Shown here piece after piece: positions 1 to 64,000 of a stretch of 64,000 bases of DNA (positions are counted from its first letter, which is position 1; each line of letters starts with the position of its first letter). The DNA is taken from NCBI RefSeq assembly GCF_000332175.1, contig NZ_KB235914.1:3902868-3966867 (forward strand). Direction: 5' to 3'. The position numbers and the translations under genes were made by a program. Origin of the DNA: Pseudanabaena sp. PCC 6802 (GTDB taxonomy: Bacteria; Cyanobacteriota; Cyanobacteriia; Pseudanabaenales; Pseudanabaenaceae). Below the pieces are notes generated by a model. That model worked only from the letters and a program-made list of their open reading frames with translations. It did no database searches and was not told the origin of the DNA.

Positions 1-409
1 TCTAGTGTATACGGAAACACTATATAAAATTGCAAATCGCATCCCTCTACCGAAAGATGAGAATAACTCGGATATCATTTCAAGAGAAGAATTAAAAAAG
101 AAGATACATGATATATCACTGACCTCTCCTAGTGAAACTATCAATCTTGCAGACTTAAGTAGCATTTTGTATGGGGATGCAACAACAATTCAACAATTTG
201 CCGAAGAAAATGATTATGAAATTGATTCGGAATTTAAGCCTGATAAAAGGATCTTAAAAAAATTCACAAATATTTCTGTGAATGAAGATGGCATTAAACT
301 TGAATTCACTTTCAAAGACTTTAACGACAAGATAAAAGTAATTGACAATCAAGTCATTATCGAATCTGAAAGACTTGTTGCCGAAATCCAACGAATAATT
401 AGTGAATAA
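1..409 (+). CDS. C-terminal part of NdpA/YejK-like nucleoid-associated protein (5' end outside window)
   Basis: The reading frame is open to the left edge, so this is probably the 3' end of a longer gene; the GTG at 5 is only the first in-window start. The visible 134 residues end in a pattern I recognise from the C-terminus of the NdpA/YejK family (37-kDa nucleoid-associated proteins): an acidic stretch, FKPDKRILKKF (about residues 77-87), then alternating strands (GIKLEFTFKDFNDKIKV) that match the family's final beta hairpin. This is family memory, not a database hit. The gene is AT-rich compared with the rest of the window and lies 2 nt upstream of the next gene, so the two are probably co-transcribed and may have been acquired together. 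NdpA proteins bind nucleoid DNA; the role here is unknown. Confidence 0.45.
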   Translation, partial: LVYTETLYKIANRIPLPKDENNSDIISREELKKKIHDISLTSPSETINLADLSSILYGDATTIQQFAEENDYEIDSEFKPDKRILKKFTNISVNEDGIKLEFTFKDFNDKIKVIDNQVIIESERLVAEIQRIISE

Positions 410-411
410 TT

Positions 412-1789
412 ATGACTTCAGATAATCTTATTGGTTTTCAAACATTATATACACTCTGGGCAGAGAGTCTCGATCAATCTTTTGATGGCAGAAAACTTCA
501 ATTAACTGTTGTCAATCAAGAAGAGGCGTATAATCAGTTAAACGAGAAATATAATACTGCTTACATTGAAGATGACAAAATCGAGATAGTTTTAGTTAAT
601 GATGAAATAAAGATTTTTTATGATAAAAACACTTTTCTAAAAGATTTTAATGATGAGGATTTAAGCAAAGACTTTGCAATCATCAAATATAGCAATGAGT
701 CGTTTATTTTTTATTCTCATGATGATCAAAAGAAATATGGGCAAAATCTTAACAAGGAAATTGTAGAACTAACGGAAGATCTATTAATTGAAAATACTTG
801 CTATTATTCTAAAATCCTGGACTTAATGAAGGAAAAACTCGCAATTTATCATGCATCAGCTAATCGTGAAATTGTCATTGCTTTCATTCCAATTCAAGAA
901 CCTATCTTTTGTATTGGTTATCCATCAATCAAAACCGAGATCCCGGATTGCAGCCTTAAAAAAATTTATACCAGGCTTGAGAGCGATCTTCAAAAAAAAG
1001 ACTTCATAGGTTTTATAAAGATTCAAATATGCAAATTATTAGATGTTTTTGACAAAGAGAAAAGATATGTTGAGTTCCTACGCAACTTTGAGAAAATTCT
1101 TGATTTGGCAGAATTAGACTTTGAAATATATTTGAGGAACTTTTCATTTGAGGAAGTGAGAAATAAATTTAGAGAGAGCAAAGAAAAATATTTGCAATCA
1201 ATTCAAGAGCAAAATAATAAGCTTTACTCAAGAGCAGGAGCATTAGTTGTTTCAGTCTCTGCTTCTGTTTTTGCTTCGTTCAAGTTTAATAGTGATTCAA
1301 ATTCAATTGGAGCTTCCTTAATTCTATTTGTTTATGTTCTGTATAGTATCTATTGTTGTTTAGAATTTGCCTCTCTTAAGGATGATATTTCTATCCTTCA
1401 AGAGGATTTAAGAGAAGACTTAAAAGTGTTTAAAGAAAAGCTACCTAAAGCTGCTGATATTTTAATAAATGATTCTTCTAAGCTGGAGAGCAAGATCGTT
1501 AAGACTAAGGATAGACTAATGATCTTATACTCTTTTATTGCTTTATCAAATTTATCTGTATTTGTCCTTATTTCTCTTCAAACAGGATGGTATTGCTCCG
1601 GCAACCTGAGATATTACAGGAGATACGGTTGTTTCAAGGGTCACTACCTAAAAAATGCACGCTCTATCATTGCCGGAGCAATATTTACTTGCGATTATTT
1701 TCTGGGGGCTGGTCTTTCTTCTTTTTCATTACATGATTTGGATTGAGCTTCGAAAGCATAACCCAGATACTGACTTTACTACATCATGA
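412..1789 (+). pseudogene. Coiled-coil membrane protein with C-terminus disrupted by a miniature element
   Basis: The present frame runs from ATG 412 to TGA 1746 (444 aa). I do not recognise the family. Residues 1-270 are soluble and highly charged. Two hydrophobic segments follow at about 272-290 and 298-322, then a charged helical linker, then a third segment at about 368-390. The last 51 residues look unnatural because they are encoded by an inverted-repeat insert at 1591-1683 and a shifted frame beyond it. Removing 91 nt (89-bp element plus one TA copy) joins codon 393 to a 35-residue tail containing a fourth membrane helix (AIIFWGLVFLLFHYMIWIEL) and ending at TGA 1787-1789, giving a 428-aa, 4-TM protein. 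It is AT-rich and follows the NdpA-like gene by 2 nt. The present product probably lacks its last helix; function is unknown. Confidence 0.7.
1591..1683. mobile_element. 89-bp miniature inverted-repeat element with TA target duplication
   Basis: A perfect 14-bp inverted repeat, TATTGCTCCGGCAA at 1591-1604 and its complement at 1670-1683, bounds this segment. Taking TA as the duplicated target (1591-1592 and 1682-1683) leaves an 89-bp element with 12-bp terminal repeats. TA duplication is the hallmark of IS630/Tc1-mariner transposases, so this may be a MITE moved in trans by such an enzyme. The support is internal: deleting the element plus one TA restores an open frame with a transmembrane tail in the host gene. 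It encodes nothing itself. Confidence 0.75.
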
Positions 1790-1837
1790 TTTACCACTTG
1801 TAGTAAATCAACCAAATATTTCGCTTGAGAATCCTCG

Positions 1838-2221
1838 TCAAGCAGCAGTCGTAGACTCAACGGAAACTCCTTTTGCTGCTAAACGGTATCGTTCCTCATC
1901 TGCCTCTAATTTCAGCAATTCTTGATGGCTCTCACAGTAACGGACAACTTCGTCGATCGCAGATAAAGGTAAATCCCAATTTTCGGCTACCTGCTCTACT
2001 GACATCTCATTGACAAGCATGTCTTGCCAGATAGTCGAAGCAAGCAGCTTGCGTCCTTTGATGTAGAGTTGTCGCCGCCAGGGATGAGTGCGCGTTACCA
2101 GATATTGCCAATCTTCAATCTCAGCAGTGTTTTGCAAAGATTGAATGATGGCACCGATCAAAGCCAGGCGATCGCTTTCTGATAGTTTGATAGCTTGTTC
2201 TTTAAGTTCTTGCAGTGACAT
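1838..2221 (-). CDS. DUF433-like (VapB-type antitoxin-like) protein
   Basis: This 127-aa protein has an N-terminal helical segment (residues 1-35) followed by a region resembling DUF433: HPWRRQLYIKGRKLLASTIW, then a helix-turn-helix-like SVEQVAENWDLPLSAIDEVVRY (about 74-95). DUF433 proteins often act as antitoxins beside PIN-like toxins in cyanobacteria. No toxin gene is adjacent: the neighbours are the disrupted membrane protein on the other strand and a K+ channel gene. It is therefore an orphan, and may be a transcription factor or a relic. The start ATG at 2221 is the only sensible one. Confidence 0.6.
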   Translation of the reverse strand: MSLQELKEQAIKLSESDRLALIGAIIQSLQNTAEIEDWQYLVTRTHPWRRQLYIKGRKLLASTIWQDMLVNEMSVEQVAENWDLPLSAIDEVVRYCESHQELLKLEADEERYRLAAKGVSVESTTAA

Positions 2222-2343
2222 GAGGATGGCTCCACCAATGCTTGATACCTATTCTAGTATGCGCGATCGCGCTTGACCAATCGTTGAGCTTGATAAAACT
2301 TGCGATCGCAAAATCATAAACTCAAAAACGCTGTAGCTATGAC

Positions 2344-3441
2344 TCAATCTTTTGGAGGCAAGGACTTAGGTTCGCGGGGCGGGGGTTGCCGTTCGGAAAT
2401 CGGGCTGAGAATCTGATTGAGTTGCCGCAATTGATCGGATGTCCCCATACAGATCAGGAGATCGCCTTCTAGTAAAACCGTATTAGCATTGGGGCCCCCC
2501 AGTAACGTACCATCGGCGCGGCGGATTGCCAAAACTAAAGCACCGGACTGCGATCGCAAGCGGGCTTCATTCAGGGTACGGCCTACCTGCGGGCATTTAG
2601 AGTCAATTAAAAATTCTTCGATATAGTACGAGCGATTAGCACCGGAAATAATGCCATCGACAAAGTCCATCACCTGCGGTCGCAGCGCCGCTGCTGCCAT
2701 GCGCTTGCCGCCCGTAATGTAGGGAGAAATCACCTCGTCTGCACCGCCCCGCCTCAGCTTTTTCATCGCTTCTTCGCTACTGGCTCTGGCGATCGCCCGA
2801 ATATTAGGACTGAGCGTTTTAGCCGACAGCACCGTATACAAGTTCTCGGCATCGGATGGCAGCGTACAGACAATGCAAATCGCCCGCTCGATTGCTACGC
2901 GCTGCAAGGTTTCATCCAGCGAGGCATCGCCTTGCACGGCTCTGTAGCCCAGTTGCTCTGCTTGTTGGATCTGCTCGATTTCCTTATCTAACACGACAAA
3001 GGGAATGTCCTCAGAAGCGAACTCAGCAGTTACCTGTCGTCCCGTGCGCCCGAAGCCGCAGACGATGTAATGCCGATCTAGAAATTCCATGAGGCGCTTC
3101 TGTTGTCGCAAACGAATTACTTCCTGAAAATAGCCCTGAACCACAGCTTCCGTAAAGCGATTTACAATGAAACCAATGCTGATAATACTCATGAAAATCA
3201 GCGCAATTGTAAATATACGACCTTTTTCGTCGAGGGGGTGGGTTTCGCTATAACCGATCGTACCCAGGGTAATCGTAGTCATGTATAGCGCATCCAGCCA
3301 GTTCCACCCCTCGATGACCTGATAGCCCACCGTACCGATCAGCAACACTGACAAAAAGATCAGAATGGCGATCGTTAATTCCTGACGCAGGCGTTGGTAT
3401 TTTACTGCCAGACTGAACCGCTTTGAAGCTTCTGATGCCAT
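2344..3441 (-). CDS. Two-TM potassium channel with RCK (TrkA-N/TrkA-C) domains
   Basis: A 365-aa ion channel. TM1 lies at about 23-41, the pore helix and selectivity filter at about 55-66, TM2 at about 76-98. A cytoplasmic Rossmann-type RCK domain follows, starting with the GFGRTG nucleotide motif (129-134), and a TrkA-C domain at about 275-345. The filter reads TIGYSE rather than the classic TVGYGD: GY is kept but the next residue is Ser. Such proteins assemble as tetramers in the membrane and are gated by ligands on the RCK ring. The gene starts 20 nt downstream of tatC on the same strand and could be read from the tatC transcript. Confidence 0.88.
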   Translation of the reverse strand: MASEASKRFSLAVKYQRLRQELTIAILIFLSVLLIGTVGYQVIEGWNWLDALYMTTITLGTIGYSETHPLDEKGRIFTIALIFMSIISIGFIVNRFTEAVVQGYFQEVIRLRQQKRLMEFLDRHYIVCGFGRTGRQVTAEFASEDIPFVVLDKEIEQIQQAEQLGYRAVQGDASLDETLQRVAIERAICIVCTLPSDAENLYTVLSAKTLSPNIRAIARASSEEAMKKLRRGGADEVISPYITGGKRMAAAALRPQVMDFVDGIISGANRSYYIEEFLIDSKCPQVGRTLNEARLRSQSGALVLAIRRADGTLLGGPNANTVLLEGDLLICMGTSDQLRQLNQILSPISERQPPPREPKSLPPKD

Positions 3442-3461
3442 TGTTTTAGGATTTATAGGAA

Positions 3462-4298
3462 TTAACGACCCAATAGCTTAACTAAGCCAATGCCACCGAA
3501 ATACAACCCCCCGATCGCTCCGCCTAATAAACTCTGCGTCATCGGATCGGTGGATGGGGTCAGGACGGCTCCCACTATTGCCGCACCTAGAACCACGTAG
3601 CGCCAGCCCGACAACATGCGTTGCGATGTCACGATTCCAGTCAGGGCAAGTAAGGCTTGGATTACAGGGATCTGAAAAGCCAGTCCCGTACTGAAGAGCA
3701 GCAACAACACAAACTCAAAGTAGCGATCGATCGACCACAACTGCTCCACCACATCGCCGCCATAGCTGATGAAGAAGTTAAGCGCCGCCGGAATCAGAGC
3801 ATAGTAGGCAAATAAAATGCCACCCAAGAACAAAATGCTGGACCCAAATACGATCGGCGCCACAAATCGCTTTTCCTTTTTGGTTAAGCCAGGTAGAACA
3901 AATCGCACGATCTGGTACAGAATCGTCGGACTGGCCAACAGCAGACCGCTGTAGCCCGCCACCTTGAGCGAGACAAAAAAGTATTCTCCCGGTGATAGCT
4001 GCAAAAATTTAGCGCCGTGGGCGGGAATTTCCAGCAAATAAACAATTTTGTTGACAAAGATAAAACAAATAATTATTGCTGCCAGCACAGTCGCGATCGC
4101 GTAGAAAATCCTCGTCCTCAGTTCTTCCAGGTGATCGAATAAGGACATTTCCACATCATCAACGGCTTCATCCTCAGAGTCATTATGCTCCTCAAAGTCA
4201 GAGTCGGCTGCCAATGCCTCAGATTCAGGGAAAAGCTGCTCGTTACTTGTCGTTTCAATAATAGCTGTTTCGGTAGGATCGGTAGCTGGGCTAGTCAT
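3462..4298 (-). CDS. tatC: Sec-independent protein translocase TatC
   Basis: TatC is the twin-arginine signal receptor of the Tat translocase, acting in thylakoid and plasma membranes. The 278-aa product has an unusual 50-residue acidic, Ser/Glu/Asp-rich N-terminal tail, then the canonical core from [14 protein letters not shown] (51-64) with six hydrophobic segments, including the FVLPGL region and the TPSTDPMTQ motif near the C-terminus. An internal ATG (codon 51) would give a standard 228-aa TatC, so the true start is open; the longer frame is kept because it is uninterrupted and its acidic composition looks like real protein. The K+ channel gene lies immediately downstream. Confidence 0.92.
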
Positions 4299-4435
4299 GG
4301 GTAAACACTGTGCTTTATCTCAATCCTATACTGTATGACAATGCCTGTAATTGGGCAAAATCTAATAGCACAAGTTAGCAAAAACCCAAATAAAATATCT
4401 ATATTAGGACTTATGCATGGAATGCTGAAATTCAA

Positions 4436-4503
4436 GATCCCCCTAGCCCCCCTTTTTAAGGGGAGAAACCCAAAAGCCCCCTTTTTAAGGGGTTTGGGGG
4501 ATC
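4436..4503. repeat. Dispersed palindromic repeat, family D (GATCCCCC ends)
   Basis: The segment starts GATCCCCCTAG and ends GGGGGATC, with internal CCCCTTTTTAAGGGG-type stems. A related copy lies at 11356-11429 between the AI-2E permease and the 629-aa protein gene. It sits in the 470-bp gap between tatC and the hybrid kinase, about 270 bp before the kinase start. Such C/G-rich palindromes are common between cyanobacterial genes. No protein is encoded; the small frame across it is a by-product of the repeat. Confidence 0.8.
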
Positions 4504-4743
4504 TGTTGTGCGTAGGTCCTGTATATCTATAACGATCTATAGCGGTTAAAACTGCATATAGTTATTCATAAGCTATTCGTAAGTTTTTCATATTATTCAA
4601 ACAGTAAATAGGCCAAAAAGCAGTAAGTTTAAGAGCAAGGTTATATCTGCGAAGCTTAACCCCACAATATATGCAGGCAAAGTAGGGTGCCAAAATAAGG
4701 TGACCTAGCGATCGAGCTAGAGGTGCAATGAAAGGCTACGGGT

Positions 4744-4763
4744 TCTTTTGCCGAAGGAAAAGA
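4744..4763 (+). promoter_or_regulatory. Hairpin covering the ribosome binding site of the hybrid kinase
   Basis: TCTTTT (4744-4749) pairs with AAAAGA (4758-4763), extended by CC/GG with one bulged G. The Shine-Dalgarno-like AAGGA (4755-4759) before ATG 4770 falls in the loop and 3' arm, so folding would hide it. A second stem, CCTAGC/GCTAG around 4705-4722, lies just upstream. This is a fold suggestion by eye; no known riboswitch consensus was matched. Confidence 0.35.
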
Positions 4764-4769
4764 TAGTAT

Positions 4770-7598
4770 ATGCAGCAAATCGGTGCGAGTAGTGCCAACA
4801 TTTTGGTGGTCGATGACAACTTAGATAACCTTCGTCTTTTATCAAAAATCTTGATACAAGAAGGTTATGCGGTGCGCAGCGTTACCAATGGCAAACTGGC
4901 ACTGATTACTGTTGATGCTGCACCGCCCGACCTCATCCTTTTGGACGTTAACATGCCGGAACTGACAGGTTATGAGGTTTGCCAACAGCTTAAGAGCAAC
5001 GAGAAAACTGCTGAGATCCCCGTAATTTTCATTAGTGCCTTTAGCGATACTAAGGATAAGGTTAAGGCATTTCAAGTTGGAGGTGTAGACTACATCACCA
5101 AGCCATTTCAAGTGGAGGAGGTGCTAGCGCGCGTTCGCAATCACCTCAATCTCAAAAGGATGCAAGAGCAACTGCGATCGCAAAACCAACTGCTCCAACA
5201 AGAAATTAACGATCGCAAGGCGATCGAGAGTCAACTACGAGAGGCAGAGAGCAAATATCGCAGTATTTTTGAAAATGCGATTGAAGGAATTTTCCAAACA
5301 ACCCCCGATGGTCGTTACCTCAATATTAACCCTGCCCTGGCACGCATGTATGGCTATAGCAGTCCAGAAGAAGCGATGGCAGCATTAGTTAATATCGATA
5401 CGCAACTTTATGTCAAGCCCCGGCGACGACTGGAGTTTGTCACCGCGATCGAGCGCAATGATATCGTGACCAACTTTGAATCCCAAGTGTATCATCGCGA
5501 CGGTCGCGTAATCTGGATCTCCGAAGCTGCCCATGCCGTTCGCGATACCGAGGGCAAGATTATTTACTATGAGGGTACGGTTAGTGACATTACCAAGCGG
5601 AAACAAGCCGACGATACATTACAACGCATTAACTCTCAGTTAGTTGCCCAGTACGAAACGGCGATCGATGGTATTCTGGCGGTTGACGAGCAGGGGCGCA
5701 TTGTTAATTACAACTTCCGTTTCTGCCAGATGTGGGGCATTGCCCCCGAGATATTACAGGAATGCGATTCTGGTTTAATTGCCTACCTATCAGCTCAGGC
5801 AAATATCCCCCGCAAACTAATCGCAGTAATTGAAGGAGCCTACGATCGCGCAGATCGCTTCGATCGCGGCGAGATCCAGATGGATGATGGTAGGGTACTC
5901 GACTATTATTCCGGACGCATCATTTCCCCCGACGGGCATTTTTATGGCATCGTCTGGTATTTTCATGACATTACGGAGCTGGTTGAGGCTAGAGAAAAAG
6001 CGATCGAAGCCTCTAAGTACAAATCGCGCTTTTTAGCAAACATGAGTCATGAAATTCGTACGCCAATGAATGGAGTCATGAGCATGACCGAGCTATTGCA
6101 AAAAACATTGCTCAGTACCGAGCAGCAGGACTACTTGCATACTTTGAGGGTATCAGGTGAAAACTTACTACTGATAATTGACGATATTCTCGATCTATCC
6201 AAGCTAGAAGCGCGCGAGATGCATCTGGAATCGCTCGATTTCGATCCAGTCAATAGCGTAGAGGCAGTTGCCGATCTCCTCGCCCCACAAGCTAATGCTA
6301 AGGGAATCGAGCTATTTACACTTCTGGATACTAACTTGCCCGCCTTGCTACGCGGCGATCCCACGCGACTGCGCCAGGTAATTATGAACCTGGTAGGCAA
6401 TGCAATTAAATTTACCGAGCGCGGCGAAGTGCAGATCCAGGCTTCTCTCTACGACACAACCGATACTACAGTAACGGTCAGCTTTACGATTAAAGATACG
6501 GGTATTGGGATTGCATCTGAAAATCAGAAATTATTGTTTCAGCCATTCACGCAGGTTGACGCTTCTACAACTCGCAGGTATGGCGGTACGGGACTTGGTC
6601 TGGCTATCTGTCGGCAATTGGTGGAAATGATGGGCGGTAATATACAGGTTAAAAGCGAAGTCGGTCGAGGCTCTGCGTTTTCTTTCACTGCTACGTTTGA
6701 GAAATCCCAAGAGCAGTCTGCTAACACTTCCATTTTTCAAATCAGGCCACAGTTAGAACATAGAAGGGTATTAATTGTTGACGTTCACCCCACTAGTCGA
6801 AGAGTTCTCTCTAATTACGCGCTTACTTGGGGTATGTCGGTGACGGAGTTCGATCGCATCGATCTTGCTTTCAATTCTTTAGATCGTCTCGCGGCAATGG
6901 GACAATATTTTGATATCGCATTAATCGGTTTAGATGAATTGGACAATTGCAGGGAACTTTTGGGGAAACTGGGGCAGCTATCGCCAGGGAGTCATTGCAC
7001 CCACAGCATTATCTACACATCGATTGGTAATCGAGAGACTGCAATTAATTTGGTAGAGAACGATTGCGCCTATGCCTACTTGATCAAACCAATTCGGGCA
7101 TCGCGCTTGCTGGAATGCTTAATCGGTGCTCTGGATACGGGCACAGCGGTCAGTCCCTCAGTTACCAAAACCTCGATCCCTAACGACGATACTCAACATG
7201 CAGAAGATTTATTAGCTAACCTCAAAATTTTGATTGTTGAAGATAATCCGGTGAATCAGAAAGTGGCAATACGTCAACTGAAAACTCTAGGCTGCACTCA
7301 GGTGAGTAATACCGCCAACGGTCAAGAAGCTCTGGCTCTACTCAAAGACCATGATTTCGATATTATTCTGATGGACTGCCAGATGCCTGTATTGGATGGT
7401 TATCAAACAACCCAAGCAATTCGACAGCTCGAAAGGGGGGCAAAACGCAAAACCGTAGTAATTGGATTGACTGCCAATGCCATGAAGGGCGATCGCGAAA
7501 GGTGCCTGGCATCTGGTATGAATGACTACCTGAGTAAGCCAGTTGCACTAGACGAACTATCAGCGATGCTGCGTACTTGGTCAAACCGCCGGTCGTAA
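4770..7598 (+). CDS. Hybrid histidine kinase REC-PAS-PAS-HisKA-HATPase-REC-REC
   Basis: A 942-aa soluble phosphorelay sensor with no membrane segment. Order: receiver 1 (about 10-125, acceptor D59, K111 of TKPF); PAS/PAC (about 160-278); a second PAS (about 285-405); dimerisation/phosphoacceptor domain with H427 in SHEIRTPMN; ATPase domain with DTGIG (577-581) and GGTGLG (605-610); a degenerate receiver (about 665-785) where the acceptor Asp is replaced (LIGLDEL, G720); and a final intact receiver (about 818-940, D869 in LMDCQMP). The N-terminal receiver suggests control by another kinase. No partner regulator gene is adjacent. The ligand sensed by the PAS domains cannot be deduced. The start ATG follows AAGGA, which may be masked by a hairpin. 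Confidence 0.93.
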   Translation: MQQIGASSANILVVDDNLDNLRLLSKILIQEGYAVRSVTNGKLALITVDAAPPDLILLDVNMPELTGYEVCQQLKSNEKTAEIPVIFISAFSDTKDKVKAFQVGGVDYITKPFQVEEVLARVRNHLNLKRMQEQLRSQNQLLQQEINDRKAIESQLREAESKYRSIFENAIEGIFQTTPDGRYLNINPALARMYGYSSPEEAMAALVNIDTQLYVKPRRRLEFVTAIERNDIVTNFESQVYHRDGRVIWISEAAHAVRDTEGKIIYYEGTVSDITKRKQADDTLQRINSQLVAQYETAIDGILAVDEQGRIVNYNFRFCQMWGIAPEILQECDSGLIAYLSAQANIPRKLIAVIEGAYDRADRFDRGEIQMDDGRVLDYYSGRIISPDGHFYGIVWYFHDITELVEAREKAIEASKYKSRFLANMSHEIRTPMNGVMSMTELLQKTLLSTEQQDYLHTLRVSGENLLLIIDDILDLSKLEAREMHLESLDFDPVNSVEAVADLLAPQANAKGIELFTLLDTNLPALLRGDPTRLRQVIMNLVGNAIKFTERGEVQIQASLYDTTDTTVTVSFTIKDTGIGIASENQKLLFQPFTQVDASTTRRYGGTGLGLAICRQLVEMMGGNIQVKSEVGRGSAFSFTATFEKSQEQSANTSIFQIRPQLEHRRVLIVDVHPTSRRVLSNYALTWGMSVTEFDRIDLAFNSLDRLAAMGQYFDIALIGLDELDNCRELLGKLGQLSPGSHCTHSIIYTSIGNRETAINLVENDCAYAYLIKPIRASRLLECLIGALDTGTAVSPSVTKTSIPNDDTQHAEDLLANLKILIVEDNPVNQKVAIRQLKTLGCTQVSNTANGQEALALLKDHDFDIILMDCQMPVLDGYQTTQAIRQLERGAKRKTVVIGLTANAMKGDRERCLASGMNDYLSKPVALDELSAMLRTWSNRRS

Positions 7599-7667
7599 AT
7601 CTGAGATATTTACGATCGCAATAGGTATTAATATGTTGAGGTGGGTGTGTACAAAGGGGATAAGTGA

Positions 7668-9461
7668 ATGCCTAAATTAACACGATATTTAGTTGCCACA
7701 GCTTTAGGTTTGACTGTGTTGGGGGCAACAGCGACGATCGCGTCTGCCAATGAGCCAGATAAATTAGATAACGGATCGGCGATCGCGCCAATCAGTCAAG
7801 ATAACCAGGATAACCAGGATAACCAGGAATTAAGCTTAACCGAACAGTGGAATCGCGATAGCCTGGCGCAAAATGCAGATATCAATGCCCAAAATGTGAC
7901 ATCGGTGTCGCAGCTTAGCGACGTGAAGCCAACCGACTGGGCATTTACGGCTCTACAGTCGTTAGTGGAAAGGTATGGCTGTATTGCTGGCTATCCGGAT
8001 CGTACTTTTCGCGGCCAGCGTGCCCTCAGTCGCTACGAGTTTGCGGCTGGTTTGAATGCTTGTCTGGACAAAATTAACGAGATCCTCACAGCGGGGCTAG
8101 CCGATAAGGTAAGCAAAGAAGATCTAGCCGCCGTACAAAAATTGCAGGAGGAGTTTGCCGCCGAACTAGCAGCTTTGCGCGGTCGCGTAGATGCTTTGGA
8201 TGCCAAAACTGCCCAAATAGAATCGCAACAGTTTTCTACTACAACCAAGCTGAATGGACTAGCTTTCATCAACATTACTGGTTCGACGGCCAGCAGACCC
8301 GTGCTACGGGAACCTGGTCGTCGCTTTCCAGTGCCAGGCGGTGCACCCGTAAGGGAATTCAAAAAAAATCCCAATGTCACATTTAGCAGCCTGGTGTGGT
8401 TAAATTTCCTCACATCCTTCACGGGTAAGGATTTGCTCGTCACGCAATTGGTGGCAGGCAACGGAAACTCTCCCAACAGCGAAGATAGTTTTGCTAGTGC
8501 GGGATTGCGCAATACCTGGGGCACTCCCTTCACGGAGCAAACGCCAGCAGGGGCAGGGGCAAACTTATTTGCTCTCCAGGAATTCTCTTATCAGTTTCCA
8601 ATTTTCAACGATAAAACTCAACTCAAAATTGGCCCTGCAATTATTTGGTATCGCGTCTTCGATCAGAATCGATTTACCTTATTCCTAAATGGCAGCGGCA
8701 CATTTAATTCCATCAACAGTACGCTCAGCAGTCCTGTCAAGCAAGGCGCTGGTGCCATTATTACTACAGCGCTCAGCGACCAGTTTGAGGTAATGCTGGG
8801 ATATCTGGCAGAAAACAATACCTTCTTGCCGTTTACTCGATCTGCTGGCAATCCCCAAGAGGGTTTATTTGGTGGCACCAATATCTTTACCGGGCAGCTT
8901 ACTTTCAAACCCAGTTCCGATTTCAATCTACGGCTCTTGTACAGCCATACCAATCAACAACCCAATCCTCCATTCGGTCAAGTTGGTGGTCTGGCTCCTA
9001 TCAACGGTTTAGCTGATGATGGGTTTGGAGGGGGGTTAAATAATGCCCAATCGGATATCTATATTGCCAATTTCGACTGGCTGGTGACTAAAGGATTTGG
9101 TCTATTTGGTCGGTATAGCTTTAGCAATACTAATCTCAATCCCACCAATCCATTACTCAGTAAAGGAAGCATCTCAGCCCAATCATTTCAGATCGGCTTA
9201 GCTTTCCCCGATTTATTTAAGGAAGGCGCGCAAGGAACGATATCTTTTGGGATGCCATTTAACTATACTAGCGGACGGAATTTCCTCGTATCCGGCGGTG
9301 GGGATGGGGGTATCCAATACGATCTCGAAGCGACCTACTTCTTGCCAATTAGCAGGAATTTAGCGATCGTGCCGAACCTGTATTTAATCTTCAACCCTAA
9401 CAACTTCAAGAGCAATCCCACTATATTTACCGCGAACCTGCGCATGCAATTTAGTTTCTAG
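7668..9461 (+). CDS. SLH-domain OprB-type outer-membrane porin
   Basis: The 597-aa product starts with a signal peptide (about 1-27, ending ATIASA). A low-complexity stretch with a short DNQ repeat (encoded by tandem ataaccagg units near 7800-7828) follows, then an S-layer homology domain (about 88-140, from DVKPTDWAFTALQSLVERY to LSRYEFAAGL), a coiled coil (about 150-185), and an OprB-like beta barrel to the terminal Phe. This architecture is the standard cyanobacterial porin, in which the SLH domain binds cell-wall glycan and the barrel passes small solutes or ions. It stands alone 69 nt after the hybrid kinase. Substrate cannot be told from sequence. Confidence 0.93.
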   Translation: MPKLTRYLVATALGLTVLGATATIASANEPDKLDNGSAIAPISQDNQDNQDNQELSLTEQWNRDSLAQNADINAQNVTSVSQLSDVKPTDWAFTALQSLVERYGCIAGYPDRTFRGQRALSRYEFAAGLNACLDKINEILTAGLADKVSKEDLAAVQKLQEEFAAELAALRGRVDALDAKTAQIESQQFSTTTKLNGLAFINITGSTASRPVLREPGRRFPVPGGAPVREFKKNPNVTFSSLVWLNFLTSFTGKDLLVTQLVAGNGNSPNSEDSFASAGLRNTWGTPFTEQTPAGAGANLFALQEFSYQFPIFNDKTQLKIGPAIIWYRVFDQNRFTLFLNGSGTFNSINSTLSSPVKQGAGAIITTALSDQFEVMLGYLAENNTFLPFTRSAGNPQEGLFGGTNIFTGQLTFKPSSDFNLRLLYSHTNQQPNPPFGQVGGLAPINGLADDGFGGGLNNAQSDIYIANFDWLVTKGFGLFGRYSFSNTNLNPTNPLLSKGSISAQSFQIGLAFPDLFKEGAQGTISFGMPFNYTSGRNFLVSGGGDGGIQYDLEATYFLPISRNLAIVPNLYLIFNPNNFKSNPTIFTANLRMQFSF

Positions 9462-9879
9462 CTCGTTGGCTTTTTTCTATCTTCACGCATTTTAGGCTTT
9501 GCGGTCATACCAATTCTCTTAATTAAAACTACACGTTGGCGAAAGGGGGTGTGGGGAACGTTGTTTGTATAACCACGATTTCTAGTCGCCAGGCAATACA
9601 GGCTTTGGTTTCTGGTGGAAGTTGCTGTTTGTCAAGTAGCTCGATATGCAACCCCTACCACTAGTGTTTAAGATTCATCGCTTCCCAGATTGTAGTAGGA
9701 TGGCTTTGATGCGATCTATGCTGTTCTGCGGATTAAAATTTTAGCTATAAACATAGCTAGATTTAGGACGAGTACAGGGTTAGAATCCTTGCGTGCGGCA
9801 CCGCCCCCCTTTGAATTAACCAAGATGTCTACAACTATAGATAGTTTCAATTTACTGTGTAAAAAGGTAAAAGTGGTGC
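9462..9879. other. 418-bp gene-free interval with a fragment of a dispersed repeat
   Basis: No convincing gene was seen. The stretch 9563-9597 (GTTTGT..., ending AGTCGCCAGGCAAT) is a diverged copy of the repeat at 58316-58352. The last 50 bp before the permease (ctatagatagtttcaattta and onward) are AT-rich and could hold its promoter, but no clean -10/-35 pair stands out. Confidence 0.5.
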
Positions 9880-11061
9880 ATGGCTAGACCTGAGTCACCT
9901 ACAAAGGAACGTAATTTGCTAGGCTGGTGGAAAGCACTAATGCCTATATCGCGTTTATTGGCGATCTCGCTGGCAGCGCCAATTATCGTGCTTAATGCCT
10001 GGGCGTTCTCGGAAATTTTTGGTTATTTCGAGTCGCTCTTTGTCGTGATTATTATTGCCTCCTTAGTATCGTTTCTGTTGAACTACCCTCTCAGTTGGCT
10101 AGAAAAGCGAGGATTGCGACGGGCTCCAGCAGCAATATTGGTGTTTCTGGTGGCATTGCTCGTACTAACGGCGATCGGTGTCACTTTAGTACCTCTAGCG
10201 ATCGCGCAGGCGCAACAATTGGTAGCGCGCTTGCCAGAATGGATTGACTCGGGACAGCAACAACTGATGATGCTGAACGAGCGCGTTGATACGATGGGTC
10301 TACCAATTAGCCTTGATGGGCTGATTACGCAAATCAACGATCGCCTTAAGGTAGAACTGCAAACCATTGCAGGACAAGCATTAAACCTTGCTCTCAGCGT
10401 TACCGTATTGACGGTGGTGAGGTTGCTAGACGTGCTGCTGACGATCATATCCGTCCTTTATTTGCTGCAACACGGCGATGAGGTATGGGCTAGCTTAATT
10501 AGTTGGCTCCCAGAGCGCATCCAGCAACCCTTTTCCCGCACGCTCAGCCGCAGTTTCCAGAACTACTTTATTGGGCAAATTATCCTGGCTACTTGTATGG
10601 CATCGGGGTTAACCTCCATATTCCTTTTATTAAAAGTGCCCTTTGGCTTACTATTCGGTCTGACGATCGGGGTAATGGCACTCGTACCTTTTGGGGGGTC
10701 GGTGGGGATTGCACTAGTTACTACACTTGTTGCCCTGCAAGACATTGGGTTAGCCTTGCAAGTATTAGCTGCATCTTTGGTCGTACAGCAAATCATCGAG
10801 AACCTGATTGCGCCAAGAGTACTGGGAAGCGTGACCGGATTAAACCCATTTTGGGTTTTCATTGCAATTCTCACGGGCGTTAGGGTAGGAGGGCTTTTGG
10901 GAGTAGTAGTTGCAGTCCCCACCGCAGTTGTGATTAAAGAAGCGCTAGAAGCGATCAAAACAACACAAGCGACCCAGAGGGAACCAGTTGCTAAAGTAGA
11001 AGAAGTAGTAGTAGAAACAGTAAGAGAATTACCTCAGAAAACTATCTCTGATGGGGTTTAA
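9880..11061 (+). CDS. AI-2E family transporter (TqsA/PerM-type permease)
   Basis: A 393-aa integral membrane protein of the AI-2E transporter family. Hydrophobic segments cluster at about 20-45, 50-72 and 82-108, then a soluble stretch (about 110-170) containing the amphipathic region typical of the family, then more helices at about 175-200, 235-305 and 320-355. The GLTIGVMALVPFGGSVGIA region carries the family's Pro-Phe/Gly loop. The C-terminus is a hydrophilic, Val/Glu-rich tail. Family members export autoinducer-2 in E. coli or act as ion antiporters elsewhere, so the substrate is open. It is a single gene bounded by repeat-filled intervals. Confidence 0.85.
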   Translation: MARPESPTKERNLLGWWKALMPISRLLAISLAAPIIVLNAWAFSEIFGYFESLFVVIIIASLVSFLLNYPLSWLEKRGLRRAPAAILVFLVALLVLTAIGVTLVPLAIAQAQQLVARLPEWIDSGQQQLMMLNERVDTMGLPISLDGLITQINDRLKVELQTIAGQALNLALSVTVLTVVRLLDVLLTIISVLYLLQHGDEVWASLISWLPERIQQPFSRTLSRSFQNYFIGQIILATCMASGLTSIFLLLKVPFGLLFGLTIGVMALVPFGGSVGIALVTTLVALQDIGLALQVLAASLVVQQIIENLIAPRVLGSVTGLNPFWVFIAILTGVRVGGLLGVVVAVPTAVVIKEALEAIKTTQATQREPVAKVEEVVVETVRELPQKTISDGV

Positions 11062-11178
11062 CTATAGCGGTTTTCAGATGAAAACGAGAAGGGGGTTTGG
11101 AGGCGTTGCCCCCAAGAAGGGGTTCCACCCCTTCACCCCATCAATAAAACCCGTTCTCAATTGAAAAGTGCTATAGCT
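11062..11178. repeat. Dispersed palindromic repeat, family A (copy 1)
   Basis: Starts CTATAGCGGTTTTCAGATGA, contains AAGGGGGTTTGGAGGCGTTG, then cccaagaaggggt and caataaaacccgttctcaat, and ends in GCTATAG. The two ends are near-inverted (CTATAGCGGTTTTCA against TGAAAAGTGCTATAG), so the whole can fold into a long hairpin. Further copies are at 13731, 24691, 41533 and 48394, with a fragment at 59870. It begins directly after the stop of the AI-2E permease. Confidence 0.85.
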
Positions 11179-11207
11179 AGGAGATTTCTGGCAAAGAAAA
11201 TACCCGT

Positions 11208-11303
11208 AGGGCAGCGCCCCCGTGTCTGCCCTCAACCAATTGGGGTAACCACAGGGGAATTGCCCCTACAATTATCGGTATATTTTTTCATGGCAATCTC
11301 CTT
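11208..11303. repeat. Dispersed repeat, family C (copy 1)
   Basis: Contains ccaattggggtaaccacagg, aattgcccctacaattatcg and ttttttcatggcaatctcc. The same text with few changes occurs at 37377-37451, and shorter relatives lie at 19761-19813 and 56397-56447. The element is non-coding and lies between families A and D in the same interval. Confidence 0.75.
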
Positions 11304-11355
11304 AGGGTATTGCCAACAAATAATACCAATTCTCTAAAGCCATACTACGGATTCA

Positions 11356-11429
11356 GATCCCCCTCAATCCCCCTTAAAAAGGGGGACTTTAAGTAGTTCC
11401 CCCCTTAAAAAGGGGGGCTAGGGGGGATC
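11356..11429. repeat. Dispersed palindromic repeat, family D (copy 2)
   Basis: GATCCCCCTCAATCCCCCTT at the left and AGGGGGGCTAGGGGGGATC at the right form near-inverted arms around tttaagtagttcc. Related to 4436-4503. It separates the permease from the convergent 629-aa protein gene and may add transcription-stopping structure, although no T-tract follows. Confidence 0.8.
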
Positions 11430-11455
11430 TTCACGTACATTGGTATTAGTTTGAG

Positions 11456-13345
11456 TCAGTCAGAGGCTGGCTTTAGTTTTTTGATGTTTTCATCGACGGA
11501 GCGATTTAGATAATTAACCTTCACTTCTTCCAGTAGATCTCCCAAGAGAGATTCTATCTCTGCTAGAGTGTTGCCATCTTTTAGTTCCAATTGTAATTTG
11601 CTCGCGAACTTCTCTACTAAGCGTTTCTGTAGTTCCTCGCTCACCGGATCGGGGATGGCAGTTTGCTTAGATTCGTACGATCTCTTGGGTGTTTCCGCGA
11701 CCAATGTCACGATTTGGGCGACCAAACTATCTTTAATCTGTTTTGGTAAGCGTTTGAGTAGAGGCCAGCGTTGGAGTTTTTGATAGAAGGATGTCGATCG
11801 CATGGCTTTATCTACCTGGTAGTCCAGCCAGGATTCTAGATCGGGCTTGATTTCTGGTAGAACCCTACAAGCGATAATTTCAACTAACCGATCTGCGATC
11901 GCTTTCATCTCATTGGTAGCATTTAAATCGACATAGGTAGACTGTGGTTTCTTGTCCTGTTTAAAGATTGCCCTCTGCAAACCACCCTGCGTCACCGATG
12001 TTTGCAATCGATCGATGCCCTTACCGATTACTGCTTGCGTCATTTCTTCAGCAAAACTCGTGACAAAGCCCAGACGCAGGTAAGCACGAATTTGGGCAAA
12101 GCTAACCAGACCAGCACGATCGAGACGAATCAATGCTGTAATAATCCGCAACGGCGCTAGGAAGGGTATTAGCAAGAATAGATCGAACCAGCGTCTTCCC
12201 AATGCCGTCCATAGAGAAATCTTCTCTCGTTTCCGCATTGAGATAATTCTAATTAATAGTTCCGCGCCAAATAGCATCGACCAGGGTAGATCGACTAGCC
12301 AGAAGCGATCTACAGGCTTATTATTCACTGCTACATGTCGATAGTAGTTAGAACTGAGAAGGAAGCTAATCTGGCGATCGAAAAAATCTAGTTCGTTCTG
12401 CCATCCTGCCGCTTGCAAGTTAGGATAGCTCCAAAATTTGGTAAAGGCTTCATCAGAAGATAAATTTGCCCACAAAAGTTCAGGAGCCAGGAGATCTAGA
12501 ATCCCAATAGAATCTAGTATTTGTAGTGCTGGTGTCAGTTCGCTGCGATTTTCTCGGTCATGTCGAAACATGTGTCTTTTGATGCGATGTTTGATTTCTT
12601 GCAGAGTACCAGTCCTTTGCGATCGCTCAAAGTAATTCCCGTTCACTAATTTGAGACTTAGCTCCCGTAGCTCTGCCAAAATGGGATTAACTTCCCTAGG
12701 ATTCAAACCACGTAACGTTAACTGAGAACGCAATTCTGCAACTTTGCGTAGATACACTTCCGTATCGGTATAAGGCTCAATTCCCTTAATTAGATCGTAA
12801 CCCAGTACGGGCTCGTACATTGAAACAAGATAGCGGATTCTAAGATCGAAGAAATCCATCTCTTGCTGCCAACTTCGTTGGGTGAAATACTCTCTACTCC
12901 AAAAAGTTTCTAGAGCCTGCTTCAAGTCTTTGTTGCCGACTCGCTGCCGAAATTGGCGCTGAATTACAGCGAGAGTTCCACTCTTATTCAACACCTGAAA
13001 AGGTGGATGCTCTGAGAATAGCTGCACGCTATCTTGTCTGATTTCTTGTAATAGCGGGTTAACTTTAGCAGAGGCAAGTCCTTCCTGTTTTAAGATCTGC
13101 TGCAAAGTATCTACTTTAGCTAAATATTGTTTCTTCGCACTCGGCTGGGTTTTCTGTAAGCGTATATCTAGCCACAAATAAAAATCCCTTGCTTCTAAAT
13201 AGCTCAGATCGAATATGGCAAAGACAACATTCACAACTACTAAGACAGCCATAAAACGCTCGCCTAGGAGTTGTAAAGGCGATCGCTTGGAGGGAAATAG
13301 TTTATTGTCGTACGAGCGCATATGAACTACAACAAACTGGGGCAA
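11456..13345 (-). CDS. Conserved-looking 629-aa membrane protein, function unknown
   Basis: I do not recognise a domain. A hydrophobic segment at about 31-48 (AVLVVVNVVFAIFDLSYLE) is followed by a long charged region with an internal duplication: both halves contain an F-W-S-x-(E/P)-Y/P element, a WQxExDFFDLxI-type motif (about 162 and 308) and a REVNPILxE/xKVNPLLQE motif (about 69-76 and 217-226). More hydrophobic stretches at about 350-372 and 382-405 follow, then a soluble C-terminal half rich in Lys/Glu. The frame starts GTG/ATG-ambiguously; ATG at codon 9 (13321) would give MRSYDNKLF. It lies alone on the minus strand. The domain duplication suggests a structural or scaffold role, which is inference only. 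Confidence 0.7.
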   Translation of the reverse strand: MPQFVVVHMRSYDNKLFPSKRSPLQLLGERFMAVLVVVNVVFAIFDLSYLEARDFYLWLDIRLQKTQPSAKKQYLAKVDTLQQILKQEGLASAKVNPLLQEIRQDSVQLFSEHPPFQVLNKSGTLAVIQRQFRQRVGNKDLKQALETFWSREYFTQRSWQQEMDFFDLRIRYLVSMYEPVLGYDLIKGIEPYTDTEVYLRKVAELRSQLTLRGLNPREVNPILAELRELSLKLVNGNYFERSQRTGTLQEIKHRIKRHMFRHDRENRSELTPALQILDSIGILDLLAPELLWANLSSDEAFTKFWSYPNLQAAGWQNELDFFDRQISFLLSSNYYRHVAVNNKPVDRFWLVDLPWSMLFGAELLIRIISMRKREKISLWTALGRRWFDLFLLIPFLAPLRIITALIRLDRAGLVSFAQIRAYLRLGFVTSFAEEMTQAVIGKGIDRLQTSVTQGGLQRAIFKQDKKPQSTYVDLNATNEMKAIADRLVEIIACRVLPEIKPDLESWLDYQVDKAMRSTSFYQKLQRWPLLKRLPKQIKDSLVAQIVTLVAETPKRSYESKQTAIPDPVSEELQKRLVEKFASKLQLELKDGNTLAEIESLLGDLLEEVKVNYLNRSVDENIKKLKPASD

Positions 13346-13387
13346 CCATCACAGTCTACACTTTACCAGCAGCTACAGGGAGGTATT

Positions 13388-13480
13388 AAAAAACACCCGC
13401 CTTTAAGAGCGAGTGTCTTTCCCCCCTATTTACTTTTTTCACTTCAGTCAAGCACTACCTTGATGTTCTAAATCTAACAG
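13388..13480 (-). ncRNA. Candidate small RNA unit 1 ending in an intrinsic terminator
   Basis: Read on the minus strand, the unit runs AGAACATCAAGGTAGTGCTT, then GACTGAAGTGAAAAAAG, and ends in a stem (ACACTCGC/GCGGGTGT, with a G-U pair) followed by six T, at 13416-13388. A second unit with the same order of motifs ends at 13849. No protein gene lies upstream on this strand, so the terminator must serve a non-coding or very short transcript. The 5' end is a guess set by the extent of similarity. Known families (Yfr1, 6S, tmRNA) were not recognised. Confidence 0.4.
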
Positions 13481-13637
13481 TATCTATTTACTTAACGCTT
13501 CACTCGACTGTTTATTCATTGGGGCGATCGATCTCTAGCCAACTGGGTGAGAACTTTATGATTCAAGTGGGGGGTGGCATGACCGAGCTGTAATCCTAAA
13601 CTAAAACTAGTCATCAAAATCATCTCTCTCCTATCAA

Positions 13638-13664
13638 CCCCCAGCAGATTCTGCTGGGGGTTTT
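13638..13664 (+). terminator. Strong hairpin with T-run (plus strand)
   Basis: CCCCCAGCAGA (13638-13648) is followed after one base by its perfect complement TCTGCTGGGGG (13650-13660) and TTTT. This looks like an intrinsic terminator for a plus-strand transcript, but no protein gene lies upstream on that strand for more than 2 kb, so a short RNA or leader of about 100-150 nt is suspected. Confidence 0.6.
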
Positions 13665-13730
13665 GCCCTTTGATTGCAAGGCAGCTAATGTATTTTGGAG
13701 CGATCGCAGCATAAATCTTCAAAGAGCTAT

Positions 13731-13846
13731 TATAGCGTTTTTCAATTGAGAACAGGTTTTATTGACGGGGTGAAGGGGTAGAACCCCTTCTTGGGGGTAA
13801 CGCCCCCAAACCCCCTTCTCGTTTTCAGATGAAAGACGCTATAGCT
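13731..13846. repeat. Dispersed palindromic repeat, family A (copy 2)
   Basis: Opposite orientation to copy 1: starts TATAGCGTTTTTCAATTGAG and ends in GATGAAAGACGCTATAG, with aaggggtagaaccccttctt in the centre. It lies between the two duplicated small-RNA-like units and its right end abuts the terminator of the second unit. Confidence 0.85.
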
Positions 13847-13848
13847 AT

Positions 13849-13945
13849 AAAAACACCCGCAATTTCTTGCGAGTGTTGGTTCCCTTTTACTATTTCACTT
13901 CGAGTCAAGCAAGTTCTACTTGATGTACTTAGAATAACTAAAATG
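13849..13945 (-). ncRNA. Candidate small RNA unit 2 ending in an intrinsic terminator
   Basis: Paralogue of the unit at 13388-13480. On the minus strand it reads AAGTACATCAAGTAGAACTT, GCTTGACTCGAAGTGAAATA, then the stem ACACTCGC/GCGGGTGT (13876-13853) followed by TTTTT. Shared blocks with unit 1 are ACATCAAG, GCTTGACT, GAAGTGAAA, AGTAAA and the whole terminator stem, while loop and spacers differ. That pattern fits two functional copies of one RNA better than random similarity. The 5' end is unknown. Confidence 0.4.
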
Positions 13946-14090
13946 AGATGTCGAGTACTTCACCTATGCGGCCAGCTTACCGGGCGATTGCTGTTTGTAC
14001 TGATGGGTGAGGCATAGATGCGGCAGCCAGGTGAGGCGAACGCGATATCCACCAGTTAGTATTTAAACAATCATTTTTACCTCTTTTAGA

Positions 14091-14120
14091 GACCTGCCAG
14101 GCATTCTGTCAGGTTTTTTT
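14091..14120 (+). terminator. Intrinsic terminator (plus strand)
   Basis: ACCTG (14092-14096) pairs with CAGGT (14110-14114), extended inside by CAG/CTG across one mismatch, and seven T follow. No protein gene precedes it on the plus strand, so it may end another short RNA from the 13.9-14.1 kb interval, or act as a boundary before thiS. Confidence 0.6.
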
Positions 14121-14221
14121 ATTTATCTGAACACTGTCGTATTGCAGTCCAATCGTACGCACGGGCCTATGGTTGGATTACAATTGAAACTAGACCATCA
14201 GTGTTAGTTATTAAGTGTTTT

Positions 14222-14431
14222 GTGGAAACGATCGCACTACAGGTGAATGGCAGTAGCAAAACTTGTGCCCCGAATACCAACATGCCCCAGTTGCTTAGCT
14301 TCCTAGGCTTAAATCCGCGTTTAGTAGCAGTTGAATACAACGGTGAAATTTTGCATCGCCAGTTTTGGGACGATACTATCCTCAAAGAAGGCGATCGCCT
14401 GGAGATCGTCACTATTGTCGGCGGCGGGTAA
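14222..14431 (+). CDS. thiS: Sulfur carrier protein ThiS
   Basis: ThiS is a ubiquitin-fold protein whose C-terminal Gly-Gly is thiocarboxylated and donates sulfur for the thiazole ring of thiamine. The product has the usual short length (69 aa from GTG 14222), an IALQVNG first strand, and the diagnostic end EGDRLEIVTIVGGG. An upstream in-frame GTG at 14201 would add seven residues; 14222 is preferred because it fits family length, though neither start has a clear Shine-Dalgarno. No thiG or other thi gene is adjacent in this window. Confidence 0.88.
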   Translation: METIALQVNGSSKTCAPNTNMPQLLSFLGLNPRLVAVEYNGEILHRQFWDDTILKEGDRLEIVTIVGGG

Positions 14432-14608
14432 GTTAGTTACATGGAGTGAAACCTGTAATAGCCTGGGTAAAAACCGTAATGGCAGTCTCCAATTACTGAT
14501 TGGCTAACATAGGTTAAAGTCCCGATTTTACATTACCTTTTTCTGGTAATCTCTAGGATCAGGATTCTTTTCATAAACTAAATTTCTAGATTTGATTTGA
14601 GAAATACG

Positions 14609-14995
14609 ATGATGAAAGCTTTAGCCCGCTTTTTGGTTGCCACCGCAGCAATCGCAATGATTTTTGTGGCTGGATTTTTAGGTACGAGCAATAGCAATTA
14701 TGCTTTTGCCGCGGATTTACCCGATACTAGCTATATCAAAGCTGATAACAGCAAGATCGATCTCAATAATGCCAATATTTATGAATTTCGTAAAATTCCA
14801 GGCATGTACCCCACGCTTGGACGCATTATTGTTGAGAATGCTCCCTATAACTCTCTGGATGAAGTCTTAGCAGTCAAGGGACTCACCTCCGAGCAACAGG
14901 CAAAAATCAGGGAAAACGCCGATCGCTTTACCCTGTTCAAACCAGATAATTCCATGCAACGCGAGCGCATTAATAATGCCAATTATCGCCTCTAA
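14609..14995 (+). CDS. psbU: Photosystem II 12-kDa extrinsic protein PsbU
   Basis: PsbU binds the lumenal face of photosystem II and stabilises the Mn4CaO5 cluster region. The 128-aa precursor has a signal peptide (about 1-35, ending YAFAAD) for export to the thylakoid lumen. The mature part carries the family's helix-hairpin-helix-like core: IDLNNANIYEFRKIPGMYPT followed by GRIIVENAPYNSLDEVL. ATG 14609 (MMKALARF) is chosen over TTG 14597 because it begins directly at the signal peptide. It stands alone between thiS and nadB, with an AT-rich upstream region of about 175 bp. Confidence 0.92.
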   Translation: MMKALARFLVATAAIAMIFVAGFLGTSNSNYAFAADLPDTSYIKADNSKIDLNNANIYEFRKIPGMYPTLGRIIVENAPYNSLDEVLAVKGLTSEQQAKIRENADRFTLFKPDNSMQRERINNANYRL

Positions 14996-15107
14996 CTTTT
15001 GAGTAATTTTTGGGTAATACCAAAGATTGATGTTTGGATTTGTAAGGATGGGCGGCCCCGTGCTTTGTCCATCCTTAATCTATTTAGGACTAACCTTTCA
15101 TCGAAGC

Positions 15108-16739
15108 GTGACTGCTAAAAACTTCGACGCAGTAGTGATAGGTGCAGGTGCTGCCGGATTGTATACTGCCCTTTCACTTGCTGACAAATCATCGGGCGAT
15201 TCTGCTCAGTGGCAAATTGCTCTCATTGCTAAAGACAATCTCTCCATATCGGCTAGCGACTGGGCGCAGGGCGGTATTGCTGCTGTGGTGGCGGGTGACG
15301 ACTCCCCCAGCTTACATGCCGACGATACGCTCAAGGCTGGCGCTGGTTTATGCGAACCCAGTGCCGTTGCCATTCTAGTTGCTTCAGCAAAGCAACAAAT
15401 TGAAAACCTGCTCGCTCTGGGCGTAGATTTCGATCGCCACGGGCAGTCGCTAGCTGTCACCCTGGAGGCAGCACACTCGCGGCGACGGGTCTTACATGCT
15501 GCCGACGCAACAGGTCGAGCGTTGGTAAGTACGCTAGCTGCTCGAGTTTTGGCTAATCCGAATGTTCATGTTTTTGATTCGACTCTAGCTCTGGATCTTT
15601 ACCTCAATCGGGGTAGATGTGCTGGGGTGTTTTGTGTATCTTTAGCACCGAATAGTATGGTGGAATGCCTGCTGGCTCCTGTGGTAGTGCTGGCAACAGG
15701 TGGTGGTGCTCAGGTGTTTGCTCAGACTACCAATCCGCCGTCTAGTACGGGTGATGGGGTAGCGATCGCCTGGCGAGCAGGTGCTGCAATTAGGGATATG
15801 GAGTTCGTTCAGTTTCATCCTACGGCGTTGGCGGTAGAGGGCGCGCCGCGTTTTTTGATCAGCGAAGCCGTGCGGGGCGAAGGCGCGTATCTAGTTGATG
15901 CCAATGGCAGGCGGTTTGTATTTGACTACGACTCCAGGGGCGAACTGGCTCCCCGCGATATCGTCAGTCGGGCTGTGTTTAAGCACCTGAGTAAAACTGG
16001 CGATTCCACGGTATTTCTAGACTTGCAGGCGATCGCGCCAGAGACGATCTCCCGTCGTTTCCCCAACATTATGCGCATCTGTCAAAATTGGCAGATCGAT
16101 ATTTTTTCAACTCCTATCCCCGTAACACCCGCTGCCCATTACTGCATGGGTGGCATTGTCACGGATACCTATGGAGCCACTTCTATCCCTGGCTTGTATG
16201 CGGTGGGCGAAACTGCAAGTACGGGCGTGCATGGTGCCAACCGTCTCGCCAGTAATTCTTTGCTGGAGTGCTTTGTATTTGGGGCGCGTTTGGCCGAACG
16301 CGTTCGCGATTTACTCGAAGTGTCAGAATTCCCCGCACCCGTGAATTTAGCAAATCTGGATCTGGATTTGTTAGATCGGCAGGCAGATCGAGAGGAGATA
16401 GGGCGTTTGCAAATGTTGAAATCCTCTTTGCAAGAGTTGACCTGGCAAGCGGCGGGAATTTGTCGGAGTGGTGCGGAGCTAGAAACTGCCTTGAGCCAAA
16501 TTCAGGTTTGGCGGCAAGAAATTACAGCTAAAAAGTATAGCGATCGCCTCTGGGTAGAAACCCGCAACCTCATGGACTTTGCCTACTTATTAGTGAGATC
16601 GGCTTTATTTCGCAGCGAGAGCCGTGGCGCTCACTATCGGATCGACTATCCTCAAATCGATCCAGAGTGGCAAGTACATACGGTAATTCAGTTTGAGGAG
16701 ATCTGGCGATCGACACCGCTCGCGTCGCAATCTGCCTAG
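15108..16739 (+). CDS. nadB: L-aspartate oxidase NadB
   Basis: NadB oxidises L-aspartate to iminoaspartate with FAD, the first step of de novo NAD synthesis. The protein shows the FAD-binding GAGAAGL near its start, SDWAQGGIAAVV, the substrate-loop region HSRRRVLHAADATG, VVLATGGGAQVFAQTTNP, MEFVQFHPTAL, and the C-terminal SESRGAHYRIDYP typical of NadB rather than succinate dehydrogenase. GTG 15108 gives 543 aa with the Rossmann strand close to the N-terminus as usual; the frame is open back to ATG 15027, which would add a 27-residue tail. Its 3' end overlaps the convergent Uma2 gene by 4 nt. Confidence 0.92.
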   Translation: MTAKNFDAVVIGAGAAGLYTALSLADKSSGDSAQWQIALIAKDNLSISASDWAQGGIAAVVAGDDSPSLHADDTLKAGAGLCEPSAVAILVASAKQQIENLLALGVDFDRHGQSLAVTLEAAHSRRRVLHAADATGRALVSTLAARVLANPNVHVFDSTLALDLYLNRGRCAGVFCVSLAPNSMVECLLAPVVVLATGGGAQVFAQTTNPPSSTGDGVAIAWRAGAAIRDMEFVQFHPTALAVEGAPRFLISEAVRGEGAYLVDANGRRFVFDYDSRGELAPRDIVSRAVFKHLSKTGDSTVFLDLQAIAPETISRRFPNIMRICQNWQIDIFSTPIPVTPAAHYCMGGIVTDTYGATSIPGLYAVGETASTGVHGANRLASNSLLECFVFGARLAERVRDLLEVSEFPAPVNLANLDLDLLDRQADREEIGRLQMLKSSLQELTWQAAGICRSGAELETALSQIQVWRQEITAKKYSDRLWVETRNLMDFAYLLVRSALFRSESRGAHYRIDYPQIDPEWQVHTVIQFEEIWRSTPLASQSA

Positions 16740-17314
16740 CTCAATATCTGTGACAGATCGAGCATAAAACCAGGCAATACATCTTCACCTGAAAGCTTAG
16801 TTGGTGAATTTAAAACTTCTACGGGGCGATCGTGGCGATAAACTTCAACGATTTTTGTTTTTGAGTCAATTAGCCATCCTAAACGCAGTCCGTTGGCTAA
16901 GTATTCCAGCATTTTTGCCTGAATGGTATCTAGCCTGTCGCTTTCAGAGCGGATTTCAACCGCAAAATCGGGACATAGGGGTAAAAACTTTTTTCTTTGC
17001 TCTGGTAAAAGAGCTTGCCATCGCCCTACGGTAATCCAAGCAGCATCAGGAGAGCGCGTCGCACCATTAGGTAGTCTAAAGCCAGTGGAAGAGTCGTAGA
17101 CTTTGCCAAGTTTAGTTTGTTGGTTCCAATACCAGAGTTGGCCGTTGACATCTGAGTTGCGCTCGCCTGTATCTCCACCTGTAGGCGGCATAATTACTAA
17201 TTCTCCCGTAGACATTCGCTCCAGTCTTAAGTCAGGATTTTGGATTGCTAGCAACAAAAACTGCTCTTCGGTCACTGCGATCGCTGGATTCCAATTAAGC
17301 GCATGCGCATACAT
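16736..17314 (-). CDS. Uma2 family (DUF820) PD-(D/E)XK nuclease-like protein
   Basis: A 192-aa protein of the Uma2/DUF820 family, highly expanded in cyanobacteria and predicted to have a restriction-endonuclease fold. Visible landmarks are RSPDAAWI (about 97-104), a catalytic-type FAVEIRSESDRLDTIQAKM (about 128-146; Asp earlier, then E-x-R/K) and GWLIDSKTKIVEVYR (about 156-170). The biological role is not established; members travel as singletons and are often linked to mobile DNA. Convergent with nadB (4-nt overlap). A second Uma2 gene is at 42177. Confidence 0.85.
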   Translation of the reverse strand: MYAHALNWNPAIAVTEEQFLLLAIQNPDLRLERMSTGELVIMPPTGGDTGERNSDVNGQLWYWNQQTKLGKVYDSSTGFRLPNGATRSPDAAWITVGRWQALLPEQRKKFLPLCPDFAVEIRSESDRLDTIQAKMLEYLANGLRLGWLIDSKTKIVEVYRHDRPVEVLNSPTKLSGEDVLPGFMLDLSQILS

Positions 17315-17375
17315 ACACTGCTATACCTTAATCAATTAGATCTTCAATACACTTAATTTTATAGCAGCCTCAAGG

Positions 17376-18638
17376 TTACTGACGTTTTGCCGCTAATCTT
17401 GCCTGCCTCTCATCTCTAGATTCAGATCTTGTCGGCCTTGAATTGGGAGAGCGATCGTTTCTTTTGGGCTGGAGGGGAATCACTTCCGCGCTCGACACTT
17501 CGCGGGCAGAGCGCACGAGCAGTCCCGCTACAATCAGACTCGATAGCATGGAACTGCCGCCGTAACTAATCAGCGGGAATGGTAGGCCCGTAGTAGGCAG
17601 CGCTCCTGACGCAACGCCAATATTCAAGAAAGATTGCCCCACTAACAATACTGTCGTGCCAATCGCGACCAGACTAACAATGCGATCCTTACTCTTGAGA
17701 GCTACGCGCAAGCCGATCGCGCCAAAAATTAAAATTGCGACAATCAGGACAATTCCACCAATTAGGCCGAATTCTTCTGCAAAAACACCAAAAATGAAGT
17801 CAGTGTCTTGAATGGGTAAATATAACTTCATGCCTGACATGCCATAACCCACACCCGTAATACCGCCGGAACCAATTGCCATCAGGCTTTGGGATAGTTG
17901 ATATCCGTCACCTGCTCGATCCAGCCAGGGATTTAAAAAGGACAGGATGCGCTTAAGCTGATATGGCTTTGAAGCTATGCTAGCGACGGCCACTATAACT
18001 CCGAGAGCAGCAGTACCAAGTAGTTGCGACATGGGCAACCCTGCCCCCAGAGCGATCGTCCAGAGCGTGATGCCGCACAAGGCTGTCATGCTCAGGCTGG
18101 GTTGCAGGAGAATACCAGCAAGGGCGATCGCAAATATCGCCAGCCACAGCAGGCGCAATTGCCACTTAGTTTGTTGCCAACGCCCAAACAGTTGAGCAGC
18201 TTGCAGTACTAAAAATGGCTTGATTAACTCAGAAGGTTGGATTAAAAACGATCCAAATTTGATCCAGCGGGTTGATTCGTTTCTAGTTTCGCCAACACTA
18301 GTATGGGTAGCAAACAGGAGGGCTAGAGCAATAAATAGGCCAACACTAGCAACCTTGAGTGTAGTCCGCAGGGGTAAATGGACTATGATGCCAAACAAAA
18401 ACAGTCCGATCGTAATCCATATCAACTGTGCTTTGAAGTAATAAAGCCCGTCTTTGATGTTGGGATCGGCAGCAGCGGAGGCAAAGGAAGCAGAGAACAT
18501 AATCGCTAACCCTGCCAGTAACCATAGGAAAGTCATCCACCGTAGCAATCTAGCTTCGGCTGCCCAATTTCCTACTGTGGGATCGAAAAATGGAATTAGT
18601 CGCAGTATTTTCACGAGAGCTATGCGTGTGAAGGACAA
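17376..18638 (-). CDS. ftsW: FtsW-type SEDS peptidoglycan glycosyltransferase
   Basis: SEDS proteins polymerise lipid II; FtsW acts at the division septum with its cognate penicillin-binding protein. The 420-aa product has about ten hydrophobic segments. The signature PTTGLPFPLISYGGSSML (about 358-375) near the C-terminus and GSGGITGVGYGMS before it are characteristic. A basic, disordered tail of about 35 residues follows the last helix. FtsW is preferred over RodA because of the SYGGSSML motif and tail; the two are hard to separate without a tree. It is divergent from the downstream hydrolase gene. Confidence 0.85.
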   Translation of the reverse strand: MSFTRIALVKILRLIPFFDPTVGNWAAEARLLRWMTFLWLLAGLAIMFSASFASAAADPNIKDGLYYFKAQLIWITIGLFLFGIIVHLPLRTTLKVASVGLFIALALLFATHTSVGETRNESTRWIKFGSFLIQPSELIKPFLVLQAAQLFGRWQQTKWQLRLLWLAIFAIALAGILLQPSLSMTALCGITLWTIALGAGLPMSQLLGTAALGVIVAVASIASKPYQLKRILSFLNPWLDRAGDGYQLSQSLMAIGSGGITGVGYGMSGMKLYLPIQDTDFIFGVFAEEFGLIGGIVLIVAILIFGAIGLRVALKSKDRIVSLVAIGTTVLLVGQSFLNIGVASGALPTTGLPFPLISYGGSSMLSSLIVAGLLVRSAREVSSAEVIPLQPKRNDRSPNSRPTRSESRDERQARLAAKRQ

Positions 18639-18796
18639 TGCAAACGTATTAGTTTACATGGCGGATTCGATCGTGCCACGAAACGCACTTAAGAATTAAC
18701 ACAGAAACAGCAAATTTTAAATAGTTATACCAAATAAGCCAAATAAACCATAAAGTGTATCGATGATCTCTGAGATGGCTTCAGTACAGCGATCGC

Positions 18797-18802
18797 TATA
18801 AT
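18797..18802 (+). promoter_or_regulatory. Candidate -10 box of the alpha/beta hydrolase gene
   Basis: A perfect TATAAT 28 nt before ATG 18831, in the divergent ftsW/hydrolase interval. No good -35 box is found 17 nt upstream (GATGGC occupies the position), so promoter strength is uncertain. Confidence 0.4.
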
Positions 18803-18830
18803 ACGGACAACAAACTCGTGGTTGCCTCGC

Positions 18831-19700
18831 ATGTCTCCGTCAAAATTATTAGTGCAAATCCAGGCTCATCGCCAAATTTTAAATCTGCCGCACATCGACC
18901 TCAGCTATTTGGAGTGGAACCAGGGACAGGAGCCGCTGCTTTTGCTGCACGGGTTGGCTGATAGTAGCGCGGTATGGCTGAGTTTGGCAGAATCTTTGCA
19001 GGATCGCTACCATATTATCGCCCCAGATTTACGCGGACATGGAGACAGCAGCAAACCTGCCAATGGCTACCGTTGTGGCGATATCATTGCCGATTTAGAA
19101 GCTTTAATGGATAGCGCTGGCTGGCGATCGACCCATGCGATCGCTCATTCCTGGTCGGCTAAAGTGGTGGCGGTGTGGGCCAGACAAAAACCACAGCGCT
19201 TGCGCAGCGCGATCCTGGTCGATCCGTTTTTCATCGATCGCATGCCCAATTGGCTGGGATTGACCCTACCGATTATTTATCGCACGCTGCCCTTCCTCAA
19301 AACGATGGGGCCATTTGCCAGCTACGAGCTAGCAGAACAACAGGCACGCCAGCTCAAACAGTATCGAGGTTGGAGCGATCTTCAGCAGGCGGTATTCCGA
19401 GCCAGCATGGAACAGAAACCGAACGGACGGTGGGGCAGCAAGTTTGTCGTACAGGCTAGGGATGAGATCTTTGAGGACACAATGCAGGTAACAGGGCTGA
19501 CGGAGCCATTGGAGATTCCTACTCTTTTCCTCCAACCAGACGGAGGCTTGAATCGCCTGGAATGGCAGCTAAAGTCCTATCGCACTTACCTCAAAAATCT
19601 ACAGATTCAAAAAATACCTGGCAACCACTGGACTTTTTTGGTAGAACCACTAGCATTTAACCAGGCTGTAGCCGATTTTCTAGAGAAGCACAGTGCTTGA
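18831..19700 (+). CDS. Alpha/beta hydrolase
   Basis: A 289-aa hydrolase of the alpha/beta fold. The oxyanion motif LLLLHGLADSS lies at about 37-47, the PDLRGHGDS loop at about 66-74, and the nucleophile elbow reads AHSWS at about 105-109, where Gly is usual on both sides of HS. The final His sits in IPGNHWTFL, and a candidate acid lies in LFLQPDGG. The substrate is unknown; haloperoxidase/esterase-like members look similar. ATG 18831 is preferred over TTG 18822. It is divergent from ftsW and convergent with glgC. Confidence 0.85.
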   Translation: MSPSKLLVQIQAHRQILNLPHIDLSYLEWNQGQEPLLLLHGLADSSAVWLSLAESLQDRYHIIAPDLRGHGDSSKPANGYRCGDIIADLEALMDSAGWRSTHAIAHSWSAKVVAVWARQKPQRLRSAILVDPFFIDRMPNWLGLTLPIIYRTLPFLKTMGPFASYELAEQQARQLKQYRGWSDLQQAVFRASMEQKPNGRWGSKFVVQARDEIFEDTMQVTGLTEPLEIPTLFLQPDGGLNRLEWQLKSYRTYLKNLQIQKIPGNHWTFLVEPLAFNQAVADFLEKHSA

Positions 19701-19760
19701 AATAACTGCATCATCTATTGACAGGGACGGCAATGGCTTGCGCCGCCTCGATACTGGTCT

Positions 19761-19813
19761 GGTTAGGGCAGGCACGAGGCACTGCCCCTACAGCCCCTAT
19801 AATTATCGTTGCA
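19761..19813. repeat. Dispersed repeat, family C (short relative)
   Basis: GGTTAGGGCAGGCACGAGGC, actgcccctacag and ataattatcg match parts of the copies at 11208, 37377 and 56397. It occupies the convergent gap between the hydrolase and glgC, and is non-coding. Confidence 0.55.
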
Positions 19814-19831
19814 TTTTTGCGAGGCGATCGC

Positions 19832-21127
19832 CTAAATCGTCGTGTAATCCGGGATGGTCGCGCCCTTGAGCACCACCACTATCCCATTGCAAATGCAATA
19901 TCCCTTGTCCTCGCAACTAGTAGTGTCCTGAATCCCTTCCTTGTTGATAATCTGTACGTGCTTGCCGATCCGCGCGTTCTTGTCCACGATCGCGCGCCGG
20001 ATAATCGTATTCTCACCAATTCCTATCGGTATCTTACCCGCACGCAAGTCTGCCGCGCGCTCTTCCTCCGTTTGGTAAAAGTCGCTCCCCATCAACAAAG
20101 AGTCTTCAATCGTACAGCCACTACTCACCTGCACCCGCACGCCCAACACCGAATGATTCACCGTGGAGCGATCGATAATGCAGCCATCGCTGATCATCGA
20201 ATCCCTCACCTGACATTCCAATACCTTAGTCGGGGGCAAATACCTCGGTCGGGTATATATCGGCGCGTCTTCCTCATACAAGCTAAACGGTGCCTTGGGA
20301 TGCTTCGTCAAGTCTAAATTAGCATTGTAAAATGCTTCTATCGTTCCGATGTCCTCCCAATAATCCATGAACAGGTGTGCCTGTACGTTCCGTCCTGAAG
20401 CGATCGCTCCCGGAATGATTTCTTTGCCAAAATCCGTGTGTTCTTTTTGTTGATTCAGCAGATCGATCATGGCTTCACGCTTGAACACGTAAATCCCCAT
20501 CGAGGCAATGTAGGGATTATCTTTGGCTGCTGCCGCATCCAAACCCAGAGTGGTAGTATCCACCTTCATGCTCTCCAGTTCATCACCCTTGGGCTTTTCT
20601 TTGAAATCCACCACTCGACCGGACTCGTCAATTTTCAGCAAGCCAAATGCCGATGCTTTCTTCTGGTCTACGGGTAGCACCGAGAGGGTAATGTCAGCAT
20701 CAGTGCTGCGATGGCGCTCCACAAACTGGCGGTAGTCCATGCGATAAAGTTGGTCGCCGGAGAGGATGAGAAAGTCTCGCACCGCCCACGACTCCAATAA
20801 CCAGAGATACTGGCGCACGGCATCGGCTGTACCTTGGAACCAGCCTGGATTGTCGGGGGTTTGCTGCGCCGCGAGAATATCGACAAACCCGTCAGAAAAG
20901 GAGGACGGACGGTAGGTTTGATTAATATGGCGGTTGAGTGAGGTAGAGTTAAATTGCGTCAAGACATAGATCTTTTCCATGCCGGAGTTGAGGCAGTTGC
21001 TGACCGGGATGTCGATGAGGCGATATTTGCCCCCCAGTGGCACTGCTGGTTTAGCGCGCCGTTTTGTAAGGGGATAGAGGCGCGAACCTTGTCCGCCGCC
21101 CAAAATTACCGACAGTACGTCTTTCAT
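19832..21127 (-). CDS. glgC: Glucose-1-phosphate adenylyltransferase GlgC
   Basis: GlgC makes ADP-glucose from glucose-1-phosphate and ATP, the committed step of glycogen synthesis. The 431-aa length is normal for cyanobacteria. The N-terminal nucleotidyltransferase domain begins [20 protein letters not shown] (8-27), with [20 protein letters not shown] next, then [15 protein letters not shown] (about 117-131); the C-terminal left-handed beta-helix carries the [15 protein letters not shown] and [13 protein letters not shown] repeats. Members of this family are activated by 3-phosphoglycerate and inhibited by phosphate. The long plus-strand frame across its 3' half is an antisense by-product. 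Confidence 0.96.
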
Positions 21128-21278
21128 AATAGGTTGTTTAACTTCTAGTTGCCTTGACTTGCTTGCTCCTTCTTATTCTCTGTCTTTGTTGTTACCGTTG
21201 GCAAGGTCATCGATCGCACCCATTATGTTAGGTGGGGCACGTGAGGGCAGACACTATAGATCTGCCCCTACAGTAGTA

Positions 21279-22985
21279 CTATTTACCGCCTTTTTTGAGG
21301 GCGAGGAGTAGTTCAAACCTGCTGGTAGACTTGTCGGGCATGACGGCTGTACCAGCTATCCCCCGTACTGAACTAATAAAGGCATTAGCTTCTGGTGGAA
21401 CTTCAGATTTTACAGTTGGCACTTTTTCAGTAATCAACGCCCAGGTTTTGTCTGCATCCAGGTAAAAATAGCCAAGGTTAGGACTTAAAAGCGAACCTGT
21501 AATAGTCTTAAATGCTTGGCTGCTATCGAGAGCGTTAGCAGGCTTTGTAGCTAGTGCATTTGCCAAAGGCCCAGCCGTAACAAAAAATGCATCTTGTGCG
21601 TACCAACCATGACTAATGACGTTTTGGGCACCAGGGAACGACCACTGCGTCACTGCAACACCACTAACATCTTTAGTCTCTACCGTGCCACTATTGCTTT
21701 TGATGTAGTCATCCAACTTCTTCAGCAAAGCTTCAGCCGCAGGACGGTTGCTGGTTTGGAAAACCAAAGCAGGGGCAGCTCCAACTGGAGCTAGAACCCC
21801 TTCGCTGTTGGTAATGCCAGCCAGCGCAAACTCACCATCCATCCATCCAAAGATATCCTTGTCAACATCGATCGCTAGGGGTGACGACTTGGCCTGCTGC
21901 CTTACCTCAGTCAGGGCTGTTTTCAGTTCGGGAATTTTCTCCGCATCTTGAGTAAATTGTTCCCACCGTGCTTTGATATTTACACCTGAAATTAAGGCAA
22001 ATGTCTCAGATGGGAACTGGGCGATCACTTTGCCTGGAGATGGCTTGAATTCAACCTTCAAGTAATTAGGGTCGATCTTGGTAACGCCCTTTAATCTAAT
22101 GCCATCACCATCTATGCCCACACCAACATTGACAGATTTGATCAACTTCAGTTGCTCTAAAGATGCTTGGGGGATTTGAGCAGCCTCAGGATTAAGAGCA
22201 GTCAACTGCTGCACGGCATCGGGGAAGTTGGGCATGTAGAACTGAATAACTGGATTCTTAAGCTCCAAGTTCTCGGCAGTCAATGAATTAGCAACAGATG
22301 CCCCACCTTTATAGGTGTCGATCGCTTTTTCTAGTGAGGCTTTCTGGGGTGCTAGTACGAGAAAATTATCCACAAAGGCATAGATCGTCGGTTGGCCGGT
22401 ACTGCCTGTTTCCTCATTAATTTGAATGCCCCTATAGTCAATTTGCTGGAATTTCTGGTTGTTCTTAGACTTTGTCTTTTCTATAAATTGGTTAGCCTTC
22501 TCCTTGTCTTTTATTTCAACCACAAATAGCAGATTGGGTTCGCCTTTACCTGTGGTTGCAGGGGCTTCTTGAGCAAGGCTGCTAGTCGAGACAGGCAACG
22601 CACGTAACTGGCTGCGGTTGGACTGCGATACGGCAGGTTTGCCAGGTAGGATCGCAAACATAATGTTACCTGCCCAGGGTTTGATGTCTTTTTCAAAGTC
22701 AACTTCATTCTTAGCGGCTGATGCCTGAATTTGCTTTAAGGCCTCATCAAAGATTTTTTTGGTCTCAGGCGTTTGGAACTGCTCTAATTGCGACCAAGCT
22801 GCTCCATCAGTAGAGATAGAGGCAGCCATAATTACCTGCTGGGGTACGATCTTTGCCGCGCTAACTACCTGGGCTGGCCCCAGCGTGATATTGTTTTTGA
22901 AGTAGAAGTAGGCTCCTGCCCCCCCTGCTGCGACAATTGCCGCGCCAACTACGGGTACCAGGATATTTGATTTTTTTTCAGACAT
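21279..22985 (-). CDS. DUF3352 domain protein
   Basis: A 568-aa protein of the cyanobacterial DUF3352 family. An N-terminal hydrophobic segment (about 10-30, VPVVGAAIVAAGGAGAYFYF) anchors it with a large extracytoplasmic domain, rich in alternating strands and helices and with few Cys. The opening of the domain (KIVPQQVIMAASISTDGAAW) and a repeated pattern (KANQFIEKT..., AEALLKKLDDYIKS...) suggest two similar halves. Function is not established for the family. It is a single gene between glgC and the alkyltransferase-like gene. Confidence 0.85.
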   Translation of the reverse strand: MSEKKSNILVPVVGAAIVAAGGAGAYFYFKNNITLGPAQVVSAAKIVPQQVIMAASISTDGAAWSQLEQFQTPETKKIFDEALKQIQASAAKNEVDFEKDIKPWAGNIMFAILPGKPAVSQSNRSQLRALPVSTSSLAQEAPATTGKGEPNLLFVVEIKDKEKANQFIEKTKSKNNQKFQQIDYRGIQINEETGSTGQPTIYAFVDNFLVLAPQKASLEKAIDTYKGGASVANSLTAENLELKNPVIQFYMPNFPDAVQQLTALNPEAAQIPQASLEQLKLIKSVNVGVGIDGDGIRLKGVTKIDPNYLKVEFKPSPGKVIAQFPSETFALISGVNIKARWEQFTQDAEKIPELKTALTEVRQQAKSSPLAIDVDKDIFGWMDGEFALAGITNSEGVLAPVGAAPALVFQTSNRPAAEALLKKLDDYIKSNSGTVETKDVSGVAVTQWSFPGAQNVISHGWYAQDAFFVTAGPLANALATKPANALDSSQAFKTITGSLLSPNLGYFYLDADKTWALITEKVPTVKSEVPPEANAFISSVRGIAGTAVMPDKSTSRFELLLALKKGGK

Positions 22986-23190
22986 AACAATTTAACTGGG
23001 TTTACCTTAATTTTTTAGTTTACTATTCGGGCAATTTCAGGATCGGTGACGTAGCTCACTGCCTTTAGGTAACACCAAATAGTACAGAATCTATTCAATT
23101 AATGCCAATTCTTCAACATCGAACTACAGCAGTTATTGTAGTCGAGCCTACCTGAAATTTTACAAAGCTTTAATTTTGCTGAGTACCTGA

Positions 23191-23517
23191 TTAATTACCC
23201 AGCGATCGCGGCTGCCAGCGAAACTGCCGCAGGTTAACTTTACCGTCAACGCTGAATGTGATGCCTTCCTGTTCGAGCAGCGATCGCTGGAGGTAATCGG
23301 CTCCACGTCGCAGGGGGGAGTAGGATATTTCGCCTTTGGCATTAATGACGCGATGCCAGGGGATATCAGAGGAGGGGGTATCGATCTGGAAAAGGGCGTA
23401 ACCAACTAACCTGGCTTTGCCAACTAGATCGGACAACTCGGCAATCTGCCCGTAGGTCGCCACCTGACCTTTCGGGATCTGGCGCACTACGTCATAGATG
23501 CGATCGTAGGTAGACAT
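23191..23517 (-). CDS. Alkyltransferase-like (ATL) DNA repair protein
   Basis: A 108-aa member of the O6-methylguanine-DNA methyltransferase family. The active-site Cys of the PCHR motif is replaced by Trp: IPWHRVINAKGEISY (about 50-64). This defines ATL proteins, which bind alkylated guanine, flip it and mark it for nucleotide-excision repair instead of repairing it directly. The N-terminal winged-helix part (YDRIYDVVRQIPKGQVATYG) is intact and the length is normal. It stands alone. Confidence 0.9.
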   Translation of the reverse strand: MSTYDRIYDVVRQIPKGQVATYGQIAELSDLVGKARLVGYALFQIDTPSSDIPWHRVINAKGEISYSPLRRGADYLQRSLLEQEGITFSVDGKVNLRQFRWQPRSLGN

Positions 23518-23593
23518 TATGTTTAATTTGAGTTTGGGTTAGCGATTTGCTAAAGTCCTTGCATGGGAACAAAAGATAACTGTATTTTGGCGG

Positions 23594-24289
23594 TCAATCG
23601 CCAGAAATGAATGTTTTCATTGTCCATCTCCCATTGACCTGAATAAAAACCGCGCGATAGTCTATCGGACTGCGAACTTCTTGATGTAGTACGTATCCCT
23701 CCTTATTATTGGGAGTAGTAATCTTTATCCATTGAGAATCTCTATATTCCTGATTTCGTTGCACGATGTCATGGGATAATGTTTCTACTACTGGAGCATT
23801 AGCACTGGGAGTTTTTCTCAGAGGAACGTTGGGTTTAATAACTACTACGTTAGTAAAAGCATCTAGCTTGTCTGGAAATTTACAGAAAACGTAGGGCGTG
23901 CAAAATGTCTTTTGGCCGCGATCGCTAGATTCAAATACCCCACCGAGCGCTAGTACTTCAATCAAATCTCCCCAGATAGCATGGTTGGGATCGCTAAAGC
24001 CGGAGTGCTTCTTGAAATCTGCTAAACCTTCACCGCGACCAAAGGTATATTTGATATCAGGTGCGGTAATGCTAAAAATGTAGTTCTTATCCCGTCGCCT
24101 GGCAGCAGCTAATAACTCCTTGCGAAAAGATTGGAATGATGGATCGGTTGCGCCTTCGTCAATGGGCTGAAGCTTCTCTGCCCAAGCATCCCCTTTATAT
24201 AGGCTCCCTACGAGCGATAGGCTGAATAGCGTTACTCCTAAAAGTATTGGTCTGGCTATTAGGAATCTAGACTTACTCAAATATTTCAA
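23594..24289 (-). CDS. Exported SH3-domain protein
   Basis: A 231-aa protein with a signal peptide (about 8-35, PILLGVTLFSLSLVGSLYKG then AWA). The C-terminal half has a bacterial SH3-like fold: VVVIKPNVPLRKTPSANAPV, then SQWIKITTPNNKEGYVLHQE. Such domains usually bind cell-wall peptides in the periplasm. The first half (about 40-140) contains an NTF2-like pattern of helices and is not further recognised. It lies between the ATL gene and a ParD-like gene, all on the minus strand but not obviously one unit. Confidence 0.75.
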   Translation of the reverse strand: MKYLSKSRFLIARPILLGVTLFSLSLVGSLYKGDAWAEKLQPIDEGATDPSFQSFRKELLAAARRRDKNYIFSITAPDIKYTFGRGEGLADFKKHSGFSDPNHAIWGDLIEVLALGGVFESSDRGQKTFCTPYVFCKFPDKLDAFTNVVVIKPNVPLRKTPSANAPVVETLSHDIVQRNQEYRDSQWIKITTPNNKEGYVLHQEVRSPIDYRAVFIQVNGRWTMKTFISGD

Positions 24290-24338
24290 CTTTCGTTAGA
24301 CTCCTCAAATAAAGATGATAAGTTACAGTGAGGCATAC

Positions 24339-24593
24339 CTAATGCGATCGCTGGAAGCGCTCCAGTATTTGATGCACAAATGTCTCTCCATCAATTGGAG
24401 CGGTATGATTTGAGACGGCAACTGCTTCTTCGATTTTTCTCCTGGTATCCTCAACCCATTTCAAATTGTAGCGATCGTATTCATCCAATAAACGTAGGAG
24501 AATTTCCAGAACTTCTTCGGCAGAACGGTACTTACCAGCCTGAATCTTAGATTGAATAAAGTGTTCTTGAGCGGGGGGAAGACTAATGCTCAT
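24339..24593 (-). CDS. ParD-like antitoxin (orphan)
   Basis: An 84-aa protein: MSISLPPAQEHFIQSKIQAG with KYRSAEEVLEILLRLLDEY matches the ribbon-helix-helix ParD/CopG antitoxin family, in which the N-terminal strand binds DNA and the C-terminus covers a ParE toxin. No ParE gene follows: the next gene downstream is the SH3 protein. It may have lost its toxin. A truncated ParE-like frame occurs elsewhere in the window (32970). Confidence 0.75.
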   Translation of the reverse strand: MSISLPPAQEHFIQSKIQAGKYRSAEEVLEILLRLLDEYDRYNLKWVEDTRRKIEEAVAVSNHTAPIDGETFVHQILERFQRSH

Positions 24594-24690
24594 AGTATGT
24601 TTGCAGCTAATCTGCCTACCATTTTAAACCAGCGAGTGAGTGGAGGGGGCGTAGCCCCCTCCACTCACTCAAAACTTTTGTTTCGATCTG

Positions 24691-24850
24691 CTATAGCGTT
24701 TTTCAACTGAGAACAGGTTTTATTGACGGGGTGAAGGGGTTCCACACGGCAGTGGCTCTAGCGGGGAACCCCCAAGACCGCCCTGCCTCCCCTTCTTGGG
24801 GGCAATGCCCCCAAACCCCCTAATCTTTCCGATCTGAAAAACGCTATAGC
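24691..24850. repeat. Dispersed palindromic repeat, family A (long copy 3)
   Basis: Starts CTATAGCGTTTTTCAACTGA and ends TCTGAAAAACGCTATAGC. It carries an extra central block (ccacacggcagtggctctag and onward) also found, inverted, in the copy at 48394 but missing in copies 1, 2 and 4. The right end touches the stop codon of the MliC-like gene and could serve as its terminator-like hairpin. Confidence 0.85.
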
Positions 24851-25246
24851 TTATTTTGCGACGCATCGATCGAGTACCTTTTTGCCGTTAGCCTCGAGAG
24901 AAGTTAGTTTGTCTTTGGTATAAAGAGTAGTTTTGCCATCGCTGTATTTTGTGCCGGAGCCTGCCTTGGCAGAAGCTAGAGTCAGTTGTTTTTTATCCCA
25001 TTCGAACTTTGCGCCTTTGTCAGAGTACTCTACTTTCAAAGTCTTTTTGTCAGCACACGTATATTCAACCGTTTTAACGGTAGATGCAGCGGGTTTAGCA
25101 GTAGGCGCAGGTTTGGTTTCAGCTACTTTGGGGGTGGTAGCGGGCTTGGTTTGAGTTGCGGTATTAGCAACTGCAATACCTGCGGAAAGAGAACCCAACG
25201 CGATAGTAGCAGCGATTATAGAATTACGAATTGAATTTGATTTCAT
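24851..25246 (-). CDS. Exported MliC-like (lysozyme inhibitor-type) protein
   Basis: A 131-aa secreted protein. A signal peptide (about 1-27) is followed by a low-complexity Ala/Lys/Pro/Thr linker and a C-terminal domain that fits the MliC family: VEYTCADKKTLKVEYSDKGA, then SGTKYSDGKTTLYTKD and a last Cys in LDRCVAK. In proteobacteria MliC inhibits C-type lysozyme through the SGxxY loop; here SGTKY is present. The role in a cyanobacterium is unclear. ATG 25246 (MKSNSIRN) is preferred over an upstream in-frame start at 25273 because it begins at the signal peptide. Confidence 0.75.
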   Translation of the reverse strand: MKSNSIRNSIIAATIALGSLSAGIAVANTATQTKPATTPKVAETKPAPTAKPAASTVKTVEYTCADKKTLKVEYSDKGAKFEWDKKQLTLASAKAGSGTKYSDGKTTLYTKDKLTSLEANGKKVLDRCVAK

Positions 25247-25280
25247 GGTTAATATTCTTCTGAAGCTAGACACTTTTAGT

Positions 25281-25375
25281 TGTAGACAGATTTGTTAGTC
25301 CAGGGGGCGGGGCTGTGCCCTCACGCAGGGGGACACCCCTGCACCCCGTCCTAAGCCTGTTAGCTATAGCTATAT
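25281..25375. repeat. Dispersed palindromic repeat, family B (copy 1)
   Basis: TGTAGACAGATTTGTTAGTC, a G/C-rich middle (ccctcacgcagggggacac) and ccccgtcctaagcctgttag. Better-preserved copies are at 42025 and 52257. It lies between the MliC-like gene and rppB. Confidence 0.75.
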
Positions 25376-25430
25376 CAACTTAGAAGATAAAGGTGAGGAA
25401 TTGGTGAGGTTTGAGATCGCGCGTACCGAA

Positions 25431-26672
25431 TTAAATTAGCTTATGCTTTGCAACCGGCAGTCTGACTGTAAAGGTAGATCCTTTGTTTAGGTGGCTGGTG
25501 ACGCTAATTAGCCCGTTGTGATGGTTGGCGATCGCTCTGGCAATTGCTAACCCGAGACCAGAACCGCCAGAATGATAAGAACGGGCGCTATCAGCTTGCC
25601 AAAAGCGATCGAATATTTTGTTAATGTCCGCTGGGGCAATGCCAATGCCAGTATCCTCAATTGAGACCTGGATGTATTTGCGATAAAAAACCGTGTTAAT
25701 ACCTATCTGACCGCCGTTAGGCGTGTATTGAATGGCATTTTCTAACAAATTGCGAAATAGACGAGACAGTTGGGGGGCATCACCAGCAACGGTTAAACCA
25801 GCCATCAGATTTTGGTTTAACTGAAGTGCTTTATCGTCTAACTGTGGCCGCAACTGTTGGATCAGTTCTTCCAAGATGCTGTTGAGTTGATGTACCTGAG
25901 TTTGCAGTTTAGAGCGATCGACCCTGGCAAGCAGGAGCAGATCGGAGGTGAGCTGGGTAATCTGATTAGCAGCACTGATAATTGCCTCAAACTTTTGCCG
26001 ATCGCTAGAGCGCATTCCTGCTGGGTACTTGAGCGCAACAGCAGCATTATTTTTGATGGCGGTAAGGGGACTGCGCAACTCGTGGGAGGCATCAGAGGTG
26101 AATTGCTGCAGTTGCGCGAAGCTGCGCTCGATCGGTTGCATTGCTTGACTGGTAAGCCAAATCCCACCTATACCGCTGAGGAAGATCGCAACAAAAATAC
26201 CGCTGCCAAGCCCCCAATTTAATTGATCGATGGTTTTGTCTATGGCTTGTAAGGACTGACTAGCTCGCGCAAAACCGATGCGATGCCCGTCGTTGCTTGT
26301 AATTGGTAGGGTAACGCTTTGAATGTGTCCCTGGATAGAAGAACTCTTACCTTTACGGTCGAGTGCAACTGGTACAGTAGGAAAGGTCATGCCAAGGGTA
26401 ACGATGAGTTTTCCATGCGAGTCAAACCATTGCAACGAGCGATCGCGATTTTTGAGATCCTTGTCAGAAAAATCGCTATCTACTTTAAGTTTGCCATCTT
26501 CATACTGTAGTTCTCTAGTTGCAGCATCGGCTATGGTGGTGAGATCTTCGGTGAGTTGGTCGATCCGGTTGTGCTCGAACACAATTCTGACTGACAGGGC
26601 GAATACGCTCAGAATTGTCCCGAGAACTAGTAAATACATGAATAAAAGACGATAGCGAATAGCTCTAAACAT
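25431..26672 (-). CDS. rppB: Sensor histidine kinase, RppB-like
   Basis: A 413-aa membrane kinase. TM1 is at about 9-32, a periplasmic domain at 33-150, TM2 at about 153-175. The phosphoacceptor H197 lies in SDASHELRSPLTAI, the N-box in RNLLENAIQYTPNG, and the ATP lid around SGLGLAIA. No HAMP domain is evident. It follows the regulator gene by 31 nt, as in the cyanobacterial rppA-rppB pair, which responds to redox or metal (nickel) signals in Synechocystis. The symbol rests on family resemblance and order. Confidence 0.75.
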   Translation of the reverse strand: MFRAIRYRLLFMYLLVLGTILSVFALSVRIVFEHNRIDQLTEDLTTIADAATRELQYEDGKLKVDSDFSDKDLKNRDRSLQWFDSHGKLIVTLGMTFPTVPVALDRKGKSSSIQGHIQSVTLPITSNDGHRIGFARASQSLQAIDKTIDQLNWGLGSGIFVAIFLSGIGGIWLTSQAMQPIERSFAQLQQFTSDASHELRSPLTAIKNNAAVALKYPAGMRSSDRQKFEAIISAANQITQLTSDLLLLARVDRSKLQTQVHQLNSILEELIQQLRPQLDDKALQLNQNLMAGLTVAGDAPQLSRLFRNLLENAIQYTPNGGQIGINTVFYRKYIQVSIEDTGIGIAPADINKIFDRFWQADSARSYHSGGSGLGLAIARAIANHHNGLISVTSHLNKGSTFTVRLPVAKHKLI

Positions 26673-26703
26673 AGTCGATATAGCCGCTAGAGGGAGCTAG
26701 TTA

Positions 26704-27396
26704 TTAGTTGGGAGGTGCAGGGGCGGGCGATCGCAGGCGATACCCCATACCATGGACTGTCTCAATTATGTCCTCTGAGGCTCCGACTGCCTTGAGCTTT
26801 TGCCGCAGTCCTTTGATGTGCGTTTTCACTGCGTCTTCCCCCGGACAGCGATCGAAGCTCCACAGTTTATCGATGAGCGCGCTGCGACTAAAAATCCGGG
26901 TAGGATGTCTCAAAAATAGCTCCATCAACATATACTCTTTAGGGGTCAGATTTAGGGGAGTCTCCTTATACATGACCTTACAAGCAACGAGATCGAGCTG
27001 CAAATCTTCGCGTGCCAAACTGATGAGGTTGGCGCGATCGCCTCGTCGCGAAAAAGCCCTCACCCTAGCTTCTATTTCTTCCAATTCAAAGGGCTTGACG
27101 AGATAATCATCCGCTCCCGCATCCAGACCGATTACTTTATCTGCAGTCGTATCTCGGGCGGTTAGCATCAAAATAAAAGCGGAGAAGCCATCGGCACGCA
27201 AGCGCTTGCATAAGGTAATCCCATCCAAACGCGGGAGCATGATGTCTAGTAAAATCAGGTCGTAGTCAGTGGCTTGAGCGCATTCCCATCCCTGCTCGCC
27301 ATCTCTGGCAATGTCCACCAAATGATGTTGGTGTTCGAGATCCTCGGCAAGGGGTTGAGCTATGCGATCGTCGTCTTCAACCAGTAAAATTCTCAT
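26704..27396 (-). CDS. rppA: OmpR-family response regulator, RppA-like
   Basis: A 230-aa regulator: receiver domain with acidic E7/D8/D9, phosphoacceptor D51 (LLDIMLP) and K in VKPF, followed by a winged-helix DNA-binding domain (about 130-225, LTPKEYMLMELFLRHPTRIF and the end HGMGYRLR). The N-terminus closely resembles RppA/NrsR. It is 7 nt downstream of livF and 31 nt upstream of its kinase, so all could share one transcript with hom. Confidence 0.8.
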   Translation of the reverse strand: MRILLVEDDDRIAQPLAEDLEHQHHLVDIARDGEQGWECAQATDYDLILLDIMLPRLDGITLCKRLRADGFSAFILMLTARDTTADKVIGLDAGADDYLVKPFELEEIEARVRAFSRRGDRANLISLAREDLQLDLVACKVMYKETPLNLTPKEYMLMELFLRHPTRIFSRSALIDKLWSFDRCPGEDAVKTHIKGLRQKLKAVGASEDIIETVHGMGYRLRSPAPAPPN

Positions 27397-27403
27397 TAAC
27401 AGC

Positions 27404-28135
27404 TCAACCCAAATATGCCTTTTTCACACCCTCATCTTCTAACAATGCCGATGCCTGACCCGACAGCGTAATTTGTCCCGCTTCTAAAACATAACCGCGA
27501 TCGGCTACTTGCAATGCCAGATTAGCATTTTGTTCGACTAACAAAATCGTCACGCCTTGGGCGTGCAGGTCGCGAATCACGCCAAAAATTTCGCGGACGA
27601 CCTGGGGTGCTAAACCCAAACTCGGTTCGTCTAAAAGCAATAGTTTAGGGCGACTCATGAGGGCGCGCGCGATCGCTAACATCTGTTGTTCGCCGCCGCT
27701 CAACGTCCCTGCTAATTGATGCTTGCGTTCTTGCAGTCGGGGAAATACCCGAAACTGACGTTCGATGTCCTCCTGCACGCCCTTGGCATCGGAGCGCGTA
27801 TAGGCTCCCAACTCTAAATTGGTCAGAACCGACTGACGTGCCAATACCCTGCGACCCTCCGGACTTTGAGCGATGCCCATCTTGACAATCTGGTCGGGGC
27901 GCGATCGCCGAATATTTTTACCGCGATATTGCATCTGCCCGCTGCGAATATCCACCAGTCGCGAAATTGCTCGTAGTGTCGTAGTTTTGCCCGCACCATT
28001 GGCACCAATGAGCGTAACGATTTCGCCTGGATAGACGACGAGATCTAGATCGCGTAGAGCCTGAATGCCACCATAATTAACGTTTAAGCTGCTAATTGCC
28101 AGAAGAGGTTGCGATTCGTTCATAGAGAGGCTCAC
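27404..28135 (-). CDS. livF: Branched-chain/neutral amino acid ABC transporter ATPase LivF
   Basis: A 243-aa ABC ATPase. Walker A GANGAGKTT (about 39-47), signature LSGGEQQMLAIARAL (about 150-164), Walker B LLLLDEPSLGLAP and the H-loop replaced by the LVEQNA form typical of LivF. It drives uptake of hydrophobic/neutral amino acids with LivGHMJK partners, none of which are nearby. The GTG start at 28135 overlaps the TGA of hom (GTGA), suggesting translational coupling; an in-frame ATG four codons later is an alternative. The C-terminus ends with the usual KKAYLG. Confidence 0.88.
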   Translation of the reverse strand: MSLSMNESQPLLAISSLNVNYGGIQALRDLDLVVYPGEIVTLIGANGAGKTTTLRAISRLVDIRSGQMQYRGKNIRRSRPDQIVKMGIAQSPEGRRVLARQSVLTNLELGAYTRSDAKGVQEDIERQFRVFPRLQERKHQLAGTLSGGEQQMLAIARALMSRPKLLLLDEPSLGLAPQVVREIFGVIRDLHAQGVTILLVEQNANLALQVADRGYVLEAGQITLSGQASALLEDEGVKKAYLG

Positions 28136-29424
28136 AGAATCCTCAGCACGGTAGCAATGCTCTCGATCGCATCGAGGTTTTTAATATCGGCGATCGCGGT
28201 CTGAAAATTACGCTCGACCACTTGCTTAGTTACCACCACAACTTCAGCAAATTCGCCGTGGCTATTTTTCTGGATGATACTTTCGAGGTTGACGAGGTGC
28301 TTGCCAAAACGCATGCCGATCTCGCCAATTACACCAGGGCGATCGCGGGCAATTAAACGCACGTAAAACTGAGTTTTATTACTATCAACTGAATGTACCT
28401 TGGCATAGTGCTGGTGCGAACAACCCATCAACTGATTGATCTTGCCAGTGCCTGACTTGAGTGCGGCGACAACGTTAATTATGTCAGCTACAACCGCGCT
28501 TGCTGTCGCTCCCGATCCAGCACCTGGCCCGGAAAATACCACTTCGCCTATTGGATCGCCCGCTACTGTAACTGCATTGGTAACGCCATTAATACTGGCT
28601 AGAGGATGGGTAATGGGAATCAGGGTAGGATGAACGCGGATATCTAAGCCGGACTCACCATCAACAACTGCATGTCTGGCAATGCCTAATAACTTGATCG
28701 CAAAGCCCAACTCGGTTGCCCAGTGAATATCAATACTGGTAACGTTGCGAATCCCTTCGCGATAGATTTCGTCGAGCTTGATGCGATCGCCAAAAGCCAG
28801 ACTAGCCAGAATCGCAATTTTGTCAGCAGCGTCGTACCCGTCTACATCAGCGGTGGGATCGGCTTCGGCATAACCCAGGGCTTGAGCGTTTGCCAAAATG
28901 TCCTCAAAGGCTCCACCTTCCTGGTGCATGCGGCTGAGGATGTAGTTAGTCGTGCCGTTGATAATGCCCGTCACGGCAGCGATGCGATTGGCTCCCAGCG
29001 CTTGCTTTAAAGCCTGAATAATCGGAATCCCACCCCCTACGGATGCCTCCAGCATCACGTATACGCCATTGGCCTTAGCCGCCGTAAAAATCTCGGCTCC
29101 ATAGCGAGCCAGCACGGCTTTATTTGCCGTCACGACATGCTTGCCATTGGCGATCGCCTGTAAAATTAGGCTCCGCGCTGGTTCCAGTCCCCCAATTAGC
29201 TCTACGATAATTTCGATATCTGGATCGTTAACAATCGACTCTAAGTTATTGGTGTAATAGCTCGCAGGTAGGTCAACGTCGCGTTTAGTAGAAAGCGATC
29301 GCACGCCCACGCTTTTAATTTCTATTTCGCGCAGAACTGGGTGGCGACCCTCAGGATCGAGCAAAATCTTCGCCACGCCCGTACCAACAGTTCCCAGTCC
29401 TAAAATGCCAATCTTGCAACTCAC
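28132..29424 (-). CDS. hom: Homoserine dehydrogenase
   Basis: Reduces aspartate semialdehyde to homoserine, the branch point to threonine and methionine. The 430-aa protein has the NAD(P)-binding GLGTVGTGVAKIL (8-20), the catalytic domain with KANGVYVMLEASVGGGIPII and TGIINGTTNYILS, and a C-terminal ACT domain (about 355-428, KTQFYVRLIARDRPGVIGEI) for threonine feedback. The length is normal. It is the first gene of a compact minus-strand run hom-livF-rppA-rppB; the overlap with livF is 4 nt. Confidence 0.95.
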   Translation of the reverse strand: MSCKIGILGLGTVGTGVAKILLDPEGRHPVLREIEIKSVGVRSLSTKRDVDLPASYYTNNLESIVNDPDIEIIVELIGGLEPARSLILQAIANGKHVVTANKAVLARYGAEIFTAAKANGVYVMLEASVGGGIPIIQALKQALGANRIAAVTGIINGTTNYILSRMHQEGGAFEDILANAQALGYAEADPTADVDGYDAADKIAILASLAFGDRIKLDEIYREGIRNVTSIDIHWATELGFAIKLLGIARHAVVDGESGLDIRVHPTLIPITHPLASINGVTNAVTVAGDPIGEVVFSGPGAGSGATASAVVADIINVVAALKSGTGKINQLMGCSHQHYAKVHSVDSNKTQFYVRLIARDRPGVIGEIGMRFGKHLVNLESIIQKNSHGEFAEVVVVTKQVVERNFQTAIADIKNLDAIESIATVLRIL

Positions 29425-29585
29425 GATTTTACAGCTATAGCGGTGATGGATTCGGTTAGTGGAGCAAGCAGGGTTCTACCCTTATACGCCCGTTCTAAAC
29501 CTTATGGTCAGAGCTATACCAGCGATCGACCATCAGCTATCAGCATACACTGAGTGGAGCGATCGACGCGGCGTAGAACTTATGT

Positions 29586-29610
29586 AAAAGGGTGGCTATT
29601 TCTGCCACCC
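29586..29610 (-). terminator. Intrinsic terminator of petH
   Basis: On the minus strand GGGTGGC pairs with GCCACCC across AGAAATA and is followed by TTTT. It lies 35-59 nt after the petH stop codon. Confidence 0.75.
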
Positions 29611-29644
29611 TAAATAAAAACTACTTCATTGAGTCGAGTTGGGA

Positions 29645-30595
<951 letters not shown>

Positions 30596-30986
30596 TTAAA
30601 GAGTCTACATCTTAGAGCTGCCAGGCCTTGAAATTGCTAGGTTGTGATGCCAAAGCTTTGATTTGAGGGAAACCTCAAACATTAATCTTACGCTGAAAAC
30701 GGCTCAATCGCTTTCCTAATAACTAAGCTAAAACTGCTTTGAGAAATGTTTACAAAAATACTAAAGTTTTAATTTTAAATATTGGGCAGCCCTATAATCT
30801 ACTCCTATAGCGTAATTGTCTGAAAGTAAAAATCCGACCCAACTAATCGTTGGAATGTCAAGATACTATTGCTACAATATGAAAAACTTAAGGGTCGATC
30901 TTTGGTCATCCCTACAAAGTTATAGTTTTTTAGTTAAGCTTGCCAAACCGTGGGCTAGTGCCGCACTTTAGAGCGCTAAGGTAGTC

Positions 30987-31015
30987 GGTTTTGCTATACG
31001 AGGTATGGCAAAACC
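30987..31015 (+). promoter_or_regulatory. Hairpin in the ilvB upstream region
   Basis: GGTTTTGCTATAC and GTATGGCAAAACC form a 13-bp stem with one mismatch around a 3-nt loop, 87 nt before the ilvB start. No T-run follows, so it is more likely an operator or a leader structure than a terminator. Confidence 0.4.
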
Positions 31016-31091
31016 TGATTGAGTTTTGGCAGTAGCACGTCAGTGACACATCATTGAGATCGCCGTAATCCATTCAAGATCGCACATTTTT

Positions 31092-31097
31092 AGGAGG
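31092..31097 (+). promoter_or_regulatory. Ribosome binding site that fixes the TTG start of ilvB
   Basis: AGGAGG, a full Shine-Dalgarno match, stands 5 nt before TTG 31103. No ATG or GTG in frame lies nearby upstream, and the family N-terminus begins at this point. Confidence 0.7.
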
Positions 31098-31102
31098 CTG
31101 CT

Positions 31103-32848
31103 TTGCGTACATCTGGTGCCTTTGCGCTGATTGACAGTATCAGAAGACAGGGTGTCAAACACCTATTTGGCTATCCTGGTGGGGCAATCCTACCTGTCTA
31201 TGATGAAATTTATAAGGCAGAAGCTAGAGGGGAAATAAGCCATATTCTGGTACGCCACGAGCAGGCAGCCGCCCATGCCGCCGATGCCTATGCGCGCGCT
31301 ACGGGTCAGGTGGGTGTATGTATTGCCACATCTGGACCTGGAGCTACTAACCTCGTAACAGGCATTGCCACTGCCCAAATGGACTCCGTACCTTTAGTAA
31401 TTGTGACGGGGCAGGTACCATCCTATGCCATTGGTACCGATGCCTTCCAAGAGACAGACATTTTTGGGATTACGCTACCCCTGGTCAAGCATTCATATGT
31501 GGTGCGTCAGCCTGAAGATATTGCCCGCGTGGTAGCAGAAGCATTTCACATTGCTATTACAGGGCGACCGGGGCCAGTTCTAATCGATATTCCCAAGGAT
31601 ATCGGGCAAAAGGAGTTTGAGTACGAGCCTGAAAAAGTAGAGTTGCAGTTGCGCGGCTATCAATCCAAAATTAACGGAGATCTCGATCGCGAACAAATTG
31701 ATGCGGCTGTTAGCTTAATTCGTACGGCTATGCGACCGCTGTTGTACGTTGGCGGTGGAGCGATCGTCTCTAATGCCCATGCTGAGGTTAAGCAACTAGC
31801 GGAGCGCTTTGCTGTGCCTGTAACTACTACGCTGATGGGTAAGGGTGCGTTTGACGAAAATCATCCCCTTTCCGTGGGCATGTTGGGGATGCACGGTACT
31901 GCCTATGCTAACTTCGCCGTACAGGGATGTGACTTACTAATTGCTGTAGGTGCCAGATTCGACGATCGCGTGACGGGCAGGCTAGACAAATTTGCCCCAG
32001 AAGCCAAAGTAATTCACATTGACATCGACCCGGCGGAAGTAGGCAAAAACCGCAAGCCAGACATACCGATCGTGGGCGATGTGAAGGTAGTGCTGGCAGC
32101 TTTGTTGGCGGCAACTACCTATGAGGAAGCAACTCGCACAAAGGCATGGTTAGAGCAAATTGCGGAATGGAAGGTCGATTATCCTCTGGAAATTCCCCAC
32201 TACCCGAATGCACTCTCGCCTCAGGAAGTAATCGCCGAGTTTGGCAAGCAAGCCCCTGATGCTTACTACACCACTGATGTGGGTCAGCATCAGATGTGGG
32301 CGGCGCAGTTCCTCAGAAGCGGCCCCAGACGCTGGATCTCCAGTGCTGGTTTGGGCACGATGGGCTACGGTATGCCTGCTGCTATGGGTGTAAAAGTGGC
32401 ATTGCCGGAGCATGAGGTGATCTGTATTAGCGGGGACGCTAGTTTCCAAATGAACTTGCAGGAGTTGGCAACTCTGGCGCAATACGGCATCAACGTGAAA
32501 ACAGTAATTATCAATAACGGCTGGCAAGGCATGGTGCGCCAATGGCAGGAAAGCTTCTACAGCGAGCGTTATTCCAACTCCAACATGGAAGCGGGCATGC
32601 CCGACTTTAAAAAGCTAGCCGAAGCTTTTGGGGTGAAGGGCTTATTAGTCACCCATGAAGATGACCTCTCCGCCATCGTGGCAGAAATCCTGGCGCATGA
32701 TGGCCCCATCGTAGCTGATTTTCGCGTGAAGCGGGATGAGAACTGCTATCCGATGGTGCCGCCCGGAGCGAGCAACTCGGAGATGGTGGGCTTACCGGAA
32801 CCAAAGAGGTTGCAACAAAAGTTAGAACGCGCTAAGGAACTGGTTTAA
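31103..32848 (+). CDS. ilvB: Acetolactate synthase large subunit
   Basis: Thiamine-diphosphate enzyme that condenses pyruvate units in valine/leucine/isoleucine synthesis. The 581-aa protein starts at a TTG supported by a strong ribosome binding site and shows [16 protein letters not shown], the catalytic Glu in [19 protein letters not shown], the FAD-binding region, and the ThDP motif [15 protein letters not shown] through [12 protein letters not shown]. The length is typical of cyanobacterial IlvB. The regulatory subunit gene ilvN is not adjacent. A strong terminator follows 34 nt after the stop. Confidence 0.96.
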
Positions 32849-32878
32849 CGGAAATTGCGACTATACCCAAGCGATCGC

Positions 32879-32909
32879 AAAAGCCCTCCCGAACTTTAGG
32901 AGGGCTTTA
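32879..32909 (+). terminator. Intrinsic terminator of ilvB
   Basis: GCCCTCC (32883-32889) pairs with GGAGGGC (32899-32905), flanked by AAA on the left and TTT on the right. It could work in both directions but fits ilvB best. Confidence 0.75.
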
Positions 32910-32969
32910 AGCAGTAATTTCTTGGCAAGATGTCCGAGACCAAGCTCTCTCACGAGCGAAAGCAGATCG

Positions 32970-33146
32970 ATGAGTTTGCCAATAGTCTTTCGGGCTGAGG
33001 CTCAGGCTGAATTTGACGACGCGTTTGATTGGTACGAGCAACAGCAATCAGGGCTTGGGGTTGACTTTCTCATGTGTGTTACCGAAGTGCTGGAGCGCAT
33101 TAAGTTATTACGATCGATTCACCAAATTTTAGGTGCGTTGCTATGA
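32970..33146 (+). pseudogene. Truncated ParE/RelE-type toxin
   Basis: The 58-residue frame begins MSLPIVFRAEAQAEFDDAFD and WYEQQQSGLGVDFL, a clear RelE/ParE N-terminal half, and reaches the family's IHQI motif before stopping. The usual second half (arginine-containing strands such as RRALVRRFPY) is missing. At the break lies a small palindrome, GTGCGTTGCT...AGCAACACAC (33133-33155), of a kind common between cyanobacterial genes, which probably replaced the 3' end. A 22-codon frame just upstream (ATG 32930 to TGA 32998) overlaps the start and may be a decayed antitoxin end. Confidence 0.6.
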
Positions 33147-33180
33147 AGCAACACACCCTACGGCGGACTGGAGAATCAAA

Positions 33181-33951
33181 CTAACGGAATCTACCCGGTC
33201 TAAATTGTCTGCCGATCGGTACGCCATTTTGCAGTCCCGTACCAGTACCGCCATCGGATGGATCTAGGAAAGGCTTGAGATAAATGCCATCGCCACTAAA
33301 ACTAGAGCGGCTGGGCGTACGTGCTGGAGTATTATTATTCGTATTTCTTTGCGGTCTGCCGCCTAGCAAGCCACCTAAATCTATGCCAAGGATGTTGTTG
33401 CGCTCGCCTTCGACGAAAGTAGCAACGGGGGCAGTAGTCTGACCGCTATCTGCAACTGTTAAGTTACTAAATACGCGATCGCGTGTAGTAACGGGATCTT
33501 GCCCGACTGGCACCGTGAGAATAATCCGGCAAACGGGATTCTTTTCAGTGGTAGCGCAGATGATATTGTAGCCATTTTCAATCCCGGTACGCATTTCTAA
33601 CAGACCATCGGGGCGATAGGACTCTAGACGGCGGCTAATCTCGTAGCAGCGGCGATCCGATGCCCAGCCGCCGCCCATCGCCGATGGGGTAGCCCAGGGG
33701 AATACCTTACCTGGTTGGCTTTTAGGTTGGTATACCACCGTATATTGACCGCTTTGTAATTGGCAGGAAAAACGCGTTCCGGTGAGGACATTAGGCTGTT
33801 CCGACGATTCAATAGGTACAGGGGCATCGCTTTGAGCGCGCACAGGCAAACCTACAGGCACGGTGACTGCTGCGATCGCCCCTATAGCCAGAGCTAATTT
33901 CCCTGAGCGCTTATTTTTGATAGTAAAGTGTGAGGTAAAGAGCTGCTGCAT
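33181..33951 (-). CDS. COP23 domain protein (circadian oscillating protein type)
   Basis: A 256-aa exported protein. A signal peptide (about 15-40, ALAIGAIAAVTVPVGLPVRA) precedes a COP23 domain (about 58-165) marked by FSCQLQSGQYTVVYQPK, the WASDRRCYEISRRLESYRP motif and IICATTEKNPVCRIILTVP; four Cys could form disulfides. A Gly/Asn/Arg-rich disordered tail follows. COP23 was described as a membrane-associated protein with circadian abundance in Cyanothece; its molecular role is unknown. Single gene. Confidence 0.85.
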   Translation of the reverse strand: MQQLFTSHFTIKNKRSGKLALAIGAIAAVTVPVGLPVRAQSDAPVPIESSEQPNVLTGTRFSCQLQSGQYTVVYQPKSQPGKVFPWATPSAMGGGWASDRRCYEISRRLESYRPDGLLEMRTGIENGYNIICATTEKNPVCRIILTVPVGQDPVTTRDRVFSNLTVADSGQTTAPVATFVEGERNNILGIDLGGLLGGRPQRNTNNNTPARTPSRSSFSGDGIYLKPFLDPSDGGTGTGLQNGVPIGRQFRPGRFR

Positions 33952-34076
33952 AGCCGCATGTCCCCCTTAGGGCAAAACTAAGATTACGTTTAGATATGAC
34001 GCAGAAAATCTCTAAATGGTGCTGCACCTTTATGACAATTTTCGTGCCATTTTTTTGCTGAATTCTATATCAAAAT

Positions 34077-34901
34077 CTACGCTAAGTTTTGACTAATATC
34101 ATCCAACTCTGGTTCAACGGGCAGTGGATTGCGAAGAGCCACATTATTATGTAGCTTACCGATGCCCTCAATTTCTATATAAATGCTGTCACCTGCCGAT
34201 AGCGGCCCAACCCCTTCGGGAGTACCCGTAAGAATAATATCGCCTGGGTAAAGAGTCATGATCTGACTGATATAGGCAACGAGGAATTCGGGTGTAAACA
34301 CCATTCCATCGACCGTTTGCGACTGTAGTGCTTTCTTATTACCCTGCAAAAAGGTTTGCAAGAGTGCCGTAGGACTAATATCGCGCACTACCCAGGGACC
34401 GAGCGGACAGAAAGTATCGAAGCCTTTAGCTCTTGTCCATTGACTATCGCGGCGCTGTAAATCCCTTGCCGTAACATCATTGGCAATGGTATAACCCCAG
34501 ATCGCGCATAATGCTTGCTTGGGCAGGCAATTAGTGCAAGTATTTCCAATTACAAGTGCCAGCTCCCCCTCATACTCTACTTGTTCGGACTGGGGTGGTA
34601 AAAGGATCGTGCCATCCGGTGGCAAGATCGCACTGGTAGGCTTGAAAAAGAGTAGAGGTTCCTCAGGTACGACCCCACCCATTTCTGCGGCATGGGCAGC
34701 GTAGTTTCTCCCCACCGCAATAATTTTGCTCGGCTCGCAGGGAGCCAGCAACTGGTAGGTATCTGGTGCAAGTAGCTTACTGGTAGGGCTACCCCCAACC
34801 CAAGGCGCAGCCGTATATAACTGCACGGACTGATTCAATTCTAGTAAGCCGTAATGAACTTGCCCTTGAGCAGTTTTTACCCGAACAAAGCGATCGGCCA
34901 T
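34077..34901 (-). CDS. Fumarylacetoacetate hydrolase family protein
   Basis: A 274-aa enzyme of the FAH superfamily, which cleaves C-C bonds or decarboxylates/hydrates beta-keto acids in a metal-dependent way. Landmarks: KIIAVGRNYAAHAAEMGG (about 59-76), EEPLLFFKPTSAILPP, metal ligands in EYEGELALVIG (about 109-119), YTIANDVTARDLQRRDSQWT, and GDIILTGTPEGVGPL. The substrate is not predictable; oxaloacetate decarboxylase or acylpyruvase activity is common in this size class. It lies 74 nt downstream of trpE on the same strand. Confidence 0.9.
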   Translation of the reverse strand: MADRFVRVKTAQGQVHYGLLELNQSVQLYTAAPWVGGSPTSKLLAPDTYQLLAPCEPSKIIAVGRNYAAHAAEMGGVVPEEPLLFFKPTSAILPPDGTILLPPQSEQVEYEGELALVIGNTCTNCLPKQALCAIWGYTIANDVTARDLQRRDSQWTRAKGFDTFCPLGPWVVRDISPTALLQTFLQGNKKALQSQTVDGMVFTPEFLVAYISQIMTLYPGDIILTGTPEGVGPLSAGDSIYIEIEGIGKLHNNVALRNPLPVEPELDDISQNLA

Positions 34902-34975
34902 AGCATCCTAAGATGATGATTGTTAAGGCTGTTTAGCATGGTACATTTTAGCGAATTACCGCCGCGCGATCGCGT

Positions 34976-36475
34976 CTAGCTAAGACAGCGAATAGACTCT
35001 AGCATACCTCTGGCCTTGTTTAAGGTTTCTTGATATTCCTTTAGGGGTTCTGAGTCGGCCACGATACCTGCTCCCGCCTGAACGCTAACCGTACCTTCCC
35101 GCACGATCATCGTGCGAATTGTAATGGCGGTATTGAGTTGGCCCTCAAAGTCGTAGTAGCCATAGGCTCCGGCGTAGGTACTGCGGCGATCGCCCTCCAG
35201 AGCATGAATAATCTCCATCGCTCGAATTTTGGGCGCGCCGCTGACCGTACCGGCGGGGAAAGAAGCTTGTAACAGATCCCAAGCCGTTTTATGGGGCAGC
35301 AGCTCGCCCACCACATTGCTGACAATGTGCATGACATGGGAATAGCGTTCGATCGACATTAACTCGTCCACCTGTACGGTGCCGCTGCGACATACCCTCC
35401 CCAGATCGTTACGCCCGAGATCGACCAACATGACGTGTTCGGCAACTTCCTTAGGATCTGAGAGCAAATCCCTAGCTAACTCTGTATCTTCTTTTGCCGT
35501 AGCACCACGCGGTCTAGTGCCAGCAATTGGTCGGAGCACGGCTTTAGTAACATCGTCAACTCTATCGGCTTTCACCATAATTTCAGGACTGGAGCCAATT
35601 ACCTGCCAATTGTCAAAGTGCAGATATGCCATATATGGTGATGGATTGATTACCCGCAGGGAGCGATACAGACTGAACGGATCGCCGCCGAACGGTGTCG
35701 ATAAACGCTGCGACAGCACGACCTGAAAAATATCTCCGGCCTTGATGTGTTGTTTTGCCACCTCTACAGACTTGCAGAAGTCTGCCTGGCTGACATTGCT
35801 ACTGTAGGTTAACGGCGGTTGTTGAGCGGGGTTCACCCAATTAATCGCTGTTTTTTGCCGATCCAGCGGAGATCGCAGCTTGTTCACCATTAAAGCGACG
35901 CGATCGCAGGCTCGATCGTAGGCTAACTTCGGGTCGGCTCCATCGCGCAGATCGGCATAGGCGATCGCCCAAACCTTACGCTTGACCTGATCGAAAACCA
36001 GTAAGCTATCAACCTGCATCCACAGACCGTCGGGCAGATCGCTGGCATTACACGGAAATACTGGCACCCTGGGTTCGATCCAGTGAATTAGTTCGTAACC
36101 CCAAAAGCCAATGAGTCCAGCCAGATTGGGCGGCAGTTGCGGTAGGTGAACGGGATGAATAGGGGCAAGGCAGTCAGCCAGGTGTTTAAAGGGATTGCCA
36201 ATGTATGCCTTCTCCGTACCATCGCGAAAGATCTGAGTAGTGCGATCGCCTCTTGCTTCTAATCTCCAGAGCGGGTCGCAGCCCAGGAAACTATAACGAC
36301 CAACCCGTTCCCCTCCTTCCACTGATTCCAGTAAAAAACTAAATGGTTGTCCCTGGCAAACCCGGTACCACGCCGATACAGGCGTATCGAGATCTGCCAC
36401 CAATTCCTGATACACGGGCACGAAGTTGCCCTGACCGACTAACTGCTGAAACTGAGAATAATCTGGCAAAATCAT
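34976..36475 (-). CDS. trpE: Anthranilate synthase component I TrpE
   Basis: Converts chorismate to anthranilate with ammonia from TrpG. The 499-aa product shows the N-terminal feedback element FLLESVEGGERVGRYSF (about 47-63, LLES plus Ser), GYELIHWIEPR, and the chorismate-binding core: SPEIMVK, LRPIAGTRPRG, LVDLGRNDLGRVC, and FPAGTVSGAPKIRAMEII. The length and the LLES site favour TrpE over PabB. The trpG gene is not adjacent. It is 155 nt downstream of psaD, with a hairpin in between. Confidence 0.92.
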   Translation of the reverse strand: MILPDYSQFQQLVGQGNFVPVYQELVADLDTPVSAWYRVCQGQPFSFLLESVEGGERVGRYSFLGCDPLWRLEARGDRTTQIFRDGTEKAYIGNPFKHLADCLAPIHPVHLPQLPPNLAGLIGFWGYELIHWIEPRVPVFPCNASDLPDGLWMQVDSLLVFDQVKRKVWAIAYADLRDGADPKLAYDRACDRVALMVNKLRSPLDRQKTAINWVNPAQQPPLTYSSNVSQADFCKSVEVAKQHIKAGDIFQVVLSQRLSTPFGGDPFSLYRSLRVINPSPYMAYLHFDNWQVIGSSPEIMVKADRVDDVTKAVLRPIAGTRPRGATAKEDTELARDLLSDPKEVAEHVMLVDLGRNDLGRVCRSGTVQVDELMSIERYSHVMHIVSNVVGELLPHKTAWDLLQASFPAGTVSGAPKIRAMEIIHALEGDRRSTYAGAYGYYDFEGQLNTAITIRTMIVREGTVSVQAGAGIVADSEPLKEYQETLNKARGMLESIRCLS

Positions 36476-36505
36476 GAGCTACAAATACCCAAAATGTAGA
36501 AATCA

Positions 36506-36532
36506 GGAGCCAAGATCTTTCCTGACTCCTGA
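36506..36532 (-). terminator. Hairpin between psaD and trpE
   Basis: CAGGAG and CTCCTG arms enclose about 15 nt; on the minus strand the stem is followed by ATTTCT rather than a clean T-run. It may be a weak terminator or a processing stem at the end of the psaD transcript. Confidence 0.35.
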
Positions 36533-36630
36533 GCAATGTGGTGAATGCCATTTGGCTTTTTATAGATTGGCGTTCTAAAGCTAAAATCGAAAAATTGCGA
36601 CAGCACAGCGATCGCAACTCTCTAGGTAAC

Positions 36631-37071
36631 CTAGTTATCGTGAGTAGCTTTACCCGTGAACTTGACCGAAATTGGGTTGGGATTATCGCCAATCTTGCGG
36701 CTAACGCTGTTGACGGCAGCCCGACCGGCATTTACCTTTTCAGGGAAAACGCCATCGGCAGGGTGCAGGTAGACTTGATCGCCATTTGGGAACTCGCGCC
36801 AGATCTTATAGTTATTGATCTTAAATTTTCTAAGCTGCGTGCCGAGCGCTAGAGCTTGTTCTTTCTTGGCGAGATAGAGCATGTTATCGCCACTGTGCAT
36901 GGTAGCAGCGCCACCAGTAGGCATTTCAAACACCTGCTGTTTGGGGCTAGACCAGGTAATCACGTATTTTTCTTCAGTGTTAGCAGATGCTAGCAAACCA
37001 CCTGTGCTACCAGGCCACATAGGGACTTTACCTGATGGTTTCCCGGATGCTTCTTGCTGTTCTTCTGACAT
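36631..37071 (-). CDS. psaD: Photosystem I reaction centre subunit II PsaD
   Basis: PsaD is the stromal subunit of photosystem I that docks ferredoxin and fixes PsaC. The start is ATG 37071 ([20 protein letters not shown]), giving 146 aa, slightly longer than the usual 138-142 because of about eight extra N-terminal residues; the frame is open further upstream but that part is not PsaD-like. The core is canonical: [50 protein letters not shown]-like (here [10 protein letters not shown]), and basic residues [11 protein letters not shown]. It is highly expressed in relatives; the upstream region is AT-rich. Confidence 0.96.
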
Positions 37072-37634
37072 TGAGTATTCTCCCAGATTTGGTTTTAGTT
37101 TGAATATATGGAATGAATGAGGGCAGAATGCCATTTGTTATATGAAGCAAGATTATCATTTTTGCATACCCCTCAGCCAAGATAACTTAACGTTCCTTTA
37201 CGCTTTGCGACACTCATACACTTATATAACCTTTATAGTTAGTGTTAATTTTCGCCTCAAAAGTGTCCGGAGCAAGCCTGACATCGAGTATTGGCGGGAT
37301 AGCACATCTTAAGATTGCTATGGGTTTTCCAGACTCGCTGAATTTCCTTGAGTATAGATCCACCCTTACTAACCAGCTCTCAACCAATTGGGGCAATCAT
37401 GGGGAGATTGCCCCTACAATTATCGGCATATTTTTTCATGGCAATCTCCTAAATCCCCATTACTGCAAAAATCTTGAGACAACTGCATGGGGGTACCCAT
37501 ATAAATACTTCATAAATTTGACTAGCTATTTGAGAATTACTACTAATAGGCTAGACAAAAGAATGATTTTAATGCAAACTATAGTAGTTATTTTTATTTA
37601 ACTTTTGTAGCGTCCGGTAAGTTTAGGGTAATTA
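37072..37634. other. 563-bp divergent psaD/phnD interval
   Basis: Holds the psaD promoter region (minus strand, about 37080-37200, AT-rich) and a family C repeat at 37377-37451. No gene was seen; a 119-codon plus-strand frame across the repeat is not protein-like. Confidence 0.55.
37377..37451. repeat. Dispersed repeat, family C (copy 2)
   Basis: TCTCAACCAATTGGGGCAAT, gagattgcccctacaattat, cggcatattttttcatggca and atctcct match the copy at 11208-11303 nearly base for base over about 70 bp, after a short deletion. Confidence 0.8.
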
Positions 37635-38597
37635 ATGTTTTCACGAAAATTAGTACTGGGTCTTGGTGCGACAACTGCGGCACTAGGCAGTTTGGCTTTT
37701 TATTTAACATCAAATACATCGCAAGCAACTACAGAACTGGGTCAAACACCGCAAATAGTGGCTCAGGGTTCCCTCAAAAGCATCAAAATTGCATTCGCCA
37801 GTCGATCTGATTCTACCGACCTGCAAAATAAAGCAAATCGGGTGGCACAACTGCTCTCCAAGGAAATGGGAATGCCAGTGGAAGCCACGATCGCTGCTGA
37901 AACTGCGGCTGTAGAAGCGCTAAAAACTAATCGAGTTCAGGTTGCATTTGTAGCAGGTCGCGGAGCGCTAAAAGCCGAACAATTAGCAAAAGCTCGCATG
38001 TATTTAGCAGAGGTTCGCCCCAATTATTCAGGTAGACATACTTACAGATCTGTGTTTGTTGTAGCCAAAAATAGCCCTCTGAAGTCAGGCAACAGCAAGC
38101 AGACCTTGGCACAGCTACGCGGGAAGAAAGTGGCATTTGCCTCTCCTACATCCGGTTCTGGCTTTATATTCCCCACCGCTGAGTTGGTAAAAAATAACTT
38201 TGTGCCCAATCGCGATCGCCTCAAAGATTTCTTTGGCAGTGTTTTTTTTGGCGATGGTTACAGTAGCGCCTTGCAACAGGTCTTGCGAGGTCAAGCTGAC
38301 GTAGCTGCCGTATCGGAATATGCGGTTGCTCCTCCCTACGTCAAAGCCGATGAAGTACAGAAGCTGCGAGTTCTGTACTCCATTCCTAACGTACCAGCTC
38401 ACGGTATAGTGATTGATGACAGCGTACCTGCGGCAACAAGGGATAAACTGATTAATGCTTTCCTCAAGTTAAATCAACCCGCTAACAATAAAATGCTTAA
38501 GGATCTATATAACTCAACCGAGCTAGTCAAGGTCGATCATAATAGCCATCTAGCTCCTATCCGCGATGCATTAAAACTTGCTGGGTTTGAGCCATAA
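37635..38597 (+). CDS. phnD: Phosphate/phosphite/phosphonate ABC transporter substrate-binding protein
   Basis: A 320-aa periplasmic binding protein of the PhnD/PtxB family. A signal peptide (about 1-30) precedes two lobes; SIKIAFASRSDSTDLQNKAN (about 47-66), VQVAFVAGRGAL, YRSVFVVAKNSPLK, VAFASPTSGSGFIFPTAEL (the TSxSGxxxP anion-binding loop) and the ADVAAVSEYA element fit the family. It would capture phosphonate or phosphite. It heads phnD-phnC-phnE; the gene is followed by phnC after 4 nt or less. No phosphonate lyase or ptxD gene is present nearby. Confidence 0.85.
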   Translation: MFSRKLVLGLGATTAALGSLAFYLTSNTSQATTELGQTPQIVAQGSLKSIKIAFASRSDSTDLQNKANRVAQLLSKEMGMPVEATIAAETAAVEALKTNRVQVAFVAGRGALKAEQLAKARMYLAEVRPNYSGRHTYRSVFVVAKNSPLKSGNSKQTLAQLRGKKVAFASPTSGSGFIFPTAELVKNNFVPNRDRLKDFFGSVFFGDGYSSALQQVLRGQADVAAVSEYAVAPPYVKADEVQKLRVLYSIPNVPAHGIVIDDSVPAATRDKLINAFLKLNQPANNKMLKDLYNSTELVKVDHNSHLAPIRDALKLAGFEP

Positions 38598-38601
38598 GTT
38601 A

Positions 38602-39375
38602 GTGCCAGAAGTCATTTCAGTGCCAGATCCTATTATTGACTGCTGCGATGTGGAAACTGCTTATATCCCCACATTGCAGCGTCCGATTTTGTGCGGCATT
38701 AACTGTCAGATTCAGCGGGGTGAGTTTGTGGGTTTGCTAGGACTAAATGGAGCAGGCAAGTCCACCCTTCTCAGAGCCTTATTAGGTCTGGTACCCTTAC
38801 AAAAAGGGAGCATACATATTCAAGGAGTTGCGGTCGCGCCCCGCACCTTAGCCGCAAGTAGGCAAGGCGTGGGTGTGCTATTTCAGGGCGGTGGACTAAT
38901 TCCCCAGTTGTCGGCGTTGGAGAATGTTTTGTGCGGGCGCTTGGGAACGCTGTCAACATGGCAAACATTGTGGGGATTTAGCCGCAGCGATCGCCGCCTC
39001 GCTCTCAGCCTCTTGGCCCAATTCGGCTTACTAGAGCAGGCATACCAAAGAACTAGTCAACTAAGCGGCGGGCAACGACAACGGGTAGCGATCGCCCGCA
39101 CCTTGATCCAATCTCCCCAAATTCTCCTAGTCGACGAACCGACCGCAGGTTTAGATATCGGTGCTACCCAACAGGTGATGGAGATTCTGTCGGATTTAAA
39201 TCGCGATCGGGGCATCACTACGATCGCGGTCTTGCACGATCTCTCATTGGTAAAAGAATACGCGCAACGAGCGATTATCCTGGAACAGGGGCAAGTGAAG
39301 TACGATGGTTCCTGTAGCAATGTATCCACTCAATTTTCCAGAATTGGAATTAATTTGAATCAGACTACTTTATGA
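38602..39375 (+). CDS. phnC: Phosphonate/phosphite ABC transporter ATPase
   Basis: An ABC ATPase of 257 aa from GTG 38602. Walker A GLNGAGKSTLL, a Q-loop in GVLFQGGGLIPQLSA, signature QLSGGQRQRVAIARTLIQSP, Walker B ILLVDEPTAGLD and the H-loop VLHDLSLV are all intact. The frame is open back to TTG 38578, inside phnD, but GTG 38602, 4 nt after the phnD stop, gives the usual family length. Its stop overlaps the phnE start (ATGA), indicating translational coupling. Confidence 0.85.
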   Translation: MPEVISVPDPIIDCCDVETAYIPTLQRPILCGINCQIQRGEFVGLLGLNGAGKSTLLRALLGLVPLQKGSIHIQGVAVAPRTLAASRQGVGVLFQGGGLIPQLSALENVLCGRLGTLSTWQTLWGFSRSDRRLALSLLAQFGLLEQAYQRTSQLSGGQRQRVAIARTLIQSPQILLVDEPTAGLDIGATQQVMEILSDLNRDRGITTIAVLHDLSLVKEYAQRAIILEQGQVKYDGSCSNVSTQFSRIGINLNQTTL

Positions 39376-40187
39376 GAAAACAAATCTCAAATGTAAAGAA
39401 GCAGATAGGGAGATTTTGGTATCGCTACCCTTGGTTTGGGCGCATCTTTATCTTAGGGATTCTGATTCTAGTGTATGGGTGGGCGTTTCAAGGCTTAAAG
39501 TTAGACTTAGAGGCTTTGAACGGAAGCATTCCCTTCATGCAGGATTTCCTTTCCCGCCTATTCCCACCCGATTGGAGCGTGTTGGATCTAGCTGTGAAGT
39601 CGCTAATCGAGACCGTTCAGATATCCCTATGGGGAACGACAATTGGAGCGGTGTTGTCTCTACCAATAGCGATCGTGTCTGCAAAGAATCTAGCACCCAG
39701 GTGGTTGCGCTGGATGGCAAATCTACTGCAAAATGCAGTTCGCTCCGTGCCATCGATTGTCTTGGGGCTGTTTTTCGTGTCGGCAACCGGCTTGGGAGCA
39801 CCTGCAGGTACGCTAGCACTCAGTATCTATACAATTGGTTACCTGGCTAAGTTTTATCAAGAATCAATTGAATCAGTCGATCGAGACTCCCTTGAATCTC
39901 TAAAGGTAATTGGAGCCTCAAGCCTGCAGATTGCTCAGTATGGTGTCATCCCACAGGTTTTGCCGCTGATGTTGGGATATACATTATGGATGTTTGAGTA
40001 TAATATCCGCGCTGCCTCTGTTTTAGGGGTAGTTGGCGCTGGTGGTATAGGTTTTGAACTCGTGAATTACATCAGGAGCTTTGAATATACAAAAGCTACT
40101 ACAATGATTCTGGTGCTGTTAGTTGTAGTCACGGCGATTGATTTCTTAAGCAGCCAACTGCGCGATCGCCTTGAGGCAAAATACTAA
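39372..40187 (+). CDS. phnE: Phosphonate/phosphite ABC transporter permease
   Basis: A 271-aa permease with about six hydrophobic helices; the EAA-type loop that contacts the ATPase reads LESLKVIGASSLQIAQYGVI (about 175-194). The end (FEYTKATTMILVLLVVVTAI) matches PhnE. The start overlaps the phnC stop by 4 nt. A sugar-type permease gene follows after 32 nt. Confidence 0.88.
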   Translation: MRKQISNVKKQIGRFWYRYPWFGRIFILGILILVYGWAFQGLKLDLEALNGSIPFMQDFLSRLFPPDWSVLDLAVKSLIETVQISLWGTTIGAVLSLPIAIVSAKNLAPRWLRWMANLLQNAVRSVPSIVLGLFFVSATGLGAPAGTLALSIYTIGYLAKFYQESIESVDRDSLESLKVIGASSLQIAQYGVIPQVLPLMLGYTLWMFEYNIRAASVLGVVGAGGIGFELVNYIRSFEYTKATTMILVLLVVVTAIDFLSSQLRDRLEAKY

Positions 40188-40219
40188 AGGCGATCCTAAA
40201 GAAGTAAGGATGCATCGTA

Positions 40220-41053
40220 ATGGCGAACAAAGTACTGCAAAAGCAAGCCATCCTATCATTAATCCTGGCGATCGCCCTCAGCATCGGCGCGATCGCGCTT
40301 CTGCTGCCTCTCATTTTTGTCCTAATTACCTCTTTCGCCACGGCAGATTTCAAGCCCTTAGATAGTTTGTTACCTAAAACCTGGACGGGAGATAATTATG
40401 CGAGAGCCTGGGCGCAGGGGGAATTCCTGCTGGCATTTGCTAATTCGACTCTGGTGGCGATCGCCGTTACTGCTTGCCAGATCGTAACTTCTGCCCTAGC
40501 TGGCTATGCCCTCGCTCGGTTAAATTTTCGCGGTCGTAATGGCATCCTGCTGTTTGTGCTAGCGACTTTAATCGTGCCATTTCAGTTATTGGTAATACCA
40601 ATTTTCCTGGTATTGAAATGGGGACATCTGGTCAACACCTACGCTGCCTTAATTTTGCCTACCGCTGCCAATGGCTTTGGCATTTTTCTATTGCGACAGT
40701 ATATCCAAACTATTCCCATCCAGTTAGAAGAAGCAGCAATTATCGATGGTGCTAATCGCTGGCAAGTGCTGTGGCGCATCGTTTTACCCCTCACCCGTCC
40801 GGCTCTGGTTACCCTGTTTCTCTTTACGTTCATCGGTGAATGGAATGACTTGTTTAAACCCCTCGTATTTACAACCCGCCCGGAATTGAAGACAGTACAA
40901 CTGACACTGGCGGGATTCCAAGAACAATTTACCGCCGACTGGCCGTTATTAATGGCTGCGGTGGCGATCGCGACCATTCCGATTGTGGTGCTATTTTTAA
41001 TCGGTCAGCGCCAGTTTATTCGCGGCGTAGCAGCAGCCGGGATAAAAAATTGA
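40220..41053 (+). CDS. Carbohydrate ABC transporter permease (MalG/UgpE type), orphan
   Basis: A 277-aa permease with six hydrophobic segments and a canonical MalG-family EAA loop, EEAAIIDGANRWQVLWRIVL (about 173-192). Members work as heterodimers with a MalF-type partner, a solute-binding protein and an ATPase, none of which are adjacent. It starts 32 nt after phnE and may be co-transcribed, but it belongs to a different transporter class, so a functional link is doubtful. Its 3' end overlaps the convergent GIY-YIG gene by 38 nt. Confidence 0.88.
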   Translation: MANKVLQKQAILSLILAIALSIGAIALLLPLIFVLITSFATADFKPLDSLLPKTWTGDNYARAWAQGEFLLAFANSTLVAIAVTACQIVTSALAGYALARLNFRGRNGILLFVLATLIVPFQLLVIPIFLVLKWGHLVNTYAALILPTAANGFGIFLLRQYIQTIPIQLEEAAIIDGANRWQVLWRIVLPLTRPALVTLFLFTFIGEWNDLFKPLVFTTRPELKTVQLTLAGFQEQFTADWPLLMAAVAIATIPIVVLFLIGQRQFIRGVAAAGIKN

Positions 41054-41483
41054 TCGATACCTCCCAAAGATGCCGCCCTGCACTAGAGCGAGCGTAGTTG
41101 AATGCGTATATTGCCAGAATAGCTAGTAATACTAACAAAATCAGATTCAAAATTAGCCCGATCCACACCAACAGGAAATGGCGGATTAAACCATAAAATT
41201 CCGGTACGGGACTGTTATTCCAAGGTGGCTGACAGCGCTGAATTTCCGCTCTCTCGTAGTCGTCAATTTTACTGGCGGGCATGGTTTTGTAGTGCAGCCG
41301 CCCAAATGGCAAGATTTTGAACTGGTTGTACCTTTGATGATTTTTGCGCCAGCGACGGCGGAGATTGGTAGCTTTGCCAATATAAAATAAACGCCAGAGT
41401 GCCGTGACATAGTAAATTCCTGCCACTTCTGGTAGTTCGTGCAGTTTTGCGATCGCTTTAGAGGGCAGAAAAAAAATGCGCAC
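41016..41483 (-). CDS. GIY-YIG domain protein with C-terminal membrane helix
   Basis: A 155-aa protein. The GIY-YIG nuclease-like domain occupies about 13-95: VAGIYYVTALWRLFYIGKAT (GIYYV...FYIG, then NLRRRWRKNHQR with the catalytic-type Arg). A strong hydrophobic segment follows at about 102-130 (LLVWIGLILNLILLVLLAIL), so the domain should be tethered to a membrane. GIY-YIG enzymes cut DNA in repair, homing or restriction. The usual Glu of the active site is plausible in DDYERAEI. The 3' end lies inside the convergent permease gene. Confidence 0.8.
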   Translation of the reverse strand: MRIFFLPSKAIAKLHELPEVAGIYYVTALWRLFYIGKATNLRRRWRKNHQRYNQFKILPFGRLHYKTMPASKIDDYERAEIQRCQPPWNNSPVPEFYGLIRHFLLVWIGLILNLILLVLLAILAIYAFNYARSSAGRHLWEVSINFLSRLLLRRE

Positions 41484-41532
41484 AAGTTTGCAAATGCGGC
41501 CTGCAAAGGTCGTTTAATTTTAGTCTAGGATC

Positions 41533-41648
41533 GTTTAACTTTGATGAAAACGAGAAGGGGGTTTGGGGGCAATGCCCCCAAGAAGGGGTGGAACCCCTTC
41601 ACCCTGTCAATAAAACCCGTTCTCAAGTGAAAACCGCTATAGCTATAG
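41533..41648. repeat. Dispersed palindromic repeat, family A (copy 4)
   Basis: GTTTAACTTTGATGAAAACG, agaagggggtttgggggcaa, tgcccccaagaaggggtgg and tcaataaaacccgttctcaa, ending GAAAACCGCTATAGC. The left end is less well preserved than in copy 1. It lies between the GIY-YIG gene and the isomerase gene. Confidence 0.85.
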
Positions 41649-41694
41649 AATAAATACCTAACAAAATATCGATTGAATTAGAATAACTCAGATA

Positions 41695-42009
41695 ATGCTG
41701 TACCACTTAGATTTTCAAGTTGAATATGCGGCTGATATGTCGCAACAAGATTTATTCACCATCTGGGTAGAAGAAGCTGACGCTGCTCTTGGAGCTAAAC
41801 AAAAAGGAATTGTTGTCGATCTATGGAAGTGCGTCGGGATGCGTCGGGTAATTGCTATCGTCGATGTTGCCTCCCCCGATGTACTCGACCAAATCCTCCT
41901 CGATCTACCGATTATGAAAAAAATGGGTCAGCACGTTCGCGTGCAAGTGACATCATTAAGGCGTTACGAAGACTTTGCCGCCGATCTCCGCGAACGCATT
42001 GACACTTAA
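41695..42009 (+). CDS. Muconolactone delta-isomerase family protein
   Basis: A 104-aa protein of the muconolactone isomerase (CatC) family, a ferredoxin-like dimeric alpha-beta barrel. MLYHLDFQVEYAADMSQQDL, the ADAALGAKQKGIVVDLWKCV segment and VASPDVLDQILLDLPIMKKM are typical. No other protocatechuate or catechol pathway genes are adjacent, so the catalytic role is uncertain; many cyanobacteria encode such stand-alone members. It has a low-complexity upstream region starting at the family A repeat. Confidence 0.8.
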   Translation: MLYHLDFQVEYAADMSQQDLFTIWVEEADAALGAKQKGIVVDLWKCVGMRRVIAIVDVASPDVLDQILLDLPIMKKMGQHVRVQVTSLRRYEDFAADLRERIDT

Positions 42010-42024
42010 ACATATCGTGCATTT

Positions 42025-42128
42025 ATAGCTATAGCCAATAGGCTTAGGACGGGGTGCAGGGGTTCCACCCCTGCGTGGGGGCTGCGCCCCCACACCCCCT
42101 GTCCTAACAGATCTGTCTACGGCTATAG
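42025..42128. repeat. Dispersed palindromic repeat, family B (copy 2)
   Basis: ATAGCTATAGCCAATAGGCT, taggacggggtgcaggggtt, ccacccctgcgtgggggctg, cgcccccacaccccctgtcc, then aacagatctgtctacggcta and tag. The copy at 52257 is the same text inverted. Internal arms GGGGTGCAGGGG and CCCCTGCGTGGGG allow long hairpins. Confidence 0.85.
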
Positions 42129-42176
42129 ATACTGGGCATTCGCTAAGATATATAAGGGTCATCGTGTTTAATAACT

Positions 42177-42827
42177 ATGGTTATTGCCAACTTGCCATCA
42201 CCGTTAACTATCCTTGAGAATGGCGATCGCCTCAATCGTAAAGAATTCGAGCGCCGCTATGCCGCTTCAAATATCAAAAAGGCCGAACTAATCGAAGGAA
42301 TCGTGCACGTGGCATCTGCCTTGCGCTTTATTTCCCATGCTAAACCCCACGGACAATTATTTGGTTGGCTGGCAGCCTATCAATCCATGACCGCTGGATT
42401 AGAAATTGGCATAGAACCAACTGTCCGTCTCGACAATGATAACGAGCCTCAACCCGATGTCGTGCTCTTCCGTTTGGGAGGCAATGCTCGAATTGATGCT
42501 GATGGTTACATTACAGGCGCGCCAGAACTGATTGCCGAAATTGCTGCCAGTACAGTTTCCTACGACCTGCACAGCAAAAAACGCGCCTACGAACGCAATG
42601 GCGTGAAAGAATATATTGTCTGGCGTACGTTAGATCGGGAAATCGATTGGTTTGTTTTGGAAGACGGCATATACCAGAATTTAGAACCTGACTCAGAGGG
42701 AGTTATCTATAGCCGAGAATTTGCTGGGTTGGGTTTAAACGTGCAGGCGATTTTGGGTAATGATTATGTTATCAGTCCTCAAGACACTACAAATTGCTAT
42801 GGCGAGCCAGTAAAGTCAATATTGTGA
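42177..42827 (+). CDS. Uma2 family (DUF820) PD-(D/E)XK nuclease-like protein
   Basis: A 216-aa Uma2-family protein. Motifs: ELIEGIVHVASALRF (about 37-51), EPQPDVVLFRLGG (about 83-95, the catalytic-type Asp), LIAEIAASTVSYDLHSKKRA (about 120-139, E-x-A then K) and GVKEYIVWRTLDREIDWFVL. It overlaps the CHASE2 kinase gene by 4 nt (GTGA), so both are probably translated from one message. The role is not known; the link to a kinase gene may be accidental. Confidence 0.85.
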   Translation: MVIANLPSPLTILENGDRLNRKEFERRYAASNIKKAELIEGIVHVASALRFISHAKPHGQLFGWLAAYQSMTAGLEIGIEPTVRLDNDNEPQPDVVLFRLGGNARIDADGYITGAPELIAEIAASTVSYDLHSKKRAYERNGVKEYIVWRTLDREIDWFVLEDGIYQNLEPDSEGVIYSREFAGLGLNVQAILGNDYVISPQDTTNCYGEPVKSIL

Positions 42828-44698
42828 AGGCAGGTTTTCTCAAAAAAATTCAGTGGAGTTTCAAAAACTGGCAGCAGTTTGCTCTGCCTGGTTTAAGCAT
42901 CGTAGGTTTAGTTGTCCTGGTACGTTTGTCTGGGGCGTTGCAGATGCTGGAATGGGGCGCGTTCGATCGCTTCATGCGCTACCGCCCCATCGAACCAGTC
43001 GATCGACGGGTGGTAATTGTTGGGGTCACGGAAGAAGATATTCGCCACGTTGGCTATCCCGTGCCAGATGGAGAATTGGCGCAATTAATTACCAAACTCA
43101 ACAGCTACAAACCAAGGGCGATCGGTTTAGATATTTTCCGCGACCTGCCCGTACAGCCCGGTGAGGCGGAATTGGTTAAGATATTCAAAACTACCAGGAA
43201 TGTCATTGGGATCGAGAAATCGATCTTGCCCGATGCGCAAAACTCGATAGTTAATCCCCCACCAGAACTACCAACTACACAGGTGGGTTTTGCCGATGTG
43301 ATTCTCGATCGCGATGGCAATGTCCGCCGCAGCTTAATTGCCAGCCCCAGGCTCAATGGTGGCTATCAGTTTTCCCTGGGGCTGCGCTTGGCAGAAGCCT
43401 ACCTCAAAGCTGAGGGCATCGAGATCGATAACGGCATTAAGGATAAAAATGCGATTCGATTTGGCACGGTAGAGTTCCCTCGCTTGCAACCCCATGATGG
43501 CGGTTATATTGGCGTTGATGCGGGGGGCAATCAAATTTTGATGAACTGGCGAAGCGGTCAAAAAAGATTCCCCATGTTCTCTCTCAAGGATATTAAAACC
43601 AATAATTTCAATGCGGATGCCATTCGCGATCGCATCGTGATTATTGGCATGGTCGCTGCCAGTGTTAAAGATACGCTCACCGCTCCAGCGGTTAACGAGG
43701 ATCTCGTCGAAGGAGTGGAATATCAAGCCCATAGCACCAGCCAGATTATTAGTGCTGTTCTAGACGGGCGATCGCTATTGCAGGTATTACCTGATGCCTG
43801 GGAATACGTATTGATTATTTTCTGGGGTGGTGCGGGCATTGCGATCGGGAATATCCGCCGCCGCACAAATACGCCAGCTCAGGAACGCGATTCCCCCATT
43901 CCCAACTTACTGATGATGACAGCAATTACCATTAGCCTGGTTGCGGGCTGCTATGGGTTGTTGTTACTGGGTTGGTGGGTGCCAGTCATACCGACCATAT
44001 TTGCCTTTGTCGGTGCGGGGCTGGTAACGCGCTATATCCAGGACTTGCGATCGCTGATCGAGCAAAGACAACTAATGCTAGAGCAGCGGCAGAATACGCT
44101 CGACGATGCCTTTAATGCGTTGCACAACGGCCCCTTGCAAACTCTAGCTGGCATCCTCAGCTCCCTCAGGACCGATGGATTGGAGCCACAGGTAATAGGA
44201 GTCAAACTAGAAAGTTTAGATCGAGAGTTACGGCAAGTCTATGAGTCCCTGCGCCCGGAACGGCTGGCAAAACAGGGAGCAGCCCCGCTACACGAATTGC
44301 TTTATGAGGTATATCACAATACCCTGCAACGGGATTTTGCTGGTTTTAAGGGACTGAAGATCAAACTACCAAATATCAACCCTGTCGAAGACTTTTACTT
44401 GACTGCCGAACACAAGCACGAACTGAGCCTGTTCCTGGAGGAAGCTCTCTGTAACGTTGGCAAACACGCTCGGGATGCCACGCAACTAAGGGTTATCTGC
44501 AAGCAGGAAAATGGTTGGTGCAGTTTGCGGGTGGTCGATAACGGCGCTGGCATCAGTCCCACCCAAACGATCGTAGAACAAGGAGGCACCAAACTTGCCA
44601 AAAGCCTTGCCAAAAAGCTAGGCGGTAGTTTCACGCGATCGCCAAATACCCCCAAAGGCACGATTTGCGAGCTAACCTGGCCAGTTGGTAAAACTTAG
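42824..44698 (+). CDS. CHASE2-domain sensor histidine kinase (HisKA_3/LytS-like)
   Basis: A 624-aa sensor. An N-terminal membrane segment (about 20-38) is followed by an extracellular CHASE2 domain (about 40-310; DRRVVIVGVTEEDIRHVGYP and PRAIGLDIFRDLPV), then three closely spaced helices (about 325-345, 370-390, 395-415), a coiled coil, an H-box NALHNGPLQTLAGILSSL of the NarX/DesK type, and an ATPase domain with EEALCNVGKHA and RVVDNGAGIS. GTG 42824 is chosen because it overlaps the Uma2 stop; an upstream TTG would add ten residues. No response regulator gene is adjacent. The signal is unknown. Confidence 0.88.
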   Translation: MKAGFLKKIQWSFKNWQQFALPGLSIVGLVVLVRLSGALQMLEWGAFDRFMRYRPIEPVDRRVVIVGVTEEDIRHVGYPVPDGELAQLITKLNSYKPRAIGLDIFRDLPVQPGEAELVKIFKTTRNVIGIEKSILPDAQNSIVNPPPELPTTQVGFADVILDRDGNVRRSLIASPRLNGGYQFSLGLRLAEAYLKAEGIEIDNGIKDKNAIRFGTVEFPRLQPHDGGYIGVDAGGNQILMNWRSGQKRFPMFSLKDIKTNNFNADAIRDRIVIIGMVAASVKDTLTAPAVNEDLVEGVEYQAHSTSQIISAVLDGRSLLQVLPDAWEYVLIIFWGGAGIAIGNIRRRTNTPAQERDSPIPNLLMMTAITISLVAGCYGLLLLGWWVPVIPTIFAFVGAGLVTRYIQDLRSLIEQRQLMLEQRQNTLDDAFNALHNGPLQTLAGILSSLRTDGLEPQVIGVKLESLDRELRQVYESLRPERLAKQGAAPLHELLYEVYHNTLQRDFAGFKGLKIKLPNINPVEDFYLTAEHKHELSLFLEEALCNVGKHARDATQLRVICKQENGWCSLRVVDNGAGISPTQTIVEQGGTKLAKSLAKKLGGSFTRSPNTPKGTICELTWPVGKT

Positions 44699-44798
44699 CC
44701 GCGAGATTTCAGAGGTCGATCGGCAGCTAGTTAGAAAATCTAGCTTACAATTAAGGCTGAGATTTGAGACTTCAGTTGACCGTACCTTGTGACAAAAT

Positions 44799-45860
44799 AT
44801 GACGACCGCTACTCAGACCACGACAGGTGATGCTTCAGATGCGATCGCGGTTAGCGCTGAGAATCTGAGTAAAACCTATCGGACTGGCTTTTGGCTCAAT
44901 CAAAAGGTTAACTCCCTCCAAGACTGCACGCTGGTGGTCAAAGCAGGCGAGACATTTGGTTTGCTCGGTCCAAATGGTGCTGGTAAAACTACTTTGTTAA
45001 AGTTGCTGCTGGGGATCGTGCAACCAACATCCGGCACTGGTAAGCTGCTCGGTAGTGAAATTGGTAATCTCGACAGTAAAAACCGCATCGGCTACCTACC
45101 CGAAAATGCCTACTACTACGATTACCTCACAGGGTGGGAACTACTAGAGTTTATTGGTAGCCTGTTTGGCATATCCCCATCCACCCGCAGACAGCGCATT
45201 GCGGATTTATTAGATCTGGTGGGACTATCGCAGGCATCAGCGCGCAAAAAGCAACTACGACAATACTCCAAAGGAATGGTGCAGCGGATTGGTCTGGCAC
45301 AGGCTTTAATTAACAATCCCGATTTAGTGTTTTTAGACGAACCGATGTCAGGATTAGATCCGGTGGGACGCTACCAAATTCGTGAAATAATTCTGATGCT
45401 AAAAAAGCAAGGTAAAACCGTATTTTTCAACAGCCATATTCTTTCGGATGTGGAAATTATTTGCGATCGTATTGGTATCCTCAACAGAGGCAAGCTGGTT
45501 GCCATCGGTTCGCTTAACCAGCTCCTCGGCACCGAGCAGTCATATCAAGTACGAGGACACGGCGGTTCGCAGGTACAGTTAGAACCCTGGCTGCAACACT
45601 TGGAATTTCAAGGAGATTCCTGGCACGGTCAGTTGACTTCGGATCCCAGCCAGTTCATGGGTTTTATCAAGGAGATCGGCGCTCAGATTACTAACCTGCA
45701 CCTGTCAAGACAGTCGTTGGAGGAGTTTTTTATGGAACGCATCGGTCATCAGGGGGGATTTGCTTCTCAGGATATGGCTGGTCTCGCCGATGACGATAAC
45801 GGTCGCGATCGCAAACTCAAGAAAGACAGAAAAAACAACCAGGCGAGGGCAAAGCTCTAA
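44799..45860 (+). CDS. ABC-2 type transporter ATPase
   Basis: A 353-aa ABC ATPase. Walker A GPNGAGKTTLL (about 58-68), a Q-loop in YLPENAYYYDYLTGWELLEF, signature QYSKGMVQRIGLAQALINNP, Walker B LVFLDEPMSGLDPVGRYQI and the H-loop SHILSD. The C-terminal 100 residues are the extra domain of the CcmA/NatA-type exporters, with a basic tail. The membrane partner gene is absent here. It lies 100 nt after the CHASE2 kinase and 3 nt before the binding-protein gene. That gene encodes an importer-type binding protein of a different system. Confidence 0.9.
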   Translation: MTTATQTTTGDASDAIAVSAENLSKTYRTGFWLNQKVNSLQDCTLVVKAGETFGLLGPNGAGKTTLLKLLLGIVQPTSGTGKLLGSEIGNLDSKNRIGYLPENAYYYDYLTGWELLEFIGSLFGISPSTRRQRIADLLDLVGLSQASARKKQLRQYSKGMVQRIGLAQALINNPDLVFLDEPMSGLDPVGRYQIREIILMLKKQGKTVFFNSHILSDVEIICDRIGILNRGKLVAIGSLNQLLGTEQSYQVRGHGGSQVQLEPWLQHLEFQGDSWHGQLTSDPSQFMGFIKEIGAQITNLHLSRQSLEEFFMERIGHQGGFASQDMAGLADDDNGRDRKLKKDRKNNQARAKL

Positions 45861-45863
45861 AAT

Positions 45864-46790
45864 ATGGCAACGCTTACTGGGGGATGGCGATCGCTATTAC
45901 TGGATATAGCTTTGACGGTGGGGATTTATAGTATAGCGCTGCTAAATCCTGGCGCGATGGCACCGCTCCTATCCATTCCACCTGCTCATGCAGATAGCAG
46001 CCTTGCAAATGTCACGCGTCGGGGACATTTGCGTGTAGGCATTGACGCTTCTGTAGGCGGTGCCTATATGTTCTGGAATCCCAAGACCCAATATTACGAT
46101 GGCTTTGAGTGGGAGATCGCCCAGAAGATTGCTGAAAAACTGAACGTAGAATTGAGGCCGATCAATATCCCATGGAACGGTCAACCAGAGCAACTGGCAG
46201 CTAGACAGATCGATCTGATTTTGAGCGCCAGAGAGCAAGGTGGATTGGATGGCGGTCGCTATAAAGATCGGTTTGTCGAAACCGCGCCATACTACATAAG
46301 TTCGCAACGTATTCTCGTACGCAAAGATAGTAGTAAAATTTCAACACTGCGTAACTTAATTGGTAAACGAGTTGGTGTCGTAGCTAACAGTGGCGGAGCC
46401 GCAGTTATAGAAACATACAATAAGAATCGGGGTAACGCGATTCGTGTATTTTCTTCCCGCGATCTCAATCGCGTGCTGGCAAAATTACGCGATCGCCAGC
46501 TAGATGCTATGCTTCTGGACGAGCCGGTGGCAATGTGGCAGATTACCAACAATTCTAGTTTTACAGTTGTGGGGGAACCTTTCTTGCCAATTGGCCTGGT
46601 TGCGATCCTCAACAAAGACGATCGATCTCTTTACAAAGAAGTGGATCGAGCGATATATCAAATTAAACAAGAGGGTACACTAGAAGCAATACTCAGGAGG
46701 TGGAAGTTGTGGGACAGCCAGAAGTCCTTGGAATCAGTCGGGGGATCGCCAGTTATAAGGTCGACGATCATTATGCTGTTCTGGGCGTAG
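45864..46790 (+). CDS. Polar amino acid-type substrate-binding protein (SBP_bac_3)
   Basis: A 308-aa periplasmic binding protein of family 3. A signal segment (about 11-43) precedes GHLRVGIDASVGGAYMFWNP, DGFEWEIAQKIAEKLNVEL, ARQIDLILSAREQGGL, KRVGVVANSGGAAVIE, and KLRDRQLDAMLLDEPVAMWQ. The end, from ILRRWKLWDS on, extends about 25 residues past the family's usual end and overlaps the J-domain gene by 82 nt in another frame. The ligand is presumably an amino acid; no matching permease is adjacent. Confidence 0.85.
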   Translation: MATLTGGWRSLLLDIALTVGIYSIALLNPGAMAPLLSIPPAHADSSLANVTRRGHLRVGIDASVGGAYMFWNPKTQYYDGFEWEIAQKIAEKLNVELRPINIPWNGQPEQLAARQIDLILSAREQGGLDGGRYKDRFVETAPYYISSQRILVRKDSSKISTLRNLIGKRVGVVANSGGAAVIETYNKNRGNAIRVFSSRDLNRVLAKLRDRQLDAMLLDEPVAMWQITNNSSFTVVGEPFLPIGLVAILNKDDRSLYKEVDRAIYQIKQEGTLEAILRRWKLWDSQKSLESVGGSPVIRSTIIMLFWA

Positions 46791-47605
46791 CAATTAATAC
46801 TGACGCCACGCAAATCAGGAGAAAGTTTCTCAAAATAGCCAAGATCCTGCATCCAGATGTGGCAGCTTACAGTCCTACCGAAAAGGAATTGGCTACCAAA
46901 TACTTTGCCAAGCTAGTTAGTCCAGCTTATCAAATTCTGACCGACGATCGCGAACGGGCAGAGTACTTTATTGCCCTCCGCCACCTGGCTCAAGCACTCA
47001 AGCAAACCTCTGCCAAACTCGATCTGCAATCCGAATTGGCACGACAGTTTTTGCAGAATCCACATCCATCTAACTATCTCAAAGCAGTGAGCGAAATTGC
47101 GAATATGCAATATCGTTCTTTAGACAAGTTTCTGGACTACTCTGCCGATTTGAGCGAACTTAACCTGGTCTATCTCATGACTCAGGAAAACATCTTCCAG
47201 ACTGCCAGGAGCACGTCTTACGGTCAAGCCTCAGAAGATGAAACTATAGTTCAGGATCCTAACCAACTGAAAGTAGAGCGCGGCATGCAGCTAGCCGAGA
47301 TGTACATTGGTAAGAAGCTGTGGACTGAAGCAATGGCAGAGTTAAAAACTCTGACTAAACTGGCTCCAAATAATAGTAAAGCTCATGCGTTGATGGGGGT
47401 GGTGTATACAAATCAGAATTTAGCTGTGATGGCTAAAACCTGCTTCCAAAAAGCACTGAGTCTCGATCCTAAAAACCAGATCGCGCTCAAATATATGAAC
47501 CAGCCCGGCGGCGCTCAGCCAAAGGCAGCTTCAGGATCGGCAAAACAACCACCTAAGAAAGATGAAAAGAAAGGCGGCGGCTGGTTTGGTTGGGGTAAAA
47601 AGTAG
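46709..47605 (+). CDS. J-domain and TPR protein
   Basis: A 298-aa protein. The N-terminal J-like domain (about 18-85) has DHYAVLGVAINTDATQIRRK and LHPDVAAYSPTEK; the catalytic HPD is present, so it could stimulate an Hsp70. A middle helical region follows, then TPR-like helices (about 190-260, MQLAEMYIGKKLWTEAMAEL and SKAHALMGVVYTNQNLAVMA), and a Lys/Gly-rich tail ending GWFGWGKK. GTG 46709 is chosen because AGGAGG lies 8 nt before it; GTG 46700 is an alternative. It overlaps the binding-protein gene by 82 nt. Probably a cytosolic co-chaperone. Confidence 0.85.
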   Translation: MGQPEVLGISRGIASYKVDDHYAVLGVAINTDATQIRRKFLKIAKILHPDVAAYSPTEKELATKYFAKLVSPAYQILTDDRERAEYFIALRHLAQALKQTSAKLDLQSELARQFLQNPHPSNYLKAVSEIANMQYRSLDKFLDYSADLSELNLVYLMTQENIFQTARSTSYGQASEDETIVQDPNQLKVERGMQLAEMYIGKKLWTEAMAELKTLTKLAPNNSKAHALMGVVYTNQNLAVMAKTCFQKALSLDPKNQIALKYMNQPGGAQPKAASGSAKQPPKKDEKKGGGWFGWGKK

Positions 47606-48374
47606 CATTTTCCATCGTCGTTCGCTCCGACAGCGTTTCCGTTCGGCTTTGAGCAGTACGTGCGTATTATTGCCGCCACTAGCAGCTAACCATTTACCTA
47701 GCTCGATCGAGGCGGTAATTTTAGATCGCTCTCAAGATACTAAGGAGCCAGTGCTCCGAACCGTAAGCGCGATCGCCATCGGGCTATGGCAACATCAAGA
47801 TCTAAACGCACTGTCTCGCTACTTTTCGTATCTCGAAGATCAGATCGTAGCTCTTCTCATTGCTGTAGCCTGCCGCGATGCTTTAAGTCCTAAAAGCGCG
47901 ATCGCCGAGATCGAAGATTTCCTGAGCGATCGCTTTCGCTGGAGTTCCGATCGTCAAGACGAGATCGCCCTATTGTCACATCAACTCGATCTGGTGCGTA
48001 CTTTAGTCGATCGCGGGGCTAGCGGTGCGATCGCCCAGTCCGCACTAATTTCCTCAAGTCAGGACGATCGTGCCATGAATGGCAAAATAAACATTGCTTA
48101 TGGTCTATACTGCTGGCTCAGTACGCCGTATAACTGGCAGCTTGCCGTATCCCGCGCCCAGCAGGTACGGCCAGAATTAGGAGTAGCGATCGGAGCGATC
48201 GCCGCTGCCCACAACGGCAATCTACCACCAGGCGATACAGGTGCCATAGAAACAGGCACGATCCTGGGCGATCGGCTACTGGCTGCCTGGGCAGGGGTCA
48301 TAAATTGGCAACACCCCGACCCAGATTTTTATGCCACGATTACCGCCCCAGATATTTTGGGGAAAAGATTCTAG
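47562..48374 (+). CDS. Degenerate ADP-ribosylglycohydrolase-like protein
   Basis: A 270-aa frame. From about residue 45 on, an all-helical pattern resembles ADP-ribosylglycohydrolases (DraG/ARH); the strongest match is near the end: AYGLYCWLSTPYNWQLAVSR followed by AIGAIAAAHNGNLPP and GTILGDRLLAAW. The metal-binding GDxxG and final DTDT motifs of active enzymes are not present, so catalysis is doubtful. The first 30 residues overlap the J-domain gene and are not conserved-looking; TTG 47649 (codon 30) is a possible real start. No independent ribosome binding site is evident. Confidence 0.55.
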   Translation: MKRKAAAGLVGVKSSIFHRRSLRQRFRSALSSTCVLLPPLAANHLPSSIEAVILDRSQDTKEPVLRTVSAIAIGLWQHQDLNALSRYFSYLEDQIVALLIAVACRDALSPKSAIAEIEDFLSDRFRWSSDRQDEIALLSHQLDLVRTLVDRGASGAIAQSALISSSQDDRAMNGKINIAYGLYCWLSTPYNWQLAVSRAQQVRPELGVAIGAIAAAHNGNLPPGDTGAIETGTILGDRLLAAWAGVINWQHPDPDFYATITAPDILGKRF

Positions 48375-48393
48375 TAATCGCTCTGCCAGCATG

Positions 48394-48682
48394 CTATAGC
48401 GGTTTTCAGATGAAAACGAGAAGGGGGTTTGGGGGCGTTGCCCCCAAGAAGGGGAGGCAGGGCGATCTTGGGGGTTCCCCGCTAGAGCCACTGCCGTGTG
48501 GAACCCCTGCGCCCCGTCAATAAACACGACTTGGAAGGTTAACACTTGGATATAGGGTTGAAACCCAGCATTTCCGTTAAAGAGGCGAAAATGCCCACGC
48601 TCTAAACCCCATATTTGGCAAGACTTTCAAAATAACCTTCCAAGTCGTGAATAAAACCTGTTCTCAATTGAAAAACGCTATA
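48394..48682. repeat. Dispersed palindromic repeat, family A (copy 5, interrupted by a miniature element)
   Basis: Starts CTATAGCGGTTTTCAGATGA and ends CAATTGAAAAACGCTATA. It has the same long central block as copy 3 (aggcagggcgatcttggggg, tagagccactgccgtgtgg, inverted). The text tcaataaaacctgttctc, continuous in other copies, is split here by an insert at 48525-48649 with AATAAA on both sides. It extends into the 3' end of the next gene (48678). Confidence 0.85.
48525..48649. mobile_element. 125-bp miniature inverted-repeat element with 6-bp target duplication
   Basis: Perfect 17-bp terminal inverted repeats, CACGACTTGGAAGGTTA (48525-48541) and its complement (48633-48649), flanked by AATAAA at 48519-48524 and 48650-48655. 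Deleting the element and one AATAAA restores the uninterrupted family A sequence seen at 11062, 13731 and 41533. It is too short for a transposase, so a MITE moved in trans. I cannot name the parent IS family from memory. Confidence 0.85.
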
Positions 48683-49949
48683 AGCAGGGTTTGGTATTAC
48701 TAGAGATCGCTTTAATCGCCATATCGGCAATTTTGGCAGCGGCTCCTGGCTGCCCGCAGACGGCACGGAGGCGATCGCGCATGTGCTGTAATTTTTCGGG
48801 ATGCTCTAAAAAGTCAATAACCATTTCTGCCACGCCATCCGGTGTCAGGTTACCCACCAGTTCCGGCACGATTTGTTCGCCTGCCCAAATATTCGGCCAG
48901 GCTAATAAATTCAAGCGATCGAGCATAATGCGATTGATAATTTTGGCGATCGCGCTGCCAACTCCGGGCAAATTAGCCAGAATCCCCAGGATGCCGTCCC
49001 AACTACGCATGGCATCGAGTTGATTCGTAGGCAATAAGACCAGCATGGGTACCCCCAAAGCTGCTAGCTCAGCCGTATTTGCCCCCACAGTTGTAATGCA
49101 AAGTTCGCATCGTTTCAGAAAGTCATATGCTGGGAACTCCTGGTTAATTGGTATTTCATTTCCTGCCTGAGTCCGCAGCACGTAAAGCGATCCTGACTCC
49201 ACCAGCTCGGCAGTTGTCCCCTGCACCAGAGCGATGACGGGATTGGGTTGGGCAAATTTGGCGAGATACTGTGGTGTAATCGTTGGTGCCAGAGCGATCG
49301 CCACATCTACATGCGGCATTTTCTGGCGTAATAAATCGCAGATCGCCAGACATAAAGGTACGCCTTGACTGAGTTTCATAGACTTAGATCCAGGCATAAA
49401 TACAATCGATCGCCTTGATTTAGGTTCATTATTCCGATCGTCGGCAACCTCAGAGCGATCGACCATCAAGTCCCCCACAATCTCGCTCTTGTGGCGAAAT
49501 CTGGCGGGAATGCGGTTGTGTACGCTCTCGTTGCGGACGGCAAAACGATCGATCCAACTCGCCCAGCGCGCTTCCCATTCCGCATAAACAATCGTGCTGT
49601 AGCCCAGGCGCTTACCGATCGCGACCGGAAAGATCTGATCGCCACCCAAAAAAATTACGACCCCCCGCTCGTGCCAATCCCAATTAGGCTCAGGTGTTTT
49701 ACCCCATAGTAAGAATTGCCAAAAGCGATCGGGAGCTAGCACTCGATCTACGCCGGGATATTTGCTGGCGATCGCGGCCTCCTGGCCGCTGGCATTGGTA
49801 CAGGGCGACAAAACAACGGAGATACGTATATTTAAGCTATTTAAACTGTCATTTACTCTCCTCGCCAACTCGCGCAAAACAGGATATACCCATGTTGTTA
49901 GCTCGCCTGGGGCATTGGAAAGAATGACAAGATCGGCGAAGTTATCCAT
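48678..49949 (-). CDS. Lipid-A-disaccharide synthase-related protein
   Basis: A 423-aa protein of a cyanobacterial family annotated as LpxB-related glycosyltransferase (GT-B fold). The start LVILSNAPGELTTWVYPVLR (about 7-26) matches. IVFMPGSKSMKLSQGVPLCL (about 183-202) and GANTAELAALGVPMLVLLPTNQLDAM (residues about 288-313) are the nucleotide-sugar side. True LpxB motifs are only partly kept and the substrate is unknown; a role in outer-membrane lipid or glycolipid synthesis is possible. The 3' end abuts family A repeat copy 5. Confidence 0.8.
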   Translation of the reverse strand: MDNFADLVILSNAPGELTTWVYPVLRELARRVNDSLNSLNIRISVVLSPCTNASGQEAAIASKYPGVDRVLAPDRFWQFLLWGKTPEPNWDWHERGVVIFLGGDQIFPVAIGKRLGYSTIVYAEWEARWASWIDRFAVRNESVHNRIPARFRHKSEIVGDLMVDRSEVADDRNNEPKSRRSIVFMPGSKSMKLSQGVPLCLAICDLLRQKMPHVDVAIALAPTITPQYLAKFAQPNPVIALVQGTTAELVESGSLYVLRTQAGNEIPINQEFPAYDFLKRCELCITTVGANTAELAALGVPMLVLLPTNQLDAMRSWDGILGILANLPGVGSAIAKIINRIMLDRLNLLAWPNIWAGEQIVPELVGNLTPDGVAEMVIDFLEHPEKLQHMRDRLRAVCGQPGAAAKIADMAIKAISSNTKPCL

Positions 49950-50040
49950 AAAACCAGTCTAGATCTAAACTTTGCGTACCTAATTCAGGGTAAAGTAATA
50001 GCAAGCAATTGCCCTTTTCTTAACGCTAAGAAACAAGCAT

Positions 50041-50916
50041 GTGGTTTTGAGCCAATTATTCGACAAACCGAAACCAATTATCGGTGTAGTTCACCTGCTA
50101 CCGCTACCAACTTCACCACGTTGGGCGGGTAGTTTTAAAGAGGTGATCGACCGCGCTGAGCAAGAAGCAACTGCCCTAGCGGCTGGTGGCGTGCAAGGCA
50201 TTTTAATTGAAAATTTCTTTGATGCTCCCTTCACTAAGGGTAGTGTCGATCCTGCCATTGTCAGCGTCATGAGCCTGGTCGTGCAGCGCGTAATTCAAAT
50301 GGTAGATCTGCCCGTTGGCATCAATGTCTTGCGTAATGACGGGCGTAGTGCCATGGCGATCGCCGCCTGCGTTGGAGCGCAGTTTATTCGCGTTAATGTT
50401 TTAACCGGCGTGATGGCAACGGATCAGGGCATCATCGAAGGCGATGCCTATAATTTATTGCGCTATCGCCGCGAGTTGGGTTGCGATGTCAAAATTTTTG
50501 CAGATGTCCTCGTAAAACATGCCCAGCCTTTATCTCAGCCTAATTTAACCCTGGCAATCCAGGATACAATTCATCGCGGTCTGGCGGATGCGATCGTACT
50601 ATCCGGCTGGTCTACGGGCGATCCCCCACAGTCAGAGGCACTCCGAGAAGCGATCGCTGCCTGTGGCGGCACGCCTATGCTGATCGGCTCCGGTGCCAAT
50701 TGGGAGAATATTTCGCAACTGATTGAATATGCTGACGGTGTAATTGTCTCTAGCTCGCTCAAGCGGCATGGTAAGTTGCAGCTACCGATCGATCCAATTC
50801 GAGTAAGTCGTTTTGTGGAGTCGATGCGTTTAGCATTGGATGGCTCGGATAATGCCACAAAAGCTAATGCTAAACTAGGCGAAAAATTAAGTCATACTTC
50901 TTTGCCAGTTGGGTAA
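50041..50916 (+). CDS. btpA: Photosystem I biogenesis protein BtpA
   Basis: BtpA is a peripheral thylakoid protein needed for stable accumulation of photosystem I reaction-centre proteins. The 291-aa product is a TIM-barrel family member: KPIIGVVHLLPLPTSPRWAG (about 10-29), ALAAGGVQGILIENFFDAPF, LPVGINVLRNDGRSAMAIAA, FIRVNVLTGVMATDQGIIEG, and ADAIVLSGWSTGDPP. The GTG start at 50041 gives the expected N-terminus; no clear ribosome binding site precedes it. Divergent from the LpxB-related gene and 55 nt upstream of the VKOR gene. Confidence 0.93.
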   Translation: MVLSQLFDKPKPIIGVVHLLPLPTSPRWAGSFKEVIDRAEQEATALAAGGVQGILIENFFDAPFTKGSVDPAIVSVMSLVVQRVIQMVDLPVGINVLRNDGRSAMAIAACVGAQFIRVNVLTGVMATDQGIIEGDAYNLLRYRRELGCDVKIFADVLVKHAQPLSQPNLTLAIQDTIHRGLADAIVLSGWSTGDPPQSEALREAIAACGGTPMLIGSGANWENISQLIEYADGVIVSSSLKRHGKLQLPIDPIRVSRFVESMRLALDGSDNATKANAKLGEKLSHTSLPVG

Positions 50917-50971
50917 ATTAGGTATTAATATTCACCCAGATTGGAACTAGCACTTTACATCTGCAAACCCT

Positions 50972-51865
50972 ATGCGACAACTGAGACAACGCTCTGAGCC
51001 ATGGATTTTCCGTTGGGCAAGGCCGCTAATCGTAGCGATCGCTCTCTTTGGTGCAGCGCTCACCACCTACCTCACAATTACCCACTTTGCTGGTAGTGGT
51101 CCCGCTCTTTGTACTACTCAAGGGGAGGGTTGTGACTTAGTTCTAAATAGTGAATATGCCAAGGTATTTGGTATACCACTGACGATTTTTGGTGCTTTGG
51201 GCTATCTGACTTTAGGCGGTTTAGCCGCTGCCCCTTTCCTGCTAGCTAAAAAAGATGATGTTAAAGCCAGGGACAAGCTAAAGAAACAGACAGCTTTTCT
51301 GCTGTTCCTGGTGTCAACTGCCACCTTTGTTTTTAGCGGTTACTTGATGTATCTGCTCGCTTTTGTCATCAAAGATGCCAACGGTCAAGCTGCTTTCTGC
51401 GTTTATTGCGTGACCTCTGCGGTCAACATGACAGCAATCTGGCTGCTTAACCTATTCGGTCACGACTGGGAAGACAGCGGTCAGTTATTTTTCACGGGTT
51501 TGATTGTGGGCGTGCTGGTCATAGTTGGCGCGGCAGGTCTGTACTCCTTCCAAAGCAAGTTAGCGGCACAGAATCAAACCTTTGCAGGTAGATTAGTCCA
51601 GCATTTTAGATCGACAAACACTAAGATGTATGGGGCTTTCTGGTGTCCCCATTGCCGCGATCAAAAAGTGCTATTTGGCGATGCCGCCAAACAAATTCCC
51701 TATGTAGAATGCGATCCCAGAGGCGAAAACCCGCAACCAAAGCTGTGCCAAGACAAGCAGATCAAGAGTTTCCCAACCTGGGAGTTTAACAACCAGTTAT
51801 ATGAGGGCCAAAAAACTTTAGATCAATTAGCCGATCTCACAGGTTACAAAGGGGCAAGAAATTAA
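50972..51865 (+). CDS. VKOR-thioredoxin fusion disulfide-forming protein
   Basis: A 297-aa membrane enzyme that oxidises protein thiols in the periplasm/lumen using quinone. The N-terminal VKOR domain has five hydrophobic helices with C47 and C54 (the shuttle pair) and the redox motif CVYC (143-146). The C-terminal thioredoxin-like domain has CPHC (225-228) after MYGAFW and further Cys around CDPRGE and KLCQDK. The fusion is typical of cyanobacteria and plant LTO1. It follows btpA and precedes a coiled-coil gene. Confidence 0.93.
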   Translation: MRQLRQRSEPWIFRWARPLIVAIALFGAALTTYLTITHFAGSGPALCTTQGEGCDLVLNSEYAKVFGIPLTIFGALGYLTLGGLAAAPFLLAKKDDVKARDKLKKQTAFLLFLVSTATFVFSGYLMYLLAFVIKDANGQAAFCVYCVTSAVNMTAIWLLNLFGHDWEDSGQLFFTGLIVGVLVIVGAAGLYSFQSKLAAQNQTFAGRLVQHFRSTNTKMYGAFWCPHCRDQKVLFGDAAKQIPYVECDPRGENPQPKLCQDKQIKSFPTWEFNNQLYEGQKTLDQLADLTGYKGARN

Positions 51866-51917
51866 CAGCCATAGCAAGCCTGCGCTTGTAAAGATACTAG
51901 CCTGTTATAATGGCCCT

Positions 51918-52237
51918 ATGAGCGAACCTACCAACCAGGACATCAAAGATTTAATTCTTGCCTTAGACAAGCAGATAGATAACCTCGACCAAAAAGTCGA
52001 GGTACAGCTTGTTGAAATCAAAGGTGAAATCAAGCGTATTGAAGAAAAACTTGAAGCAAAGATTGAAGGTGTTGAAGCAAAGATTGAAGGCCTTAAGAAT
52101 ACACTAGAAGCAAAGCTTGATGGTCTTGATAAACGACTAGGCAATGAGGAAATTATCAGTCGCGGTGCGCATTTACTGTCGCGATCGTAGGTGCGCTAGC
52201 AGGTATGGTCAAATATTTGTTTTTCTCTAAGATTTGA
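51918..52237 (+). pseudogene. Short coiled-coil protein with frameshifted C-terminal membrane helix
   Basis: The intact frame encodes 90 aa: residues 1-80 form heptads (LDKQIDNLDQKVEVQLVEIK, then KIEGVEAKIEGL repeated), and the end HLLSRS is shifted. In another frame the continuation after SRGA reads FTVAIVGALAGMVKYLFFSK, a membrane helix, ending at TGA 52235-52237. Removing the dinucleotide CA at 52170-52171 joins both parts into a 105-aa tail-anchored coiled-coil protein, a layout common among small cyanobacterial proteins. This could be a true mutation, a phase-variable site, or a sequencing error. Function unknown. Confidence 0.6.
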
Positions 52238-52256
52238 GCGCTAACACAGATATACG

Positions 52257-52362
52257 TATAGCCGTAGACAGATCTGTTATGACAGGGGGTGTGGGGGCAC
52301 AGCCCCCACGCAGGGGTAGAACCCCTGCACCCCGTCCTAAGCCTAGTGGCTACAGCTATAGG
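52257..52362. repeat. Dispersed palindromic repeat, family B (copy 3)
   Basis: GTATAGCCGTAGACAGATCT, gttatgacagggggtgtggg, ggcacagcccccacgcaggg, gtagaacccctgcaccccgt, cctaagcctagtggctacag, ctata. This is the inverted counterpart of 42025-42128, with few changes. It lies in the 329-bp gap before the EthD gene, which otherwise shows no gene. Confidence 0.85.
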
Positions 52363-52566
52363 TATATGTTTGGCATCCTGCAAATCTTCACAAGATCTTA
52401 AGCTGAACGATCGCGCAGACTAGGTACATTCATAATAATTCTGTATTTTTGCCATAGCGTCCCTAAAATCATGACATTTTTGGCGAGGTGCAATTGCGCC
52501 TTTAGGGGAGTGGGGGTAAATTGCCAGAACTTTGGATAAATCTAGCCTGGAATAAAGAGGGAAATT

Positions 52567-53484
52567 GTGAGAAAAGACGATTTTTCAGCACGAGACGCAG
52601 AGGGTAAGGTTGTCTTCTATGTACCTCTATGGAAGCGGAAGGGGATAAGCCAGGAGCTATTTGATGACTACTGGAGAAACGTACACGGGCCAGTCTGTGC
52701 CAGACTGCCAGGACAATATCAATACTGGCAATTCCATGTTGACCATAACGATGGGGGGATATGGCCGACCATTGATGGGATTCAGTACAGTTGCGATCCC
52801 GAGGATCAATTTGATGGCATTGCCGAATTAACCTTTAAGTCCGTTGAAGATCGCAACACCTGGTTTAAAGCCGCAGCGATTCTGATGGATGACGAGCACA
52901 ATATCTTCAGCAAAGCGATCGGCTACAACACCAGCATTGGGAACTCTAAAACCTTTGTCGATGGAGTGCCGATCGGCGATCCCAACGATCGCGCCGACTA
53001 CGAGTTGGTAAGGCTGTTTGTCCTGCTCAAAAAACAAAATGACATCAGCGTGGAAGCATTCCGCAGCTATTTGTTCGATAAATTTGCTCCCACAGTGGGG
53101 CAAGATCGAAACTTGCTCAAGCTGCGCGTGCATCAATTTGAGGAGGTGGATAATTCCCGTCCTCCTGCGGCTGGTGTCGATCACGGTGAAGCTCCCGAGA
53201 AGAACTATCAAGGGGCGCTTGAGGTGGCCTTTAGCGATCGCCTGCACATGGAGAGATTTTTTGCCTCATCGGAATATCAATCGACGATTGCGGATCAACC
53301 TCGGTACATTAAGCAGCTTTGCACGTTCCCCTGTCGTGCTACCTACACGTTTGTCTATGACGGCAAGATGACCTTAGCCGGTCAGCGCAGCTCGACTGTC
53401 GCGCAGCTAATAACGAGCATTGGGGCTGTGAATCAGCTCCAGGATGATATCTCGCAATTGATGTTATATCAAAAACTGTCCTGA
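52567..53484 (+). CDS. Tandem EthD-domain protein
   Basis: A 305-aa protein with two EthD-like (dimeric alpha-beta barrel) halves. The first (about 15-110) has FYVPLWKRKGISQELFDDYW, RNVHGPVCARLPGQYQYWQF and a central ITELTFKSVEDRNTWFKAAA-like strand/helix. The second (about 140-260) has YELVRLFVLLKKQNDISVEA, FRSYLFDKFAPTVG and ALEVAFSDRLHMERFFASSE. EthD domains serve in ether degradation clusters and in polyketide tailoring/cyclisation enzymes. The GTG start at 52567 is preceded by GAGGGAAATT. It opens a plus-strand accessory cluster; the next gene encodes a two-domain carboxymuconolactone-decarboxylase-like protein. Confidence 0.75.
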   Translation: MRKDDFSARDAEGKVVFYVPLWKRKGISQELFDDYWRNVHGPVCARLPGQYQYWQFHVDHNDGGIWPTIDGIQYSCDPEDQFDGIAELTFKSVEDRNTWFKAAAILMDDEHNIFSKAIGYNTSIGNSKTFVDGVPIGDPNDRADYELVRLFVLLKKQNDISVEAFRSYLFDKFAPTVGQDRNLLKLRVHQFEEVDNSRPPAAGVDHGEAPEKNYQGALEVAFSDRLHMERFFASSEYQSTIADQPRYIKQLCTFPCRATYTFVYDGKMTLAGQRSSTVAQLITSIGAVNQLQDDISQLMLYQKLS

Positions 53485-53546
53485 GCGCGTCAAAGCAGCA
53501 CTTAGAACGGATGTAGACAAAATATCTAGCCTTTAGAGGAGATGTA

Positions 53547-54257
53547 ATGGCTTACAAAAATGCGGTTTTAGATGATGAGGATTTGAAGGCTGCTTTAATG
53601 GGCATCAATCCTAAGTTTGGTGACTTTTGTATCCGTGCTGCGGGAGAAGCTTGGGGGCTGCCTCTAATTTCTCAGAAGACAAAAGCCCTGATTACGATCG
53701 CAATTGATGTAGTTAACCAGGATCAAGTCGGTACGGGGAATCCATTTGGCGCTCATGTCACTATGGCGATCAAGCAGGGTGCAACCCGCGACGAGGTAGA
53801 AGAAGTTCTATTGTTTGCCTGCATCTACGCAGGCTTTAATAAGGCCGCAGGCTGTTTCGGCACCTTAAACGATATCCTCGGCCCTTCAACTGAAAAGCTA
53901 GAACACGGCATTATCTATAACAAAAATGCCTTGAGCGATACTGGTTTAAAAGAAAGCTTGGCGGAACTTCATCCCCAGTTTGGCGATCTATTTTACCGAC
54001 TGGCTTCCGAAGCTTGGGGGCTGCCGATTATTAGCATTAAAGATAAGGCATTTTTAGCGATCGCCATTGATATCGCCAACCAGGATAAATCATCTGGAGT
54101 TGTCGATCCCTTTGTGAAGCACACTGAAATTGCGGCCAGGCATGGAGCCACCCGCGCCGAAATTGAAGAGCTAATCACCTTTACCTGCGTCTATACAGGC
54201 TTCAACAAGGGAGTCAGTTTCTTTGCTGCCCTCCAGGGGATTCCCAACTTAGTATGA
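53547..54257 (+). CDS. Tandem carboxymuconolactone decarboxylase-like protein
   Basis: A 236-aa protein made of two similar CMD/AhpD-family domains. Each has the pattern F-G-D-(F/L)-x-x-R-x-A-x-E-A-W-G-L-P: residues about 25-40 and 142-157, then KTKALITIAIDVVNQDQ versus KDKAFLAIAIDIANQDK, and the VEEVLLFACIYAGFNKAAGC versus IEELITFTCVYTGFNKGVSF ends. The CxxC of peroxidase-type AhpD is absent: only single Cys residues are seen. A strong ribosome binding site AGAGGAG precedes ATG 53547. It could act on aromatic lactones, or as a reductase-like partner of the EthD protein. Substrate unknown. Confidence 0.85.
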   Translation: MAYKNAVLDDEDLKAALMGINPKFGDFCIRAAGEAWGLPLISQKTKALITIAIDVVNQDQVGTGNPFGAHVTMAIKQGATRDEVEEVLLFACIYAGFNKAAGCFGTLNDILGPSTEKLEHGIIYNKNALSDTGLKESLAELHPQFGDLFYRLASEAWGLPIISIKDKAFLAIAIDIANQDKSSGVVDPFVKHTEIAARHGATRAEIEELITFTCVYTGFNKGVSFFAALQGIPNLV

Positions 54258-54337
54258 GTTTGCTAGACGCTTGTCATGCCCAAACAAGCACCCACAATCT
54301 AATCTCCCAACTATAAACTTAGAGAAGGAAAAGCGCT

Positions 54338-55522
54338 GTGAAGCACCTATGGCAACCGCCAAAACTGCGCGTTAGCGAGGAGGATGGTGAAGAGAGACAT
54401 GCAACGTGGCTGGAGTTATTCTACGATCTAGTGTTTGTCGTGGTTATAGCTCAGCTCGCCCACCATCTCAAAGATCATCCTTCTGCGGCTGGGTTCACTG
54501 AGTTTGCCGTTGTGTTCGTACCCGTCTGGTGGTCTTGGGTAGGTACGACTTTTTACGCAACTCGCTTCGACACGGATGATACGCTGCATCGCGTGCTTAC
54601 TGTGATCCAAATGTCGGCGATCGCCGCGATGGCAGTAAATATTCATAAGGGAATGGATTATGCCTCAGTTGGATTTGCGCTGTCGTACGTAATCGTGCGA
54701 GGCATTCTGGTGATTCAGTACCTGGTGGCGGGGCAGCATATTGCGATCGCGCGACCGTTAACCAATAGATATGCTAAGGGATTCGGTCTGGCTGCCGCAA
54801 TCTGGGCGCTATCAACGCTTGTATCGATTCCGTGGCGTTTTGGCATGTGGTGCCTGGGTATGGTCATAGACTTTGCCACTCCCATCGGGGCTGGCAAACT
54901 GCACGGTCAGATTGCCCCCCACGCTTCCCATCTACCGGAGAGATTCGGACTATTTACGCTGATCGTCCTGGGGGAATCAATCGTTGCCGTGGTAGGCGGT
55001 CTGGCTGCCCAAAAGTGGGAATTTGCTGCCATTGTCGCGGGCGTACTGGGACTTTGCATTGCAGCTAGCGTATGGTGGGTCTACTTCGACAATCTAGACG
55101 GTTCGGCAATCCGATCGGCTCGTTTAGGGCAGGTGGGAACGTATCAAATATGGCTATATGCCCATTTGCCCCTAGTCGCCAGTTTGACAGCAATGGGGGT
55201 AGGGATGCAAAAGCTACTGTCTGGTAATATGTCAGCGGCATTACCAGATGAGAACCGCTGGCTTCTCTGTTTGGCACTAGCAATTTGCTACGCTGCTTTG
55301 GGGTTTATCCACTTGAGTACCGATGCTGGAAGCCTGCGTCGCAGTCAGACTCAGGCGCTGGAGAGATTCAGCGCGGCAATTCTATTATCGTTAATCGCCT
55401 GGTTGGGATGGAATCTCTCACCTCTAACCTTAATGTTCCTTCTAGCCGCTATTTGTATTTCGCAAGTCGTGCTAGCTCACTTTGGCATGCATCATATCAA
55501 ACCGGAAGAAATCGGTGAGTAG
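54338..55522 (+). CDS. Low temperature requirement A (LtrA) family membrane protein
   Basis: A 394-aa membrane protein of the LtrA family with about 10-11 hydrophobic helices. The N-terminal signature HATWLELFYDLVFVVVIAQL (about 21-40) and the mid-protein HLPERFGLFTLIVLGESIVA (about 198-217) identify it. LtrA was found as a factor for growth of Listeria at low temperature; the molecular function is not known. GTG 54338 is preceded by AGAAGGAA. It is the third gene of the cluster; the next gap (261 nt) holds G/C-rich repeat fragments. Confidence 0.88.
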   Translation: MKHLWQPPKLRVSEEDGEERHATWLELFYDLVFVVVIAQLAHHLKDHPSAAGFTEFAVVFVPVWWSWVGTTFYATRFDTDDTLHRVLTVIQMSAIAAMAVNIHKGMDYASVGFALSYVIVRGILVIQYLVAGQHIAIARPLTNRYAKGFGLAAAIWALSTLVSIPWRFGMWCLGMVIDFATPIGAGKLHGQIAPHASHLPERFGLFTLIVLGESIVAVVGGLAAQKWEFAAIVAGVLGLCIAASVWWVYFDNLDGSAIRSARLGQVGTYQIWLYAHLPLVASLTAMGVGMQKLLSGNMSAALPDENRWLLCLALAICYAALGFIHLSTDAGSLRRSQTQALERFSAAILLSLIAWLGWNLSPLTLMFLLAAICISQVVLAHFGMHHIKPEEIGE

Positions 55523-55659
55523 GTAGTCGTTAGTGACTAAATCCAGTGTTTTTTATTAAGGAAGGGTAAAGTTCCATGCCTGTTGACTATATTAATAACT
55601 GATGTTACGCGGAATCCTCATCTCTTTTAAACTGCACGCACCTTTACACATAAGGGTCG

Positions 55660-55735
55660 CAGGGGCACAGCCCCCGCCCTGGTTTTGTTCCCCTCTCCCT
55701 CAGGGAGAGGGGTTAGGGGTGAGGGTTTCAGGATC
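55660..55735. repeat. Repeat fragments in the LtrA/NTF2-like gap
   Basis: GGTCGCAGGGGCACAGCCCC and cgccctgg resemble the centre of family B, and ctctccctcagggagagggg with ttaggggtgagggttt is a short palindrome of a type widespread in cyanobacteria. Non-coding. Confidence 0.5.
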
Positions 55736-55783
55736 TTCCGCGCAAGGTGAGCTAATAATTTCGTAAATTAAGGAGATTGGGAA

Positions 55784-56350
55784 ATGAAAAAAAGAACTAA
55801 CTACTATAAAGACCTGGCGGCTGACTACTCTAAACCTGGTCTTGTCTCTGATGACATGAAGAAAAAACTACTTGAGGATGCGGCAAAATTTATCGCGCTC
55901 AAGGAAGCAACTTTGCCTCAAATTGGTCCAGACTATACCCCCGAACAGATTGAGAAGGAAAATAAGGAATGGTGGCCGACTCACTGCGAGGCGCTCAGGC
56001 AGGGTAGAGGCGACCTCCTGACAGGGGAATACAGAGAGGATCTCGTCTATTTTTGTCAGGATGGCCCCTATTATGGCTTGAACGAGCAAAAAGAGCGTGA
56101 AAAACATTGGTGGGCGCTGATTGCCCAGCCCAACGTAACGATGTGTTGGCCGATCGTGATGTTTTGGTCGGAGTTCGTGCATTTTGAGTGGCATTGTATG
56201 GATGACGAAACGAATGAGGCGATCGCGAAGGGAACGGTGTCTTGGGTGCGTCGAGGGCATCGTGGCGCTTGTTACTACAAGAGCGAGCAACTGACTTTCT
56301 ATCGCGATGTCTTTGCTGAGCCAGAGTTACTGACATTGATTACTACATAG
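55784..56350 (+). CDS. NTF2-like/SnoaL-type protein
   Basis: A 188-aa soluble protein. The second half fits an NTF2-like cone fold: RGDLLTGEYREDLVYFCQDG (helix then strands), GPYYGLNEQKEREKHWWALI, then the long antiparallel strands VTMCWPIVMFWSEFVHFEWH, AIAKGTVSWVRRG and YKSEQLTFYRDVF. SnoaL-like members are cyclases, isomerases or hydroxylation enzymes in polyketide and steroid metabolism; catalytic residues cannot be assigned. AAGGAG precedes ATG 55784. It is the fourth gene of the plus-strand cluster. Confidence 0.6.
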   Translation: MKKRTNYYKDLAADYSKPGLVSDDMKKKLLEDAAKFIALKEATLPQIGPDYTPEQIEKENKEWWPTHCEALRQGRGDLLTGEYREDLVYFCQDGPYYGLNEQKEREKHWWALIAQPNVTMCWPIVMFWSEFVHFEWHCMDDETNEAIAKGTVSWVRRGHRGACYYKSEQLTFYRDVFAEPELLTLITT

Positions 56351-56396
56351 GAAAGGAAATACCGATCGATTTCCCTGTGGTTGGCACCATTGTTTG

Positions 56397-56447
56397 AGGG
56401 CAGGCACAGGAGCACTGCCCCCTGCGATTATCGGTATATTCTTGTAT
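56397..56447. repeat. Dispersed repeat, family C (short relative)
   Basis: AGGGCAGGCACAGGAGCACT, gccccctgcgattatcggta, tattcttgta. Similar to 19761-19813 and to the right halves of the copies at 11208 and 37377. It lies between the NTF2-like and DJ-1/PfpI genes. Confidence 0.6.
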
Positions 56448-56514
56448 AGAAACCCTTCAAAAAGTCTCGGTTAACATCAGTCAATAATACTTATTTGGGA
56501 ACGGGAGAGCCTGT

Positions 56515-57126
56515 ATGACTGCATCTAAAGGAAAGATCGGTGTAATTATTGAGGATCACTTCGATCAAACAGAATTCAAAATGTTCAATGACTATTTCCC
56601 AAAACAGGGATATGAAGTTGAATATATTTCTCATCTGTGGGGACAACCAGAACTGCATTTCGGCGCTAACCCCGATGATGGTGACTATGTCAATGTGGAA
56701 AAAGTCACGGTTACCAAAGAAATTAATGATGTCAATCCCGACGACTATAAAGGATTTATCTGTATTGGTGCCTATGCAATGGATCGGCTGCGCTATCAGA
56801 CCAATCTCAAAAAAGGACAAAAGAATCAAGCTCCTGCCGTGGCATTCCTCAGAAAGGTGATTGACAATCAAAATCTCAGACTTGGTACTATTTGTCATAG
56901 TCTGTGGCTATTCTGTGCTGATTCAGATTTGATTAAGGGACGGAAAGTGACTTGCGCCCACAATATTGTGTGTGATGTCGAGAATGCTGGTGCGGAGGTA
57001 ATCTACGATGGTGATGCTACGGCTAATTTGGTGATTGACGGCAACCTTGTATCAGCGAAGCATCCAGGTGTAACTCAGGAATTCATGGAAGCTTACATTA
57101 AAGAGATTGAATCTATAGGTAATTAA
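56515..57126 (+). CDS. DJ-1/PfpI family protein
   Basis: A 203-aa protein of the DJ-1/PfpI superfamily (class I glutamine amidotransferase-like fold). KIGVIIEDHFDQTEFKMFND (about 6-25) includes the acidic residue before the nucleophile elbow in sequence order; the elbow itself is LGTICHSLWLF (about 122-132) with Cys and His in ICHS, where ICHG is usual. GRKVTCAHNIVCDVENAGAE (about 141-160) and SAKHPGVTQEFMEAYIKEIE close the domain. Members act as glyoxalases, chaperones, hydratases or proteases. ATG 56515 is chosen; GGGAGAG lies 9 nt upstream. Fifth gene of the cluster. Confidence 0.85.
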   Translation: MTASKGKIGVIIEDHFDQTEFKMFNDYFPKQGYEVEYISHLWGQPELHFGANPDDGDYVNVEKVTVTKEINDVNPDDYKGFICIGAYAMDRLRYQTNLKKGQKNQAPAVAFLRKVIDNQNLRLGTICHSLWLFCADSDLIKGRKVTCAHNIVCDVENAGAEVIYDGDATANLVIDGNLVSAKHPGVTQEFMEAYIKEIESIGN

Positions 57127-57216
57127 TTAGCCATCAGCTATTAGCTATCAACTGACAGCTAACTGCTAAAAGCCAATTTTTAATTCGCATGATTCTCCCA
57201 AATTAAGTTTAAGGAA

Positions 57217-58161
57217 GTGAATATGGGAAGTATAAAGAGAGCATTTTGGTCGTTATTTCTGGCGATCGCCCTTGTGGCTGGGTTAGGGTTCTTTACCATA
57301 CCCGAGCAAGCTATGGCCGATGATCGCGCGATCGCACCGATTATACCTGATCGACAAGGTATCTACGTGGCACAGGCGTTGCAAGCAGGAGAGCGCCTGG
57401 TCAAGGGAGAAGAGAAAAAAATCGGGGACGGCACCGTTCGTACCTGGGTGAAATTAGGCAAAGATAATAAACCTGTCAGTATTGGAGTCACCATGACAGA
57501 AGGTGGATTGTACGGTCTGCCAGACGATCCCGATACCGGCAGGGAAAAAGGCCAAGAAGCAACAAAGCTTCAACTACTCGATCGAATCGGTCATTACACT
57601 TTCGAGAACGAGCTGATGTTTCCAAAAGAAGCTGCTCCATTCATTCATATGGGATACAACTGGAATCCCTACGGTCACTGGCCGCAGGCAGTTTTTACAG
57701 AACCCCACTATGATGTCCATTTCTATATGGAAACGCCAAAATATCGGTATGAGATTGCTAAGGCTAACTATAAGGATGTCTTGAAGGGACATAAAAAGCT
57801 ACCCCCTGAGTTTGTGCCCAAAGGGTACGATATTGCCTACGGTACTTTAGAACCGCGTATGGGTATCCACTGGGCAAACTTTAGCTCGCCGGAATTAAAC
57901 CCTGGTAAGTTCAATAAGATTTTCCTGTTTGGTTCCTTCGATGGCAAAATGCTGTTTTGGGAACCGATGATTACGCGGAGGTTTTTGCTGGAAAAGCCAA
58001 CCAATTACTCTGAGGCTATTTCTCAACCAGCAGCATATCCGAAGGGCGGCTACTATCCGATGTCCTATAGCGTTAAGTACGACAGCGATCGCAAAGAATT
58101 TGATATCTCTCTCGACGATCTAGTTTACAGAGAAGGTACAGAGGTGGCCGCAGCTCGATAG
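57217..58161 (+). CDS. Exported protein with a DUF5602/TTHB210-like pattern
   Basis: A 314-aa protein with a signal peptide (about 6-33, ending PEQAMAD). The mature domain starts GDGTVRTWVKLGKDNKPVSI and GVTMTEGGLYGLPDDP, followed by HMGYNWNPYGHWPQAVFTEP, HYDVHFYMETPKYRYE and GIHWANFSSPELNP. The His-rich H-x-P...H-x-D-x-H-F-Y cluster (about 168-172 region) looks like a metal or catalytic site. I recall a similar pattern from DUF5602/TTHB210-like proteins, but this is uncertain. AAGGAAG precedes ATG 57217. It is the sixth gene of the cluster and the only one with an export signal. Confidence 0.6.
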   Translation: MNMGSIKRAFWSLFLAIALVAGLGFFTIPEQAMADDRAIAPIIPDRQGIYVAQALQAGERLVKGEEKKIGDGTVRTWVKLGKDNKPVSIGVTMTEGGLYGLPDDPDTGREKGQEATKLQLLDRIGHYTFENELMFPKEAAPFIHMGYNWNPYGHWPQAVFTEPHYDVHFYMETPKYRYEIAKANYKDVLKGHKKLPPEFVPKGYDIAYGTLEPRMGIHWANFSSPELNPGKFNKIFLFGSFDGKMLFWEPMITRRFLLEKPTNYSEAISQPAAYPKGGYYPMSYSVKYDSDRKEFDISLDDLVYREGTEVAAAR

Positions 58162-58295
58162 ATCGGGTTCCTAATCTGAAAACGCGAGATTTTGCCCCCT
58201 AACTCCTAAATTGGGATAAGCTATACGGCACCCAAATGCATAGGATCTAGGGGGAGCCGATTCCAAATCCTGGGTTGCCAACTCCCTTTTACTTG

Positions 58296-58352
58296 AAGTC
58301 CGCCTGCGCGGACTTTGTTTGTGTAGCGGCAACTTCCAGTCGCCAGGCAATC
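58296..58352. repeat. Dispersed hairpin repeat AAGTCCGC/GCGGACTT
   Basis: AAGTCCGC (58296-58303) and GCGGACTT (58308-58315) form a short-loop hairpin, followed by tgtttgtgtagcggcaactt and ccagtcgccaggcaatct. A diverged copy of the second part lies at 9563-9597. Possibly also stops transcription of the accessory cluster. Confidence 0.65.
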
Positions 58353-58426
58353 TTAGGTGGTTAATCAATAAAGATACTCTAGCAGTTTCCCCCGATCGCA
58401 ATTTATCCCGAACTGAGGAATTCTTT

Positions 58427-58945
58427 ATGAATCCAGTTATTGAAACAGAGCGCATGATTCTTTCTCCTGTATCTGCAAGCGATGCCAGCGAACTTCATCG
58501 AATATGGATACAACCTGCCGTCCGTAAATATCTATGCGACGATCTAATTTGGCCGCTGAATCAAATACAAAGTACGGTCGAACAAAGCGCGATCGCCTTC
58601 CAGGAAGGTCGCTATGGCATGTGGATTGCCAGGTTAAAAAGTCAGGAAGCCATGGTAGGTTTTACCGGGTTTTGGCCGTTTTTCGATCCCCCTGACATTC
58701 AGTTAATCTATGGTTTGGCAAGCGCGAATTGGGGTAAAGGCTTAGCAACAGAAATGGGGCAAGCCATGCTAGACTATGGCTTTCAAACCTATGGCTTTGC
58801 GAGAATCCGCGCCAGTTGCAACGTGCCGAATACGGCATCGATCGCCGTGATGGAACGTCTAGGAATGACATTTCTAAAACAAGAAGCGATCGACGGGCAA
58901 GAAATTATTTTCTATGAGGCGCAAAAGACCGCCTCTGCGAAGTAG
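58427..58945 (+). CDS. GNAT family N-acetyltransferase
   Basis: A 172-aa acetyltransferase of the RimJ/RimL-like GNAT group. NPVIETERMILSPVSASDAS (2-21), LIYGLASANWGKGLATEMGQ (acetyl-CoA loop, WGKGLATE) and RASCNVPNTASIAVMERLGM with FLKQEA at the end are typical. ATG 58427, with GAGGAA 6 nt upstream, is the start; the frame is open further upstream but lies in repeat sequence. The acceptor substrate is unknown. Confidence 0.9.
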   Translation: MNPVIETERMILSPVSASDASELHRIWIQPAVRKYLCDDLIWPLNQIQSTVEQSAIAFQEGRYGMWIARLKSQEAMVGFTGFWPFFDPPDIQLIYGLASANWGKGLATEMGQAMLDYGFQTYGFARIRASCNVPNTASIAVMERLGMTFLKQEAIDGQEIIFYEAQKTASAK

Positions 58946-59026
58946 ATTGGTAGCAGGCGAAACCAGGGTGCGATCGCACGATCTACTACACTATGTGGGT
59001 AGTAATTTTTAATTCTTAAACTTGAG

Positions 59027-59863
59027 ATGGGTCAAGCAATTCGGTTAGTAGTCCTGGATATCGACGGTACGATCAACGGTGACTCCAATCAGGTCAGAGA
59101 ACCAGTCAAGCAGGCGATCCTCGCTGCTCAAGCAAAAGGCGTGAAGGTCGCGATCGCCACTGGACGCATGTATCGTTCCGCCCTGCGATTTCATGGCGAT
59201 ATCAGGTCAAATGCACCGCTGATTTCCTACCAAGGCGCGCTGATTAAAGATCCGCAAACCGAAGAGTTAGTCGGCCACTGGCCAGTAGATCTAGAATATG
59301 CCCTGTCTCTCATCGATGATTTTGCCGAATACGCTGATACGGGCAAGCTATCCGTTCATCTCTACATTAACGACGAACTGTACGTACGCCAAATTACTGC
59401 CCAAACAATGGCTTACGCCCAGCGTTCCAATGTTGAAGCGATTCCAGTAGGAGATCTGCGGCAGTTTCTGATAGAGCAAGCACCTGCAAATCCCCCCACT
59501 AAAGTACTCGCCCTCAGCGACGATCCCGACTTAATTACCATGCTATTGATCTCGCTCAAACAGCGCTATACACCAGGACAACTCTACCTGACCAAATCAG
59601 TCGCCACCTTCTTTGAAGCCACCAACCCGATCGCGAATAAAGGCACGGCAGTAAAGCATTTAGCCGAAAACATTCTCGGCCTCGATCGCGACGAAGTCAT
59701 GGCCGTAGGCGATAACTTTAACGACCTGGAAATGATCGAGTATGCAGGCATTGGGGTAGCAATGGGTAACGCCCCTCAAGGTTTAAAGGAGCGGTCGGAT
59801 TGGGTGGCACCGGATGTCGATGCCGATGGTGCGGCAGCGGCGATCGCCAGGTTTGTCCTGTAG
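59027..59863 (+). CDS. Cof-type HAD-IIB phosphatase
   Basis: A 278-aa haloacid-dehalogenase hydrolase of subclass IIB. Motif I DIDGT carries nucleophile D11 and D13; motif II VAIATGRMYR; motif III Lys in ANKGTAVKHLAE; motif IV AVGDNFNDLEMIEYAG. The C2B cap lies between motifs II and III (about 85-190). Substrates of this group are sugar phosphates, flavin precursors or pyridoxal phosphate. The start ATG follows AACTTGAG weakly. Single gene. Confidence 0.92.
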   Translation: MGQAIRLVVLDIDGTINGDSNQVREPVKQAILAAQAKGVKVAIATGRMYRSALRFHGDIRSNAPLISYQGALIKDPQTEELVGHWPVDLEYALSLIDDFAEYADTGKLSVHLYINDELYVRQITAQTMAYAQRSNVEAIPVGDLRQFLIEQAPANPPTKVLALSDDPDLITMLLISLKQRYTPGQLYLTKSVATFFEATNPIANKGTAVKHLAENILGLDRDEVMAVGDNFNDLEMIEYAGIGVAMGNAPQGLKERSDWVAPDVDADGAAAAIARFVL

Positions 59864-59869
59864 GGATAT

Positions 59870-59930
59870 ATAGCGGTTTTCAGATCGAAAAGAGTAGGGA
59901 GTTTGGGAGCGTTTTGTTGTGTTTGGGCAA
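59870..59930. repeat. Truncated family A repeat fused to a family C end
   Basis: TATAGCGGTTTTCAGATCGA and aaagagtagggagtttggga, gcg resemble the left part of family A; the rest is lost and gggcaatctcctaaat, the usual end of family C, follows directly. It separates the convergent HAD and SWIM genes. Confidence 0.6.
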
Positions 59931-59934
59931 TCTC

Positions 59935-60774
59935 CTAAATCACACCTTTATTCTTTGTTTTAACCCGCACGTACAACTCTTCCATGGCTTCGATGAATGA
60001 ATTGTCTCGATGCCAAAAAGCGGGAAAGTCACCCTGCTTTTTGATGGCGATCGCGGAAACGCCAGAATGAGACGGAATCTCAAGATTTTGGGGCAATCGC
60101 TTTCGTCCCTGCCAAAATTCTTTCATGCTGGGAGTCGATGTCATAGGAGCAGTTTTGGGTTGCGTGTAATAGGAAGCCGCAGGTTCTGGCAACGCGGATT
60201 GTTTGGTAAGTTCTGCGGATAGGACTCTGCCCAGTGGTGACTTTGCTAATTCGGCCTGGAGTTCTGTTTTTGACAAGCCGCGCAACTCAAATAATAGAAA
60301 TGGATCTCGATCTAGCTCTGTGGACAGGCGGTAGCAAAGTCCGGCGATGTGCTTGCAGGGGTTGGAATAGTCGGGGCAGGAACATTCCGTTTGGAAGTCT
60401 TTGCGACTATAGGGCAGCAGTTGCTTGCCAACTTCGCGAAAGCTCTCCTCGATATTATCTGGAACTTCATTCAGCAGGAGTTTGGCTACTATACTCGCTT
60501 TAGAGGACATGCGTTGGATTATCTGCGACCAGTCCTTACTAGCAATGGGATTTAGCTCGATCTGAGTGTGATATTTTGGTTCTTTGTAAACGCCGAAGTA
60601 GGGGTTGACATTACCCCGAATCGTGGCCGTAACTTTGCCATTATCGATATCGAATTTTAAAATGCGGCTGGGTCCAGCATAGGAACGACCGCGTTGCAAT
60701 CTACCAGAATCGGTAAAGGATTCTAAGGCGGTGATGAATTTTTGTCCCCACCAGGTGCGACTGAATTTTGCCAT
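59935..60774 (-). CDS. SWIM zinc finger protein
   Basis: A 279-aa protein with a SWIM zinc finger, C131-x-C133...C140-x-H142, in CSCPDYSNPCKHIAGLCY. The N-terminal region (about 5-90, FSRTWWGQKFITALESFTDS and RGRSYAGPSRILKFDIDNG) is the domain normally seen in the partner of SNF2-type helicases. SWIM fingers bind DNA or proteins. It is encoded downstream of the SNF2 helicase on the same strand, 144 nt apart, with an inverted repeat and a G-rich tract between. Confidence 0.9.
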   Translation of the reverse strand: MAKFSRTWWGQKFITALESFTDSGRLQRGRSYAGPSRILKFDIDNGKVTATIRGNVNPYFGVYKEPKYHTQIELNPIASKDWSQIIQRMSSKASIVAKLLLNEVPDNIEESFREVGKQLLPYSRKDFQTECSCPDYSNPCKHIAGLCYRLSTELDRDPFLLFELRGLSKTELQAELAKSPLGRVLSAELTKQSALPEPAASYYTQPKTAPMTSTPSMKEFWQGRKRLPQNLEIPSHSGVSAIAIKKQGDFPAFWHRDNSFIEAMEELYVRVKTKNKGVI

Positions 60775-60810
60775 ATGGGTTACCTCGATTTGTGTTTGGG
60801 CGATAGGAGT

Positions 60811-60846
60811 TGGGGGTTAGGGGTTGGGGTTGGGGGTTGGGGGGCG
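60811..60846 (+). other. G-rich tract with G-quadruplex potential
   Basis: TGGGGGTTAGGGGTTGGGGT then TGGGGGTTGGGGGG on the plus strand: five or more G-runs spaced by TTA/TT, like telomeric DNA. The tract lies on the template strand of the helicase-SWIM pair, just before the SWIM start. Confidence 0.6.
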
Positions 60847-60854
60847 GAACGCAG

Positions 60855-60918
60855 GGGTTTAGCATTTGTCATGAATTCTTGTGTTTGATGCCAAGACTGT
60901 CGCACAAATGCTAAACCC
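60855..60918. repeat. 15-bp perfect inverted repeat after the SNF2 helicase stop
   Basis: GGGTTTAGCATTTGT (60855-60869) and ACAAATGCTAAACCC (60904-60918) are exact complements around 34 nt. The right arm touches the helicase stop codon. On the minus-strand RNA it would form a long stem without a T-run, perhaps protecting the 3' end, or it is a small repeat element. Confidence 0.7.
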
Positions 60919-63900
60919 TTACAGGATGGCATCTTTGTTGAGGGCGATTAGTTTTTTGAACGTATCGTTATCTAGTTCTGTGAGCCAGGACTCGTCTGCA
61001 CCGACGATCGCACCAGCCAACTTTTTCTTATCTTCAATCATCGCATCGATTCGTTCTTCTAGGGAACCAATGGTGACGAACTTGTGTACGAATACGTTTT
61101 TCTTTTGGCCGATGCGAAAGGCGCGATCGGTTGCCTGGTCTTCGACAGCGGGATTCCACCAGCGGTCGAAATGGAAGACATGATTGGCTTTGGTGAGGGT
61201 AATTCCCACTCCGCCAGCTTTGAGCGAGAGAATAAATACTGAGGGTTCAGTTTCGGGATCTTGGAATTCGGCGATCGCTCGTTCGCGTTTATCGCGACTG
61301 GTGCCGCCGTGAATGTAGTAGGTATTGTAATGGTAGACGTGCTTGAAATGCTTGGTGAGAGCATCGCCAATCTCGGTGAACTGCGAGAAAATCAGCAGGC
61401 TCTCTCCTGCTTCGATCGCTTCTTCCACCATTTCGGATAAACGACTGAGCTTATGCGATCGCTCTGGCGCGAATTCGCTGGCATCGTGGAGGAATTGCAT
61501 GGGATGGTTGCAGATTTGTTTGAGTTGCAGTAATGTCGATAGAATCAAACCCTTGCGTTCGATTCCTTCTGCATCGTCTAGTTTGCCCTCAATATTCCTG
61601 ACTACGGCTTCATAGAGAGAGGCTTGCTCTTTGGTGAGGTTGGTATAGATTTTTTGCTCGATTTTATCGGGTAAGTCTTTAATAATGGAGCGATCGGTTT
61701 TGACGCGGCGGAGAATAAATGGCTCGACCAGTTTTTTGAGAACTCCCGCTTGCATTTTGTCATTATTTTTCTGGATCGGTACCTCAAATGATTTCTTAAA
61801 CTGCGATTCTTTCCCGAGATAACCAGGGTTGAGGAAATTAAAAATCGACCACAAATCCAATAAGCGATTCTCCACGGGCGTACCTGTGAGGGCAAGGCGA
61901 TGCCTGGCTTTTAGTTTCAAAATCGCTTTTGTCTGAGCTGCTTTGGGATTCTTGATATTCTGGGCTTCGTCAATTACGACCCTGTGCCATGGAACCTCGC
62001 TAAACAGATTTTCATCCTTACGCACGAGCGTAAATGAGGTAACGATCAGATCTCGATCGAGGCAGGATGTTTTGAATGTCTCGACATCCTGGGCGCGATC
62101 GCTGCCATGATGCACGGTGACGCGCAGATGCGGCGCAAATTTTTCGACTTCCTTTTTCCAGTTACCAACTACGGATGTGGGTGCAATTAATAAGGTTGGT
62201 TTTAGCTCTGTTTTGTCGGCAACGGCGATCTCGATTTCATCTGCTTTGCTCTTACTGGTTTTGCTGGTTTTACCAGCAATCTTTGCCGCTGATTTAGTCG
62301 CAGTTGTGCGGTTGGGTTTCTTTGTAATGGGCGTTTCCTTTGCTTCTGCTCGTTCGTTTACTAATCGTGCGATGACCTGGATGGTTTTACCCAAGCCCAT
62401 ATCATCGGCGAGACAACCATTCAAGCCTAAATTCTCCAGATATTGCAGCCAGGATACGCCACGGCGCTGGTACTCCCGCAAAGTCCCATTGAGTTGCGGT
62501 GGATTGGGAATTGGCTCAAATCGACTCTTATCATTGAGCTGCGCTAGCATTTCTTCGAGAGTGCTGTCGCGATCGACTTCGAGATTGTCATCTGAGGCAA
62601 CCAATTTCATAAACTCGGTCAAGCTCATTTCTGGCTGCACCTGCTGATGCTGTTGCCAGAATTGCAACATCTCCTGCATTTTGTCGCGATCTAGCTCCAT
62701 CCACTCACCGCGAAATTTAACGAGAGGGGCTTTAGCCTTAACCAACTGTTCCCATTCTTTCGCAGATATGCTTTCGCCTCCGATCGCCAGTTCGTACTGA
62801 TACTCCACTAACCGATCTAAGCTGAAATAGCTCTGCTTTCCCTTTTGACTTCCAGCACTGAAACTTTTACCAACAGCTTTGAGGCGCAGCTTAGCCCGCC
62901 TGCGTCCGGCAGGAGTCCACCAGGCAGGCACGATCACCTTATACCCTGCATCTTCTAATACCCAGGCCGACTCCTTGAGAAAGTCAAATGCCCGATCGAG
63001 ATTGAGGGACATGCCTATGGGGTGCTCGGTTTCCAGACCTTGCCACAGATCGTTGTAAATGCGAGCTGCATAGCCCAAATTTAGCAGTAAATCTTGCTCG
63101 AAGTTCTTGCCAAACTGTTTTTGCAGAGCCTTCTGCTTCGCCGGAGTCATGTTCCAGTAAGTTGACAGCGGTAGCTTGAGCGCAGGATCTTGCTTAGGTG
63201 CGACTTGAAATTCCAACTGCCACGGCTCTTCTTCTTTCAGCGGAGCTTGAAGTTGGAAACAGAGATAGAAGGATGAGTCGGTTTGGGTGCGACCGATCTT
63301 CTGCTGCCAAACCTGCCACTGTTGGTAGAGTTCTAAATCGGCTGCGGTTTTGCCAGGGGAATTGAGGGCATTGGGAGCTAAGCATCGCTCGAGGAGCGAT
63401 TCTGATAGCTTGCCTGCAAATGCAGCTGTGACTGGTGTATGAGTAACAAGATCGTGAAGCAGGCATTCCGAAAAATGACGTAATAGGGTTTCGCGATCGT
63501 GAAATTCCGGTTGGCTAACTGGCTGACTAAAGCCCGCTACGCAAGCAAAAGGCATGTAGTCGGTGTATTGTTGCATATCTGCCTCATACTGCTCTGAGAC
63601 AATTTGCCAGCCTGCATAGATCGCGAAATTAGATGTTGCTGGCGATGCTTCTGACGTTTCTAATGTTCTTGCGGATGCTTTTGGAGATGCCTTTTTCGCT
63701 GCGGTAGCTTTGGCTGCTATGTTTTTTGCCATAGCCGACGTTTTCTGTTTTCCTTTACTGGTAGCAATCGCTAATTCCTGATATTTAAGCGCGGGAATAT
63801 ACTGGTCTTTCTGGATAACTTGCAGAAAAGAGCGCGTATAGTGATACCAAAATAGAAGATCTGCACCTAACTGCACCTCTGCTAGATTGTTTAAGGCAAT

Positions 63901-64000
63901 AAAGTGCAGATCGTTCAAGAGGGCGATCGCATTAACGACGCGATCGTGGCGCAGCGACCCAGTAGCGGGGTTGGTTGTAACTTTGTAACAGTCAATTTGC
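60919..64000 (-). CDS. SNF2-family DEAD/DEAH helicase (5' end outside window)
   Basis: At least 1,026 residues are encoded and the frame stays open to the right edge, so the gene starts beyond the window; the TTG at 63918 is not the true start. The N-terminal part includes LGADLLFWYHYTRSFLQVIQ and YMPFACVAG, which lie about 200 residues into relatives. A Lys/Ala-rich linker (about 75-110 from the TTG) follows. The helicase core has DDMGLGKTIQVIARLV (Walker A; with a Lys-rich insert just after), VIDEAQNIKNP (DEAQ box), LTGTPVENRLLDLWSIFNFL, and the C-terminal lobe with SLKAGGVGITLTKANHVFHF and DRAFRIGQKKNVFVHK. Such SWI/SNF-like ATPases remodel protein-nucleic acid complexes. The SWIM gene follows. 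Confidence 0.93.
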   Translation of the reverse strand, partial: QIDCYKVTTNPATGSLRHDRVVNAIALLNDLHFIALNNLAEVQLGADLLFWYHYTRSFLQVIQKDQYIPALKYQELAIATSKGKQKTSAMAKNIAAKATAAKKASPKASARTLETSEASPATSNFAIYAGWQIVSEQYEADMQQYTDYMPFACVAGFSQPVSQPEFHDRETLLRHFSECLLHDLVTHTPVTAAFAGKLSESLLERCLAPNALNSPGKTAADLELYQQWQVWQQKIGRTQTDSSFYLCFQLQAPLKEEEPWQLEFQVAPKQDPALKLPLSTYWNMTPAKQKALQKQFGKNFEQDLLLNLGYAARIYNDLWQGLETEHPIGMSLNLDRAFDFLKESAWVLEDAGYKVIVPAWWTPAGRRRAKLRLKAVGKSFSAGSQKGKQSYFSLDRLVEYQYELAIGGESISAKEWEQLVKAKAPLVKFRGEWMELDRDKMQEMLQFWQQHQQVQPEMSLTEFMKLVASDDNLEVDRDSTLEEMLAQLNDKSRFEPIPNPPQLNGTLREYQRRGVSWLQYLENLGLNGCLADDMGLGKTIQVIARLVNERAEAKETPITKKPNRTTATKSAAKIAGKTSKTSKSKADEIEIAVADKTELKPTLLIAPTSVVGNWKKEVEKFAPHLRVTVHHGSDRAQDVETFKTSCLDRDLIVTSFTLVRKDENLFSEVPWHRVVIDEAQNIKNPKAAQTKAILKLKARHRLALTGTPVENRLLDLWSIFNFLNPGYLGKESQFKKSFEVPIQKNNDKMQAGVLKKLVEPFILRRVKTDRSIIKDLPDKIEQKIYTNLTKEQASLYEAVVRNIEGKLDDAEGIERKGLILSTLLQLKQICNHPMQFLHDASEFAPERSHKLSRLSEMVEEAIEAGESLLIFSQFTEIGDALTKHFKHVYHYNTYYIHGGTSRDKRERAIAEFQDPETEPSVFILSLKAGGVGITLTKANHVFHFDRWWNPAVEDQATDRAFRIGQKKNVFVHKFVTIGSLEERIDAMIEDKKKLAGAIVGADESWLTELDNDTFKKLIALNKDAIL

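Follow-up and report, generated by a model that had tools for sequence, protein, structure and literature searches.

An IS630-type miniature element very probably replaced the C-terminus of a DS1-like membrane protein in Pseudanabaena sp. PCC 6802

Gene pair and reading frames at the insertion site

The stretch of DNA analysed here (64,000 nucleotides of the Pseudanabaena sp. PCC 6802 genome, referred to as the window) begins within an NA37/YejK-like gene, the 3′ part of which occupies positions 1 to 409 of the forward strand. The complete gene starts 602 bp before the window and encodes 336 amino acids. Its stop codon lies 2 nt before the ATG of a membrane-protein gene on the same strand, whose present open reading frame extends from 412 to 1746 and encodes a 444-aa protein distantly resembling DS1_2. 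The frame runs through a 93-bp element (1591 to 1683, forward strand), base 1591 of which opens codon 394. As anticipated in the original prediction, the last 51 residues of the protein derive from the element and from positions 1684 to 1743 read out of frame.

With the element taken out and a single TA kept between the flanks, the frame encoded 428 amino acids ending in the tail YLLAIIFWGLVFLLFHYMIWIELRKHNPDTDFTTS, followed by a stop. What was originally the 3′ end of the gene now lies detached at 1684 to 1789 (forward strand); together with the TA at 1591–1592, it encodes this tail of 35 residues, which comprises a fourth hydrophobic helix and is terminated by TGA. Removal of 89 bp plus one TA had been proposed to give such a tail, and it does. 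The net insertion of 91 bp shifts the frame by +1. Tails of at least 35 codons with a 19-residue window of this hydrophobicity were obtained in 0.09% of dinucleotide shuffles of positions 1684 to 1900, and when every TA of the window was examined the figure was 0.2%, which accords with the expectation that the tail would seldom arise by chance, the criterion of length and hydrophobicity having been picked only after the tail had been seen. Codon preference of the tail favored the restored frame (+1.1 versus −8.3 and −8.6).

Excision of Tc1/mariner-type elements normally leaves a footprint. The proposal that excision restores the frame exactly therefore holds as a description of the pre-insertion allele and not for excision as an event. 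An empty site, another of the checks suggested with the original prediction, was not found among genomes of other genera.

A MITE family and a resident IS630-family element

Counted with both TAs, the 93 bp consist of 89 bp and a duplicated TA, the size originally given. The element carries perfect 14-bp terminal inverted repeats (TATTGCTCCGGCAA and TTGCCGGAGCAATA) with a TA at each side, as had been described; the left repeat (1591 to 1604, forward strand, TA target duplication included) is 100% complementary over 14 nt to the right one (1670 to 1683).

A genome-wide search, one of the checks suggested with the original prediction, revealed 13 further copies, giving 14 on three contigs with 82–100% identity. 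Two of these 13 are identical to the window copy, so that three are identical in all, and mean column identity across the alignment of all copies was 94%. TA flanks most copies, with a one-base variant in a few. The flanks of the copies are unrelated to one another, which demonstrates that they are not segmental duplicates. This dispersal bears on the idea that the 444-aa frame is ancestral and the inverted repeat coincidental. An uninterrupted frame through the element speaks for such an origin, but the occurrence of the same 93 bp in 13 other contexts refutes it, and the 444-aa C-terminus, which was looked for as a point against the insertion, was present in none of the homologues found. The probability of an ancestral 444-aa frame is practically nil.

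Of 16 places in the genome that matched the DDE_3 family, 11 hold an IS630-type element whose left end is TATTGCTCCGGCAATGA (CCGG). Most of these elements are approx. 1,135 bp long, both TAs counted, and a DDE_3 transposase of 346 aa (IS630 family, E 2.7e-61) is intact in the best copies. The right end of the MITE (1667 to 1683, reverse strand) is identical to the first 17 nt of this autonomous element. Thus, a full insertion sequence with matching ends, which was to be sought as a further check, exists in the same genome. Resemblance to the IS ends continues through the subterminal region of the right MITE end to approx. 29 nt. The right end of the IS, TATTGCCTTGGCAATA, has 3 mismatches within its first 15 positions, and both MITE ends are copies of the IS left-end type. 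The interior of the MITE showed no match to the IS, which is therefore its likely mobilizer and not a proven direct parent. Mobilization in trans by the resident IS630-family transposase would best explain the shared ends.

A TA target, a DDE_3 transposase and imperfect terminal repeats are features held in common with IS630/Tc1-mariner insertion sequences such as ISY100 of Synechocystis (PMC2170065) and IS1471-like elements; the MITE differs from these in encoding no transposase and in its two ends of left-end type. The transposase of the resident IS is 41% identical to the annotated enzyme of the IS1471 family, and its identity to plasmid IS630 transposases reaches 48%. The IS ends were not clearly present in one relative whose transposase is 64% identical (G043). 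An intact MITE was not found in 96 sampled relatives, and its ends gave no match when other GTDB genomes were scanned.

The strong RNA fold of positions 1591 to 1683 (−33.6 kcal/mol, z −5.5) would suit a structural or regulatory repeat, be it a hairpin, a terminator or a REP-like sequence, rather than a transposable element. Such a repeat would, however, explain neither the TA at both ends nor the possession of the same ends by a transposase-bearing IS, and near-identical copies dispersed in unrelated flanks make it very improbable, as does the clear interruption of at least one further gene, a Uma2 ORF. The element is a true MITE of the IS630/Tc1-mariner type, mobile in the fairly recent past and inserted at a TA site, in agreement with the family assignment first made for it.

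MITEs of Anabaena sp. 90 resemble it in having short terminal repeats, no need of coding capacity, multiple copies and a habit of interrupting genes, 15 out of 147 being located in disrupted ORFs. They differ in that no matching IS accompanies them, whereas the ends described here match a resident IS630 element (PMC3542288). The insertion itself is textbook: transposons ordinarily interrupt genes, and MITEs in cyanobacterial pseudogenes are established (PMC3542288).

Other copies of the MITE were observed in or beside further genes. One (C1:256152-256244, L075) splits a Uma2 (PF05685) ORF into halves covering profile positions 2–80 and 91–156, and two more (L079 and L070) are located inside or adjoining Uma2 ORFs. 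The right flank GCTATAGCCA is common to three separate IS/MITE insertions (L012, L040 and L041), which suggests that this site is a favored target or belongs to another small repeat.

Relationship of the gene pair to the DS1 family

The upstream protein matched NA37 (Pfam, E 1.1e-37) and the YejK model (E 6.8e-36). It also matched DS1_1_antiphage with an E value of 1.5e-9. Its 37 bits fall far below the cut-off, which is 330, and indicate a homologue rather than an equivalog; of the two models, YejK fits better than DS1_1. No homologue of this protein was detected outside its own genome among 386 genomes of the phylum. With the PF04245 profile, NA37 was found in 3 of 58 relatives and in 2 of 386 phylum genomes, the own genome being counted in both. 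The GC content of the NA37 and membrane-protein genes is 30–31%, compared with 47.5% for the window, and this low value together with the rarity of NA37 in the phylum fits horizontal acquisition of the pair. The abundant GCGATCGC-type motifs of the genome and its gene content fit a cyanobacterium.

The distant family of the membrane protein surfaced solely through PHROG 5023 and the phage collection. The 428-aa form had no homologue in 194 relatives, plasmids or genome contigs, and a viral scan with the single protein found none. When residues 1–393 were compared with phage records by tblastn, a distant homologue came up in MT836560 (E 4e-3), directly 3′ of an NA37 ORF, and through this homologue 12 records of plasmids and 7 of phages were reached. 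NA37 lies directly upstream in 12 of the 13 homologous phage and plasmid loci inspected, which is the gene order of the window locus; the thirteenth, in Cupriavidus (L088), is a short ORF of 203 aa that lacks NA37. All five homologues scanned matched DS1_2_antiphage with E values from 9e-15 to 1.5e-29, below the equivalog cut-off. Against a profile built from 12 phage and plasmid homologues the window protein scored E 7e-11 (best of 1000 shuffles: 0.07). It gave no direct match to the DS1_2 model at E 0.1, and its membership in DS1_2 is therefore reached only through intermediates. A single-sequence AlphaFold model (pLDDT 37) was of no use.

Judged by profile homology and gene order, the window pair is probably a very divergent member of the NA37 plus membrane-protein family that includes DS1_1 and DS1_2 (NCBIfam NF053868 and NF053869). 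It shares with these an adjacent NA37/YejK gene followed by a membrane-protein gene, both apparently distantly homologous. It differs in its great divergence, far below the equivalog cut-offs, and in the replacement of its C-terminus by the MITE. The DS1 names in NCBIfam presumably refer to the DefensePredictor work. The DefensePredictor paper describes a validated defense unit with a YejK domain (PMC13092281). By analogy, an anti-phage function of the window pair may be supposed.

What the insertion adds to a commonplace event is the identity of the gene hit, which probably comes from an NA37 plus membrane-protein module that was named only recently and has no mechanistic explanation. Phages and plasmids of Proteobacteria carry the module as cargo; in the present case it would occur, with much diverged sequence, in a cyanobacterial genome.

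Two further observations concern NA37 genes. In a genome of the same class (G274) an NA37 gene adjoins a gene for a 580-aa protein with three hydrophobic helices (L066:1757-4573, reverse strand); this pair was rejected as a homologue (BLASTP E 0.078, no profile match). In the genome studied here, an HTH_37 (XRE-type) gene, a type known from toxin-antitoxin pairs, is located 1.5 kb upstream of the NA37 gene (L055:560-865, reverse strand).

Loss and replacement of the native C-terminus

The explanation that we favor starts from a 93-bp MITE that would have been moved in trans by the resident IS630-family transposase. Its entry point would have been the TA dinucleotide that follows codon 393 in the membrane-protein gene, the net gain of 91 bp moving the frame by +1. 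This gene would be the downstream partner of NA37 in an AT-rich module that was acquired horizontally and is distantly akin to DS1_1/DS1_2. The protein would retain its conserved core and three hydrophobic helices, lose the native fourth helix and tail, and gain 51 foreign residues. Insertion of a MITE into a DS1-like membrane-protein gene with replacement of the native C-terminus is very likely as a whole. It draws direct support from the existence of a MITE family, from an IS whose ends match, from the exact arithmetic of the reading frame, and from what homology and gene order show for the module.

The original prediction held that the last helix was cut off. This applies to the native C-terminus, which was replaced; abolished function need not follow. 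The conserved core and the part aligning with the family lie almost wholly before the insertion, and members of the family vary most in their tails. In homologues from Methylobacter, Pseudoalteromonas and Klebsiella phage P7641 the chain stops a few residues past helix 3, and two homologues carry long Pro/Ala-rich tails. With the tail so variable and several homologues ending after helix 3, loss of function is not established. No homologue aligned by sequence with the restored tail, relatives of which had been sought as a check. In one homologue, encoded by Acinetobacter phage MD-2021a, a fourth hydrophobic helix is present along with a short basic end, placed as in the native tail.

These comparisons would agree with a tolerated insertion, in which the 51-residue tail encoded by way of the MITE stands in for a C-terminus that is variable and dispensable, leaving the module functional. 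The MITE is open in the frame used, and the new tail contains a moderately hydrophobic segment (KD 1.38). Furthermore, miniature elements give host proteins new codons in other bacteria: QMITE2 forms the C-terminus of enhC in Coxiella burnetii (PMC5896051), and Rickettsia palindromic elements supply new codons to a host protein (PMC10969869). Those cases involve other element families and host genes; here, in contrast, a native last helix was displaced. That helix is strong (KD 2.25), and the codon preference of the native tail suggests past coding selection. Moreover, basic residues and a weak hydrophobic segment added to a membrane protein could well disturb its folding. A tolerated insertion is thus conceivable, with the odds somewhat against it, and we infer that the altered 444-aa protein is impaired. 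It is rather unlikely that the MITE exchanged the C-terminal membrane segment so as to leave a DS-1-like effector with altered function and a gene that was not killed. If true, the transposon would contribute to diversification of the variable tail of a defense protein. As a natural disruption of the C-terminus, the insertion indicates which part of the membrane protein should be probed for function. With its strong RNA fold, the MITE may perhaps also affect mRNA stability at the 3′ end of the gene.

Follow-up and report, generated by a model that had tools for sequence, protein, structure and literature searches.

The element described here lies in a window of 64,000 nucleotides from the genome of Pseudanabaena sp. 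PCC 6802, where it is flanked by an open reading frame without Pfam match (47562–48374) and a weakly LpxB-like one on the minus strand (48678–49949), whose score of 20.3 bits is below the cut-off of 22.6. The preliminary description had reported 17-bp perfect inverted ends and a duplicated AATAAA at this place, which was borne out to the base over positions 48519–48655 (Table 1). Searching the window for the 17-mer of the ends with up to three mismatches returned two matches, both of them the ends themselves (0.18 expected from shuffles), and the chance of an exact duplication of 6–8 bp at a single site is about 3e-4. The segment between the duplications, called M125, has a coding capacity of at most 41 codons and is overlapped by none of the open reading frames listed for the window (100-aa list). 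M125 shows the features of a MITE: it is short and non-coding, has terminal inverted repeats in common with an autonomous element, is flanked by a target-site duplication and occurs in several dispersed copies. In the window, it is a real and well-supported nested MITE, one small mobile element inside another. The window sequence is also GCGATCGC-rich.

Table 1. Features of the M125 insertion and of the family A repeats in the window.
Feature	Position	Strand	Basis
M125 miniature element, non-autonomous, 125 bp	48525..48649	+	sequence, genome copies
Left terminal inverted repeat, CACGACTTGGAAGGTTA	48525..48541	+	sequence, pattern match
Right terminal inverted repeat, 17/17 complementary to left	48633..48649	-	sequence, pattern match
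AATAAA target-site duplication, left copy	48519..48524	+	sequence
AATAAA target-site duplication, right copy	48650..48655	+	sequence
Family A copy hosting M125, 157 bp once the insert and one AATAAA are taken out, ends TATAGCG...CGCTATA	48395..48682	-	
Uninterrupted family A copy, query for genome search	24688..24850	-	

The repeat that received the insertion belongs to family A. With one AATAAA kept, the flanks of M125 align across the junction with the uninterrupted family A copy of the window (92% over 164 columns), and the nearest copy elsewhere in the genome differs from the empty target by three mismatches and no gaps, so the earlier claim that the reconstructed target matches other family A copies holds gap-free if one AATAAA is counted. 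Of the 30 further genomic copies of family A to which the flanks align, none (0/30) holds the insert at this site; it is therefore not a constituent of all long copies. The right end of family A has 268 matches in the genome at up to three mismatches (control pattern, 0), and the aligned copies start near TATAGCG and finish near CGCTATA with unrelated flanks. From these features, family A looks like a very abundant MITE-like family of its own with a probable TA target; no copy was found in plasmid records. Because no other aligned copy holds the insert and the M125 copies are few (five full and one half) compared with the 268 family A end matches, family A appears to have come first and M125 second, in support of the age order that had been proposed. 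The LpxB-like frame has its stop codon inside the family A copy that hosts M125, in its terminal CTATA (48678–48682), so the repeat end supplies the stop of this gene; among the matches listed for relatives, most end a few residues earlier.

In the 5.62-Mb genome, the full copies of M125 are each exactly 125 bp long. Three of them (L003, L004 and L005) are identical over 125 bp and stand at different places, and L002 differs from these by four bases. The window copy differs from the other full copies by 21–24 bases (17–19% divergence), so none of them is, by sequence, its immediate source. None of the differences among the full copies falls into the 34 end positions (for the 24 between the window copy and L004, p = 1.9e-4 if spread evenly); the ends of M125 are therefore kept while the interior drifts. 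Two other copies are flanked by duplications of AAATTTA and ATCAACA, and two of the five full copies have none. One of the copies, L003, adjoins a fragment of the parent insertion sequence described below, which may explain its missing duplication.

A search with the ends for a parent insertion sequence, as suggested in the preliminary description, returned 23 exact matches of the 17-mer in the genome and one with two mismatches, and led to an intact IS701-like insertion sequence. This element (C5:832841–834334) is uninterrupted over 1494 bp, is flanked by a duplication of CAAGTA and has ends identical to those of M125 at 17/17 positions. Its transposase of 453 aa is encoded in a single open frame and was assigned to DDE_Tnp_1 by Pfam, and its best NCBIfam model is IS701 (NF033540) with 116.8 bits, where the curated cut-off is 150. 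The other three pairs of parent ends are represented by one with an ISKra4-family transposase gene inside, one with an IS256-family gene inside (L035 and L036, a second level of nesting) and one broken over 5 kb. Beyond the 17–19 bp ends, M125 has nothing convincing in common with the parent. The nearest relatives of the parent transposase in plasmid records are from Acaryochloris and Kovacikia (52–66% identity), followed by transposases of haloarchaea, mostly annotated as IS701 (23–30%); a transposase search of a collection of genome contigs gave 25 pattern matches, none of which was confirmed. The exact duplication, the three identical 125-bp copies and the uninterrupted parent support the earlier statement that the elements are, or recently were, active.

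Of 388 genomes from the class, 42 contain the end sequence with at most one mismatch, and the parent transposase has matches, many of them weak, in 61 of 291 genomes (E ≤ 1e-3; own genome included in both counts). With L004 as query, M125 itself matches 12 of the 388 genomes, own included, at E ≤ 1e-3, the matches of G377, G219, G244 and one of those of G157 covering 21–36 bases. Interiors clearly homologous to those of the own M125 copies are present in G210, G262, G131, G110 and G364 (z 5.8–25.1, computed from 60 shuffles); the interior in G058 is weakly similar (z 2.5–4.4), and the 115-bp element of G244 yields z values of 3.3–6.4 against the own copies and −0.4 to 7.7 against M125 members. 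By these alignments, M125 is a non-autonomous family with homologues in other cyanobacterial families. Paired ends are present in ten named contigs, including those of Acaryochloris, Acaryochloridaceae, a Pseudanabaenales MAG, Xenococcaceae MAGs and Candidatus Venteria ishoeyi, the single non-cyanobacterium among the ten carriers. The interiors of the Xenococcaceae and Venteria elements have no detectable relation to M125. Those of Xenococcaceae MAG MO_188.B32 (L136 885–1011, L137 1712–1838 and L140 4612–4738) are 127-bp miniatures with the same ends, and in L140 the middle segment between GCGATCGC motifs appears inverted compared with the other two; the Venteria element (L138 537–662) measures 126 bp, and its ends are almost those of M125 (CACGACTTTGAAGGTTA) while its interior is unrelated.

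M125 was not found outside its own genome among 57 relatives, none of them of the same genus, nor in plasmid records. Three scans of viral contigs for paired-end patterns gave 0, 1 and 0 matches, and the single match (L188) was dropped as chance, since its ends diverge from the terminal repeat beyond the core used in the search. The letters of the terminal repeat had no match in the literature searched. A gene neighbouring the M125 locus is present in 36 of 38 genomes, own included; at 29 orthologous loci of the host family, out of the 35 other genomes with this gene, neither M125 nor family A nor the intergenic flank was present (0/29), and the upstream neighbour of the locus had no match in the same 29 loci.

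We consider it highly probable (about 0.93) that the 125-bp insert is a MITE which was moved in trans by the resident IS701-like transposase and inserted into a pre-existing family A copy under duplication of 6 bp. The family A repeat would already have been in place when M125 arrived. The transposase of the 1494-bp insertion sequence would then have acted in trans on M125, presumably through a DDE-type reaction at each end, and M125 would have inserted into the CAATAAAAC stretch of family A, duplicating 6 bp, in a probably recent event. This reading is supported by the ends, the duplication, the identity of the target, a parent with the same ends and the same size class of duplications, and several identical copies. 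In G058, where the resident insertion sequence has CAGGACTT rather than CACGACTT at its start, the M125-like element (L177 1498–1622) shows this C-to-G change at each of its ends; this single instance suggests that the ends of miniatures follow the transposase resident in the genome. Against the reading stand the interior, which is not shared with the parent, the absence of a duplication in two of the five full copies, and the modest interior similarity of the one G058 case to the own copies.

If the insert were instead an optional internal segment, producing a long form of family A without any separate mobile element, its position within a family A copy would be accounted for, but none of the 30 aligned copies holds it, and M125 stands at four other full-length places of the genome, with different adjacent sequence at each, and in genomes of other families. 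A long form of family A is refuted by these outside copies, and we assign practically no probability to it. An origin of M125 as a relic of another, now lost transposase, with ends common to the resident insertion sequence by ancestry only, would agree with an interior that is not derived from this sequence and with the divergence of the window copy from the other full copies. The end identity of 17/17 on both sides, the same duplication size, the intact resident transposase and the absence of any of the 24 differences from the ends argue against it and render it very improbable. The interior conservation across distant cyanobacteria in the five genomes with clear homologues would be expected of a structured RNA gene which resides on a mobile element or resembles one in shape, and whose interior is kept for RNA function; however, the consensus fold outside the ends consists of small helices of 2–4 bp with a covariation term of −0.78 kcal/mol, and no Rfam match was obtained up to E = 1, so that we give this proposal an equally small chance.

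The parent, for whose transposase IS701 is the best NCBIfam model, resembles this family in its length, which falls into the published range of 1400–1550 bp (PMC2266710), with eight foreign relatives of 1456–1492 bp, and its transposase is without the tyrosine of YREK at its place (judged by eye, METWNYRWSCEVFHEFCK), a residue mostly absent from IS701 as well according to the same source. It differs in scoring under the curated cut-off and in its ends, CACGACTTGGAAG, whose positions 4 and 9 are G in place of the Y of the IS701 consensus ---YACT-Y--YR; the paper giving this consensus adds that it does not cover the whole family (PMC2266710, Table 1). The duplications differ too: IS701 is described there with exactly 4-bp duplications in almost all elements. 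In a survey of 35 elements or parents with M125 ends or near ends (own and foreign, miniatures and parents), exact duplications were of 6 bp in 11 cases, 7 bp in four, 8 bp in three and 4 bp in one, while four had a one-mismatch duplication at 6–7 bp and 12 had none. With 6–8 bp in 18 of 35 elements, the parent group therefore departs from the defining feature of IS701 in that description. On these sequence characters, the group works like IS701, yet misses its 4-bp duplication, which suggests separating this cyanobacterial IS701-like group from IS701 in the sense of that description.

Although the interior of M125 appears unrelated to the parent, its length is conserved between lineages. Parsimony on alignment A1, which comprises ten M125 members, gave 151 substitutions over 91 interior columns, 10 over 34 end columns and two one-base indels; the element of G244, a likely member which is 10 bp shorter, was left out of the alignment and the count. 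A paired-end scan over 78–138 bp, without bias inside this range, detected elements in 9 of 388 genomes with lengths of 104, 105, 115, 124 and 125 bp only. Further miniatures measure 127 and 128 bp (Xenococcaceae) and 126 bp (Venteria), both from a separate scan over 104–134 bp, and 123 bp (G110); in an additional scan covering 63 genomes, two gave matches, and these were known already. The lengths of 104–105, 115 and 123–128 bp cluster near 10, 11 and 12 helical turns. Taking one length for each of six unrelated interior groups, the post hoc and uncorrected p values under uniformity were 0.037, 0.16, 0.08 and 0.08 for periods of 10.0, 10.2, 10.5 and 11.0 bp, respectively; with within-group variants counted, again post hoc and uncorrected, they were 0.005 at 10.5 and 0.002 at 11.0 bp. 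Groups and periods were chosen after the data had been seen, and the values range from 0.002 to 0.16 by grouping and period without resolving the period. Elements of 227 and 284 bp were part of the six-group set and not of the variants set, and two end pairs were left out of the length set, namely one of 175 bp, read as a deleted insertion sequence of G182 with a degraded end, and one of 257 bp, a MITE beside an insertion sequence fragment in the own genome. The small sample gives a hint of a helical-turn constraint, and we regard it as a rather doubtful proposal that miniature lengths in this transposase group are confined to about 10, 11 and 12 whole turns, because synapsis on DNA below the persistence length would require both ends to point to the same side.

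Helical-period length dependence is cited for experiments with transposon ends, IS50 among them, and for natural elements in the internal eliminated sequences of Paramecium (PMC3464196). The latter offer an analogy only, their lengths below 150 bp following the helical turn of DNA, and they are eukaryotic, are excised by a domesticated piggyBac transposase and number 45,000, compared with about six groups here. If the constraint holds, natural bacterial MITEs would show the length quantisation known for these sequences.

Elements of this kind are known from cyanobacteria. Nezha (Zhou 2008, as cited in PMC10969869 and PMC3733652) is by its description likewise a short non-coding cyanobacterial MITE with inverted ends. 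The MITEs of Anabaena sp. 90 measure 77–541 bp and are type II, with no insertion sequence carrying their ends in that genome according to PMC3542288, whereas M125 has one. What is added are the M125 family, a parent group with 6–8 bp duplications and a possible length constraint. The insertion in the window is a clean natural record, preserving the exact target, the exact duplication and the order of events, with the parent in the same genome. Since the wider family offers several related parents and miniatures whose ends match, it can be tested whether the ends of a miniature track the transposase resident in the genome, and whether helical phase sets a limit to the length of very short elements.
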